Assembly: GCA_900320595.1 (NCBI GenBank)
Contig: ONSW01000042.1
Span: forward strand, 1 to 44,844
DNA length: 44,844 nucleotides
Direction: 5' to 3'
From: an uncultured Eubacteriales bacterium
GTDB lineage: Bacteria; Bacillota; Clostridia; Oscillospirales; Oscillospiraceae
The number at the start of each line of letters is the position of its first letter. Position 1 is the stretch's first letter. Positions 1 to 44,844 of the stretch are shown in pieces. A program made the translations under genes and the position numbers. Under the pieces are notes generated by a model, which saw only the letters and a program-made list of their open reading frames with translations, made no database searches and was not told the DNA's origin.

Positions 1-48
1 GCGCACTTCATCGCCGATCTTCTCATAATAAGAGATAGTCACATATTC
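1..48 (-). pseudogene. possible hsdS fragment (silent specificity cassette edge)
   Basis: Read on the minus strand these bases encode REYVTISYYEKIGDEVR and run off the left edge. The phrase resembles the linker before a target-recognition domain in HsdS, such as the LHYEKFSDG stretch of the full hsdS gene in this window. An in-frame TAG lies just upstream, so there is no start here. If real, it is part of a second, silent hsdS copy on the other side of the recombinase gene. Only 17 residues are visible, so this is tentative. Confidence 0.35.
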
Positions 49-52
49 CCGC

Positions 53-87
53 TATAATACTTCTGCGGATTCCCGCAGATTATTATA
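53..87. repeat. 35-bp imperfect palindrome upstream of recombinase
   Basis: The left arm is TATAATACTTCTGCGG and the right arm is CCGCAGATTATTATA, around a 4-base centre ATTC. The arms match except for one extra base and one mismatch. It lies between the hsdS-like fragment at the left edge and the recombinase start, so it could be a recombination core site for that enzyme, or an RNA hairpin or operator. The left arm also contains a TATAAT that could serve as a -10 element for the recombinase gene. Confidence 0.55.
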
Positions 88-103
88 CGGAGGTAATTCG
101 GCA

Positions 104-913
104 ATGAAAGTGCAGACCACATTCGAAGACCATTTGAGGAAAGGGAATCTTTCCGAAAGCACCATTGAGTCCTATCTGTGGACGATTGAATTCTTTCAAA
201 GTCATTATGATGGGATCAACAAAGAAAACCTTCTGGCGTACAAAGGCTATTTGATGGAGTTCTTCAAGCCAAAGACAGTCAATCTTAGAATTCAAGCCAT
301 TAACAAATACCTGGATTACCTCGGCAAAGAAAAATTGAAGCTAAAAGCTGTAAAAGTCCAGCAGAAAAACTTCCTTGAAAACGTGATCAGTAATGCAGAC
401 TATAATTTCTTGAAAAAGCAGCTAAAGAAAGACGGTAATCTTGAATGGTATTTTGTCGTGTGGTATTTGGCGGCAACCGGGGCGCGAGTCAGCGAATTGA
501 TTCAGATCAAGATAGAACATGTGGAGCTTGGGTATTTCGATTTATATACAAAGGGAGGCAAGTTGCGGCGCTTATACATCCCTAAAAAGTTACGGACTGA
601 GACGCTTGGGTGGCTGGAGGAGGTGAATCGATCCTCCGGCTATTTGTTTTTAAACCGGTATGGAGAGAGGATTACAACACGCGGGATTTCGCAGCAGTTA
701 AAAAACTATGCGGATAAATATGGCCTCGACAAGAAGGTCGTCTATCCGCATTCATTCCGCCATCGGTACGCGAAAAACTTTTTGGAGAAATACAATGATA
801 TCGCCTTGCTGGCAGACTTGATGGGGCATGAAAGCATTGAAACGACCAGAATCTACTTACGCCGTACTGCCAGCGAGCAGCAGGCATTGGTCGACAAGAT
901 CGTAACCTGGTAA
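104..913 (+). CDS. tyrosine recombinase (XerD/phage integrase family)
   Basis: A 269-residue protein with an N-terminal SAM-like core-binding domain (about residues 5-85) and a C-terminal catalytic domain. The tyrosine recombinase residues are visible: R128 in TGARVSEL, K153, H216 and R219 in HSFRH, H242 in MGHES and the nucleophile Y251. The start follows an AGG-type ribosome site (GGAGGTAA, 8 bases before ATG). It converges on hsdS with a shared hairpin between them. Small recombinases beside hsdS genes are known to exchange target-recognition domains; that role is inferred here from position, the adjacent palindrome and the hsdS-like fragment. It is less likely to move the whole element, which has its own large serine recombinase at the right end. 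Confidence 0.9.
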   Translation: MKVQTTFEDHLRKGNLSESTIESYLWTIEFFQSHYDGINKENLLAYKGYLMEFFKPKTVNLRIQAINKYLDYLGKEKLKLKAVKVQQKNFLENVISNADYNFLKKQLKKDGNLEWYFVVWYLAATGARVSELIQIKIEHVELGYFDLYTKGGKLRRLYIPKKLRTETLGWLEEVNRSSGYLFLNRYGERITTRGISQQLKNYADKYGLDKKVVYPHSFRHRYAKNFLEKYNDIALLADLMGHESIETTRIYLRRTASEQQALVDKIVTW

Positions 914-918
914 GAAAT

Positions 919-946
919 CAGCCGCCCTCCGATGCGAGGGCGGCTG
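919..946. terminator. bidirectional hairpin between recombinase and hsdS
   Basis: A perfect 11-bp stem, CAGCCGCCCTC pairing with GAGGGCGGCTG across a 6-base loop, sits in the 36-base gap between the two convergent genes. There is no strong T-run on either side, so termination would be moderate. Confidence 0.6.
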
Positions 947-949
947 CGT

Positions 950-2498
950 CTATTGAAGAACTTCGATTACTTGAAAGTATTCCCAAATTTTAGCTACTAT
1001 CCTATTCTGTTCTTCGACAGGGGGAAGTGCAAATGGAATTGACCTCAAAACATCTCCTGTTAGATGTTTAATAGTTACGCCATTACATATTGGTTTTAAC
1101 ATCCCCTCAAGTTCGTAATGCCACATGTAAAACATAAAGAAGAAGGGATTGCAGTTTTCAAAAAATCGGACCCGGTGTAACGCGTTTTGGTACATAATAG
1201 TATCAGTGGATTCCCAAACGCAACATCTACCCACATCTCCACCCTCACAGATGAGCAGATCATTCTTGATAATAGTGTATCTTTCGAGTTCCTCTTTCTC
1301 AAAACGCATTTCCTTCAGATCAGACAAATCTATACTATCCCATTTTATGTTAGCGCTCCGGAGATAAGGATAATAGTCCCCCGTATTCTTTCCTTGGTCA
1401 AGCGTCTTTCCCAATTCAAAATGGGAGATATTTGAAAGCGTGCACCACTGCCAGCCAGGCGGTAGAGGAAATATGAATTGGGCATCAACCTGTTCCTTAT
1501 GTGTACTTCGGGAAAGATAATAAGAGTTATCTCACGCTTGATTTTTCCGGCTTTGATCTGCTCTTCCTTGTTTGCTCGGATACGCTCCAGCAGGACCGAT
1601 GCGGGCTCGTCAGCGGGATCTTGCGGGACAAGCTTCCCGCGGATAGCAAGATCGAGGATTTTTGCTTTTGCATCAACGATAAACGTTCTTAATTTCGTGT
1701 TGCTCTCAGCCAGCGTTGAAAGCAATCCATCTGCTTCGGAAATTGCACACAACACTCTTCTTTGCTCATTAAAAGGCGGAACTGGAATTAACAAGCTATT
1801 TAGAATTGATTGGTTCAGGTTCAACATCGTATTGCCGAGTGAATTACCAGATAAAAAAGTGACGGAATCTGAAGCTCTTATCCGAGCAGCGATATAGTTT
1901 GAATCTATTAAACGCGAAACTCGAAGATCAAAGCTTCCAGTGCCGCACAACCAGCCATTTTGGCTACTTTCCACGACCGCGCAACGGCCCATCTCTCCTC
2001 GGCGAGCAATAACGATATCTCCTTCTAGAACTTTAAATACAGATAAACGAGAACCTGTATCCTGAGAGACAAGCATTTGGGGATTTGCCTGAATTCTTCC
2101 GTTTACAATATTCATGGGATTAATTAGGGGTGTTCCGGAAGAAACGTAGTCAGATTTGTGTAGAGAACTGCCAAAGGGCCCAGTAATAAACAGATTAAGA
2201 AGTGAGCGTAATCTTGCCCACGCCCAGCCGTCGGGGATCTCAAAAGGGATTTCGTCTTCGATGCATTTTACCGTTCCATCGGAGAACTTCTCATAATGTA
2301 AATTATCCTCACCAACATAGATAACGGTGTCGTTCTTGATATCCTTCGCCTTTAGCTTTCCATCCTTGACCATCTGCTGCTTTTCCGCTCGGATGCGTTC
2401 CAGCAGCACAGCTGCAGGTTCATCGGCTGGATCCTGGGGAACGAGTTTTCCCCGTATGGCCAAGTCCAATATCTTTTGTCTAAGGGCTTTGGTATCCA

Positions 2499-2499
<1 letters not shown>
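950..2499 (-). pseudogene. hsdS: type I restriction-modification specificity subunit, frameshifted
   Basis: HsdS sets the DNA sequence recognised by the HsdM/HsdR complex. The first half (from 2499) carries the conserved start KILDLAIRGKLVPQDPADEP, target-recognition domain 1, and then a near copy of that conserved helix at about residue 280, as expected for a two-domain HsdS. Just after GKIKR the frame breaks: the open frame drifts to a stop at 1345, while the correct protein continues in another frame as DNSYYLSRSTHKEQVDAQF, then PPGWQW and domain 2, to the stop at 950. The break is at 1530-1534 and is best explained by a 2-base GA duplication (GAGA for GA on the coding strand). Its start overlaps the hsdM stop (TAATG). 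As written, domain 2 is lost; the frameshift could be decay, phase variation or a sequencing error. Confidence 0.8.
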
Positions 2500-6678
<4,179 letters not shown>

Positions 6679-6767
6679 ATCTTTCCCTCCTGTCTGGGAG
6701 ATTGCCGAAGTGGTTCAGATAATTTCATGTTATGAGAAGTTGAGCGGCAAAAGAGAAATGTAGTAAA

Positions 6768-7604
6768 TTACCCTTTCTTGCGAAAAGCCTCATCCAGCGT
6801 TTTTCCGGCTTTCGTCTTCCACTCAGTCCACCCGTTTGTGGAGCCGCCGAGGACGAAATCACTTGCACCGCTCGGCGTATTAAACTCTATCGTAGCATGT
6901 AAAATGTACTTCCCATCAACAACAGAAATGGAACCCTTTTCGAGTAAATCGGCGCGTTGGCGATTGTATCTCTCCAAATTGGTTGGCTTGTCCATGTTGA
7001 TCTGTGAGCCGTCGAGCACTTCAAATTTTTCGCCGTCATAGATTCCGAACGCTCTGATTCCATTCCGCGTTGTATGAAGGATATCTGCGTTGTCCAGATT
7101 TCTTGAGGTATCGTTCATCTTATAGCCTTGTGTGGCCATGATGAATTGAATCTCCTCATAGATTTCTTCAATGATTGGCAAATCATATTCGTCGATTTCA
7201 TATTGAGGCTTCACGCTGTTCTCAACCGAGTAACGCTTGGACTCATGAGCTTTGACAATGGCATATTCTTCGAGACCACTGATGATGTCCAAAGAAAACG
7301 TTTTGCTGTCGGCTAAAAACATGATGGCTTTATTCCAGAAATCTTTCTGCCGATTATGATCATCCAGTCGTGAGATCCCGTTTCTCGTCTGTCCAATATA
7401 GATCTGAGCAATTCGGTTTTCATCATTCTCGTTAATCAGATAATATATACCAGGGCGGTTGATCCCGGATATCTTTTTAGCGTCTGAAAGCAGCGGGCGC
7501 GGAATAACATAGGTCGTCATGGTTGAGAGGTGTCTCCGAATCGATCGGATACCATCGGGCTGCCCATTATAATAAATCATCTCAAGTTTTTTGCTGCTGG
7601 CCAT
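6768..7604 (-). CDS. GIY-YIG nuclease-fold protein with DUF4357 domain
   Basis: A 278-residue protein. A GIY-YIG motif is clear: GIYYL at residues 52-56 and IYIGQT at 69-74, followed by an arginine in ISRLDDH. The last 60 residues (ASDFVLGGSTNGW ... AGKTLDEAFRKKG) match the DUF4357 type of C-terminal domain often found on such proteins. The GIY-YIG fold cuts DNA in many families; the target here is unknown. It sits between the restriction operon and ietAS on the same strand with short gaps, so it is probably part of the defence cargo. It starts after GGAGGTCTCC. Confidence 0.8.
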   Translation of the reverse strand: MASSKKLEMIYYNGQPDGIRSIRRHLSTMTTYVIPRPLLSDAKKISGINRPGIYYLINENDENRIAQIYIGQTRNGISRLDDHNRQKDFWNKAIMFLADSKTFSLDIISGLEEYAIVKAHESKRYSVENSVKPQYEIDEYDLPIIEEIYEEIQFIMATQGYKMNDTSRNLDNADILHTTRNGIRAFGIYDGEKFEVLDGSQINMDKPTNLERYNRQRADLLEKGSISVVDGKYILHATIEFNTPSGASDFVLGGSTNGWTEWKTKAGKTLDEAFRKKG

Positions 7605-7681
7605 GAATGGAGACCTCCTGCCTTAGTTGTCTAAACAAAAAAGCATTGTGTTTATGAATCGAATGCAAGGAAATGGTTTTC

Positions 7682-9931
7682 TTAATCAAATCGAATCTCT
7701 TCTTGACTTACGTTATAAACCTCGATCTGATTTTGGACATTGACTTCATTAACAATCCACCCGCGAAAAGTGCATGCCCTGACAAATTCTTGAATCCTAT
7801 TAATTCCGTTTATTTCTCGTAAGGTAATTACTGCCCCGAAATTAAGCCGTGTGCCAGTCCGTGTGCTAAGGCGTTCTTTCGAAGTAATTGTTATGCCCCA
7901 AGCACGATCATCATAAGATTTGATGGCTCTGTTTTTTCCCAAGAGTTTAGAGATGAATTTGGTGTTTTCCCATTTTCTAAACTCTCGACGAGATTGACGT
8001 TCATCGACATGGGCACCTTCATCATCTTGGACATTGTCGTTGATGTCGTCAATACTACCTTTGGCATTAATTCTGCCGAATTTAAGGGACAACTCACGAT
8101 TGGTATAATCGACCCCTTGGGAGCGCGTACACTCAGGGAAATAGCATAACGACGCTCGTGCAATAAATGGGAACTTACCGTCATCATCCTTGGGAACTGG
8201 AATTGCATAATTAGCAGTGCGATATGATTCTGAAGATCCATAAACAACAAATCTGATCTCATCACTTTCTGTTTGCAGAATGTCAGAAATGCTTATTGGT
8301 ACAATGCCGTATCCCATGATGTCTTTATTTTTGAAATTTGACTGCTTATAATCCCACCCAGCTGCAGAATCGATCAACAATGCCTTTGCAACTTCTCTAG
8401 GAAGCCCAACGATATCAATTAAGTAGCAAAGCTTTCGGCTTATCCATGGTGCCGCAAAAGATGTTCCATAAACAGGTTCTGCTCCTTTGGGCGAATAAGC
8501 AATGATTCGGTCATCATAATCTCCGCCATAGTACGAGATGTCAGGTTTGTTAAAGAATGATAGTACATTTCCTTTACGTGAGTATGACACGGGCCGACCG
8601 TCTCTGCGCACAGAATTTACGACAATAGAGTTTAGAGAATCTGCAGGAGATCCTATTCTAAGTATACCGCTCCTTTCCTCGCGGTCATCATTTGTCCCTG
8701 AAATAACAAATAATATGTTTTTCTTTGCTTGAAGATCATCTAAGACAGCGGCATCATATGAAATGAAGTTTTTTGAAACTTCATCCTCTGTGCCAAGAGA
8801 AATGTTCCAAACGTGAATGTCTGGGTTTCTATCAACTATTTCTCTGATTTTCCGGACTAAACGAGCTGTAGAAATTTTGTCTTCACATACTCCAAAGTGG
8901 CGTACACGGAACCGTCCGCAGCCGTCATCTAACCAGGGGTTCATTCTTGGACCATCTACAAGAATCGATGTTACCTCGGTGCCGTGTTCGCGCTTGGCGT
9001 CTTTATACAATAACTGTTCAAAATCTTCGAGATAATCAATATTTTCTACCCACGAATTGAAATACACCGACTCGTCAAAAAGAGTATCAATAACGCCAAT
9101 TATTGGCTCGTTTTGGGGTTTAGGGATTTCAATTTCTTCTTTTTCTTGCACACCGTCAATTTCATCTAAAGTGACTTTTGAAAAGTCTGATGAAATCATA
9201 GAAATAAGATAAGGGATTTTTTCTTCGAGGATATCCAAAAGGTCTCTTGTCAAGGAAATAGTATCATCGCCATAAAAGGAGTAAAAGAACCTTGCGTCAT
9301 CAACACCTAGTTTTTCGAGTATGTTAGCAAGCTGAAGTTCAGTTTTATAAAATGTCACAAGGAAAGTATCACTTGATGGAATAGACGAAATCTGGGGAAC
9401 AGAAAAAGATTCTATTACTGAACAATCTATAATGATTCCTCTCATTTTCTTTTTCGAGAGACCAAACCCATCATAGACAATCGTTTTATCAGATTCTTTG
9501 AAATTAGTCGCTGTCGCTTTTCCATTTAAACGCTGGACAAGAAATCTTCTAGCACAATCAAGCTCAACTAGTGTTCTTTCGATAGTATCTTGACTAACAT
9601 AATATGTGATAATGTGATTTTCTTCGCCTTCCGGCGCGTTCGAAAATCTGGCACCAACAATACAATCATTTGTGCTCTTTCTAGATGGCTTTAAAACTTC
9701 TTGAATCCTGTTTGACTTTGCAATTATATCGTTATAATGCACATCGACAAGGATATCTTTCAGGATTTTGGGCGTGCTGCGGTAGTAGCGAAGCACCGCA
9801 CGTAAATCTTCACTCAAAGAATCTATCGCTTCAACACTTGTTTCTGCTGCCGAACGCAAATTCCTTCCATTTGGCCGCTGGGTATTGGATTCCTTGGAAA
9901 ACCTTAGTTTTACTTGTAAGAGAGGATTCAT
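7682..9931 (-). CDS. ietS: subtilisin-like serine protease of ietAS defence pair
   Basis: A 749-residue S8 family peptidase without a signal peptide, so cytoplasmic. The catalytic triad can be read: Asp in IIGVIDTLF (about 279), His in REHGTEVTSILVDG (about 315) and Ser in YGTSFAAPW (about 491). The first 270 and last 230 residues are extra domains without a recognised signature. Its ATG overlaps the stop of the AAA ATPase gene (ATGA), a strong sign that the two products act together. AAA ATPase plus S8 protease is the IetA/IetS arrangement, first known from plasmid incompatibility and later shown to protect against phages. The assignment rests on domain pairing and order, not on close sequence comparison. 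Confidence 0.85.
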   Translation of the reverse strand: MNPLLQVKLRFSKESNTQRPNGRNLRSAAETSVEAIDSLSEDLRAVLRYYRSTPKILKDILVDVHYNDIIAKSNRIQEVLKPSRKSTNDCIVGARFSNAPEGEENHIITYYVSQDTIERTLVELDCARRFLVQRLNGKATATNFKESDKTIVYDGFGLSKKKMRGIIIDCSVIESFSVPQISSIPSSDTFLVTFYKTELQLANILEKLGVDDARFFYSFYGDDTISLTRDLLDILEEKIPYLISMISSDFSKVTLDEIDGVQEKEEIEIPKPQNEPIIGVIDTLFDESVYFNSWVENIDYLEDFEQLLYKDAKREHGTEVTSILVDGPRMNPWLDDGCGRFRVRHFGVCEDKISTARLVRKIREIVDRNPDIHVWNISLGTEDEVSKNFISYDAAVLDDLQAKKNILFVISGTNDDREERSGILRIGSPADSLNSIVVNSVRRDGRPVSYSRKGNVLSFFNKPDISYYGGDYDDRIIAYSPKGAEPVYGTSFAAPWISRKLCYLIDIVGLPREVAKALLIDSAAGWDYKQSNFKNKDIMGYGIVPISISDILQTESDEIRFVVYGSSESYRTANYAIPVPKDDDGKFPFIARASLCYFPECTRSQGVDYTNRELSLKFGRINAKGSIDDINDNVQDDEGAHVDERQSRREFRKWENTKFISKLLGKNRAIKSYDDRAWGITITSKERLSTRTGTRLNFGAVITLREINGINRIQEFVRACTFRGWIVNEVNVQNQIEVYNVSQEEIRFD

Positions 9932-10974
9932 TTGTTATCCCTCAGCTTTCTAGAAACACTGCTTTTAGGCATTCTCGTAAGGATTTCAATTTCTCGTGTT
10001 GTAAAGCCTTCCACATTAAGCTTTTGAATATCAATTGCACTAGAATTACCGTTCAGCGCACAATATATCCGTCTTAGATAATCATATTCATTTGACTCAT
10101 CGCTAAAAGCAATAGCTGTCTTTATGATCTGTTTTAGATCTCCTGGATATGGAATTGCAGCAAGGTTGCGTAATATTTTGTTAAAGAGGCGAATATCCTG
10201 TTTAACATTAGTTGCAGATTTTAGATTTGCCGTTAGGATTGAATCCGCAATTTCAACTAAATCAGCGCGGCTATAGCGGTCAAAAGAAATAAGGGCATCA
10301 AATCTTCGGATGATCGCTTTATCAAAACCATCAAACAAGTTAGTTGTTGCTATTATTACGACGTTCTCGTTTATCCTGTCGAGGGCCTTAAGAAAAGTAG
10401 AGGTAACCCTACCCATTTCTCTTAAATCGTTGCGATTAACTCTATCCATTACGAGAGAGTCTATTTCGTCAAATAAAACTATTACACTATTATATGGGAG
10501 ATGATTTATCTCATCGAAAAGAACAGAAACATTTTTTGCGGTTTCACCTAATCTGCTATCAACAAGGTCTTCAAAGTTTACTGAAAGGATATCCCGATTG
10601 AGCATTCTTGCAATTTGATATACCGATTCCGTTTTGCCGGTTCCAGGGGCACCGTAGAAAAGGAATTTCGACAAGCCAGACTTGTTGCTTATAGATTTAG
10701 CTACACCAATTATGTCTTGTTCAATAGCATCAGGCAACAGTAATGGCTTGGTTGAGTATTCGATTTTCCTTAACATATGAAGGTTTTTGTAAATCTTTTG
10801 CGGGACATAATAATTTACGTTTGAAATAAGTTCCATTAAATATTGTGCGACAGAGGTATCTCCCGCTGCATCAAATTCTTTAGCAATCCCAGCGACCTCG
10901 GTCGAGAAAGCCTCATCATTTTTTTCAACATGATATCTAACCAGGTTGATAATACTTTGCTTTTTCACGGACAT
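9928..10974 (-). CDS. ietA: AAA+ ATPase of ietAS defence pair
   Basis: A 348-residue AAA+ ATPase. Walker A is GAPGTGKT (about residue 110), Walker B is VIVLFDEIDS (about 170), and the arginine region is IIRRFDALISFDRYSR. The last 30 residues (FTTREIEILTRMPKSSVSRKL) look like a small helix-turn-helix. I place the start at 10974 (MSVKKQSIINL) because AGGGGTG lies directly before it and a near-consensus promoter ends just upstream; the longer frame from 11010 would begin inside the promoter. It forms an operon with the overlapping S8 protease and presumably unfolds or presents substrates to it or gates its activity, which is inference. Confidence 0.87.
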   Translation of the reverse strand: MSVKKQSIINLVRYHVEKNDEAFSTEVAGIAKEFDAAGDTSVAQYLMELISNVNYYVPQKIYKNLHMLRKIEYSTKPLLLPDAIEQDIIGVAKSISNKSGLSKFLFYGAPGTGKTESVYQIARMLNRDILSVNFEDLVDSRLGETAKNVSVLFDEINHLPYNSVIVLFDEIDSLVMDRVNRNDLREMGRVTSTFLKALDRINENVVIIATTNLFDGFDKAIIRRFDALISFDRYSRADLVEIADSILTANLKSATNVKQDIRLFNKILRNLAAIPYPGDLKQIIKTAIAFSDESNEYDYLRRIYCALNGNSSAIDIQKLNVEGFTTREIEILTRMPKSSVSRKLRDNK

Positions 10975-10988
10975 CACCCCTATAAAAA

Positions 10989-11032
10989 ATAATAGCAAAG
11001 AGTGGGACAAATGTCAACAAAATTGGGACAAA
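10989..11032 (-). promoter_or_regulatory. ietAS promoter with two direct-repeat operator-like sites
   Basis: On the minus strand TTGACA (11012-11017) is followed after exactly 17 bases by TATTAT (10989-10994), 15 bases before the start codon. A 9-base repeat TTTGTCCCA (TGGGACAAA on the plus strand) occurs twice, at 11003-11011 between the two promoter elements and at 11024-11032 just upstream of the -35. The copies are 21 bases apart, two helical turns. A strong promoter with flanking same-face repeats suggests a tightly repressed defence operon. Confidence 0.75.
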
Positions 11033-11039
11033 ATATGGG

Positions 11040-11566
11040 AAATATCTTCCGCTGTATCTACTGCGCTGCTCTTGTGTTTTTTATTTTCACCCACTTGTCA
11101 CAAAACCGATTTTGCATTTTTGTGGCACACGGGGAAAATGAATACCGGCAAAAAGCATTTCGATCCCGCGCGGAGAAATGGTGCTGCCGGTACCCGGGAG
11201 GTTTCCAAAGGAGGGTCAGGGAAGGCCTGCCTTTGGCACACGATCTTGCTCGCAAGGTCTAGTGTGTTATACCTTTTGTTCCGCGAGGCGGGCAAAGGGG
11301 GTGATGTCGCCTTACCGGACAGCACACCTTTACCCGCCGAAAACGGCAGCCAAAAAATGCGAAGGGATGAGCAGAGTATGGCTGCTGTTTTCATGAAGGA
11401 AGCAAGGGCGAAATGCAATGAAGCCCATGCTTCCGGCGGAACAAGAGGTATATAAATCCCCCGTCCCGCCGCAGCGAAAATGCTTTCAAATTGCAAGCAT
11501 GCTTATAATCCGTGAGCGAAAAGTGATAGCAAATTGAAAGCACAATTCCCTCGTCTTGTGCGTCCG
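11040..11566. other. non-coding region with hairpins (structured; possible oriT or RNA)
   Basis: No convincing gene was found. It holds a hairpin at 11237-11266 (CACACGATCTTGC against GCAAGGTC-TA-GTGTG) and a long inverted repeat at 11481-11494 and 11529-11542 (TGCTTTCAAATTGC against GCAAATTGAAAGCA, one mismatch), with the palindrome AAGCATGCTT between the arms. Composition is higher in GC than in the ietAS genes. It could be a transfer origin, a regulatory RNA or a leader for the downstream operon; I cannot decide from sequence alone. Confidence 0.4.
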
Positions 11567-12328
11567 TCAGATCCATCGGATGATCATGCCACGGTCGGCG
11601 TCGGTGCGCGGTGCTACGCAGGAAGGAACATAAGGGCGCTCTTCCGGCTTTAACGCTTCCTCGGATTTGCGCTGGATCTCGATGTAGTTCTTTTTGAAGT
11701 GCGTGCAGGCCTGTTGCTCCAAATTTTCGGCTCTTGTTTCGCTGAGGCCGAAATGATCTCGCGTCTCTTTCTTCGCCCGCTCATCGTCTGCGGGATAACC
11801 GAAGCGATAAGCCAGGAATACTTTCTCACGCAGTGCACAACCATCCAGCGAATCAAAAACCTCTCGCCGGTTCTCTTTCTCCAGCAGGATCGGTTCCGGC
11901 TTTTTCTCATACGGGTCGATGTACTTTTCCAAAAAAGTGAGCTGATCCTCGGAGCCCTCATAGTGATCCAGCCAAAGAAACTCGCCGCCGATCGCTTCTT
12001 TTTCTTTCAGTCCCGGGCGGATGGTGTCGATCATAAAATTGCTCAGCACCGCCGTCATGAACGTGGTCAGCTTTGTTCCGCGCAGCGGATCAAATGCAGC
12101 GAGCGCTTCGCAGAATTTGATGCGGCCGAGCTGCACTAGATCGTCCAATGTGAGCGAGCGATCAATATCGGAACCCAAAACATAGTTCCAGTATGTGAGC
12201 GCCTTGTCGTAGATCAGGCCCTCGTTGCGCCGGAGCAAAAGATCGCGGGCCTTTTCTTTCACGACCTCGCAGCCGCGTTGGGCGAGGATCGCCAGAGCCT
12301 CGTTGCTTTTCTCGTAAGTTTTGCTCAT
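11567..12328 (-). CDS. sigma-70-like factor of the mobile element
   Basis: A 253-residue protein. Residues about 55-105 (SLTLDDLVQLGRIKFCEALAAFDPLRGTKLTTFMTAVLSNFMIDTIR) follow sigma-70 region 2, including the DLVQ.G and FDP..G..F.T.....I.. pattern. Residues about 165-215 resemble region 4. The rest is divergent. The start overlaps the stop of the upstream XRE gene (ATGA), so they are co-expressed. It may direct RNA polymerase to element promoters, or be a degenerate regulator; no target promoters can be named. The tRNA-module promoters look like ordinary housekeeping promoters. Confidence 0.7.
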   Translation of the reverse strand: MSKTYEKSNEALAILAQRGCEVVKEKARDLLLRRNEGLIYDKALTYWNYVLGSDIDRSLTLDDLVQLGRIKFCEALAAFDPLRGTKLTTFMTAVLSNFMIDTIRPGLKEKEAIGGEFLWLDHYEGSEDQLTFLEKYIDPYEKKPEPILLEKENRREVFDSLDGCALREKVFLAYRFGYPADDERAKKETRDHFGLSETRAENLEQQACTHFKKNYIEIQRKSEEALKPEERPYVPSCVAPRTDADRGMIIRWI

Positions 12329-13158
12329 CCCGACTTGCCCGGTTTCTTAAAAAACGGCAGAAGCGACCGGGAGAGATTCGCTTTCATTTCTTCGCTTACA
12401 CCGTCCATGACCGACATGCTTTCCGCAAGATATGCGGTGATCTGCTCCGGCTGAACCTTCAGGATTTCGGCAGCCGAACCGCCCTTCGTCAGCTCAGATC
12501 GCATTTTATCGAAAGCATCTTTTGTCATAGCTTTCGCCGCCTCCGGCTTTCCGGTCGGACGCTCTTTCTTGATGGAGGAAAGAATCGTCTTAAACAAGGT
12601 TTCCATTTGCGTGAGCTCGTCCGCATAGAGCTTCCGACGCAGAGCCTTCGCTTCCTTGGCCTGTGTGGTCGCCGCCTGGCGGAGTGCTTTTTCCTCTTTC
12701 CCGATCCGCATCATCAGTTCGCTGACAGAATCGTAAAGCTGGTTCTGCGCGGCGATCCCCGCAGCCATCCTATCGTCCAGATAATCTGCAATGCGATTGG
12801 TCAGCGTTGCAAAGTCCGGGTGCACCAGCAGCAGATTGATCACGCGGTTTTCTATGGCTCCGGTGTAAAGATTCCGCGCAGCTTCCGGCGTCAGGCCGAG
12901 CTCTTCGATCGTGTAGTTTTTCTTGTCAGGCACATTGGTGATGCCAAGCAAAAAATCCGTGGACACGCCGAAAAAACGCGCGAGCTTCAGCAGAACATCG
13001 TCGCCGACCTTTTTCACGTTTCCGTTCTCAATCCGGCTGAGGGTGGAGTAGTCGATGCCGGTTTTCTCCGCGACCTCCTTCAACGTGAGCTTGCGCCGGT
13101 TGCGCAGATCCTCCATCCGTTCCCGGATCCCACCGGGCAAATATTCCATTTCTGCCAT
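12325..13158 (-). CDS. XRE-family transcriptional regulator
   Basis: A 277-residue protein. Residues about 8-72 form a Cro/C1-type helix-turn-helix (RMEDLRNRRKLTLKEVAEKTGIDYSTLSRIENG). The remaining 200 residues are helical and include a charged, probably coiled-coil section around 150-180. ATG at 13158 is preferred over the GTG at 13167 because AGAGGG lies at proper spacing before it. It is followed by the overlapping sigma-like gene. It probably regulates the element's functions in the way CI-like or ImmR-like repressors do; that is inference. Confidence 0.8.
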   Translation of the reverse strand: MAEMEYLPGGIRERMEDLRNRRKLTLKEVAEKTGIDYSTLSRIENGNVKKVGDDVLLKLARFFGVSTDFLLGITNVPDKKNYTIEELGLTPEAARNLYTGAIENRVINLLLVHPDFATLTNRIADYLDDRMAAGIAAQNQLYDSVSELMMRIGKEEKALRQAATTQAKEAKALRRKLYADELTQMETLFKTILSSIKKERPTGKPEAAKAMTKDAFDKMRSELTKGGSAAEILKVQPEQITAYLAESMSVMDGVSEEMKANLSRSLLPFFKKPGKSG

Positions 13159-13256
13159 AAGTAGCACCCTCTTATCATAGTTCTGGATGCTGCCATTATC
13201 TCACATAAGGTGTCCCAAAAAACGGACTTTGAACTGTGCCGCCCCCTGTCAAGCGG

Positions 13257-13286
13257 AAAAAGCGCCTGGCCGAAACCAGACGCTTT
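13257..13286 (-). terminator. terminator of the large tRNA array
   Basis: On the minus strand AAAGCGTCTGG and CCAGGCGCTTTTT form a stem with one mismatch around TTTCGG, with a T-run. It lies 15 bases past the last tRNA (Tyr) and before the XRE gene, so it ends the array transcript. Confidence 0.85.
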
Positions 13287-13301
13287 CCCAGAAGAGGTTT
13301 G

Positions 13302-13390
13302 TGGTGGGAGAAGTTGGATTTGAACCAACGTAGGCCGAAGCCAACGGATTTACAGTCCGCCCCTTTTGACCAGACTCAGGCATTCTCCCA
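13302..13390 (-). tRNA. tRNA-Tyr(GTA)
   Basis: Last tRNA of array 1. Anticodon loop CTGTAAA, long variable arm, T-arm GGTTCAAATCC and encoded CCA. Its acceptor arms TGGGAGA and TCTCCCA pair perfectly. Confidence 0.95.
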
Positions 13391-13392
13391 TA

Positions 13393-13468
13393 TGGTGGGC
13401 TCTCCAGGAATCGAACCTGGGACGCGCAGATCTTCAGTCTGCCGCTCTACCAACTGAGCTAAGAACCC
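13393..13468 (-). tRNA. tRNA-Phe(GAA)
   Basis: 76 bases including encoded CCA. Anticodon stem-loop GCAGA-CTGAAGA-TCTGC and T-loop GGTTCGATTCC. Confidence 0.95.
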
Positions 13469-13469
13469 G

Positions 13470-13546
13470 TGGGGTGCGTGGCCGGTCTCGAACCGGCGAC
13501 CTCCAGGGCCACAACCTGGCGCTCTAACCTTCTGAGCTACACGCAA
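13470..13546 (-). tRNA. tRNA-His(GTG)
   Basis: Anticodon stem-loop CCAGG-TTGTGGC-CCTGG and T-arm GCCGGTTCGAGACCGGC, with encoded CCA. Only one or two bases separate it from the Phe gene. Confidence 0.93.
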
Positions 13547-13552
13547 CATAAA

Positions 13553-13627
13553 TGGTTGCAGGGGCGGGAGTTGAACCCGCATTGGGCAGCTTATGAAGCT
13601 GTTGCATTGCCGGTCTGCCACCCTGCA
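13553..13627 (-). tRNA. tRNA-Met(CAT)
   Basis: 75 bases; acceptor TGCAGGG pairs with CCCTGCA. Anticodon loop TTCATAA. It lacks the three G-C pairs of initiator tRNA below the loop, so it is an elongator type. A CAT anticodon modified for Ile (lysidine) cannot be excluded. Confidence 0.9.
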
Positions 13628-13699
13628 TCGGTACGCCCCGCTGCGTTGCAAGCCGCCCTCCTTTTTGAGGAGACACAAAGACCATTGTGATACGGGGCA
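13628..13699 (-). other. tRNA-like element, degenerate
   Basis: Between Met and Leu lies a tRNA-sized segment that folds into parts of a cloverleaf. The acceptor-like arms are TGCCCCG and CGGGGCG followed by TACC, a D-arm is CACA-ATGGTCTT-TGTG, and an anticodon-like arm is TCTCC-TCAAAAA-GGAGG. It lacks the TTCRA T-loop, and the base before the would-be anticodon is C, not T. It may be a decayed tRNA or a tRNA mimic; function is unknown. Confidence 0.4.
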
Positions 13700-13787
13700 T
13701 GGTGCACGAAGTGAGACTCGAACTCACAAGCCCATGACGGGCACCAGATCCTTAGTCTGGCGCGTATTCCAATTCCGCCATTCGTGC
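13700..13787 (-). tRNA. tRNA-Leu(AAG)
   Basis: Acceptor GCACGAA pairs with TTCGTGC. Anticodon stem-loop CCAGA-CTAAGGA-TCTGG gives AAG, reading CTT/CTC. Long variable arm and encoded CCA. Confidence 0.92.
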
Positions 13788-13791
13788 ATAT

Positions 13792-13867
13792 TGGTGCGCC
13801 TTGAGGGGATCGAACCCACGACCTTCGGATTAAGAGTCCGCTGCTCTACCAGCTGAGCTAAAAGCGC
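13792..13867 (-). tRNA. tRNA-Lys(CTT)
   Basis: 76 bases with encoded CCA; anticodon loop CTCTTAA; acceptor GCGCTTT. Confidence 0.95.
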
Positions 13868-13870
13868 ATA

Positions 13871-13946
13871 TGGCGCGTCCTGCAGGACTTGAACCTGCGA
13901 CCTTCGGATTAACAGTCCGTCGCTCTACCGACTGAGCTAAGAACGC
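13871..13946 (-). tRNA. tRNA-Asn(GTT)
   Basis: 76 bases with encoded CCA; anticodon loop CTGTTAA; T-arm GCAGGTTCAAGTCCTGC. Confidence 0.95.
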
Positions 13947-13949
13947 ATA

Positions 13950-14025
13950 TGGTACGCCCTGCGGGGCTCGAACCCGCGACCTGCGGTTTAAAAGACCGCT
14001 GCTCTACCAACTGAGCTAAGAACGT
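13950..14025 (-). tRNA. tRNA-Lys(TTT)
   Basis: 76 bases with encoded CCA; anticodon stem-loop GCGGT-CTTTTAA-ACCGC; T-arm GCGGGTTCGAGCCCCGC. Confidence 0.95.
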
Positions 14026-14028
14026 ATA

Positions 14029-14113
14029 TGGTGCACAGGGCGGGACTCGAACCCGCATGCCGTTTGGGCACCAGTTCCTGAAACTGGCTTGTCTACCATT
14101 CCAACACCTGTGC
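14029..14113 (-). tRNA. tRNA-Leu(CAG)
   Basis: 85 bases with a long variable arm and encoded CCA; anticodon stem-loop CCAGT-TTCAGGA-ACTGG; acceptor GCACAGG. Confidence 0.94.
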
Positions 14114-14116
14114 ATA

Positions 14117-14205
14117 TGGCGGAGTGAGAGCGGCTCGAACGCTCAAGCGCATTGCTGCGTCGCCTCCTTAGCGGGGAGGTCCCTTACCTGTTAGGGTATC
14201 ACTCC
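14117..14205 (-). tRNA. tRNA-Ser(GCT), with C33
   Basis: 89 bases with a long variable arm; acceptor GGAGTGA pairs with TCACTCC; G73 and CCA. Anticodon stem-loop CCTCC-CCGCTAA-GGAGG. Position 33 is C where nearly all tRNAs have T. Confidence 0.92.
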
Positions 14206-14208
14206 ATA

Positions 14209-14297
14209 TGGCGCAGGACGGAGGTGTCGATCCCCACAACATCTCTGTTGCCCTCGGTTTTCTAGACCGGTGTCAGCGCCGGCTGACATCATCCTGC
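14209..14297 (-). tRNA. serine-type tRNA with 8+4 acceptor branch (allo-tRNA-like), anticodon AGA
   Basis: 89 bases that do not fit the usual 7+5 fold. The acceptor pairs over 8 bp (GCAGGATG with CGTCCTGC). The T-stem has 4 bp (GGGG with CCTC) around ATCGACA. The D-arm is an unusually long hairpin, TGTCAGC-CGGC-GCTGACA. The anticodon arm is CGGT-CTAGAAA-ACCG, giving AGA, and a long variable arm CAACA-GAGA-TGTTG follows. G73 and the variable arm point to serine. The 8+4 branch is the hallmark of published allo-tRNAs. Confidence 0.75.
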
Positions 14298-14307
14298 ATA
14301 TCTGTTT

Positions 14308-14381
14308 TGGCACCGCACCGAGGTTTCGATCCTCGTCCTCCTGGGTCAAAGCCAGGTGTGCTCCCATTACACCAGTCCGGT
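14308..14381 (-). tRNA. tRNA-Gln(TTG)
   Basis: 74 bases with encoded CCA; anticodon stem-loop CCTGG-CTTTGAC-CCAGG; D-arm TGGTGTAATGG typical of Gln. The acceptor has one mismatch (ACCGGAC against GTGCGGT). Confidence 0.9.
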
Positions 14382-14384
14382 ATT

Positions 14385-14422
14385 TGGTGCGCGAGGTGAG
14401 ATTTGAACTCACAAGCCCAGCA
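14385..14422 (-). pseudogene. 3' fragment of a tRNA-Leu
   Basis: Only the T-arm and acceptor 3' strand with CCA remain (GTGAGTTCAAATCTCAC then CTCGCGCACCA). It closely resembles the 3' end of the Leu(AAG) gene at 13700 (shared GGGCTTGTGAGTTC). The 5' half is missing, so it cannot make a tRNA. It is a relic of recombination within the array. Confidence 0.75.
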
Positions 14423-14424
14423 TG

Positions 14425-14509
14425 TGGTGCCTGCCGAGGGACTCGAACCCCCAATCCTAACGGCGCCCGATCTTAAGCCGGACGTGTATACCAATTCCAC
14501 CAGACAGGC
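14425..14509 (-). tRNA. tRNA-Leu(TAA)
   Basis: 85 bases; acceptor GCCTGTC; anticodon stem-loop TCCGG-CTTAAGA-TCGGG; long variable arm; T-arm GGGGGTTCGAGTCCCTC; encoded CCA. Confidence 0.92.
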
Positions 14510-14513
14510 AAAT

Positions 14514-14590
14514 TGGTGACCCCTGCGGGATTTGAACCCGGCATTTCCGGCTTGAGAGGCCGGCGTCCTAACCGGTTAGACTAAGGGGCC
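14514..14590 (-). tRNA. tRNA-Glu(CTC)
   Basis: 77 bases with encoded CCA; acceptor GGCCCCT; anticodon stem-loop CCGGC-CTCTCAA-GCCGG. Confidence 0.94.
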
Positions 14591-14593
14591 GTA

Positions 14594-14670
14594 TGGCAAC
14601 CCCGACGGGGCTCGAACCCGCGATCTCCTGATAGACAGTCAGGCGTGTTAGCCATCTGCACTACGGGGCT
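14594..14670 (-). tRNA. tRNA-Asp(GTC)
   Basis: 77 bases; anticodon stem-loop CCTGA-CTGTCTA-TCAGG; T-arm GCGGGTTCGAGCCCCGT; encoded CCA. Confidence 0.94.
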
Positions 14671-14676
14671 GTATCA

Positions 14677-14750
14677 TGGCACCGGATCATGGATTTGAAC
14701 CACGACTTCCTGAGTCAGAGTCAGGCGTGCTGCCGTTACACCAATCCGGT
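14677..14750 (-). tRNA. tRNA-Gln(CTG)
   Basis: 74 bases; anticodon stem-loop CCTGA-CTCTGAC-TCAGG; acceptor ACCGGAT with ATCCGGT; encoded CCA. Confidence 0.94.
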
Positions 14751-14753
14751 ATA

Positions 14754-14829
14754 TGGTGATCCCTGCCGGATTTGAACCGAGCATTACCGCCTTGAAAGGG
14801 CGGCGACCTACCTGTTAGTCGAAGGGACC
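14754..14829 (-). tRNA. tRNA-Glu(TTC)
   Basis: First tRNA of array 1. Anticodon stem-loop CCGCC-CTTTCAA-GGCGG; acceptor GGTCCCT; encoded CCA. A hairpin ends three bases before its 5' end. Confidence 0.94.
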
Positions 14830-14832
14830 ACG

Positions 14833-14854
14833 CCAGCCCGATCATTTGGGCTGG
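14833..14854. other. hairpin between regulator and first tRNA
   Basis: CCAGCCC pairs with GGGCTGG around an 8-base loop. On the plus strand a T-run follows, so it can terminate plus-strand transcription. On the minus strand, the direction of the array, there is no T-run, so there it more likely protects or processes the transcript between regulator and tRNA. Confidence 0.6.
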
Positions 14855-14861
14855 TTTTTAT

Positions 14862-15116
14862 TTATGCTGAGATTCGGATCGTTCCGTCGTCTTGAAATAT
14901 CAAGATATCCTCGATCCTCACCCCGAACACGGCTGCGAGAACGACGAGATTGTCAACCGTCGGCAAAGCCGTTCCACGCTGCCACTTGTAAATTGCCTGC
15001 GGGGTGCTGAAGCCGAAGATGTCCTGGAGATCCTTCACAGTCAAACCTGCGTTGACTCGCAAGCGTGCGATGTTGATTCCTGTTGCGGTCAAGTCAATGA
15101 CCGGTATTCGATTCAT
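14862..15116 (-). CDS. 84-aa XRE-type regulator 1 of tRNA module
   Basis: A small helix-turn-helix protein; residues about 16-75 (INIARLRVNAGLTVKDLQDI, then STPQAIYKWQRG and LPTVDNLVVLAAVFGV) match the Cro/C1 fold. It is a close paralogue (roughly 75% identical by eye) of the protein at 17014-17268. It lies between rtcB and array 1, on the same strand, 45 bases after rtcB. The equivalent gene in module 2 stands at the same place before its tRNA array. It probably represses the module promoter at the TATACC/GGTATA palindrome; that is inference. Confidence 0.85.
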   Translation of the reverse strand: MNRIPVIDLTATGINIARLRVNAGLTVKDLQDIFGFSTPQAIYKWQRGTALPTVDNLVVLAAVFGVRIEDILIFQDDGTIRISA

Positions 15117-15161
15117 TTCATTTACGCTCCTATTCCGGCGCAGAGCCGGAAAGGAACCGGC

Positions 15162-16361
15162 TCAGTTGGCCTTAAAGTTGTAGATAGGTTTTAATACTTC
15201 AATAATGTCTACGCTTTCACCGATCACGTCGATGATGTCCGCGAGGGATTTGTACGCCATAGGCGCTTCATCCAGCGTGGCTTCATTAACCGAGGTCGTG
15301 TAGATGCCCTCCATCTCGCGGCGGTATTCGTCCAGATCGAGACGCTCTTTTGCAGCGGTACGCGACATGATACGGCCGGCACCGTGAGGCGCGGAGAAGT
15401 TCCAGTCGGGGTTGCCCTTGCCGATGGCCAGCACACTGCCGTCACGCATGTTGATCGGGATCAGCACCTTCTCGCCCTTGTGCGCGGCGATGGCGCCCTT
15501 GCGGAGGATCATTTCCTCGGTGTCGATGTAGTTATGGATCGTGTGAAAGGCGTCAACCTCTTCGATGCCAAGTTGCTGCAAGATGATTTCGGCCATGAGC
15601 TCCCGGCTCCGGCGGGCGAAGCGCTGGCAGATCTCCACATCGTGGATGTAGTCCTCCAGATACGGACCGTATACGAAGCAGAGGTCCTCCGGGATCGTTG
15701 CCTCGCGCGATTCCCACTTAAGCGCTTTCAATGCGTCCTGTATTTCATTCCGGCGGCCGGCGGCTTTGTACTCTGCAATCAGCGCATCTCGCCTGGCAAA
15801 GTACTCCTCCTTGCCCTTGTTCAGATCGATGGCAAGGCGCTGGTAGAACTCGGCCACCTGTTTGCCCAGATTTCGAGAACCCGAGTGGATAACCAAATAC
15901 TTTGTGCCATCAGCCGCCTGGTCGATCTCGATGAAGTGGTTGCCGCCGCCGAGGGTGCCAAGGCTGCGCTCGAGACGCTTGGCGTCCTTCAGCCCGCGGT
16001 AGCAGCGCAGGGCAAGCAGGTCGAAGTGTTCTTTCCGGCCTTCCCAGACGTTCAGCCCGGAGGGGATGAAGTGCGCGGCGGCATCCATCTGTTCCATGTC
16101 GATTTCAACCTGGCCAAGATTCACGGTGTACATGCCGCAGCCGATATCCACACCGACGATGTTGGGCACAGCCTTGTCCTTCACGGTCATGGTCGTTCCG
16201 ATCGTGCAGCCCTTGCCTGCATGGACGTCGGGCATGATGCGGATCTGGCTGCCCGCGGTAAACTCGTAATCACACATCCGGCGGATCTGCTCGACGGCCT
16301 CGTCCTCGATGACCTTGGCAAAGCAAATCGCGGTATTTACTTGTCCCTTAATTTCCATCAT
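15162..16361 (-). CDS. rtcB: RtcB-family RNA ligase (tRNA repair)
   Basis: A 399-residue GTP- and Mn-dependent ligase that joins 3'-phosphate or 2',3'-cyclic phosphate ends to 5'-OH ends, the ends left by most anticodon nucleases. Signature blocks are present in order: DVHAGKGCTIG (about 45), GVDIGCGM (about 70), LGGGNHFIE (about 140), HSGSRNLG (about 160) and SAPHGAGRIMSR (about 325), whose His accepts GMP. ATG follows AGGAG at 8 bases. It is the first gene after the leader ORF and terminator and is followed by the XRE gene and 17 tRNAs on the same strand. That context points to repair of cut tRNA rather than general RNA processing. No archease partner is visible. Confidence 0.93.
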   Translation of the reverse strand: MMEIKGQVNTAICFAKVIEDEAVEQIRRMCDYEFTAGSQIRIMPDVHAGKGCTIGTTMTVKDKAVPNIVGVDIGCGMYTVNLGQVEIDMEQMDAAAHFIPSGLNVWEGRKEHFDLLALRCYRGLKDAKRLERSLGTLGGGNHFIEIDQAADGTKYLVIHSGSRNLGKQVAEFYQRLAIDLNKGKEEYFARRDALIAEYKAAGRRNEIQDALKALKWESREATIPEDLCFVYGPYLEDYIHDVEICQRFARRSRELMAEIILQQLGIEEVDAFHTIHNYIDTEEMILRKGAIAAHKGEKVLIPINMRDGSVLAIGKGNPDWNFSAPHGAGRIMSRTAAKERLDLDEYRREMEGIYTTSVNEATLDEAPMAYKSLADIIDVIGESVDIIEVLKPIYNFKAN

Positions 16362-16386
16362 GCTGTTTTCTCCTGTAAATAGACGT

Positions 16387-16421
16387 GAAAAAGCCGCTCA
16401 CCTCATACAAGGCAAGCGGCT
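16387..16421 (-). terminator. attenuator-like terminator 1 (leader to rtcB)
   Basis: On the minus strand AGCCGCTTGCC pairs with GGTGAGCGGCT (11 bp with two G-T pairs) around TTGTATGA, then TTTTTC. It lies 28 bases after the stop of the small ORF and 26 bases before the rtcB start, within one transcription unit. Its 5' arm and the TTGTATG part of the loop are identical to terminator 2. Confidence 0.88.
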
Positions 16422-16449
16422 GAAATCTATCTGATAGTCCCCGGGCGGG

Positions 16450-16578
16450 TTATACAATCACATTTCGATTCTTCTTTGCCTTATATGAGCGCGTGAAATG
16501 ACGGTCCAGATAATTAAAGCTGGACTGGAGCTGTTCCATGTGCTTTTTCCCTGACAAAGAGAAACGAACTGCAATCAT
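16450..16578 (-). CDS. leader peptide 1 (42 aa) whose codons match array 1
   Basis: A 42-codon ORF preceded by GGAAAGGAAAAAG, too short for usual gene finding. Residues 11-25 are KKHMEQLQSSFNYLD. These fifteen residues use exactly the eleven amino acids carried by array 1 and none of the nine that are absent from it. Codon choice follows the anticodons: Lys AAA and AAG for TTT and CTT, Leu CTC and CTG for AAG and CAG, Ser TCC and AGC for AGA and GCT, and two Gln CAG codons for two Gln tRNAs. Start, VRF-L and HF--SY--K residues are shared with leader 2. A terminator follows. I infer a ribosome-stalling sensor, not a functional protein. Confidence 0.8.
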   Translation of the reverse strand: MIAVRFSLSGKKHMEQLQSSFNYLDRHFTRSYKAKKNRNVIV

Positions 16579-16619
16579 GTCTTTTTCCTTTCCGGGCCTT
16601 GCCCTGATTTTCTGACGTC

Positions 16620-16663
16620 ACTATAGCACGTTGTGTTCCCGTTGTAAAGAAACCTGTGGTATA
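16620..16663 (-). promoter_or_regulatory. promoter and operator of tRNA module 1
   Basis: TTTACA (16643-16648) and TATAGT (16620-16625) are separated by exactly 17 bases on the minus strand. Upstream of the -35 lies TATACCACAGGTTTC (16649-16663), whose left half and spacing match the perfect palindrome of module 2. Both promoters share TTTACAAC and the spacing. Confidence 0.8.
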
Positions 16664-16681
16664 CATGACTATGTTTTGTTA

Positions 16682-16757
16682 TGGTGCGCTCTACAGGATT
16701 CGAACCTGTGATCTTCGGATTATCGATCCGCTGCTCTACCAACTGAGCTAAGAGCGC
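16682..16757 (-). tRNA. tRNA-Ile(GAT), with C33
   Basis: Last gene of array 2. 76 bases with CCA; acceptor GCGCTCT pairs with AGAGCGC. The anticodon loop is TCGATAA, so position 33 is C rather than T. Confidence 0.92.
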
Positions 16758-16760
16758 ATA

Positions 16761-16836
16761 TGGTACGCCCTCGGAGATTCGAACTCCGCACTTCCGAATT
16801 ATAAGTTCGGCGTTCTGCCAACTGAACTAAAGGCGT
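16761..16836 (-). tRNA. tRNA-Ile(TAT)
   Basis: 76 bases; anticodon stem-loop CCGAA-CTTATAA-TTCGG; this is the rarer Ile tRNA that reads ATA without lysidine. T-arm GCGGAGTTCGAATCTCCG; encoded CCA. Confidence 0.92.
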
Positions 16837-16839
16837 ATG

Positions 16840-16914
16840 TGGAGCGCCTTCGGAGATTCGAACTCCAGATTTTCGCATTACGAGAGCGATGTTCTGCCGT
16901 TGAACTAAAGGCGC
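16840..16914 (-). tRNA. tRNA-Thr(CGT)
   Basis: 75 bases; anticodon loop CTCGTAA, with a T-T mismatch closing the anticodon stem; acceptor GCGCCTT; encoded CCA. Confidence 0.9.
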
Positions 16915-16917
16915 ATG

Positions 16918-16991
16918 TGGAGCGCCCCCGGAGATTCGAACTCCGGTCCCCGCGTTACAAATGCGGTGTTCTTCCGCTGAACTAAAGGCGC
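16918..16991 (-). tRNA. tRNA-Thr(TGT)
   Basis: First gene of array 2, 74 bases. Anticodon loop TTTGTAA with an A-C mismatch closing the stem; T-arm CCGGAGTTCGAATCTCCGG; encoded CCA. Confidence 0.9.
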
Positions 16992-16998
16992 ATTTCCT

Positions 16999-17033
16999 GA
17001 GCCGCCGCATCTACTATGCGGATACGGCGGCTC
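16999..17033. other. hairpin at end of regulator 2
   Basis: GAGCCGCC pairs with GGCGGCTC, with an inner GCAT/ATGC stem. It overlaps the last codons and stop of the regulator gene and ends 8 bases before the first tRNA. It takes the same place as the hairpin at 14833-14854 in module 1. Confidence 0.6.
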
Positions 17034-17268
17034 CTCCGTCTTCCTGAAATACTAAGATGTCATCGATTTTTACTCCGAAGAGAGCAGCAAGTACTGCGAG
17101 GTTGTCTACCGTCGGCAGGGTATCACCGCGTTGCCATTTATAGATGGCTTGTGGAGTACAAAAGCCGAAGACATCCTGCAAATCTCTCACCGTCAGTCCT
17201 GCATGAACTCGAAGTCGAACGATGTTGAGCCCGGTTGCGGGGAGGTTGATAACCGGCATGCGATTCAT
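17014..17268 (-). CDS. 84-aa XRE-type regulator 2 of tRNA module
   Basis: Paralogue of the protein at 14862-15116, same length, colinear throughout (MNR-PVI-L-ATG-NI-RLRV-AGLTV-DLQD-FGF-TPQAIYKWQRG). It is the only protein gene between terminator 2 and array 2. It starts 19 bases after the outer stem of the terminator, with AAGGGGTG upstream. It probably controls the module promoter, perhaps also that of module 1, given the shared operator half. Confidence 0.85.
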   Translation of the reverse strand: MNRMPVINLPATGLNIVRLRVHAGLTVRDLQDVFGFCTPQAIYKWQRGDTLPTVDNLAVLAALFGVKIDDILVFQEDGGAAVSA

Positions 17269-17286
17269 GATAAATACACCCCTTAA

Positions 17287-17334
17287 TGAATACTAAAAGC
17301 CGCCTGCCCCATACAAGGCAAGCGGCTGTATTCA
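17287..17334 (-). terminator. attenuator-like terminator 2 (leader to regulator 2)
   Basis: On the minus strand AGCCGCTTGCC pairs with GGCAGGCGGCT (11 bp, one G-T pair) around TTGTATGG, followed by TTTTAGT. An outer stem GTATTCA/TGAATAC lengthens it. It lies 18 bases after the small ORF stop. The T-run is weaker than in terminator 1. Confidence 0.82.
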
Positions 17335-17351
17335 TCCCTAATCCTGTTTGG

Positions 17352-17483
17352 TTAGGCCAATGAGTGCGTACAGTCGTGGTTCTTTACCCCATATGAGCAT
17401 GCGAAATGAGAGCCCGAAATAGTAATCTCGGACGTCGTTGTAATCTGCTCATTGGGTATCAAGAGGAACCGAACGAAACTCAT
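17352..17483 (-). CDS. leader peptide 2 (43 aa) rich in Ile and Thr codons
   Basis: A 43-codon ORF preceded by GGAAAGGAAAA. Residues 14-22 are ITTTSEITI, with a further Ile at 9. The array downstream holds only Ile and Thr tRNAs, and each has a codon here: ATA at residue 9 for Ile(TAT), ATT at 14, 20 and 22 for Ile(GAT), ACA at 15 for Thr(TGT), ACG at 16 and 17 for Thr(CGT). The two leader peptides are related at their ends (VRF-L and HF--SY--K) but differ in the middle, the part that matches the respective array. I infer a ribosome-stalling sensor. Confidence 0.78.
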   Translation of the reverse strand: MSFVRFLLIPNEQITTTSEITISGSHFACSYGVKNHDCTHSLA

Positions 17484-17525
17484 GACGTTTTCCTTTCCGG
17501 GGGTTGCCCTTTTCTTTTCGTGGAT

Positions 17526-17569
17526 ACTGTATCACGATCAGGCTTAGTTGTAAATATACCTGCGGTATA
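17526..17569 (-). promoter_or_regulatory. promoter and palindromic operator of tRNA module 2
   Basis: TTTACA (17549-17554) and TACAGT (17526-17531) are 17 bases apart on the minus strand. Directly upstream of the -35 is the perfect palindrome TATACCGCAGGTATA (17555-17569), a likely site for the XRE regulator. Confidence 0.8.
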
Positions 17570-17584
17570 AACATTCCTTCAGAA

Positions 17585-17896
17585 TCATTTGGAATAATAC
17601 GCCGCCCAGCCGACAAAACAGCCGTCCTCCGGCATGACCAGGACGCCGCCGGGCTTGCCTCTGCGGCGGATGAGAAGGCAGTCCCAGACCTCGCCCTTTT
17701 TGCAGCGGCGGCCATGGTCCTCGATAAACTGGCGGTCGGCCAGCATGTCGGTGATGAAGTTCTCGTAATCGATCGCCGGTAACTGGATCTCCGTGACGAT
17801 CCGGTAGGGGCGCTCCTGCTCAATCAGGTGCGGCACCATCAGATCTTCGATCCTGCGAGGGTGCTCTACAAAGTACGCATAGCCAAAGTAGTCCAT
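17585..17896 (-). CDS. conserved-looking hypothetical protein, 103 aa
   Basis: Not assigned to a function. It is a soluble protein with no signal peptide, rich in aromatic and acidic residues, starting MDYFGYAYFVEHP. GGAGG lies 9 bases before the ATG. It is transcribed away from the ribbon-helix-helix gene at 18007, with AAGTAC operator-like sites in the shared upstream region, so both are probably under that regulator. Its 3' end lies just before promoter 2 of the tRNA modules. Confidence 0.7.
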   Translation of the reverse strand: MDYFGYAYFVEHPRRIEDLMVPHLIEQERPYRIVTEIQLPAIDYENFITDMLADRQFIEDHGRRCKKGEVWDCLLIRRRGKPGGVLVMPEDGCFVGWAAYYSK

Positions 17897-17917
17897 CTAT
17901 CTATCCTCCAAATGTTA

Positions 17918-17993
17918 TGTACTTAATTTAAGTACACTTTGCACATTCTAACATGTACTTGAAATAAACTCAAATTATCTTTTATCAAGTACA
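17918..17993. promoter_or_regulatory. AAGTACA operator-like inverted repeats in divergent promoter region
   Basis: A perfect 19-base palindrome TGTACTTAATTTAAGTACA occupies 17918-17936. A second pair, TGTACTTGA (17954-17962) and TCAAGTACA (17985-17993), flanks 22 bases. Four half-sites in the short gap between two divergent genes, one encoding a ribbon-helix-helix protein, suggest autoregulation. Confidence 0.75.
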
Positions 17994-18006
17994 CGGAGGG
18001 TGCCGC

Positions 18007-18195
18007 ATGGACGCTTTGAAGAAGGAAAAGGACAAGCACCTTGGGCTACGCATCGACAGCGAGCTTCACTATAAACTGCACTATATTTCTCAATACGAAG
18101 GACGCTCGGCCAACGGAGAAGTGATCTACTTGATCCGCAAGGCCATAGAAGACTTTGAAAAGCAGCATGGCAAAATCGAAATACCGCAAGAATAA
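18007..18195 (+). CDS. ribbon-helix-helix (Arc-type) regulator, 62 aa
   Basis: A 62-residue protein with a basic start, a beta-strand segment HLGLRID and two helices (ELHYKLHYISQYEGRS and NGEVIYLIRKAIEDFEKQHG), the Arc/MetJ pattern. It is preceded by GGAGGG. AAGTACA half-sites stand immediately upstream. It probably represses itself and the divergent gene. A terminator follows directly. Confidence 0.8.
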   Translation: MDALKKEKDKHLGLRIDSELHYKLHYISQYEGRSANGEVIYLIRKAIEDFEKQHGKIEIPQE

Positions 18196-18200
18196 CACCT

Positions 18201-18247
18201 GACCCGGAATCATCTGTACGTTCGTACCGGTGACTCCGGGTCCTTTT
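18201..18247 (+). terminator. terminator with inner GTACG hairpin
   Basis: GACCCGGA pairs with TCCGGGTC, then CTTTTT. The loop holds CTGTACG-TT-CGTAC, a 12-base motif seen again at 20152 and, in reverse, at 22126. Confidence 0.85.
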
Positions 18248-18280
18248 TATGAATTCATTGCTCTTGTCTGCTTTTTACTT

Positions 18281-19822
18281 TTACTTTGTTCCAGTCAGGG
18301 CCACGCCGTTGACATACAGCGAGTAACCGTTGGAGATAACATTGGAGGCATCGCCGTTGAATTCGGTCACGTAGCTGTCGCCGGTCAGCGTCCAGGTGCT
18401 GGTGGCATCCAAGGTGACGGAAACGATGCCAACCTCGGTGGAGACGGTCTCACCCTTGGCGTTTACGATGCTGCCGTCGATGCAGCCTTCGAAGGTAGAG
18501 CCGCCGGTCAGCTCCAGGGTCAGGCTGGAATCGCTGCCAACCTTGATCGCGCCGACGAGCTTCTGGGCAATGGCCTTGAGCGTCGCAATGTTGCTGCCGC
18601 CGCTCCAGCCGTCTGCGCAGACGGAGAGCAGGATGTTTTCCTCGTCCTCGTTGACGATCTCCACGCCCTCCAGAGTAATGACGGCGCTGGTGTTCGTCAC
18701 GTGAAAGACGTGCCCGTTCTTGCTGGTGAGGCTGCCGCCTGTCATGGTAAAGCTTGAGGTACCGCTGGCCGCGTCGCCGGACATGGACTGGTAGATCATG
18801 ATGGTATCCAGGAAGGTGGCGTTGCCGTTGCACTGGGTGTTGTTGGCTGTCAGATCGCAGTCGTTGAGTGTGATGGAGTTGAGGCCCTCGATGCACACAC
18901 CCTCGGAGAGATTGGAGGTCAGCGTCGCGTTGGAGACCGTGATATCCGCCGTAGAGTAAATGGCGGGAGAGCCGAGGCCGTTGCTGGTGTAGCTGCCGTC
19001 GTCCACCACGACGGTCCCACCGCCGCGGTCGGTACGGATGGCCGCAGAGGATCGGCCGGAGGTCTCCACCGTCAGATCATAGGCGTAGGTCACGCCGCCG
19101 CCCGTGGTCATGATGCCGCCCGAGCCGTCGCCGGTAGTAACAATGCTGGTATCGCGGATGATGAGCGTGGTTCCGTCGCCGGAAGCCCCGTTTTGCCCGC
19201 CGTTGCCGCCGTAACAGAACACACCGTTTGCGCCTTCCGCATCAGACGTGATCGTGCCGCCGGTAATAGTGGTTGTGGTGCCGTCCTTTACCAGAACAGC
19301 CGCGTTCAGACCGTAGAAGTTGCAGTTATCGCCGCCATCAGAGTCTCCGGACTTGGTGACCGTAGGATCGGTGATCGACACGTCATCGGAGGTGCTGATC
19401 AGCAACGCGCTTTCGTCGGAAATGCTGCTGGCATAGACCTGGCCGCTCTGGCTATCTGCGGAACTGATCTCCACCGCGCCGGAGTAGTCAATATCCGCGC
19501 TGCTGGAGCCGGGAGCACCGCCGGGCATCCCGCCGGACGGAGGATCTCCGGGAGGTGTCCCGCCGGGGCCGCCGTTGCCGTCAGGAGGATCGCCGGGAGG
19601 CGTACCCATCCCCTCGCCGGGTGCAGCTTCGGGAGGATCCCCGGGCATATCGCCGGAGGGTGCGCCATCGGTCGACGCCCGTTCACTTGCTTCTGCCGTC
19701 TCAGTGGAAACCGCTTCCGTTTCGGTTTCCGTTACAGTGGCGCTTTCGCTCGCGCTGCTTCCGCAGGCGCAGAGGCTGAAAATCATAATCAGTGATAACA
19801 GAATACAAAGAATCTTTTTCAT
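18281..19822 (-). CDS. surface lipoprotein with beta-helix-like repeats
   Basis: A 513-residue exported lipoprotein. Residues 1-20 form a signal peptide ending in the lipobox-type FSLCACG (Cys at about 20). A Ser/Thr/Glu-rich and then Pro/Gly-rich spacer (about 24-105, with repeated PPGDPP and PGG) would hold it off the membrane. From about 115 on, short repeats such as TITGGTITS, ITLNDCDLTANN and FTMTGGSLTS suggest a right-handed parallel beta-helix, as in pectin-lyase-fold and carbohydrate-binding surface proteins. RBS GAGAGGG precedes the ATG. Ligand unknown. It is cargo of the element and may affect surface interactions. Confidence 0.8.
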   Translation of the reverse strand: MKKILCILLSLIMIFSLCACGSSASESATVTETETEAVSTETAEASERASTDGAPSGDMPGDPPEAAPGEGMGTPPGDPPDGNGGPGGTPPGDPPSGGMPGGAPGSSSADIDYSGAVEISSADSQSGQVYASSISDESALLISTSDDVSITDPTVTKSGDSDGGDNCNFYGLNAAVLVKDGTTTTITGGTITSDAEGANGVFCYGGNGGQNGASGDGTTLIIRDTSIVTTGDGSGGIMTTGGGVTYAYDLTVETSGRSSAAIRTDRGGGTVVVDDGSYTSNGLGSPAIYSTADITVSNATLTSNLSEGVCIEGLNSITLNDCDLTANNTQCNGNATFLDTIMIYQSMSGDAASGTSSFTMTGGSLTSKNGHVFHVTNTSAVITLEGVEIVNEDEENILLSVCADGWSGGSNIATLKAIAQKLVGAIKVGSDSSLTLELTGGSTFEGCIDGSIVNAKGETVSTEVGIVSVTLDATSTWTLTGDSYVTEFNGDASNVISNGYSLYVNGVALTGTK

Positions 19823-20136
19823 AAGAAATCCCTCTCTTTCCTTGTGTGATTGTAGAATATCCCAGTTACCTTAATAATACCTTAAGAGAAAGAAGATGAG
19901 CAGATTATTTTATAAAGCCGTGCCGCCCAGTCATTGTACACATGCTTTCGGACTCCATGTCCAAAATTGCAAATCTGCAATTTCTGGCGAAACCCCGCCT
20001 GCAAAAATGCAGAAGTGTCGATTTCAGCCTCCCGTAAAGGATTTTTTCGTATAATTGGGCGGAAACAGGCAAAAGCCAAATTCTTTTCCGCCCGCGTGAA
20101 GGGAGGTGCAAGCGGGCCGCAAATGGTGAAACGAAA
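19823..20136. other. non-coding region with inverted repeats, possible origin region
   Basis: No gene is supported here. It contains AAATTGCA-AATC-TGCAATTT (19964-19983), a CTGC/GCAG hairpin near 20010, and GGGCGGAAA pairing with TTTCCGCCC (20057-20093) with an inner GGCAAAAGCC. It lies directly before the primase and helicase genes, where a replication origin would be expected. It also holds the promoter region of the lipoprotein. Confidence 0.4.
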
Positions 20137-20184
20137 AGGACTTGAATTGATCTGTACGTGCGTACAGGGTTCAGGTCCTTTTTT
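20137..20184 (+). terminator. terminator with inner GTACG hairpin
   Basis: AGGACTTGAA pairs with TTCAGGTCCT, then a T-run. The loop carries the hairpin CTGTACG-TG-CGTACAG, related to the one at 18201. It separates the upstream region from the replication genes. Confidence 0.85.
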
Positions 20185-20271
20185 CTTGCCTGCCTCCAAA
20201 GCGGAAAGTGAGAAATCCCGTTCTTAAATAACTGCTCTCACTTTTCCGAGCACAAAAAAAGAGGTAAACAA

Positions 20272-20844
20272 ATGATTGACTTCAAAAGCGTCAAAAGTCT
20301 CGTCACAGCCCGCGAGGCGGCAGAACACTATGGGCTGACAGTAAACCGTCATGGGATGGCCTTGTGTCCCTTCCATGACGATCACAACCCCAGCATGAAG
20401 CTGGACGATCGCTTTCACTGCTTCGGCTGCGGAGAAGACGGGGACGTTATCGACTTCACCGCCAAGTTTTTCAACCTGTCTCTGCCGGAAGCGGCGGAAA
20501 AGCTGGTCAAGGACTTCGGGAACGGAGTCGAGCTTCCGACCTCGCCCGCACCGCCCAAGCCGCCCGATCCGGCCCAACGCTGTCATGATGTGCTGCTGCA
20601 GATGGAGGTTCAACTTCACCGGCAAAAGCGTTTGACCGCGCCGCAGAGCATGGACGATCCCATCACAACGGAATATGCGCGCAACTGCCAGATGTACGAT
20701 TTCATCGTAGGTCTGGCAGATTTGCTTTCCGGGGGTACAGAGCAGCAGAAGTCGGACGAGATCGCCTACCTGACCGGCGGTGTGCTGGATCACTACGAGC
20801 GTGTCTTGCAGAAGGAGGTGATCGCATATGACGACATCTTCTGA
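20272..20844 (+). CDS. CHC2 zinc-finger primase-type protein
   Basis: A 190-residue protein whose first 90 residues form the DnaG-type zinc-binding domain: CPFHDDHNPSM and FHCFGCGEDGDVIDF supply the C-H-C-C ligands. No TOPRIM domain follows; the rest is helical. It overlaps the next gene by 17 bases. It probably helps start element replication together with the helicase-type protein. Confidence 0.87.
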   Translation: MIDFKSVKSLVTAREAAEHYGLTVNRHGMALCPFHDDHNPSMKLDDRFHCFGCGEDGDVIDFTAKFFNLSLPEAAEKLVKDFGNGVELPTSPAPPKPPDPAQRCHDVLLQMEVQLHRQKRLTAPQSMDDPITTEYARNCQMYDFIVGLADLLSGGTEQQKSDEIAYLTGGVLDHYERVLQKEVIAYDDIF

Positions 20845-22123
20845 GCCCGCGCCGATCTGGCTGGACGAGAACGGGAAGATCGACGAGGTGGGCTTCTGTG
20901 AATGCTTTCGGGAGAGCCACCCGATGCTCTGCATCCATGAGACCTTCTTCACCCGGGACGGCAAGGTCACGGACGAGGGCAGCTTGAAGAGCGAGATCTA
21001 CCAGATGATCAAGCCCTATGTGCGCACCGGCGTCTCCAAGAAGGTCAGCAATCTGCTGGAGGCACTTCGTTCGGAGTGCTTCTCCCCTCCACTGCCCATC
21101 TACCACGACCGCATCCATGTGGCCAACGGCACGCTGTTCCTGGACGGGCGTTTTGAGGAGAGCAAGGATTTCTGCCTGAACCGGCTGCCGGTACGCTATG
21201 ACCCGGAGGCGCCAAGGCCGGAGCGCTGGCTGCGTTTTCTCGATGAGCTGTTGATCCCGGAGGACATTCTGACCCTGCAGGAATTCATGGGCTACTGCCT
21301 GATCCCCAGTACCAAGGCCCAGAAAATGCTGATGCTGGTGGGCAAGGGCGGCGAGGGCAAGTCCCGCGTCGGGATCGTGCTGTCGGCGCTGCTGGGTATC
21401 AACATGTACAGCGGCAGTATCGCCAAGGTGGAGACCAGCCCCTTTGCCCGCGCGGATCTGGAATACGGGCTGCTGATGGTGGACGACGATATGAAGATGG
21501 AGGCGTTGCCGGACACGAATATCCTGAAAACCTTGATCACGGCGGAGCTCCCCATGGATCTGGAGAAGAAGGGCAAGCAGAGCTACCAGGGCACCATGTA
21601 CGTGCGCTTCATCGGCTTTGGCAACGGGGCGCTGAAATCCCGCTATGACCGCAGCGTTGGCTTCTTCCGCCGCCAGATCATTCTGACGGTGAAGGACAAG
21701 CCCGCCGACCGGGTGGACGATCCCTTTCTGTCCGAAAAGCTGATTGCCGAGATCGACAGCATCTTTCTCTGGGCGCTGGAGGGACTGCGGCGGCTGATGG
21801 AAAACGACTTTCGCTTCACGCTCAGCGAGCGCAGCCGGGAGAACATGCGGGAGAGCGTGTCCGAGGGGAACAACGTGACGGAGTTTCTCAAATCCGAGGG
21901 CTACATCGGCTTCAAGGCTGATTACGACATTACGTCCCAGCGCCTGTACGAGCTGTACGTCCTGTGGTGCGAGGAAAACGCCTACTTCCCTCTGGCCAAG
22001 AAGAGCTTTCTGGATCAGATGGCCGCACTTGCGCCGGAATACCGCCTGGAGAGCACCAACAACCTCTATGTCAACGGCCGCCGCGTCCGGGGCTATGTGG
22101 GCATCTACGCGCTGATCCCGTGA
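20828..22123 (+). CDS. phage/plasmid-type primase C-terminal helicase (P4/D5 family)
   Basis: A 431-residue protein with Walker A in LVGKGGEGKSRVG (about 172-180), Walker B in YGLLMVDDDMK (about 220) and sensor region FIGFGNGALKSRYDRSVGFFRRQI, the pattern of superfamily 3 helicases attached to P4/D5 primases. A winged-helix-like C terminus closes it. The start overlaps the upstream gene after AGGAGGTGATC. With the CHC2 protein it makes a two-part primase-helicase. Confidence 0.87.
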   Translation: MTTSSEPAPIWLDENGKIDEVGFCECFRESHPMLCIHETFFTRDGKVTDEGSLKSEIYQMIKPYVRTGVSKKVSNLLEALRSECFSPPLPIYHDRIHVANGTLFLDGRFEESKDFCLNRLPVRYDPEAPRPERWLRFLDELLIPEDILTLQEFMGYCLIPSTKAQKMLMLVGKGGEGKSRVGIVLSALLGINMYSGSIAKVETSPFARADLEYGLLMVDDDMKMEALPDTNILKTLITAELPMDLEKKGKQSYQGTMYVRFIGFGNGALKSRYDRSVGFFRRQIILTVKDKPADRVDDPFLSEKLIAEIDSIFLWALEGLRRLMENDFRFTLSERSRENMRESVSEGNNVTEFLKSEGYIGFKADYDITSQRLYELYVLWCEENAYFPLAKKSFLDQMAALAPEYRLESTNNLYVNGRRVRGYVGIYALIP

Positions 22124-22218
22124 CGTACGAACGTACGGAGAATTTCAAGTCAACATCTAAAAAAGAAATGAGGAAAAGAAAATGAAATACAACAGAAATA
22201 AGACGCACATCATGCGTC
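22120..22218. other. candidate transfer origin upstream of relaxase
   Basis: The gap before the mobV-type gene holds GACGTACGAACGTACGG (22124 on) and the hairpin GACGCA-CATCA-TGCGTC (22202-22218). MobV relaxases usually nick just upstream of their own gene, so the origin of transfer is probably here. No nick site could be matched. Confidence 0.4.
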
Positions 22219-22238
22219 GGAAACAGAGGGCGCGCTGA
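22182..22238 (+). CDS. 18-aa small ORF coupled to relaxase
   Basis: ATG after AGGAAAAGAAA opens MKYNRNKTHIMRRKQRAR; its TGA overlaps the relaxase ATG (TGATG). It is very basic and overlaps the hairpin. It may only couple translation of the relaxase; coding status is uncertain. Confidence 0.35.
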   Translation: MKYNRNKTHIMRRKQRAR

Positions 22239-23224
22239 TGGCAAAGGCACAGTACGGCATCCTCCGCTTCGCCAAGTACAAGGGGCCTGAGATCAGCAAC
22301 ATCGAGGCCCACAACGAGCGCACCAAGGAGACCTATGCCAGCAATCCCGACGTGGATCTGAGCCGATCCAAATTCAACATCCACCTGATCGAGCCGCAGG
22401 ACAAGTATCGCGCCACGGCGGAGGCGCGGATCAAAGAGTGCCAGTGCCCCCGGGTCTGCTCCAACAGCGTCCGGGCGGTGGAGACACTCATCACCGCCAG
22501 CCCCGAGTTCTTCGAGGGCAAGAAGAAAGAAGAGATCCGCGCCTATTTCGAGCACGCGCTGGGCTTCCTGCAAAGCCGGATCGCCCCGGAAAACTTCATA
22601 TCCGCCGTCGTGCATATGGACGAGAAGACGCCCCATATGCACGTTTCTTTTGTCCCGATCACGGAGGACGGGCGGCTGAGCGCCAAGGAGATCGTCGGAA
22701 ACAAGAAAAAGCTGACCGAATGGCAGGACGGCTTCTGGCAGCACATGGCGGAGAAGTACCCGGACTTGGAGCGGGGCAAAAGCGCCAGCATCACCGGGCG
22801 CACCCACATCCCGCCGCGGCTCTTCAAGGAGGCCGAGCATCTGGACAAGCAGCTGCGCGGCATCCTGGCGATCATGGACGAGACCCACGCCTTTACCGCC
22901 AAGAAAAACGTGGAGGAGATCCGGAAGCGGCTGAAAAAGCTCTTCCCCAAGCTGACCAAATTCAAGGAGACGCTGAGCGGCTACGAGAAGGCCTACAAGG
23001 AATTGCAGAAGGAGAACGCAAGCCTGACAAGTCGGGTGGGCAAGCTGGAGGCCGACAAGGCAGGCCTCAGCAAGCAGGTCAAGGAGAAGAAGCTGACCGA
23101 GCGGCTGACGGCCAAGCAGCTGGAGGCGGACTACCAGAACCTGTACCGCCGGGTCAGCCAGTACGCGCCGGAGCTGCTGCGCGGCGTGCCCGACCCGCAG
23201 AAAAAGAAGGAGCTGAGTTTATGA
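22238..23224 (+). CDS. MobV-family relaxase (plasmid recombination/mobilisation)
   Basis: A 328-residue relaxase. The MobV metal-binding motif VVHMDEKTPHMHVSF (about 126-140) is clear. The N-terminal 210 residues form the catalytic domain; residues about 230-310 are a long charged coiled coil (EKAYKELQKENASLTSRVGK). It nicks the element's transfer origin so that it can be moved by a helper conjugation system; no type IV secretion genes are visible here, so the element is mobilisable rather than self-transmissible as far as the window shows. Confidence 0.93.
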   Translation: MAKAQYGILRFAKYKGPEISNIEAHNERTKETYASNPDVDLSRSKFNIHLIEPQDKYRATAEARIKECQCPRVCSNSVRAVETLITASPEFFEGKKKEEIRAYFEHALGFLQSRIAPENFISAVVHMDEKTPHMHVSFVPITEDGRLSAKEIVGNKKKLTEWQDGFWQHMAEKYPDLERGKSASITGRTHIPPRLFKEAEHLDKQLRGILAIMDETHAFTAKKNVEEIRKRLKKLFPKLTKFKETLSGYEKAYKELQKENASLTSRVGKLEADKAGLSKQVKEKKLTERLTAKQLEADYQNLYRRVSQYAPELLRGVPDPQKKKELSL

Positions 23225-23325
23225 AAAGAATACCGACCACCACGATCCCCTCGCCGGCCGGCGGGGGATTACTTTTTGCCCGATCCGGCAACAATTTCAA
23301 AAGAGAAAGGAGGGGTTGGCAATGA
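23221..23325 (+). CDS. 34-aa small ORF between relaxase and next gene
   Basis: It overlaps the relaxase stop by ATGA and the next start by ATGA, so it exactly bridges the two genes. The product begins MKRIPTTTIPSPAGGG and ends KRERRGWQ. It has no known match to my knowledge. The double overlap suggests translational coupling. Confidence 0.45.
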   Translation: MKRIPTTTIPSPAGGGLLFARSGNNFKRERRGWQ

Positions 23326-23630
23326 AATTTAAGGTGAGGTTATTTCTCGGCGACAAGCTGATCGACCCGTCCGATTACGACAAGATCCGGATCAACTGCC
23401 CCGACGTGGACAGGATCGTGAATGAGATCTATGAGCGCAATGAGCGCCGTCCGCTGACGAAGGCCGAGCTGGACGCGCTGGACGACGAGCTCGATGATGA
23501 GCCGGACGAGCCGCCCGCGGCGGGGAAGCCCTCGGTGCTCAAAAAGCTGGAGAGGAATCAGGCGCTCGTGAAGCAGCGGGACGCGATGCCTCCGCCCAAG
23601 AGACCGCGCCATAGAGAGCCGGTGCTGTGA
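23322..23630 (+). CDS. small acidic hypothetical protein, 102 aa
   Basis: Function not recognised. It has a folded-looking N-terminal half (MKFKVRLFLGDKLIDPSDYD) and a low-complexity Asp/Glu/Pro-rich section (ALDDELDDEPDEPPAA). ATG at 23322 follows GGAGGGG; an upstream TTG at 23316 is less likely. It belongs to the mobilisation operon and precedes the recombinase. Confidence 0.65.
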   Translation: MKFKVRLFLGDKLIDPSDYDKIRINCPDVDRIVNEIYERNERRPLTKAELDALDDELDDEPDEPPAAGKPSVLKKLERNQALVKQRDAMPPPKRPRHREPVL

Positions 23631-23777
23631 ACAGAGAAGCGAAAACGGTATGAGACCGTCACAGTCCCATACCGTTTTTCGCCATACCTACGTTTCGCAG
23701 TTCTTACGAGTAAAAATGAAAATCTATTGAGAACGGAGAAAAAACATGCTATATTACAAACCAAGGAAGGTGTACTT

Positions 23778-25333
23778 ATGAAAAAGACAGAGAGAACCTA
23801 CCACCTGAAAAACATACTGGATCTCAAGCACAACATGAAGATCGTCATCGACGAGGCGGTGGAGCTGGACGAGGACGACAATTTCCTCATCAACGTGGGC
23901 TACCTCCGCGTATCCACCGACCGGCAGGCGGATCTCGGCTTCGGGCTGGATATCCAGGAGGCCGATATCGTTCGCTGGTGCACGGCCAACGGCTACAAAA
24001 ACCTGGTGCTGTTCATCGACGACGGCTATACCGGTACCAATATGGAGCGCCCCGCCCTGCAGGAGATCATGGGCGCGATCACGGACTTCAACACGGGGAA
24101 GTCGCACATCCGCGTCAACTCCCTGGTGGTGGCGCGCATCGACCGTCTGGGCCGCTCGCTGCTGGGCACGCTGCAGTTCATCCAAGACTACATCGTCGCC
24201 GCGAAGGACAGCAAGAACAGCGCCGTCAACCGTAACCGGGAGGACATCAACTTCGTCTCTGTGGCGGAGAATTACTGCCGTATCGACAAGGACAACCCCC
24301 AGGGCAAGTTTCTGCTGATGCTCTTTGCCACGTTGGCGGAGTTCGACCGCGACCAGATCGTGGAAAAGCTCAAGCGCGGACGGCAGGCGCGGGTGGCCTC
24401 CGGCAAGTGGATGGGCGGCGGCAACGCGCCCTTCGGCTACCGCTACAACAAGGAGACCTCCTCGCTGGAGGTCGTGCCCGAGGAAGCGAAGGTCGTACGG
24501 GAGATCTTCCGCCTGTACATCGAAGAGAAGATGCCGCCGCAGAAGATCGCCGAGCGCTTTCATTTCAGCGGCGACCAGGCAATACGCCAGATCCTGATGC
24601 GCAAGTCCCTCACCGGCTGCATCATCTTCAACGGCGAAGAGTACGAGGGCAATCACGAAGCCATCATCTCCCTGGAGACCTGGCAGGAGGCACAGGAGGA
24701 AATGCAGCGGCGCAGCGTCAACCGAACGGCCTCCAACTATCTGCTCTCGGGCCTGGTATACTGCGGCGAATGCGGCGCGAAGATGCGCTATCAAAAATGG
24801 GGCGACAAGGGTCACAAGCTGGTCTGCTACTCTTCGCAGGAATCCAGCAACGCCCGCTTCGGCAAGGCCGACAGCTGCGACAGCGAGCGCTTCTGGTGCA
24901 AGGACGTGGAGCAGGCCGTTATCGACGAGCTGTTCCGGCTGAAATACCTGGGGCAGCCCGATACGCGGAAGACGGAAAACGGCGTTGACAACATCGCCGT
25001 GCTGCAAAAGGAACTGGCCGCCGCCCGTAAACGCCTGAGCCGTCTCTACGACTTCGAAGACGAGGACGAGACCGACGACGTGCTCAGCGAAAAGATCCTC
25101 GACGCCAGGCAGCGCGTCCGGAACATCGAGGCGCAGATCCGCGAGGAGGAGAAAAGGAGAAGGTCAAGGGCATCCTCCGCACCCTGCAGTCGACCTGGCC
25201 GGAGATGAACGACGTGCAGCGGCAGAGCACCTGCCAGCAGCTCATCGACCGGGTCATCATCTACAAGGACGGCAGCATCGACGTGAAGCTGCAGCTCAGA
25301 AAGTATCTGAAAAGTGCGGAAATCAAGCCGTAA
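23778..25333 (+). CDS. large serine recombinase of the element, C-terminal frameshift
   Basis: It integrates and excises the element. The N-terminal resolvase domain has VGYLRVSTDRQ with the catalytic Ser at about 45, then the recombinase domain, the zinc ribbon YCGECGAKMRY and a coiled coil. I place the start at 23778 (MKKTERTY) because AAGGAAGG precedes it. At 25152-25155 a run of four A breaks the frame: as written the protein ends at 25208 with a basic nonsense tail, but a -1 shift continues as KEKVKGILRTLQSTWPEMND to the stop at 25333. One missing A would explain this. The gene lies next to the sigG junction, as expected for an element end. Confidence 0.9.
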
Positions 25334-25390
25334 CTGCTGTTTTTCAGAACGTTTACTATCTTCTCTCCATCCGATATTCGTTCCGATGAT
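25334..25390. other. right attachment junction in sigG
   Basis: Between the recombinase stop and the first recognisable sigG codon (GTT CCG ATG, 25380) the reading frame does not encode the expected FSTYA part of SigG. The boundary therefore falls close to 25375-25382. The matching left junction lies outside the window. Confidence 0.7.
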
Positions 25391-25877
25391 CGCGGGAGAG
25401 CTGCGGCGCTTTCTGCGGGACCACAGCGCGCTTCGCGTCTCCCGGTCGATGCGCGACACGGCCTATAAGGTGCTGCAGGCAAAGGAAAAGCTCTGCGCCG
25501 AAACCGGACGCGAGCCGACGGTGGAGGAGCTCTCCGCCGCGACGGGGATCGCGCGCCGGGAGATCGTCTTTGCGCTCGACGCGATCTGCGAGCCGGTCTC
25601 GCTCTATGAGCCGGTGTTCGGCGACGGCGGGGAGAGCGCCTGCATCATGGATCAGATCGGCGACAGCCGCAACACCGACGAGCACTGGCTTGAGCAGATC
25701 GCGCTGGAGGAAGCCATCGGCCGTCTTTCGCCGCGCGAGCGGCATATCCTCTCGCTGCGTTTCTGCGACGGACGGACGCAGATGGAGGTCGCCCGCCAGG
25801 TCGGCATCTCCCAGGCTCAGGTGTCGCGGCTCGAAAAGGGCGCGATCGGGCGGATCAAAAAGGAGCTTTCGGCATAA
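25380..25877 (+). pseudogene. sigG: sporulation sigma factor SigG, 5' part separated by the element
   Basis: Residues from VPMIAGELRRFLRD onward follow SigG closely: SALRVSRSMRDTAYK, IVFALDAI, EPVSLYEPVF.DGG, MDQIGDSRNTDEHW and TQMEVARQVGISQAQVSRLEK. SigG drives late forespore genes. The first third (regions 1.2-2.1) is missing and presumably lies beyond the other end of the element. Excision by the adjacent serine recombinase should restore the gene, as with the sigK-interrupting skin elements of other spore formers. As it stands it cannot make functional SigG. Confidence 0.88.
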
Positions 25878-26003
25878 AAAACCGAGGAGGGATTAGGGCG
25901 CGCAGAATAGGGATACGGCAGCGCAAAAAAAGATATTTTCGCGCCGGGCTTCGTTGAAAATGCTCGGAATATATAGCCTGCGACTCGCTTCGCTCGCATG
26001 CAT

Positions 26004-26043
26004 AAGTTCGACTTTGCCAAATCATAGATTTGGAGTCTCACTT
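26004..26043. repeat. dispersed hairpin repeat, copy 1
   Basis: A 40-base hairpin, AAGT-tc-GACT-ttg-CCAAATC-ata-GATTTGG-AGTC-tc-ACTT. The stem changes in step with copies 2 and 3, so the structure, not the sequence, is kept. It ends just before the stop of the TRAP permease frame. Confidence 0.8.
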
Positions 26044-26045
26044 AA

Positions 26046-28259
26046 TTATTCCTGTGCTTTTCGCCTCGCCCGACACAAAAACCTCTCTTTTTGCGTGCGA
26101 AGCAGTTTTGAGCGAGAGATTTTTCGTCCAGACAATATAGAAAAAACCGGGAATACTTGACGTATTTCCGGTTTTTTCTGTTGCCAGGCCACGGCGGCGA
26201 GCAGCAGAACGATGCCGACAAGGTCGGTGATGGGCTGGGGATCCATCATCAGAAGGCCGCCCGCCGCGATCACGACGCGGGGGATCGCCTTCATGCCGCG
26301 GAACAGATAGCCGTTGAGCGCGGCCGCGACGCCGAAGATACCGACGATCGACGTGACGACGACCAGGACGACCTGCAGCGCCGTCGTGTCGATCAGCAGC
26401 ATCGCAGGATTGAGCGCGAAGATATACGGCACGACGAAGGCGCCGATCGCGAGCTTCGAGGCGTTGAAAGCCGTCTTCATCGGCGGCGCCTTGGCGATGG
26501 CCGAGCCCGCATAGGCCGCGAGCGCGACCGGCGGCGTGATGTCCGCGACGATGCCGAAGTAGAACACGAAGAAGTGCGCCGCCAGCATCGGCACGCCGAG
26601 CTGGATCAGGATCGGTGCGCAGGTCGAGGCCATGATGCAATAGTTGGCCGTGGTCGGCACGCCCATGCCCAGCACGATGCAGCATAGCATCGTGAAAAAC
26701 AGCGCGATGAACACCGAGCCGTGCGAGAGCGTGATGATCGCCGTGATGATCCGGGAGGCCAGCCCCGTGATCGTGATGCAGCCGCCGATGATGCCGGCGA
26801 CACCGCAGGCGGCCGCGACGGTGATCGAACTCTTTGCGCCGTTGGCCAGCGCGTCGAAAAGGACGGCAGGCGTCATCACGGCTTCCTTTTTGAACATGCA
26901 CACGACGGCACAGATGATGCCGACGAAGAGCAGCGCCGCCTTTACGATGCCTCCGACGCCGAGGAACAGATAGCAGAGCAGCGCGGCGATGCCGATCATG
27001 CCGAGGATCGGGTCGCGGTGGACGTTGGAGACCGAGACGGCGAAGAGGATTGCGATCGCGGCGGAAAAGGCCATCGTGTTGCTGCCGGAGGAGACAAGGT
27101 AGACCAGGATCACCAGCGGCAGAAGCAGGTAAACGCGCTTGAGCAGGAGCTTCAGTACGGGCAGCTTTTCCTTTTCGATCCCCTTGAGGCCAAGCTTTTT
27201 CGCCTCGAGATGGACGGCGATGAAGATGCCGGTGAAGTACAGGATCGCGGGCAGGATCGCGCGGACGATGATGCTTGAGTAGGGCACGCCCACATATTCG
27301 GCCATCAGGAACGCCGCGGCGCCCATGATCGGCGGCATGATCTGGCCGCCGGTGGAGGCCGCGGCCTCGACAGCTCCGGCGAACTCGCCTTTATAGCCGG
27401 TCTGCTTCATCATCGGGATCGTGACCGAGCCGGTCGTGACCGTGTTGCCGACCGACGAGCCCGATACCATCCCGCACAGGGCCGAGGAGATGACCGCGAC
27501 CTTGGCCGGGCCGCCCGAAAAGCGGCCGACCAGAGCGTTTGCCATGTCGATAAAGAACTGCGAGATGCCCGTGCGCTCGAGAAAAGCGCCGAAGATGATA
27601 AAGACGATGATGAATTTCGAGCAGACCTGTACCGGGGTGTTCAGCAGTCCGCCGCCCTGCACCTTGTAGAACAGGCTGACGGCGACGTTGCGCACCGCAC
27701 GCGACATGCCGAGATTCTTTCCCACACAGTAGTAGTACAGCGCATAGACGAGGAACACGCCCGCCACACACAGGATCGGGATGCCGACGCTGCGGCGGCA
27801 GAGCTCGAGCATCGCCACGATGCCGATGATGCCGATCACGACCTCATAGCTGCGGATCTGGGACATGCCCAGACGCACGGTCAGATCCTTCGCATTCACG
27901 ACGACATAAACAAAAGCGGCGGTGCCGAGCACCATCAGGATCCAGTCATACCAGGGAATATAATTGACCTTCTGCACGCCCTTTTTCACCGGGAAGTTGA
28001 GATAGCCGATCAGCAGCACACAGCCGAGGAACGACGGATAGCGGATCAGATCCAGCCAGGTGGCGAAGAGCGTGACGTAGATCACGAACAGAGAAAAGGC
28101 AGCCATGATCGCGTACACGACCTGTTTCTGCCAGCCCTCCCATATGCGGGTGTTGGATTCGCGGTCATATTTTTTCATGACCTCGTCCATGGCCGCCTGA
28201 TCAAAGGTCTCGCTGTCTGCTGCGGCAGTTATTTCATCTTTTTTGCGTTTTTCCGACAT
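26046..28259 (-). CDS. TRAP transporter permease, 4TM/12TM fusion (TAXI type)
   Basis: A 737-residue membrane protein joining the small and large TRAP permease units. It has an N-terminal cytoplasmic segment of about 45 residues, then about 18 hydrophobic segments. Typical permease phrases are SALCGMVSGSSVGNTVTTGSVTIPMM and GQIMPPIMGAAAFLMAEY. It uses an ion gradient to import the ligand brought by the substrate-binding protein encoded upstream on the same strand. The last 45 residues run through a terminator hairpin (26141-26177) into unrelated DNA, so the original stop has probably been lost. The natural end is likely near the AWQQKK stretch. Confidence 0.9.
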   Translation of the reverse strand: MSEKRKKDEITAAADSETFDQAAMDEVMKKYDRESNTRIWEGWQKQVVYAIMAAFSLFVIYVTLFATWLDLIRYPSFLGCVLLIGYLNFPVKKGVQKVNYIPWYDWILMVLGTAAFVYVVVNAKDLTVRLGMSQIRSYEVVIGIIGIVAMLELCRRSVGIPILCVAGVFLVYALYYYCVGKNLGMSRAVRNVAVSLFYKVQGGGLLNTPVQVCSKFIIVFIIFGAFLERTGISQFFIDMANALVGRFSGGPAKVAVISSALCGMVSGSSVGNTVTTGSVTIPMMKQTGYKGEFAGAVEAAASTGGQIMPPIMGAAAFLMAEYVGVPYSSIIVRAILPAILYFTGIFIAVHLEAKKLGLKGIEKEKLPVLKLLLKRVYLLLPLVILVYLVSSGSNTMAFSAAIAILFAVSVSNVHRDPILGMIGIAALLCYLFLGVGGIVKAALLFVGIICAVVCMFKKEAVMTPAVLFDALANGAKSSITVAAACGVAGIIGGCITITGLASRIITAIITLSHGSVFIALFFTMLCCIVLGMGVPTTANYCIMASTCAPILIQLGVPMLAAHFFVFYFGIVADITPPVALAAYAGSAIAKAPPMKTAFNASKLAIGAFVVPYIFALNPAMLLIDTTALQVVLVVVTSIVGIFGVAAALNGYLFRGMKAIPRVVIAAGGLLMMDPQPITDLVGIVLLLAAVAWQQKKPEIRQVFPVFSILSGRKISRSKLLRTQKERFLCRARRKAQE
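26141..26177. terminator. bidirectional terminator inside the 3' end of the TRAP frame
   Basis: AAAAAACCGG pairs with CCGGTTTTTT, with an inner AATAC/GTATT stem. It lies within the annotated frame, which suggests that the frame is longer than the original gene. Confidence 0.85.
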
Positions 28260-28325
28260 ATCGGGCGCTCCTTCCAGAGGGGAATAATACTATTATCTGA
28301 TTAAAATCTTTAATCTGCGATGCAT

Positions 28326-28365
28326 AAGCTCGTGTTAGCCAAATCAAAGATTTGTACACTCGCTT
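28326..28365. repeat. dispersed hairpin repeat, copy 2
   Basis: AAGC-tc-GTGT-tag-CCAAATC-aaa-GATTTG-t-ACAC-tc-GCTT. Compared with copy 1, both arms have changed together (AAGC/GCTT and GTGT/ACAC). Confidence 0.8.
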
Positions 28366-28430
28366 AAGATAAGCCGCAGTTCCCGTGGCATTTTCAGCGC
28401 GCATGCGCTGAAAATACGTCTACTGTGTAT

Positions 28431-28470
28431 AAGTTTGGCTTAGCGAAATCAGAGATTTCGAGCCTCACTT
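28431..28470. repeat. dispersed hairpin repeat, copy 3
   Basis: AAGT-tt-GGCT-tag-CGAAATC-aga-GATTTCG-AGCC-tc-ACTT; again paired changes (GGCT/AGCC, CGAAATC/GATTTCG). Confidence 0.8.
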
Positions 28471-28559
28471 ATCATACAGAACCTCTGCGCACCTTACGGT
28501 GCTATAAAAACCTTTAAATGAATAAGGTTCCAGTATAAAAGGCTTGTTATACGGGGGAA

Positions 28560-28587
28560 GAGCGCCGCTCATGAAAGAGCGGCGCTC
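28560..28587. terminator. hairpin after TRAP substrate-binding gene
   Basis: GAGCGCCGCTC pairs perfectly with GAGCGGCGCTC around ATGAAA, 26 bases beyond the stop of the substrate-binding protein. There is only a short T-run, so partial read-through into the permease gene is plausible. Confidence 0.75.
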
Positions 28588-28612
28588 CGTTCGTTTTCGT
28601 CAAGGGCCGAGC

Positions 28613-29671
28613 TCAGGGTGCGGTGGCCACGGTGATGCCGTTTTCGGCATAGAATCTCGCGGCGCCCGCGGCGAAGGGAACGGCGATGCCGTCGGTGGCG
28701 AAGTCGAGCGAAAGCTCGGCGCCCTTGGCGTGCAGTGCGGCGATATCGTCGGTGTTGTTGAAGATCGTGGAGACGATCGCGTAGGCGACGTCATCGTCCA
28801 GATCGGCGCGGCAGACCAGCGTGGCCTTGACCGTGACGGTCACCGCATCGGCGGCCTGACCGTTGTAGGTACCGGCCGGGATCGTGTAGGACGCGTACCA
28901 GGGGCAGGCGTCAAGCAGCTTCGCCATGTGGTCGTCGTCGATGGAGACAAGGCTTACGGTGTTGGTCGTTGCGAGGTCGACGATCGAGGGCGTGGGGGCG
29001 CCGGCCGTGGTGAAGGCGGCATCGATCTTGCCGTCGCGCAGGCTTTCGGTGGAGGAGCCAAAGGACTCGTACACGGGCTTGATGTCGTCAAGCGTCATAT
29101 CGTACGCGGCCAGAATGTCCACCGTGTTGAAGTAGGTGCCGGAGCCGACATCGCCGACGCAGACGTTCTTGCCCTTGAGATCGGTCACGGACGTGATCGA
29201 GGGATCGACGGAGACGATCTGCACCGTCTCGGCGTACAGACCGCCGAGCACGCGGAAGCCATCGAGCGCGCCGACATCGGCAAAGCTGTTCGTGCCGTTG
29301 TAGGCATAGGTCATAACGTCGGACTGGACGGTGGCCAGATCATAGATGCCGTCGGTCACGATGCCGGTGATGTTCGCGGCACTGCCGGTAGAGGAGACGA
29401 CATTGATGGTGATATCGGTGTTCTGGCCGACGTAGCTGCCCAGCACGCCGCCGAAGGCGTAGTAGGTGCCGGCCTCGCCGCCGGTGCCCATCGTCAGATC
29501 GGCGGAGACGGCAGCGGGCGCGACGTCAGCCGCGGGAGCGTCAGCCGCAGGGGCGTCAGCTGCAGGCGCGTCAGCCGCGGGAGCGGCGGGAGCGGGGGCG
29601 GCAGACTGGCCGCAGGCGCACAGTGCAAAGACGAGACACAGGGCCAGGATAAGAGCAAGGATCTTTTTCAT
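28613..29671 (-). CDS. TAXI-family TRAP substrate-binding lipoprotein
   Basis: A 352-residue protein with a lipoprotein signal (LALCLVFALCACG, Cys at about 20) and an Ala/Pro linker of repeated APAAD units. The binding domain begins TMGTGGEAGTYYAFGG, the signature of TAXI proteins. It binds the substrate outside the membrane and passes it to the TRAP permease encoded next on the same strand. The substrate cannot be read from the sequence; related proteins bind carboxylates such as glutamate. GGAGGAAACCGAA precedes the ATG. Confidence 0.92.
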   Translation of the reverse strand: MKKILALILALCLVFALCACGQSAAPAPAAPAADAPAADAPAADAPAADVAPAAVSADLTMGTGGEAGTYYAFGGVLGSYVGQNTDITINVVSSTGSAANITGIVTDGIYDLATVQSDVMTYAYNGTNSFADVGALDGFRVLGGLYAETVQIVSVDPSITSVTDLKGKNVCVGDVGSGTYFNTVDILAAYDMTLDDIKPVYESFGSSTESLRDGKIDAAFTTAGAPTPSIVDLATTNTVSLVSIDDDHMAKLLDACPWYASYTIPAGTYNGQAADAVTVTVKATLVCRADLDDDVAYAIVSTIFNNTDDIAALHAKGAELSLDFATDGIAVPFAAGAARFYAENGITVATAP

Positions 29672-30026
29672 TTCGGTTTCCTCCCGGATAGGGTGTATTT
29701 GAAAAGCCGCCCGATGAGGCGCCTCTCACGTCTCAGATCGCTGCACTACGCTTTTCATGCGTAAATAATACAACCGAAAATTGAAAAAAGCAAGTGAAAA
29801 ATGGGAATATCACGAAAAGGAGTAAAGCAAAAAGACGAAAAGAAAAAGGGGAAAATGAGAAAACGGCATTTATTTTAAACATAAAAAGCAAAAATCAGAC
29901 AATAAAGGAGAGAAGCTGAACAAAAAAGGAAACAAAAAGGACCGAACCAAGGGGGTTGACGAAGGGGAAAAGCCGCGTTATACTCTTAAAAGTTGAATTA
30001 ATAATGAAAGTTTTGGGAGTAAAACC
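29672..30026. other. divergent control region, TRAP and LysR genes
   Basis: No gene. It holds the substrate-binding-gene promoter on the minus strand (TTGCTT at 29788-29793 and TATTAT at 29765-29770, 17 bases apart), an AT-rich middle, and the LysR promoter. A TACGC/GCGTA hairpin lies at about 29748-29763. Confidence 0.6.
29956..29984 (+). promoter_or_regulatory. promoter of LysR gene
   Basis: TTGACG and TATACT are separated by 17 bases, about 43 bases before the ATG. Confidence 0.75.
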
Positions 30027-30992
30027 ATGGACTTTACCTTGATCAACAGCTTTATCGCCGTGGCGGAGGAGGGCAGCTTTTCCACTGCCGCCAAGCATCT
30101 GTTTCTCTCGCAGCAGTCGCTGTCCAAGCAGATCGCGAAGCTCGAGAGCGAGCTCGGGACCGAGCTTCTTGTCCGCAGCCGTCCCCTGCGTCTGACGCAG
30201 AACGGCAAGCTCTTCCTGCAGACGGCCAAGGAGATGCTCAAGCTCAAGCAGGAGTTTGAGGAGACCTGCGGCACCGCCGGACGCGGCGAGGAGAGCATCC
30301 ACGTCGGCATGGAGCACACCATCGCCCGCGCGATCCTGCCGCGGGTGCTGCCCCGCTATATGGACGCACACCGCGACGTGTACGTGCGCATCAGCGAGGA
30401 GTCGCCCGAGGAGCTGGAAAAGGCCGTCTCCCACGAGGGGATCGACCTTGTCATCGGCTCGATCTCCAGCCCGCCGCAGAGCTACCGCACGATCGAGCTC
30501 TGCCGCAAGGAGCAGATCCTTGTCGTGCCGAAAAAGCAGATGCGCGCGATGGCGGGCGAGCGCTATGACGAGCTGTGCGCGGAGTTTTCCCGCGGCGTCG
30601 ATCTGCGCTTTTTCGAGAAGGCGCCCTTCATCAAGCAGCCGCGCAACTCCTCCGGCGGCAGAAGTCTGATGAGTTATATGAAGTATTACGACGTCAGCCC
30701 GGATTTCGTCTGCGAGCTGACGAACGTGGAAAACGCGTTTCAGCTGGCGCTCTCCGGCGTCGGCGCGCTGATCTACGCCAGGATCTTCTGGGATCTGCTC
30801 GACCCCGCCCTGCAGGAGGACTACCGCAAGCAGGTCGATCTCTTCCCGCTTCCCTATCTGCCCGACACCGACAAGGTCTGCGCCTATGTCCGCTCCGATG
30901 CGCTCGAGGAGGGCCGCAGCGCCGAGCTGCTCGCCCTGATCACGGCGTTCTTGAAGGACTACGAAAACGGCAAGCTGTGGAGGGAAGCATGA
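30027..30992 (+). CDS. LysR-family transcriptional regulator
   Basis: A 321-residue regulator. Residues 1-60 are the winged helix-turn-helix (INSFIAVAEEGSFSTAAKHLFLSQQSLSKQIAKLE), followed by a periplasmic-binding-type effector domain starting about residue 90 (ESIHVGMEHTIARAILPRVLPRY). It is transcribed away from the TRAP genes, the usual layout for a LysR that controls its neighbour. Its stop overlaps the start of the HAD phosphatase gene. Confidence 0.92.
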   Translation: MDFTLINSFIAVAEEGSFSTAAKHLFLSQQSLSKQIAKLESELGTELLVRSRPLRLTQNGKLFLQTAKEMLKLKQEFEETCGTAGRGEESIHVGMEHTIARAILPRVLPRYMDAHRDVYVRISEESPEELEKAVSHEGIDLVIGSISSPPQSYRTIELCRKEQILVVPKKQMRAMAGERYDELCAEFSRGVDLRFFEKAPFIKQPRNSSGGRSLMSYMKYYDVSPDFVCELTNVENAFQLALSGVGALIYARIFWDLLDPALQEDYRKQVDLFPLPYLPDTDKVCAYVRSDALEEGRSAELLALITAFLKDYENGKLWREA

Positions 30993-31816
30993 GGACAAAA
31001 CTGATTGCCTTTGATCTCGACGGCACGCTCCTGCACGACGACAAGACGATCGCGGCGCGATCGCTGCGCGCGCTGCAGGCAGCCCACGATCACGGCGCGC
31101 TGATCGTCCCGGCGACAGGGCGGATCTACAAGGTCATTCCCGCCGCGCTGAAGCTCCAGCCCTTTTCGCGCTATTTCATCACGATCAACGGCGCTTATGT
31201 CTATGACGCGGAGGCGGATACCGCGCTCTACCGCGCCGAGATCGGAAACGAGCTGGCCATCCGGCTGATGGACTATATGGACGGCCTCGACGTGCTCTAT
31301 GACTGCTACAAGGACAACTGGGGCTTTGTCTCTCAGTATTTTCTCGACCACGCGGGGGACTATATCGCCGACAAAGGCATCCTCGAGATGTTCCGCCGCT
31401 CGCGCACGCCGGTCGAGGATCTGAAGGACTACCTGCGCGCCGACGGCGGCAGCATCCAGAAGACCCAGATGCACTTCCGCGATCTGCGCGAGCGAAAGCG
31501 CCAGCTCGAGCAGCTCCCTTCCCTCTTCCCTGAGATCGCGGTCAGCACGTCCATCCCGACGAATATCGAGCTGAACATCGCCGCGGCCAACAAGGGCGAC
31601 GCGCTCATAGCGCTGTGCGCCGCGCTCGGCATCGCGCCGGAGGAGACGGTCGCCTTCGGCGACGGGACGAACGACACGAGCATGATCCGCGCCGCGGGCG
31701 TCGGCGTCGCGATGGGCAACGCGGACTTTTCCGTCAAGGCCGCGGCCGACACGGTATGCGACGACAACGAGCACGACGGCGTGGCCAAGTTTATCGAGCG
31801 GCTTCTCGCAGAATAA
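30989..31816 (+). CDS. Cof-type HAD-IIB phosphatase
   Basis: A 275-residue hydrolase. Motif I is FDLDGTLL (Asp9, Asp11); motif IV is AFGDGTNDTSMI; the central cap is of the IIB type. It removes phosphate from small molecules such as sugar phosphates or flavin nucleotides; the substrate is not readable. It begins at 30989 with GGAGGGAAGC upstream, overlapping the LysR stop by ATGA. A longer frame upstream is only the shadow of the LysR gene. Confidence 0.92.
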   Translation: MRTKLIAFDLDGTLLHDDKTIAARSLRALQAAHDHGALIVPATGRIYKVIPAALKLQPFSRYFITINGAYVYDAEADTALYRAEIGNELAIRLMDYMDGLDVLYDCYKDNWGFVSQYFLDHAGDYIADKGILEMFRRSRTPVEDLKDYLRADGGSIQKTQMHFRDLRERKRQLEQLPSLFPEIAVSTSIPTNIELNIAAANKGDALIALCAALGIAPEETVAFGDGTNDTSMIRAAGVGVAMGNADFSVKAAADTVCDDNEHDGVAKFIERLLAE

Positions 31817-31857
31817 AAAAGAAGCAGTGAAACAATCGCTTTCACTGCTTCTTTTTT
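31815..31857. terminator. bidirectional terminator
   Basis: AAAAAAGAAGCAGTGAAA pairs perfectly with TTTCACTGCTTCTTTTTT, serving the HAD gene and the convergent csaA gene. Confidence 0.93.
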
Positions 31858-31865
31858 ATTCTGCT

Positions 31866-32195
31866 TTATCCGAGCTTGTCGCCGTTCTGCACGTCCTTGT
31901 CCGGGCGGATCAGCACGACGCCGCCCTCGCTGTAGGTGCCGAGCACCAGCACCTCGGACATGAAGTCCGCGATCTGACGCGGCGGGAAGTTCACGACGGC
32001 CAGCACCTGCTTGCCGATGAGCTCCTCGGGCGTATAGTGCTGCGTGATCTGCGCTGAGGACTTCTTCGTGCCGATCTCTTCTCCGAAGTCCACAACGAGC
32101 TGGTAGGCGGGCTTGCGCGCCTTGGCAAAAACCTTTGCCTCCGTGATCGTGCCGACCCGGATATCCAGCTTCATAAAATCGTCAAAGGTGGCCAT
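31866..32195 (-). CDS. csaA: CsaA-type tRNA-binding domain protein
   Basis: A 109-residue OB-fold protein: MATFDDFMKLDIRVGTI, KPAYQLVVDFG..IG.KKSSAQI, QVLAVVNFPPRQIA and SEVLVLG match CsaA. CsaA binds tRNA-like structures and has been proposed as an export chaperone. I start it at 32195, after AGGAG, rather than at the upstream in-frame codon at 32246, which would overlap trxB. It follows trxB by 35 bases. Confidence 0.9.
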   Translation of the reverse strand: MATFDDFMKLDIRVGTITEAKVFAKARKPAYQLVVDFGEEIGTKKSSAQITQHYTPEELIGKQVLAVVNFPPRQIADFMSEVLVLGTYSEGGVVLIRPDKDVQNGDKLG

Positions 32196-32230
32196 CCTGC
32201 GGACTCCTTTCCAAAAACGAAAACCGGTAA

Positions 32231-33133
32231 TTATCTGTCCAGCCACGCGCAGGCCGCGAGAGCCGCCACCGCGCCGTCCGCGACGGCGGTGGTCAGCTGG
32301 CGCACCTTCTTCGCGCGGCAGTCGCCCGCGACGAAGAGCCAGGGCGTCTTTGTCACGCAGCTTTCGTTCGACGCGGCATAGCCCTGCTCATTGAGCTCAA
32401 GATGGGCGGCAAACGCGCCGTTGTCCGGCTCGTGGCCGATCGCGACGAACAGCCCGTCGACCTTCAGCTCGCGCTCTTCTCCGTTCTGCCGCACGACGAC
32501 GCCCGTCAGCTCGTCCTCGCCGACAAGGCGCGTGATCGCGGCATTTAAGACAAACTCGACGTTGCTCTTCTCCCGCAGCGCGCGCACCAGCGCCTCCTCA
32601 CCGCGGAAGCTGTCGCGCCGGTGGATGAGATAGACGCGGCTCGAGGTCTCGGAGAGGAGCATCGCGTCCTGCAGCGCGCTGTTGCCGCCGCCGCTGACGG
32701 CCACGGGCAGATCCTTGAAGAACGCGCCGTCGCACACCGCGCAGTAGCCTACGCCGGAGCCGACAAGCTCCTCTTCGCGCTCCACGCCGAGCATCCGCGG
32801 CTTGGCGCCGGTCGCAAGGATCACGGCGCGTCCCTCATAGTGAGCGCCGAATTCACAGCTGACACGGCGGAAATCGCCGCAGTCCTCGATCCCGGTGACC
32901 TCTTCGATCTCGACCTCAGCGCCCTGCGCCATAGCCTGCTCGGCCATACGGTCGCCCAGGTCCGTGCCGGAGATCGACACGACCGAGGGGAAGTTCTCCA
33001 CCTTCGGGCTCCAGGTGATCTGGCCGCCGAGCGAGGCCTTCTCCAGGATCAGAACGCTCTTGCCCGCGCGGCGGGCATATACGGCGGCCGTCAGCCCCGC
33101 GGGGCCGCCGCCGATCACGATGATATCATACAT
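32231..33133 (-). CDS. trxB: thioredoxin reductase
   Basis: A 300-residue flavoprotein. The FAD site is IGGGPAGLTAA (7-17), the redox-active pair is in CAVCDGAF (about 130-133; the more usual sequence is CATCDG), and the NADPH site is SGGGNSALQDA. It reduces thioredoxin-like proteins with NADPH. It follows the nrdD gene, whose product here carries a fused redoxin domain, so it probably supplies electrons to the ribonucleotide reductase. Confidence 0.95.
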   Translation of the reverse strand: MYDIIVIGGGPAGLTAAVYARRAGKSVLILEKASLGGQITWSPKVENFPSVVSISGTDLGDRMAEQAMAQGAEVEIEEVTGIEDCGDFRRVSCEFGAHYEGRAVILATGAKPRMLGVEREEELVGSGVGYCAVCDGAFFKDLPVAVSGGGNSALQDAMLLSETSSRVYLIHRRDSFRGEEALVRALREKSNVEFVLNAAITRLVGEDELTGVVVRQNGEERELKVDGLFVAIGHEPDNGAFAAHLELNEQGYAASNESCVTKTPWLFVAGDCRAKKVRQLTTAVADGAVAALAACAWLDR

Positions 33134-33157
33134 GACAGCTTACTCCTTATCTGATAG

Positions 33158-33186
33158 AAAAAGGGCCGGCGGCGCCGGCCCTTTTT
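33158..33186. terminator. terminator between nrdD and trxB
   Basis: AAAAAGGGCCGGC pairs with GCCGGCCCTTTTT around GGC; strong in both directions. Confidence 0.92.
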
Positions 33187-33197
33187 ATGATGGCAGA

Positions 33198-35511
33198 TCA
33201 GCCTGCGAGATACTGCTTGATCGCACCGGCGCCGGCGTACTTTTCAAAGCCGCCCTTGCCGTCGGTCACGACGAGCGTCGGGGTCTGCTTGACGCCGAAC
33301 TCATACTCCTTGCCCGCCTTGGCGAGGTAGTTCGCCGCCATCGTGCAGTTGGGGCAGGACACGCGGGAAAAGAGGATCGTGCGCTTCTCGTTCGCATCCG
33401 CGGCCGGGGCCTGGACGGCGGGAGCGGGCTCTTCCTTCTTGTCCGCGTAGATCGGACCGTTGTGCGTCAGATGAGAATTCTCGATGACGTACTCGCGGCG
33501 CTCCTTGTACTCCTGGGTCTTGCCGGCGTTCCAGTTCTGGACCGGGCGGTAATAGCCGGTGATGCGGCTGTAGACCTCGGCGCTCTCACCGCAGTAGGGG
33601 CAGGTGAACTGCTCGCCAGTGAGATAGCCGTGATGCTTGCACACGGAGTAGGTCGGGGACATCGTGTAGTACGGCAGCTTGTAGTTCTCGGCGATCTTGC
33701 GCACGAGGTTGGCCGCGGCCTCCCAGCTCGGCAGCTTTTCGCCGAGGAAGGCGTGGAACACGGTGCCGGAGGTGTAGAGCGTCTGCAGCTCGTCCTGGAT
33801 GTCGAGCGCGGCGAAGATGTCCTCGGTGAAGCCGACAGGCAGGTGAGAGGAGTTGGTGTAGTACGGGGTGCCGCCCGGCTCCGCGGCGGTGATGATGTCG
33901 GGGAACATCTCGACGTCATGCTTGGCCAGACGGTAGGAGGTGGACTCCGTACTGCTCCTGGTAGTCGCTCAGACGCTCACGCATGTGGTTGAGGACGTTC
34001 TTGGTGAACTCCTGGCACTCGGGGTGGGTCATATCCTTGCGGATCCACTTGGCGTTCAATCCCGCCTCGTTCATGCCGACGAGACCGATCGTGGAGAAGT
34101 GGTTGGCAAAGGTGCCGAGGTAGTGCTTGGTGTAGGGGTACAGGCCCTCGTTGAGGAGCTTGGTGATGACGTCGCGCTTGACCTTCAGGCTGCGCGCGGA
34201 GATGTCCATCATCTTGTCGAGACGCTTGTAGAAGTCAGCCTCGTCCGCGGCGAGATAGGCGATGCGCGGCATGTTGATCGTCACGACGCCGATCGAGCCG
34301 GTGGACTCGCCGGAGCCGAAGTAGCCGCCGGACTTCTTGCGCAGCTCTCTGAGGTCGAGACGCAGACGGCAGCACATCGAACGCACGTCGCTCGGCTCCA
34401 TGTCGGAGTTGATGTAGTTCGAGAAGTAAGGCGTGCCGTACTTGGCGGTCATCTCGAAGAGGAGCTTATTGTTCTCGGTGGGAGACCAGTCAAAGTCGCG
34501 GGTGATCGAATAGGTCGGGATCGGGTACTGGAAGCCGCGGCCGTTGGCGTCGCCCTCGATCATGATGTCGATGAAGGCCTTGTTGACCATGTCCATCTCG
34601 GCCTTGCAGTCGCCGTAGGTGAAGTCCATCTCCTTGCCGCCGACGATCGCGGGCTGATCCTTCAGGTCGGCCGGAACGGTCCAGTCGAGCGTGATGTTGC
34701 TAAACGGCGCCTGGGTGCCCCAGCGGGACGGCGTGTTCACGCCGAAGACGAAGGACTGGATGCACTGCTTGACTTCCTTGTAGCTGAGGTTGTCGATCTT
34801 GACGAACGGAGCGAGATAGGTGTCAAAGGAGGAGAAGGCCTGTGCGCCGGCCCACTCGTTCTGCATGATGCCGAGGAAGTTGACCATCTGGTTGCAGAGC
34901 GTGGAGAGGTGGCTGGCCGGGGAGGAGTTGATCTTGCCGGGGATGCCGAGGCCTTCCTTGATCAACTGCTTGAGACTCCAGCCCGCGCAGTAGCCGGTCA
35001 GCATGCTCAGGTCGTGCAGGTGGATGTCGCAGTTGCGGTGGGCGTTCGCGATCTCCTCGTCATAGACCTCGCTGAGCCAGTAGTTGGCGGTGATGGCGCC
35101 GGAGTTTGACAGGATCAGACCGCCGACGGAATAGGTGACGGTGGAGTTTTCCTTCACGCGCCAGTCCTCGACGTGCAGATACTTGTTGACGGTATCCTTA
35201 TAGTCAAGGTAGGTGGACTTCATGTTGCGCAGTTTCTCGCGCTGCTTGCGGTAGAGGATGTAGGCCTTGGCCACATTCTCATAGCCGCCGCGGGAGAGAA
35301 CGGCCTCCACGCTGTCCTGGATGTCCTCGACGGCGACCTTGCCGTCCTTGATCTTCGGCAGGAAGTCCGCGCTGACCTTCAGCGCCAGAAAATCGATGAC
35401 GCTGTCGTTATACTCGGTTCCGGTCGCATCAAAAGCCTTCTTGATGGCGTCCGCGATCTTGTTGATGTTAAAGTCGACGACCTTGCCGTCTCTTTTTACT
35501 ACTTCGTACAT
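33198..35511 (-). pseudogene. nrdD: anaerobic ribonucleoside-triphosphate reductase with fused redoxin domain, broken by a small deletion
   Basis: The first part (35511-33916) holds the ATP-cone (to about residue 95) and most of the catalytic barrel. The second part (33908-33198) continues with FPDIITAAEPGGTPYYTNSSHLPV, the zinc site CPYCGE and the glycyl-radical motif RITGYYRPVQNWN, then after an Ala/Pro linker a redoxin domain with SCPNC. At about 33943 the text goes from EQYG straight to ESTSYRLAKHD in another frame; the usual segment of about eleven residues (like NLEATPA) is absent. A deletion of about 32 bases explains both the loss and the shift. Class III reductase is normally essential to strict anaerobes, so an assembly error or a second copy elsewhere is possible. 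AGGAGG precedes the start. Confidence 0.88.
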
Positions 35512-35729
35512 ACCTTTATCCTCCTGTTTGGAGCAACCGCTGTTCCATACGTCTTCGGCGTCTCGAGAACCATTTGCGTCCTGCCTTCACCACTTTTTCT
35601 TGAAATACACAAAGTATGTCTGCAAAAAAGTGTCATCGGCAGGGCACAAATTCTCTCGCGATCCGCTCTTGCCGCATGGAGCATCGTTTGCTCTTCTTTT
35701 CTCTCTTTTTTCGTTTGCTGTGCTTGTCT
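35512..35729. other. gap between nrdG and nrdD
   Basis: No gene. It contains the nrdD leader with its AGGAGG site and a T-rich stretch (35690-35720). No clear promoter was found, so nrdD may be read from the nrdG promoter. Confidence 0.5.
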
Positions 35730-36425
35730 TTACACGCCCCGAACTTCAACGGAGGGGACGATCGGCCTGACGGCGTCCGCCAGCTCGTGCATCTCTTTTT
35801 CGCCGAACGCGCCCAATCCCTCGAGCGCGATGATGTCGCCGCTGTCCTTGAACTGCTGGAGGTAATACTCCTTCGCGCCCGCGATCCACTTCGCCGCCTC
35901 GACAAGACTCTCGGCGGTGTGCAGCCCGCGCACGACCGTGGTGCGGAACTCATACTCCACCTCGCCGCTCAAAAGATAATCCTTCGAGCGCTCGACCGGC
36001 GCAAGATCGAATTTCTCGATCCCGACGGTTTTGCCGTAGAGGGCGGGGGCGTTTTTGATGTCCATGGCCACGCGGTCGACGAGCCCCGCTCTGACGAGCG
36101 AGATCAGGTGATCGGGAAAGGAGCCGTTCGTGTCCAGCTTCACGCGGAAGCCCAGCGCACGCACCTTCTCCAAAAACGCGCCGATGTCCTTGTGGAGCAG
36201 CGGCTCGCCCCCCGTGATCGCGACCCCGTCAAGCACGCCCACGCGCTTTTTAAGGAAGCTCAGCACTTCCTCCTCCGTCGTGTCGCAGCCCAGCCGTTCG
36301 GGCAGGACCAGCGGCGCGTTGTGACAGAAGGGGCAGCGAAAGTTACATCCGGGCGTGAACACCGTACAGGCGACATGTCCCGGATAGTCGAGCAGCGTCA
36401 ATTTTTGAAGACCGGCGATCTGCAT
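35730..36425 (-). CDS. nrdG: anaerobic ribonucleotide reductase activating protein (radical SAM)
   Basis: A 231-residue radical SAM enzyme that forms the glycyl radical on NrdD. The iron-sulfur cysteines are C27, C31 and C34 in GCNFRCPFCHN; ITGGEPLL follows. It is encoded upstream of nrdD on the same strand, with its own promoter and an NrdR-like box. The gene is intact although nrdD is not. Confidence 0.93.
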   Translation of the reverse strand: MQIAGLQKLTLLDYPGHVACTVFTPGCNFRCPFCHNAPLVLPERLGCDTTEEEVLSFLKKRVGVLDGVAITGGEPLLHKDIGAFLEKVRALGFRVKLDTNGSFPDHLISLVRAGLVDRVAMDIKNAPALYGKTVGIEKFDLAPVERSKDYLLSGEVEYEFRTTVVRGLHTAESLVEAAKWIAGAKEYYLQQFKDSGDIIALEGLGAFGEKEMHELADAVRPIVPSVEVRGV

Positions 36426-36467
36426 CTCTCTCTCCTTGCTTCGGGTTAAGAATTGCTTTCGCGTGTT

Positions 36468-36496
36468 ATGATACGACTTTAGCAGTGCCCTGTCAA
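36468..36496 (-). promoter_or_regulatory. promoter of nrdG
   Basis: TTGACA (36491-36496) and TATCAT (36468-36473) with a 17-base spacer on the minus strand, 43 bases before the start. Confidence 0.8.
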
Positions 36497-36546
36497 GAGG
36501 TTAAATACAAGATATTGAAAGTTTTACCGGATTGTTACCGTTATGA

Positions 36547-36562
36547 CCACAAAATATAGTGT
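36547..36562. promoter_or_regulatory. NrdR-box-like site
   Basis: CCACAAAATATAGTGT agrees with the NrdR consensus ACACWATATMTWGTGT at 14 of 16 positions. It is about 50 bases upstream of the nrdG -35. NrdR boxes usually occur as pairs; no good second box was found. Confidence 0.55.
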
Positions 36563-36710
36563 CAGGCGGTTTTCTCGTTACCGCCTGACACCGAGCGTTA
36601 TTGTACCAAGATCCTACAAGATATGGAAAACCCCGCCGTAAAACAGCGGGGTTGGTTTCCGGCTTTTTCATCTCCGACATAAAAAAGCCGGAGGACGATC
36701 GTCCTCCGGC
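36559..36710. terminator. cluster of hairpins after the antiporter gene
   Basis: Four stems follow one another: GTGTCAGGCGGT/ACCGCCTGACAC (36559-36591), AACCCCGC/GCGGGGTT with a T-run on the minus strand (36627-36652), CCGGCTTTTT/AAAAAAGCCGG, and GCCGGAGGAC-GATC-GTCCTCCGGC (36687-36710). The second is the best terminator for the antiporter gene. Confidence 0.75.
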
Positions 36711-36740
36711 CGCTAGACACTAAACACTAGAAACTAGAAC

Positions 36741-38039
36741 CTACTTCCCCGCGGCGGCGAGCTTGCGCTCGCGGCGCTTTAAGACTTCCTCGCTCTTGGG
36801 CTGGATGTCGCCGGCCTTTGTCAGCGCCCACTTGGTCGCCACCGGGCCGAGCAGCTCGTAGACCAGCACGGCGAAGAGCACGATGTTGCGGATCATGGGC
36901 CCGTCGCCGGGCAGCTGCGAGGCAGTCACGCACATGCCGAGCGCCACGCCCGCCTGCGGCAGCAGCGTGATGCCGAGGTAGTCCACGACCTTTTTGTCGC
37001 AGCCCACCATCCGGGACGACTCACGCGCGCCGAAGTATTTGCCGAGCGAGCGGGAGACAATATAAACAACGCCGATCAGCGCGCTCGAGAGCTTGGCGAA
37101 CACGCCCAGCTCCAGCTCCGCGCCCGAGATGACGAAAAACAGCACCAGCAGCGGCGCACTCCAGCGGTCGGCGTTGTGCATGATCTCGTCCGACAGCGGG
37201 CAGAGATTGCAGAACACGCTTCCAAGCATCATGCACACCAGCAGCGAGGAAAAGCCGATCGTGGCTTTTCCGGCCGGCAGCTTGAGCATCGAGAGCGCGA
37301 CCGTGAGGAACACAAAGGAAATGCTCATGGCGACGCGGTTGCGGTTGGAGTGGAAGATCGGCTCGATCTTCGAGAGCACAAAGCCCGCCAGCGCGCCGAG
37401 CAGCAGCGAGCAGAGGATCTCGAGCAGGGGATTGACCAGCACGCCGTAGATGTCGACCGACCCGCTGCCGAGCGCGCGGGCCACGCCGAAGGAGACGGCG
37501 AAGAGGATCAGACCCACCGCGTCGTCGAGCGCGACAATCGGCAGCAGCAGATCGGTCAGCTTGCCCTTGGCCTTGTACTGGCGTACGACCATCAGCGTGG
37601 CGGCCGGCGCGGTCGCGGCGGCGATGGCGCCGAGCGTGATGGCCGCGGGGATCGAAAGCACGGCGGGGAACAGGAAATGCACGCCCAGCAGCGCACAGTC
37701 GACGAACAGCGTCGTGATCACGGCCTGCAGGATGCCGATGACGAGCGCCTGCCTGCCGGTCTCGCGCAGCTGGGAGAGACGGAACTCGTTGCCGATGGAA
37801 AAGGCGATGAAGCCCAGCGCCATATCCGAGATCACGCCGAGCGTCTCGAGCTCTTCAAAGCTGTGGAAGCCCAGCCCCAGAATGTTCAGCCCGCCGAGCA
37901 GACTCGGCCCGATCAGCACGCCGGCGACCAGATAGGCCGTCACGTCCGGCAGACGGAATTTGTTGCCCAGACGCGTCAGCATCAGTCCCGCAAACATGGC
38001 CACGGAGATATTCAGCAGCTCGTTCAAAGTAAAAAGCAT
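36741..38039 (-). CDS. cation/proton antiporter (CPA2 family)
   Basis: A 432-residue membrane protein with about 12 hydrophobic segments. LNISVAMFAGLMLTRLGNKF at the start, LIGPSLLGG, LGAIAAATAPAATLMVV and ALDDAVGLILF match the Na+/H+ exchanger domain, including the conserved acidic residues of DD. It lacks the NAD-binding domain of KefB/KefC. The likely role is pH or salt homeostasis. It is a single gene. Confidence 0.88.
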   Translation of the reverse strand: MLFTLNELLNISVAMFAGLMLTRLGNKFRLPDVTAYLVAGVLIGPSLLGGLNILGLGFHSFEELETLGVISDMALGFIAFSIGNEFRLSQLRETGRQALVIGILQAVITTLFVDCALLGVHFLFPAVLSIPAAITLGAIAAATAPAATLMVVRQYKAKGKLTDLLLPIVALDDAVGLILFAVSFGVARALGSGSVDIYGVLVNPLLEILCSLLLGALAGFVLSKIEPIFHSNRNRVAMSISFVFLTVALSMLKLPAGKATIGFSSLLVCMMLGSVFCNLCPLSDEIMHNADRWSAPLLVLFFVISGAELELGVFAKLSSALIGVVYIVSRSLGKYFGARESSRMVGCDKKVVDYLGITLLPQAGVALGMCVTASQLPGDGPMIRNIVLFAVLVYELLGPVATKWALTKAGDIQPKSEEVLKRRERKLAAAGK

Positions 38040-38237
38040 CTCTTTTCTATTATAGTATCATACAGACAGCCCGCGCATTATAACGCCGCGCGCCGCAAAA
38101 TGCAAGAGGAAAAGCATCCGCACGCAGGGAAAGAAAAAACGCTTTCCGCCTTGCTTCACCTGGGAGAAAGTGGTATACTGAAAAACAGAACAAGGTCGAC
38201 CCCGCCCGACGCGGGGCGGCGGATAAGCGGGAGGATC

Positions 38238-38897
38238 ATGATGAAACGAGTAGTTGCTCTTCTTCTGGCCGTCGTGCTGATGACGGTCTGCTTTGTGCCT
38301 GCAGCCCTGGCCGACGACGCACCGAGCCGCGAGGATATGCGCGGCCACGGCGACATCGCCGTTCCGAAACAGGACTCCTGGCTCAGCGCCTATGAGACGC
38401 GCTATGTCTGCGCCTCGGGCGGCGTGGCGGCGTTCCTCTTCAAAGCGCCCGCGCTCGACTCGGAAAAGTTCGACGCCATCCTCGAGGGCACCGAGCTGAC
38501 GCTTCTGGCCGAGGAAAACGGCTTTTATCTGATCAAAACGGCCGACCGTCGTCTCGGCTGGATCGGCAAGGGACAGACGGCCGAGGATACCTCTCTGCTC
38601 GAATCCCTGCCGGAGCTCGAAGACAGCTGCTGGATCTACAGCTGCGGCGAGGGCGAGAGGAACACCTTTGCCGTGAAATTCAACGGGAAATGGGCCGACA
38701 TCTACCGCGCGTCCGACGGCGCCCACGGCAGACAGACCTTTGTGCTCAGCATGCGCCGCGTCCTGCTCAACGGCCAGTACTTCATCTGGGACGGCGAACA
38801 GTTCACCTCGCGCGATGAATATAAGACGCCGGGCGGCAAGATCCGCTACACGATCACGCCGGACACCGAGGGGCTGTACGAAAAGCTGGCGGGCTGA
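38238..38897 (+). CDS. secreted protein with SH3-like domain
   Basis: A 219-residue protein with a cleavable signal peptide (MMKRVVALLLAVVLMTVCFVPAALADD; cleavage probably after ALA). The mature part has an SH3-like section (ILEGTELTLLAEENGFYLIKTADRRLGWIGKGQ). No catalytic motif. It starts at 38238 after GGGAGGATC; a longer frame upstream is antisense to the antiporter and not real. A promoter-like TTGCTT/TATACT pair, 17 bases apart, stands at about 38151-38180. Confidence 0.8.
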   Translation: MMKRVVALLLAVVLMTVCFVPAALADDAPSREDMRGHGDIAVPKQDSWLSAYETRYVCASGGVAAFLFKAPALDSEKFDAILEGTELTLLAEENGFYLIKTADRRLGWIGKGQTAEDTSLLESLPELEDSCWIYSCGEGERNTFAVKFNGKWADIYRASDGAHGRQTFVLSMRRVLLNGQYFIWDGEQFTSRDEYKTPGGKIRYTITPDTEGLYEKLAG

Positions 38898-38914
38898 GCC
38901 GCCTGCGAAAGAAC

Positions 38915-38955
38915 AAAAAGGAAGGGAAAGATGATCGTCTTTCCCTTCCTTTTTT
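38915..38955. terminator. bidirectional terminator
   Basis: AAAAAGGAAGGGAAAGA pairs perfectly with TCTTTCCCTTCCTTTTT around TGATCG, between two convergent genes. Confidence 0.93.
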
Positions 38956-38987
38956 AATTGTATCGGGAAGCTGTCCGTCGGAGGTGC

Positions 38988-40505
38988 TCAGGCGGCCTCG
39001 CCGCTCGTCTGCGCCGCGGCGCGGCGGAGGATAAAGAGCGTTGCGATCGTCAGCGCGACGCCGATGACGAGACAGATAACGACGTTCTGCACAAAGCCGG
39101 CGATGAGATAGCTCACAAAGCTCACGGCCGCCACAGTCAGAACGTAGGGCAGCTGGGTGGAGATATGGGAGATGTGGTCGCACTGGGCGCCGGCCGAGGC
39201 CATGATCGAGGTGTCGGAGATCGGCGAGCAGTGGTCGCCCATGACCGCGCCGGCCAGGCATGCGGACACGCCGATGATCAGCAGCGTGCTGTCCGCGGGG
39301 AAGACCTTCGTGACGATCGGCAGCAGGATGCCGAAGGTGCCCCAGGAGGTGCCGGTGGAGAACGCCAGCCCGCACGCCACCAGGAAGATGATGGCGGGCA
39401 GCAGGTTGTACAGCCCCGCCGAGGCGCTTTCCATCACGCCGTAGACATAGTCCGCCGCGCCGAGCATCCCGGTGATGTTCTTCAGCGTCACGGCAAAGGT
39501 CAGGATCAGCAGCGCCGGGACCATCGCGATGAAGCCCTTGGTGATGCAGCCCATCGCCTGCTTGAAGCTGAGCAGTCTGCGGCAGAAGAAGTAAATAAAG
39601 GTGAACAGCAGCGCGATCATCGAGCCCCAGGGCAGACCCACCGAGGCGTCGGTGGCGGCAAAGGCTTCGGCAAACGGCACGCCCGAGAAGAAGCCGCCGA
39701 CATACAGCATGCCCAGCACGCAGCTCACGATCAGCACCACGACCGGCAGCAGCAGGTCGATCACGCGGCTGCGGGGATTGGTGGCGACCTCCTCGGCGTC
39801 GGCCGACGCCGCGCCGCCGGAGAAGAGATCGCCCTGAAGCTGCGCGTTCATCTCGTGCAGGCGCATGGCGCCGTAGTCAAACTTCATCAGCGTCAGCCCA
39901 AGCAGGAACACGATCGTCAGCAGACTGTAAAAATTCCACGGGATCGCGCGCACGAACAGCTCCGTTCCGCTCATCACGCCCTCGTCCACGATGCCGGACA
40001 CGGCGGCGGCCCAGGAGGAGATCGGCGCGATCATGCAGATCGGCGCCGCCGTCGCGTCGATGATATAGGCGAGCTTCGCGCGGGAGATGCGATGGCCGTC
40101 GGTCACGGGGCGCATGACGCTGCCCACCGTGAGACAGTTGAAGTAGTCGTCGACAAAGATCAGCACGCCGAGCAGGATCGTCGCGAGCATCGCGCCGACG
40201 CGGGTCTTCACGTGCGTCTGGGCCCAGCGGCCGAAGGCGGCGGAGCCGCCCGCGCTGTTCATGAGCGCCACGATGATGCCCAGCAGGATCAGGAACAGGA
40301 AAATGCCGACGTTCCAGGCGTCCGCGACGCCGGAGATCAGACCGTCGTTGATGATCGCGTCGAGCGCGCCGATGGGCGAGAAGTTCGCCACGAGCAAGCC
40401 GCCGACAACGATGCCGAGAAAGAGCGAGGAATAAACTTCCTTCGTGATCAGCGCAAGCGCGATCGCGATGATGGGGGGCAGCAGCGCCCAGATGGTACCG
40501 TACAT
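38988..40505 (-). CDS. NhaC-family transporter, probably lysine transporter (LysW-like)
   Basis: A 505-residue protein with about 11-12 membrane segments. IFVDDYFNCLTVGSVMRPVTD, PISSWAA and MGDHCSPISDTSIM are NhaC hallmarks. NhaC proteins exchange Na+ and H+, but members under lysine riboswitches have been predicted to carry lysine (named LysW), and a lysine riboswitch stands directly upstream here. I start it at 40505 (MYGTIWALL) after AGGAGG; the in-frame upstream start overlaps the riboswitch terminator. Confidence 0.9.
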   Translation of the reverse strand: MYGTIWALLPPIIAIALALITKEVYSSLFLGIVVGGLLVANFSPIGALDAIINDGLISGVADAWNVGIFLFLILLGIIVALMNSAGGSAAFGRWAQTHVKTRVGAMLATILLGVLIFVDDYFNCLTVGSVMRPVTDGHRISRAKLAYIIDATAAPICMIAPISSWAAAVSGIVDEGVMSGTELFVRAIPWNFYSLLTIVFLLGLTLMKFDYGAMRLHEMNAQLQGDLFSGGAASADAEEVATNPRSRVIDLLLPVVVLIVSCVLGMLYVGGFFSGVPFAEAFAATDASVGLPWGSMIALLFTFIYFFCRRLLSFKQAMGCITKGFIAMVPALLILTFAVTLKNITGMLGAADYVYGVMESASAGLYNLLPAIIFLVACGLAFSTGTSWGTFGILLPIVTKVFPADSTLLIIGVSACLAGAVMGDHCSPISDTSIMASAGAQCDHISHISTQLPYVLTVAAVSFVSYLIAGFVQNVVICLVIGVALTIATLFILRRAAAQTSGEAA

Positions 40506-40521
40506 GTGAGTGCCTCCTGAA

Positions 40522-40757
40522 AAAAAGAATGTCATGAACAGAGCAGATACTGTTCATGACAGGAGACCTCAAAAAGAGGACGAATGTCTGACAGCTCTCC
40601 GCTTTTTTGCAAAAGCGACAGTCCGGCGGATGTTCTCGCGCCGGCCCAGGCATATCCGTCCGGGAATACGGATACCCTTCGGCGGAAAGCCCTTTCGCCC
40701 CCTGCGGTCCCCGCCGCGTTAAAAAAGGGAGCTACTGATGATTTCCGCGCCTCTATC
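40522..40757 (-). promoter_or_regulatory. lysine riboswitch (L box) with terminator
   Basis: Read on the minus strand, the aptamer starts GATAGAGGCGCGG at 40757 and has ATCAGTAG, then CCGCCGAAGGGTATCCG, CCTGGGCCGGC and GCCGGACTGTCGC, in the order and spacing of the lysine aptamer; P1 closes with AG-CTGTC near 40590. The expression platform ends in TGTCATGAACAG / CTGTTCATGACA (40530-40561) followed by a long T-run at 40522-40528. Lysine binding should stop transcription before the transporter gene. Confidence 0.9.
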
Positions 40758-41175
40758 ATACTTTGTTCAGTTGCATTCATTATAATCCACATTTTTTATC
40801 TGTCAACAGACAGTGTGAAAATGACGCAAATTTTGGCGAATTTGTGACTTTTTCGATCGGCTTGGGCGGGTATGCTGTACATCCTGCCAAAGAAAAAACG
40901 AATAAAAGTGAAAGCTCATCGCATGAATATACACAAATTGACAAAAAAAGAGGCGGATCGGAAAACCGATCCGCCAAGACAGGGTTGTGGGATAAAGATA
41001 TGAGCCGGTCCTTTTTGAAAAAGGACACTTGGATAAGCTGTGCCTATACGATAGCGCGGCGGCGCGGTTTTGTAAAGAGCGAACGGACACTAGTTTTGTC
41101 GAACGCGAAAAAAGTATATTTCCCCGCGCACGCGGGCATAATGAGAGGGAATCCACATCGAGAGGAGATCTTGTT
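40758..41175. other. gap with an orphan terminator
   Basis: No protein gene is supported. It contains the minus-strand terminator at 40943-40975 and the leader of the DUF378 gene. The riboswitch promoter must lie at its left end. Confidence 0.6.
40943..40975 (-). terminator. minus-strand terminator without an obvious gene
   Basis: GGCGGATCGG-TTTT-CCGATCCGCC followed by TCTTTTTTT on the minus strand. Upstream on that strand, up to 41175, there is no protein gene, so it may end a small RNA. Confidence 0.8.
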
Positions 41176-41385
41176 ATGCTTATGGATCGCATCGCCCTTG
41201 CGCTGCTGATCGTCGGCGGCGTCAACTGGGGCAGCGTGGGGCTGTTCCGCTTTGACATCGTGGCCTGGCTCTTCGGCGGACAGACCGCCACGGTCAGCCG
41301 CGTCGTCTACACGCTGGTCGGCCTGGCCGCGCTGTGGTGCGTTTCGCTGCTGTTCCGCAGCGACGCCATCACGGATGAAGCGTAA
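41176..41385 (+). CDS. DUF378 small membrane protein
   Basis: 69 residues with two membrane segments: MLMDRIALALLIVGGVNWGSVGLFRFD and VSRVVYTLVGLAALWCVSLL. The GGVNWG phrase is typical of DUF378. The start at 41176 follows GAGGAG; upstream extension lacks support. Function unknown. Confidence 0.88.
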   Translation: MLMDRIALALLIVGGVNWGSVGLFRFDIVAWLFGGQTATVSRVVYTLVGLAALWCVSLLFRSDAITDEA

Positions 41386-41387
41386 AT

Positions 41388-41420
41388 AAAAGAGAGTGCC
41401 GCTGCGGCACTCTCTTTTAT
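41388..41420. terminator. bidirectional terminator
   Basis: AAAAGAGAGTGCCG and CGGCACTCTCTTTT form a perfect stem between the convergent DUF378 and DUF1294 genes. Confidence 0.92.
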
Positions 41421-41704
41421 TGTATCAGGAGATAGATGCACAGCCCAAGCTGCGCCGCGGCAAACAGCGGGAAGAGGAACCTGAAATACCAGTGTTTCGT
41501 TTTGTGATGAAACAAAAACATCCCGGCCGTCCCGCCGATCGCGCCGCCGAGCAGCGCGAAGAGAAAGAGCGTCTTTTCGCTGATGCGCCAGCGGCCCGTT
41601 CTGGCCTTGAACTTGTCAAGCCCCATCAGCACAAAGAGAAACCCGCTCATGACAGCAAGAAGGACCGCCAGGTATTCCCACACGGGAGCGGAGAGCGTCG
41701 GCAT
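41417..41704 (-). CDS. DUF1294 membrane protein
   Basis: 95 residues with about three membrane segments. MGLDKFKARTGRWRISEKTLFLFALLGG and GMFLFHHKTKH are the DUF1294 signature. Function unknown. It is the last gene of a leftward run after the phosphatase genes. Confidence 0.88.
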   Translation of the reverse strand: MPTLSAPVWEYLAVLLAVMSGFLFVLMGLDKFKARTGRWRISEKTLFLFALLGGAIGGTAGMFLFHHKTKHWYFRFLFPLFAAAQLGLCIYLLIQ

Positions 41705-41705
41705 A

Positions 41706-42803
41706 TCAGCCCTCCTTCAGCGCGCCGTAATACCAGCCGGACACGCCGTTGTGCTTGACAAAATACCCGCGGGAGGTCCGCTCGACGATGCTGACGGTGT
41801 CGCCCGCCCTGAGCGGCAGTACATAATCCGTGCAGTCGTTGCAGCCGGTGATCTCCTTGTCCGTAAAGAGGTATTTCGTCAGGATCTCCATCTCATAGCC
41901 GGTGCGGACGTGGCGGCAGAGGGAAAACTCCTCCCCGCGGCGCAGCACCTGCACCTCGCTGTCGCCCCAGCGGATGTAATACGACCGCCCGCCGCCCGGC
42001 TGATCGCTGAGGACGGTCGCGGTCGGAAACGGGTCATAGGCGACAGAGGAGAAGTCCGAACTGTCCTCGCGCGGGATGATGAGCGCGTTGAGCTGGCCGT
42101 CGTCCTTGAGCACACAGCCGCCGTCGATCGAGATGATCTTCCGCTCGCGGTCGATGATCGGGTTGGCGTTGACGATGTTCTCCCCGTACAGCACGACCGG
42201 CCAGTGGCCGACGACGACCCATTTCGAAAAGCGCTCGTCGTGGGAGAGAAAATTGTCGTACTTCACCAGCTCGCCTGGACGGTGTTCTTCCAAAGGCTTG
42301 TCTGCGTGCACGCCGGAATGGGCGAAGATGAAATGCTCCGTCTCGATGGCGTGCGGAATGCGGGAAAGAAAGTCCCACTCCGCGGCAAAGGGCTCTCTCA
42401 GCGCGTTCTTGAGCGCGGTAAAATCCTCCTCCTTCACGCTGCGGCCAAGCTCGGCGCACATGTCCCACAGCAGGCCGCGGCCGCGCCAGAGGACGTATTC
42501 GCGGATGCGCTTGTCGGTCTCGCGGTCCATGGAAAAGATCTCGGCCCACTCGTCGCAGTTGCCGCATACGGCCTTTGCCCGCCCCGCAGCGCAAAGCGCC
42601 ATCACATAGCGCAGCGTTTCAAGGCTGTGCTCGCCCTTTTCAAGAAAATCGCCGTCGAAGATCACGAGGTCGTCCCCGCCGAAGCCGGCCTTTTCGAGCA
42701 CGCCGTGCAGATAGGGCAGGTTGCCGTGCACGTCGGCGATGACGAGGAGCCGCCTCCCCGGCGCGACGGACAGATGTTCGATTCTGGCTTTGCGTTCAGA
42801 CAT
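41706..42803 (-). CDS. calcineurin-like metallophosphoesterase
   Basis: A 365-residue enzyme. The metal-binding blocks are IADVHGN (about 22), FDGDFLEKGEHS, GNCDEW (GNHD variant with Cys for His), FAHSGVH and VVGHWP. A C-terminal part ends in an SH3-like TVSIVERTSRGYFVKHNGVSGWYY. It resembles serine/threonine or diadenosine-tetraphosphate phosphatases; the substrate is unknown. Start at 42803 after GGAGAG, overlapping the stop of the upstream gene, so the two are coupled. Confidence 0.85.
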   Translation of the reverse strand: MSERKARIEHLSVAPGRRLLVIADVHGNLPYLHGVLEKAGFGGDDLVIFDGDFLEKGEHSLETLRYVMALCAAGRAKAVCGNCDEWAEIFSMDRETDKRIREYVLWRGRGLLWDMCAELGRSVKEEDFTALKNALREPFAAEWDFLSRIPHAIETEHFIFAHSGVHADKPLEEHRPGELVKYDNFLSHDERFSKWVVVGHWPVVLYGENIVNANPIIDRERKIISIDGGCVLKDDGQLNALIIPREDSSDFSSVAYDPFPTATVLSDQPGGGRSYYIRWGDSEVQVLRRGEEFSLCRHVRTGYEMEILTKYLFTDKEITGCNDCTDYVLPLRAGDTVSIVERTSRGYFVKHNGVSGWYYGALKEG

Positions 42804-43920
42804 GGCTCTCTCCAAACCGGTATTCCATCAGATACAGCTTCCCGAAGCGGCCGCGCTCATGCGACAGGCGCCGGAAGCCGTGCTTTTCGTAAAAATGCAG
42901 CGCGCGGGGATTGTCCTCCGCCGCCTGCAGACGGACGGAGCGCCGCCCGAGCGAGCGGTAGTACATCAGCGCGCGGCCGAGCAGCTGCACGCCGAAGCCC
43001 TTGTCGCGGTATGCCTCGTCGAGATACAGCAGGCTGATCCAGCCGTATCCGGCATGCTCGCCGCGGCGGGTGTCGAGATCAATGAGCCCGACGCTCTTCT
43101 CCCCGTCGAAGATCCGGATGATCGCATTCGGATCGGCGCGGTGATGCTCGCACGCAGCGGCGAGATAGGTCTCCGGATCGAAGCCCTCGAGCGTGCCGTG
43201 TGCGCTCTGCCAGGCGTCGGAATAGCAGGCGCGGTAAAACGCTGCCTCGGCGCGCGGGTCGATCGCCTCGCCGCGCAGATTGCCCATCTGGATCTTGCGC
43301 TGCGGCAGCGCGAGCGGCTCGAGATGCGCGCAGTCGTTGATCGTGTCGACGCGAAATTCCCCGTTTTCATAAAAGACGTGGCAGATGCCCGTGTTGCCGC
43401 AGATCGGCAGCGAGGGGTCGTCGAGCGACTTGTGCAGCATATACGAGAGCAGGCAGCGGATCGTCACGCCGTGGCTGACGACGGCGACGACCTTGCCGTC
43501 GTTTTCCTCCGCGATCTTCCTCAGCGCGGCGGCGGCGCGGCGGCGCACGTCGTCATAGCGCTCGGCGCCGTCGAGGAAAAATTCCTCGGCGCGGTGGATA
43601 AAGGTGTCCATCATCTCGGGCTGCGCCCAGCCCACGTCGCCGAAAAAGCGCGCCTCCCAGGGGCCGACGTTGATCTCGCGCAGCTCCGGCTCGGTGCGCA
43701 GCGGCAGCGCGTGATAGCGGCGGATCGCCCCGGCCGTGAGCACCGCGCGCTTTAAGTCGCTGGCATACAGCGCGTCGATTTTCACATCGCGCATCCGCTC
43801 GGCGAGCGCGTCGATCTCCTGCAGGCCGAGCGCTGTGACGTCGCCGTCCCAGTGTCCCTGCATCGCGCGGAAGAGGTTGCCCTCGGCCTGGGTGTGGCGG
43901 ATGAGATAGATTTCTGTCAT
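42796..43920 (-). CDS. histidine phosphatase-GNAT acetyltransferase fusion
   Basis: A 374-residue fusion. Residues 1-190 are a phosphoglycerate-mutase-type phosphatase: YLIRHTQAEGN (His8 would carry the phosphate) and VVSHGVTIR. Residues about 215-370 are a GNAT acetyltransferase: SVGLIDLDTRRGEHAGYGWISLLYLDEAYRDKGFGVQLLGRAL, with the acetyl-CoA loop near RDKGFG. Substrates unknown. It precedes the metallophosphoesterase gene, with overlap, suggesting a common pathway. Confidence 0.88.
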   Translation of the reverse strand: MTEIYLIRHTQAEGNLFRAMQGHWDGDVTALGLQEIDALAERMRDVKIDALYASDLKRAVLTAGAIRRYHALPLRTEPELREINVGPWEARFFGDVGWAQPEMMDTFIHRAEEFFLDGAERYDDVRRRAAAALRKIAEENDGKVVAVVSHGVTIRCLLSYMLHKSLDDPSLPICGNTGICHVFYENGEFRVDTINDCAHLEPLALPQRKIQMGNLRGEAIDPRAEAAFYRACYSDAWQSAHGTLEGFDPETYLAAACEHHRADPNAIIRIFDGEKSVGLIDLDTRRGEHAGYGWISLLYLDEAYRDKGFGVQLLGRALMYYRSLGRRSVRLQAAEDNPRALHFYEKHGFRRLSHERGRFGKLYLMEYRFGESHV

Positions 43921-43994
43921 GACAAAGTTCTCCTTCGGGCAGCATCAGCTCACTGCAATCCGCTCTCGCCGGATCCGCCAATGTTACCCAATAC

Positions 43995-44023
43995 TTGACC
44001 GCAAGCGCGTCAATGAGTATAAT
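43995..44023 (+). promoter_or_regulatory. promoter of PurN-like gene
   Basis: TTGACC and TATAAT with a 17-base spacer, about 70 bases before the start codon. Confidence 0.8.
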
Positions 44024-44091
44024 AGTGTAGTTAGAAAAATCTCCCCGCCATTATATCCCGAAACTGTCAGCAAAGCAAGAGAGGGTAAAGT

Positions 44092-44709
44092 ATGATCAGA
44101 GCGGCTGCACTTGCGTCCGGCGACGGCGTAAAGCTCCAGGCGATCCTCGACGCGATGTACTTCGGCGAGCTGCCGGAATTCGAGCTCGTCGCGGTGATCT
44201 CGCCGGAAAAAGACGCCTATGTGATGCAGCGGGCGCTGAATGCCGGCGTTCCCGCCTATGTGGTGGATCCGGATCTGTTTCCCACGATGACGACGCACAG
44301 CATGGCGGTGGCGAACAAGCTCAAGGACATGGACGTTGAGCTTGTCCTGCTGGCCGACTACGGCGTATCGCTGGGCGTGATCCCCTACCAGTTCAAAAAC
44401 CGAATCATCGGCACCTGCCCCTCGCTCTATCCCGCCTTTGAGGAGGTCGAGGGCGACGTGTGCGAGGCGGTGCTCGCGCGCGGCTGCAAGCTCACCGGCG
44501 CGACCTCGTTCTTTGCCGACGGCGACGGCCGCGTGGGCAGCATCATCGACCAGCGCGCGGTGGTCGTCCTGCCGGACGACACGGCCGAGACACTTGCCCG
44601 CCGCGTGACGGAGGAGGCCGAGTGGGGCCTTTTGACCGACGCGGTCAAGCTCTTCTGCGCCGGGCGGCTTTCCGTCCGCGACAACCGGGTGCTCGTCACC
44701 GGCGGCTGA
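44092..44709 (+). CDS. PurN-like formyltransferase-fold protein, catalytic Asn/His replaced
   Basis: A 205-residue protein with the glycinamide ribonucleotide formyltransferase fold: ALASGDGVKLQAILDAM, AVISPEKDAYVMQRALNAGVPAYVV, LVLLADYGVSLG and SIIDQRAVVVLPDDTAETLARRV match PurN in order. In PurN the catalytic NIHPSLLPAF segment carries Asn and His; here it reads GTCPSLYPAF, so both are gone, and the ADGDG region only loosely matches the Asp loop. It may be inactive, bind a ligand, or have another chemistry. Confidence 0.75.
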   Translation: MIRAAALASGDGVKLQAILDAMYFGELPEFELVAVISPEKDAYVMQRALNAGVPAYVVDPDLFPTMTTHSMAVANKLKDMDVELVLLADYGVSLGVIPYQFKNRIIGTCPSLYPAFEEVEGDVCEAVLARGCKLTGATSFFADGDGRVGSIIDQRAVVVLPDDTAETLARRVTEEAEWGLLTDAVKLFCAGRLSVRDNRVLVTGG

Positions 44710-44806
44710 TAATACAGGGAATAACAATAAGCCCCATCCTGCCACTGAACCGCCCCAGATTGTGCGAACAGCACAAGAAAGCCCCCCTGATGCAGGCTTA
44801 TACAAT

Positions 44807-44844
44807 TCAAGCAACGAACTGGCACCGCAACTCCAGCGGTGTCA
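44807..44844 (-). mobile_element. possible tail of an IS3-type transposase
   Basis: On the minus strand from the right edge the frame reads TPLELRCQFVA and stops at 44807. IS3-family OrfB proteins often end with a similar SPxEYR..L.A sequence. Only 11 residues are visible and no terminal inverted repeat was confirmed. Confidence 0.35.

Follow-up and report, generated by a model that had tools for sequence, protein, structure and literature searches.

A candidate family of translated leaders that index the tRNA arrays behind them and may sense the loss of any one of several tRNAs

Ribosome-mediated transcription attenuators are known for the amino-acid operons trp, his, leu, thr and ilvGMEDA, and the leaders of ilvGMEDA and thrABC index two or three amino acids. 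The earlier note on this DNA held that a general multi-tRNA sensor is undescribed, and text searches of one open-access library found no earlier description of leader units such as those below, but the claim is narrowed by these leaders for two or three amino acids. The units resemble the attenuators of amino-acid operons in having a short translated leader whose codons call for the limiting substrate and predicted exclusive antiterminator and intrinsic terminator structures before the first gene. They differ in that the output is tRNA genes, often together with the RNA ligase RtcB; in that one leader indexes up to 14 amino acids (L009), mostly by one or two codons each, in place of runs for one to three amino acids; and in that the codons follow isoacceptors, with leader and array co-evolving on mobile elements. 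T-box riboswitches, which are common in Bacillota and attenuate transcription at the level of tRNA, recognize one uncharged tRNA by direct binding; at Rfam gathering scores there is no match to them in the window, which is the whole stretch of 44,844 nucleotides that was analyzed. At these scores the window contains a lysine riboswitch and tRNAs only.

In Anabaena PCC 7120, the trn operon is a normally silent array of 26 tRNAs that is raised under translational stress, and rtcB, which is chromosomal, shares the regulator TrcR with this array, which is on a megaplasmid (PMC10272220). TrcR is described as a ribbon-helix-helix repressor that acts at or near the -10 element, unlike the leader attenuation proposed here, and the words leader and attenuation are absent from the available text of that paper (PMC10272220). 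The RtcR-controlled rtcBA RNA repair operon is described as regulated by damaged tRNAs through RtcR, which activates transcription and has a divergent CARF domain (PMC7790460), whereas here an 84-amino-acid HTH_3 protein is encoded beside rtcB and sensing would occur through translation. Neither a CARF activator nor RtcA is encoded beside rtcB in the window, where the neighbors are the leader unit and the HTH_3 protein. Phage tRNAs with altered anticodon loops evade tRNA-targeting defences (PMC10264068); the arrays described here are likewise tRNAs of mobile elements, and their anticodon arm differs from that of the host in 7 of 7 comparable isoacceptors, but the available part of that report mentions no leader sensor, and expression here appears to be conditional.

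The focal unit occupies positions 13256-16663 on the minus strand, in the order of transcription:

16643..16663, minus strand: operator-like element and -35 element, TATACCACAGGTTTCTTTACA, with the -10 element TATAGT at 16625-16620
16587..16593, minus strand: Shine-Dalgarno run GGAAAGG, seen in the sequence
16450..16578, minus strand: focal leader ORF of 42 codons, MIAVRFSLSGKKHMEQLQSSFNYLDRHFTRSYKAKKNRNVIV, from the ORF listing
16501..16551, minus strand: putative sensor segment, codons 10-26, where the position profile of the family has an array match above chance
16476..16489, minus strand: predicted antiterminator segment CTCATATAAGGCAA, within the ORF, able to base-pair with the loop and left arm of the terminator
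16392..16421, minus strand: intrinsic terminator hairpin AGCCGCTTGCCTTGTATGAGGTGAGCGGCT and T run, folded at -21.1 kcal/mol
15162..16361, minus strand: rtcB, RNA ligase of 399 amino acids (PF01139, 4.2e-56)
14862..15116, minus strand: small XRE/HTH_3 regulator of 84 amino acids, by domain match
13302..14829, minus strand: focal array of 17 tRNAs (ARAGORN, default and relaxed; Rfam)
13256..13286, minus strand: terminator-like hairpin AAAGCGTCTGGTTTCGGCCAGGCGCTTTTT 3' of the last tRNA, seen by eye and not listed by the mechanical scan

The anatomy set out in the earlier note is present: a 42-codon ORF with its own promoter (TTTACA-17-TATAGT) and ribosome site (GGAAAGG), an intrinsic terminator after it (hairpin and T run at 16421-16392, found by a purpose-made finder and absent from the list of the mechanical scan), and rtcB, an XRE gene and tRNAs downstream on one strand, of which rtcB is confirmed by PF01139 and the XRE gene by HTH_3. 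The note's count of 17 tRNAs agrees with relaxed ARAGORN, which gives 17 plus one unassigned call and is the only setting that finds Ser(aga); default ARAGORN gives 16, and Rfam at gathering scores 15, without Ser(gct). The order is Glu(ttc), Gln(ctg), Asp, Glu(ctc), Leu(taa), Gln(ttg), Ser(aga), Ser(gct), Leu(cag), Lys(ttt), Asn, Lys(ctt), Leu(aag), Met, His, Phe, Tyr, and the amino acids covered are D, E, F, H, K, L, M, N, Q, S and Y, with no others. As the note had claimed, residues 11-25 of the leader, KKHMEQLQSSFNYLD, use exactly these eleven amino acids, and the codons include both AAA and AAG, both TCC and AGC, and both CTC and CTG, with GAA and CAG only for Glu and Gln. The leader has a strictly cognate codon for 14 of the 17 array tRNAs, but 34 other leaders set against the same array have a mean of 11.0 strict matches and a maximum of 15. 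The array serves a fraction of 0.72 of the focal leader's residues, compared to a mean of 0.67 and a maximum of 0.79 for the others. Taken by itself, the focal leader thus matches its array weakly beyond chance; since nearly every leader would match an array of 17 tRNAs, it counts for little alone, and as sufficient evidence it was rejected. The codon facts of the leader/array match hold, but its support is the comparative set.

A second complete unit, absent from the earlier note, lies upstream at 17569-16682:

17549..17569, minus strand: operator/-35 element of the upstream unit, with core TATACCGCAGGTATA containing a six-base inverted repeat (Hamming scan, genome pattern search)
17352..17483, minus strand: upstream leader ORF of 43 codons, MSFVRFLLIPNEQITTTSEITISGSHFACSYGVKNHDCTHSLA (ORF listing, finder)
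17384..17397, minus strand: predicted upstream antiterminator segment CTCATATGGGGTAA (pairing analysis)
17298..17327, minus strand: upstream intrinsic terminator (mechanical scan and finder)
17014..17268, minus strand: another XRE/HTH_3 gene, with 75% identity to that of the focal unit (domain match, comparison)
16682..16991, minus strand: upstream tRNA array Thr(tgt), Thr(cgt), Ile(tat), Ile(gat) (ARAGORN, Rfam)

The codons ATA, ATT, ACA and ACG of this leader precede tRNA-Ile(TAT), Ile(GAT), Thr(TGT) and Thr(CGT), for 4 of 4 strict matches, compared to a mean of 1.5 and a maximum of 4 for 33 other leaders.

For the comparative set, 105 non-redundant leader units were collected among the matches listed, one scan for related loci having listed 80 of 578 confirmed loci; 10 further matches (8 + 2) from two relative searches are outside the set. 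The carriers of these units are mobile elements of gut and rumen Clostridia. The finder requires a promoter element (located by Hamming scan), a ribosome site, an ORF of 20-75 codons, a hairpin and also a T run; consequently the presence of the promoter, ribosome site, ORF and hairpin, and in large part that of the palindrome, adds no independent evidence, whereas codon match, position profile, native-versus-swapped pairing and the gene behind the leader are not used by it. In 3.16 Mb (both strands summed), 125 leaders score at least 26, and 123 of these are followed by rtcB or an XRE gene within 1.2 kb. Conservation of the ORF in homologues, on which the earlier note depended, is widespread: among the loci first analyzed, 149 related XRE genes have 450 nt or more of upstream sequence, and 124 of them are preceded by such a leader (no leader was found at the other 25). 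It does not extend to 15 weaker XRE relatives (L102-L116, 55-67% identical, about 1.5 kb upstream), none of which has a leader or a clear array, so that a more distant XRE branch is without the system. Short loci (L088-L121, L142-L170) were set aside as duplicates; 19 that were not refetched, the 15 weaker relatives among them, yielded no leader when run separately, and of these L144, L153, L161 and L167 are cut at or near the expected place of the leader. RtcB as an output, also claimed for the focal unit, holds for 57 of 105 units and is optional, 48 being without rtcB. In 30 of the 105 units rtcB is present with no tRNA nearby, which places these outside the match test, for which units with at least two tRNAs were used and the 50 with fewer left out. 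Arrays were called by relaxed ARAGORN (-ps85), for which some calls are doubtful; the amino-acid match test omitted a single tRNA if it lay over 250 nt beyond the element before it, but kept later ones in the same chain.

Across 35 leader clusters with at least two tRNAs, the fraction of array amino acids present in the unit's own sensor is 0.985, compared to 0.847+-0.024 after permutation, and the fraction of sensor residues served by the own array is 0.404, compared to 0.303+-0.012; both measures are at the permutation floor (p = 5e-5), and the match persists within strata of terminator type and in comparisons of arrays of like size. A strictly cognate codon is present in the own leader for 128 of 139 array tRNAs, whereas 102.1+-3.9 are expected after synonymous shuffling and 93.0+-4.3 from the codon usage of the own operon. 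The excess is largest at codons 10-25, with a peak at 14-21, and is near zero at 30-33 (0.01-0.06 from codon 30 on). Among close relatives, the leaders of the window, L008 and L013 track gains and losses of Trp, Cys, Met and Asn in their arrays, and those of L134 and L136 track Cys. An array amino acid is absent from the leader in 7 of 55 units; the leader of L010 (and its duplicate L011) is without Trp and Thr and that of L186 without His, L046, L071 and L001 have doubtful Arg or Pro tRNA calls without a leader match, and L042 and L048 have a Lys codon just outside the segment counted. The check that the earlier note had proposed, of leader composition against array composition in homologues, thus finds that the leader follows the array by amino acid, by isoacceptor and in close relatives, and the matching looks to have been kept by selection.

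The terminator/antiterminator pair that the note expected of leader RNAs is found as a covarying pair, both in native-versus-swapped pairing and in folds of partial transcripts. The pairing score of leader with terminator is 21.2 for own pairs and 17.4+-0.36 for swapped pairs (n=104), and a strong antiterminator helix is present in 52 of 105 units, in 51 of which the partial transcript is predicted to fold into it; by the score used, a strong contiguous helix is absent from the other 53, of which 4 have none of at least 6 pairs. Unit ORFs are about 45 codons long and the antiterminator segment starts near codon 30, still inside the ORF, but in all three reading phases across units, and therefore it is the RNA and not the peptide that is conserved there. 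For a trp-like protector (1:2) helix upstream the support is weak, with a mean z of 0.67+-0.20 across 52 units. The stop codon of the focal leader is about 23 nt past the antiterminator segment, so that a ribosome waiting at the stop probably would not cover the segment, and shut-off would then rely on timing or on a protector.

Each unit is very probably a ribosome-mediated transcription attenuator in which the leader peptide is an index of the downstream tRNAs, and the homologues support the central idea of a leader that senses several tRNAs. Because the leader codons list the spare tRNAs, the spare set is probably switched on when the listed tRNAs run short. With all indexed tRNAs charged and intact, the ribosome would run over the antiterminator segment, the terminator would form and the tRNAs would remain off; with any one of them cut or scarce, the ribosome would stall in codons 10-26 and leave the segment free, the antiterminator would form and RNA polymerase would read through, so that the cell obtains substitute tRNAs and, from roughly one unit in two, also RtcB, which would reseal those that were cut. 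From sequence we infer stall-dependent readthrough in the cell and a natural trigger of either cleavage or starvation. The likeliest trigger, which is the least certain step, would be anticodon nucleases, from defence systems or toxins, that cleave tRNAs; amino-acid starvation would trip the switch too. The operator-like palindrome suggests a second layer of control: the 84-amino-acid XRE protein is the probable binder of TATACCnnnGGTATA, where it would repress or tune initiation. We somewhat favor the reading that the leader is a general multi-tRNA damage sensor, a checklist in the mRNA of a mobile element that has one or two codons for each isoacceptor and is rewritten by single codons along with its cargo, by which one host tRNA cut by an anticodon nuclease would elicit nuclease-resistant replacements and RtcB.

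An attenuator of broad amino-acid starvation, in which uncharged tRNA is the trigger and the tRNAs serve recovery or the codon demand of the element, is a less likely reading. Its anatomy would be the same for cut and uncharged tRNA, known peptide attenuators respond to charging, and it accommodates the units that are without rtcB; however, what the units control is tRNA genes and, in more than half of them, an RNA ligase gene, not biosynthetic genes, the match separates isoacceptors of one amino acid, which starvation would not separate well, and the anticodon arms of array and chromosomal tRNAs differ in all comparable cases. That the XRE protein, acting at the palindrome, is the sole regulator and the leader a relic is very unlikely. 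A palindrome of at least 5 of 6 pairs is present in 67 of 105 units, which were found with this element as one criterion and with a consensus that favors it, and exact matches in the genome to the 15-nt operator core pattern are only at the two leader promoters, focal and upstream; against this reading, leader matching looks to be maintained by selection, and the third unit of the Ruminococcus albus plasmid described below has a leader and no XRE gene before its tRNAs. Slightly less probable again is a functional small peptide (for example, a toxin neutralizer) followed by a hairpin that is an ordinary terminator or processing site; the N-terminal residues and C-terminal part look conserved by eye within leader subfamilies, but the middle of the leader changes as the array does, and the ribosome would read the conserved 3' segment in a different frame in different units, three in all, so that its peptide is not conserved, and the pairing with the terminator is kept. 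An indirect match, in which a codon or amino-acid bias of the element shapes leader and array alike with no role in sensing, would suit the focal leader, which barely exceeds other leaders, but is the least credible reading in view of the synonymous-shuffle and own-operon controls that the match exceeds, its concentration in codons 10-25 with little in the rest of the peptide, and the single codons gained and lost among relatives.

If the leader is such a damage sensor, bacteria and mobile elements would sense the loss of particular tRNAs generally and not one at a time, and the timing of expression of mobile tRNA arrays would be explained. The units would constitute an adaptable counter-defence, and since the leader codons index the protected tRNAs, the leaders would be a map of the tRNAs attacked in nature, a readout of tRNA-targeting warfare in the gut and rumen. 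Being short and modular, the leader is amenable to a reporter.

Plasmid pRUMAL01 (L215) of the cultured Ruminococcus albus 7 carries three leader units, of which the second and third are outside the match test; Rfam on this stretch finds tRNAs only. Leader 3 (SYSYSYSS), located by the finder with no rtcB or XRE gene behind it, precedes Tyr and four Ser tRNAs; its coverage is not extreme, since S and Y also occur in 33 of 35 other leaders and 4 of 35 reach its fraction served. Leader 2, YDDYQCFFSFSFDWQDEG, read by eye and missed by the finder, precedes Asp, Gln(ctg), Cys, Phe, Gln(ttg) and Trp, with 6 of 6 strict matches, a number reached on this array by 0 of 35 other leaders.

On the minus strand of the window lie two successive units, the one covered by the earlier note (the focal unit) and a Thr/Ile unit upstream of it that is absent from that note:

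17569-17549, minus strand, operator and promoter (both putative) of the upstream unit
17483-17352, minus strand, leader ORF of the upstream unit
17327-17298, minus strand, terminator of the upstream unit
17268-17014, minus strand, XRE gene of the upstream unit
16991-16682, minus strand, tRNA-Thr(tgt), Thr(cgt), Ile(tat) and Ile(gat) of the upstream unit
16663-16643, minus strand, operator and promoter (both putative) of the focal unit
16578-16450, minus strand, leader ORF of the focal unit
16421-16392, minus strand, terminator of the focal unit
16361-15162, minus strand, rtcB of the focal unit
15116-14862, minus strand, XRE gene of the focal unit
14829-13302, minus strand, 17 tRNAs of the focal unit (16 by default ARAGORN, 15 by Rfam)

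The two XRE proteins are 75% identical to each other, and the upstream leader contains ATA, ATT, ACA and ACG codons, a separate class for every one of the four tRNAs behind it. The earlier note had read the codons of the focal leader as matching the focal array. The match itself stands, with a strictly cognate codon for 14 of the 17 array tRNAs, but it is weak as stand-alone evidence: 34 other leaders set against the same array average 11.0 strict matches and reach 15 at most, and the focal array serves 0.72 of the sensor residues (those upstream of the antiterminator segment), compared to a mean of 0.67 for the other leaders. The coincidence is thus largely what an array of 17 tRNAs gives, and the claim needed testing on homologues.

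A scan of 84,980 species genomes with an XRE alignment confirmed at least 578 relatives, and the best 80 of 578 loci were used; sixty stretches were fetched, plus phage and plasmid stretches. Within the window's family, whole-genome searches gave the XRE protein in 37 of 300 genomes (E 1e-20); the same kind of search gave 7 of 394 for genomes drawn from the order (1e-33), 5 of 391 for the class (1e-33) and 42 of 397 for another family (1e-36), with overlapping samples and differing thresholds. The 148 sequences yielded 122 leader units followed by rtcB or XRE (105 once identical leader DNA was merged), and 29 sequences had none. The finder, which requires a promoter element, a ribosome site, an ORF of 20-75 codons and a hairpin, is specific: 123 of 125 leaders scoring at least 26 precede rtcB or XRE within 1.2 kb (3.16 Mb, both strands summed). 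The proposed architecture recurs, with a leader at 124 of 149 XRE genes that have at least 450 nt upstream and 6 more too close to a contig end. Fifteen weaker XRE relatives from the same family of genomes (L102-L116; E 4e-34 to 4e-31, 55-67% identical), initially excluded and added afterwards, have no leader and no array, with no more than two relaxed tRNA calls at any locus; this more distant branch is not part of the system, and it leaves the odds as before because its loci lack tRNA arrays too. Among the 105 units, 57 include rtcB; by tRNA content, 55 carry two or more, 12 a single one and 38 none. Thirty units (L015, L019, L021, L028 and others) consist of a leader and rtcB-XRE with no tRNA gene behind, and their leaders may point to the host tRNAs that are at risk. 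At three loci rtcB lies outside the leader unit (L009 5879-7400, L010 5550-6743, L020 6266-7650), behind a gene for a putative TROVE/vWA-type RNA-binding protein, and in L009 and L020 it is followed by separate Arg/Ile tRNAs.

Leader composition follows array composition among these homologues, in the comparison that the earlier note had called for. The 55 units carrying two or more tRNAs form 35 clusters (leaders less than 60% alike between clusters), and with one representative of each, 0.985 of array amino acids are present in the unit's own sensor versus 0.847±0.024 with arrays permuted, and the unit's own array serves 0.404 of sensor residues versus 0.303±0.012, both p values being at the floor of 20,000 permutations. 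Coverage over all 55 units is 0.963 versus 0.861±0.018, and the verdict is the same, at the floor of 5,000, when permutation is restricted to the same terminator type or to arrays of similar size (coverage control 0.881±0.023). Trp is in the leader of 4/4 units with array tRNA-Trp and 4/31 others, Cys in 7/7 and 15/28, His in 8/9 and 10/26, and Met in 6/6 and 14/29; F, G, L, N, S, T and Y show no significant association singly because most leaders contain them or few arrays serve them, and for Arg there is none (3/4 with array tRNA, 28/31 others). Seven of the 55 units miss an array amino acid: L010 (to which L011 is identical) lacks Trp and Thr, L186 lacks His, L046 and L071 lack Arg and L001 lacks Pro, these three with doubtful tRNA calls, and in L042 and L048 Lys is present just past the counted segment.

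Codon-to-array matching is also real. When only amino acids with several codon classes are counted, the leader of the same unit has a strictly cognate codon for 128 of 139 array tRNAs, compared to 102.1±3.9 when synonymous codons are shuffled among leaders and 93.0±4.3 (maximum 107 in 3,000 draws) when codons are drawn according to the usage of rtcB/XRE in the same unit. Of the leaders whose array includes tRNA-Ile(TAT), four of five contain ATA; of those with only the other isoacceptor, none of three does. Close relatives vary accordingly in several cases. The window, L008 and L013 share a leader backbone; L008, with tRNA-Trp, has SWKKHMEQLQSSFNYLD where the window, without it, has SGKKHMEQLQSSFNYLD, and L013, with tRNA-Cys and without Met and Asn, reads SCKEHKELQSSFDYLD. 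Of L134 and L136, also on a common backbone, the former has Cys in leader and array and the latter in neither. L051 has two divergent units, each matching its own set: one pairs leader HKHLEFLLCSFKQEL with array {C,E,F,H,K,L,Q,S}, and the other a leader with Ile, Thr, Met and Ser with Thr, Thr, Met, Ile and Ser tRNAs. Against tracking, the cluster L009/L010/L012/L014 has much the same backbone with widely different arrays, the L010 leader not following its array's Trp and Thr. The matching appears to be kept by selection.

Three units stand in tandem on plasmid pRUMAL01 of the cultured Ruminococcus albus 7 (L215, NC_014824.1 95173-105397, units at 4528-7907), where the collection's gene table has protein genes only, RNA genes being omitted from it. 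Behind leader 1, SYLYSESLLSLVLESEE, come Leu tRNAs, an XRE gene and Glu; behind leader 2, RSYDDYQCFFSFSFDWQDEG, come an XRE gene and the tRNAs Asp, Gln(ctg), Cys, Phe, Gln(ttg) and Trp. Leader 3, FSYSYSYSS, stands ahead of Tyr and four Ser tRNAs, and here no XRE gene intervenes. Leader 2, identified by eye with its promoter-like hexamers and hairpin, is strictly cognate for 6/6 tRNAs, which none of 35 other leaders equals; the match of leader 3 is numerically not extreme, and both lie outside the test set. A Cys-rich leader-like ORF on a Ligilactobacillus salivarius plasmid (L216, NZ_CP117984.1 4493-4603; MSKFINTQCCCLVTCCPVG...), with a promoter-like element and hairpin, behind a distant XRE relative and before a peptide ABC transporter gene, is perhaps an ordinary Cys attenuator.

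The excess of the match over other arrays, averaged over the 35 representatives, is -0.05 at codons 2-5, +0.05 at 6-9, +0.13, +0.23, +0.18 and +0.14 in four successive bins of codons 10-25, +0.06 at 26-29, +0.01 at 30-33 and +0.03 to +0.06 beyond. In both window leaders the antiterminator segment starts at codon 30-31, and given the size of the ribosome footprint, a ribosome that stalls with its A site short of roughly codon 26 would leave this segment free. The predicted terminator/antiterminator pair is borne out by pairing and folding: in 52 of 105 units, part of the ORF pairs with the left arm and loop of the terminator in a strong contiguous helix (score at least 20), and for 51 of these 52 the strong helix belongs to the minimum-energy fold of a transcript that stops in the terminator loop; four of the 105 have no helix of at least six pairs. 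Leaders pair with their own terminators with a mean of 21.2 versus 17.4±0.36 when swapped (n=104, floor of 20,000; for example CATATGAGAC/GTCTCATATG in L047 and ATTTCAAGATAAGC/GCTTGTCTTGAAGT in L136), although the own terminator is best or tied best for just 12 of 104 leaders and 10.6% of foreign terminators pair better for the median leader. The helix starts in ORF phase 0, 1 and 2 in 25, 17 and 10 units, and the occurrence of all three phases implies that the segment is kept as RNA. A protector helix is weakly indicated. The focal stop codon is about 23 nt downstream of the antiterminator segment, probably too far away for a terminating ribosome to cover it, and what keeps the switch off in cells without stress is the part of the mechanism that is least clear. 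Judged from sequence, no other reading suits this anatomy nearly as well as ribosome-mediated attenuation, for which tRNA cleavage and starvation are the candidate triggers.

The XRE protein may bind the first 15 nt of the promoter element (best form TATACCnnnGGTATA), a palindromic putative operator that overlaps the -35. At least five of six palindrome pairs are present in 67 of 105 units, with a finder consensus that favours the palindrome; in the genome, exact matches occur at the two leader promoters only, and three other sites have one mismatch, compared to two for a reversed control pattern.

Among the papers listed under leader peptide and tRNA terms in one open-access full-text library, none presents, judged by title and opening of the abstract, a leader peptide that controls tRNA arrays. 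The closest among the related systems listed is the Anabaena trn operon under TrcR (PMC10272220); others are the RtcR/rtcBA system (PMC7790460) and phage tRNAs that evade tRNA-targeting defences (PMC10264068).

The commonest tRNAs in the 35 representative arrays are Glu(ttc) (26), Tyr (22), Lys(ttt) (15) and Glu(ctc) (15), and Ala, Val and Pro tRNAs are absent from them. Comparison of the window's array tRNAs with the genome, where 20 of 50 tRNA matches gave no locus, covers the seven isoacceptors having a gene among 22 loci outside the window; the anticodon arm of the array copy differs in all seven, and the anticodon loop itself in four (Asp, His, Phe, Thr(cgt)). Between tRNA genes of the focal array are a 3' tRNA half (14420-14385; Leu(caa) at the same place in L008) and a degraded tRNA-like stretch (13699-13628), which are signs of array turnover. 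The surroundings of the window units, with a Mob_Pre relaxase, a large serine recombinase, a CHC2 zinc-finger protein, a tyrosine integrase, a type I restriction system and IetAS- and PDC-S14-like genes, look like a mobile element. The last of these, an IetA/IetS-like ATPase-subtilase pair and a PDC-S14-like GIY-YIG/DUF4357 protein at 6768-10980, adjoin the type I restriction system, a defence island next to the tRNA units. The window also has, at 40584-40763 on the minus strand, a lysine riboswitch (RF00168) ahead of a transporter-like ORF.
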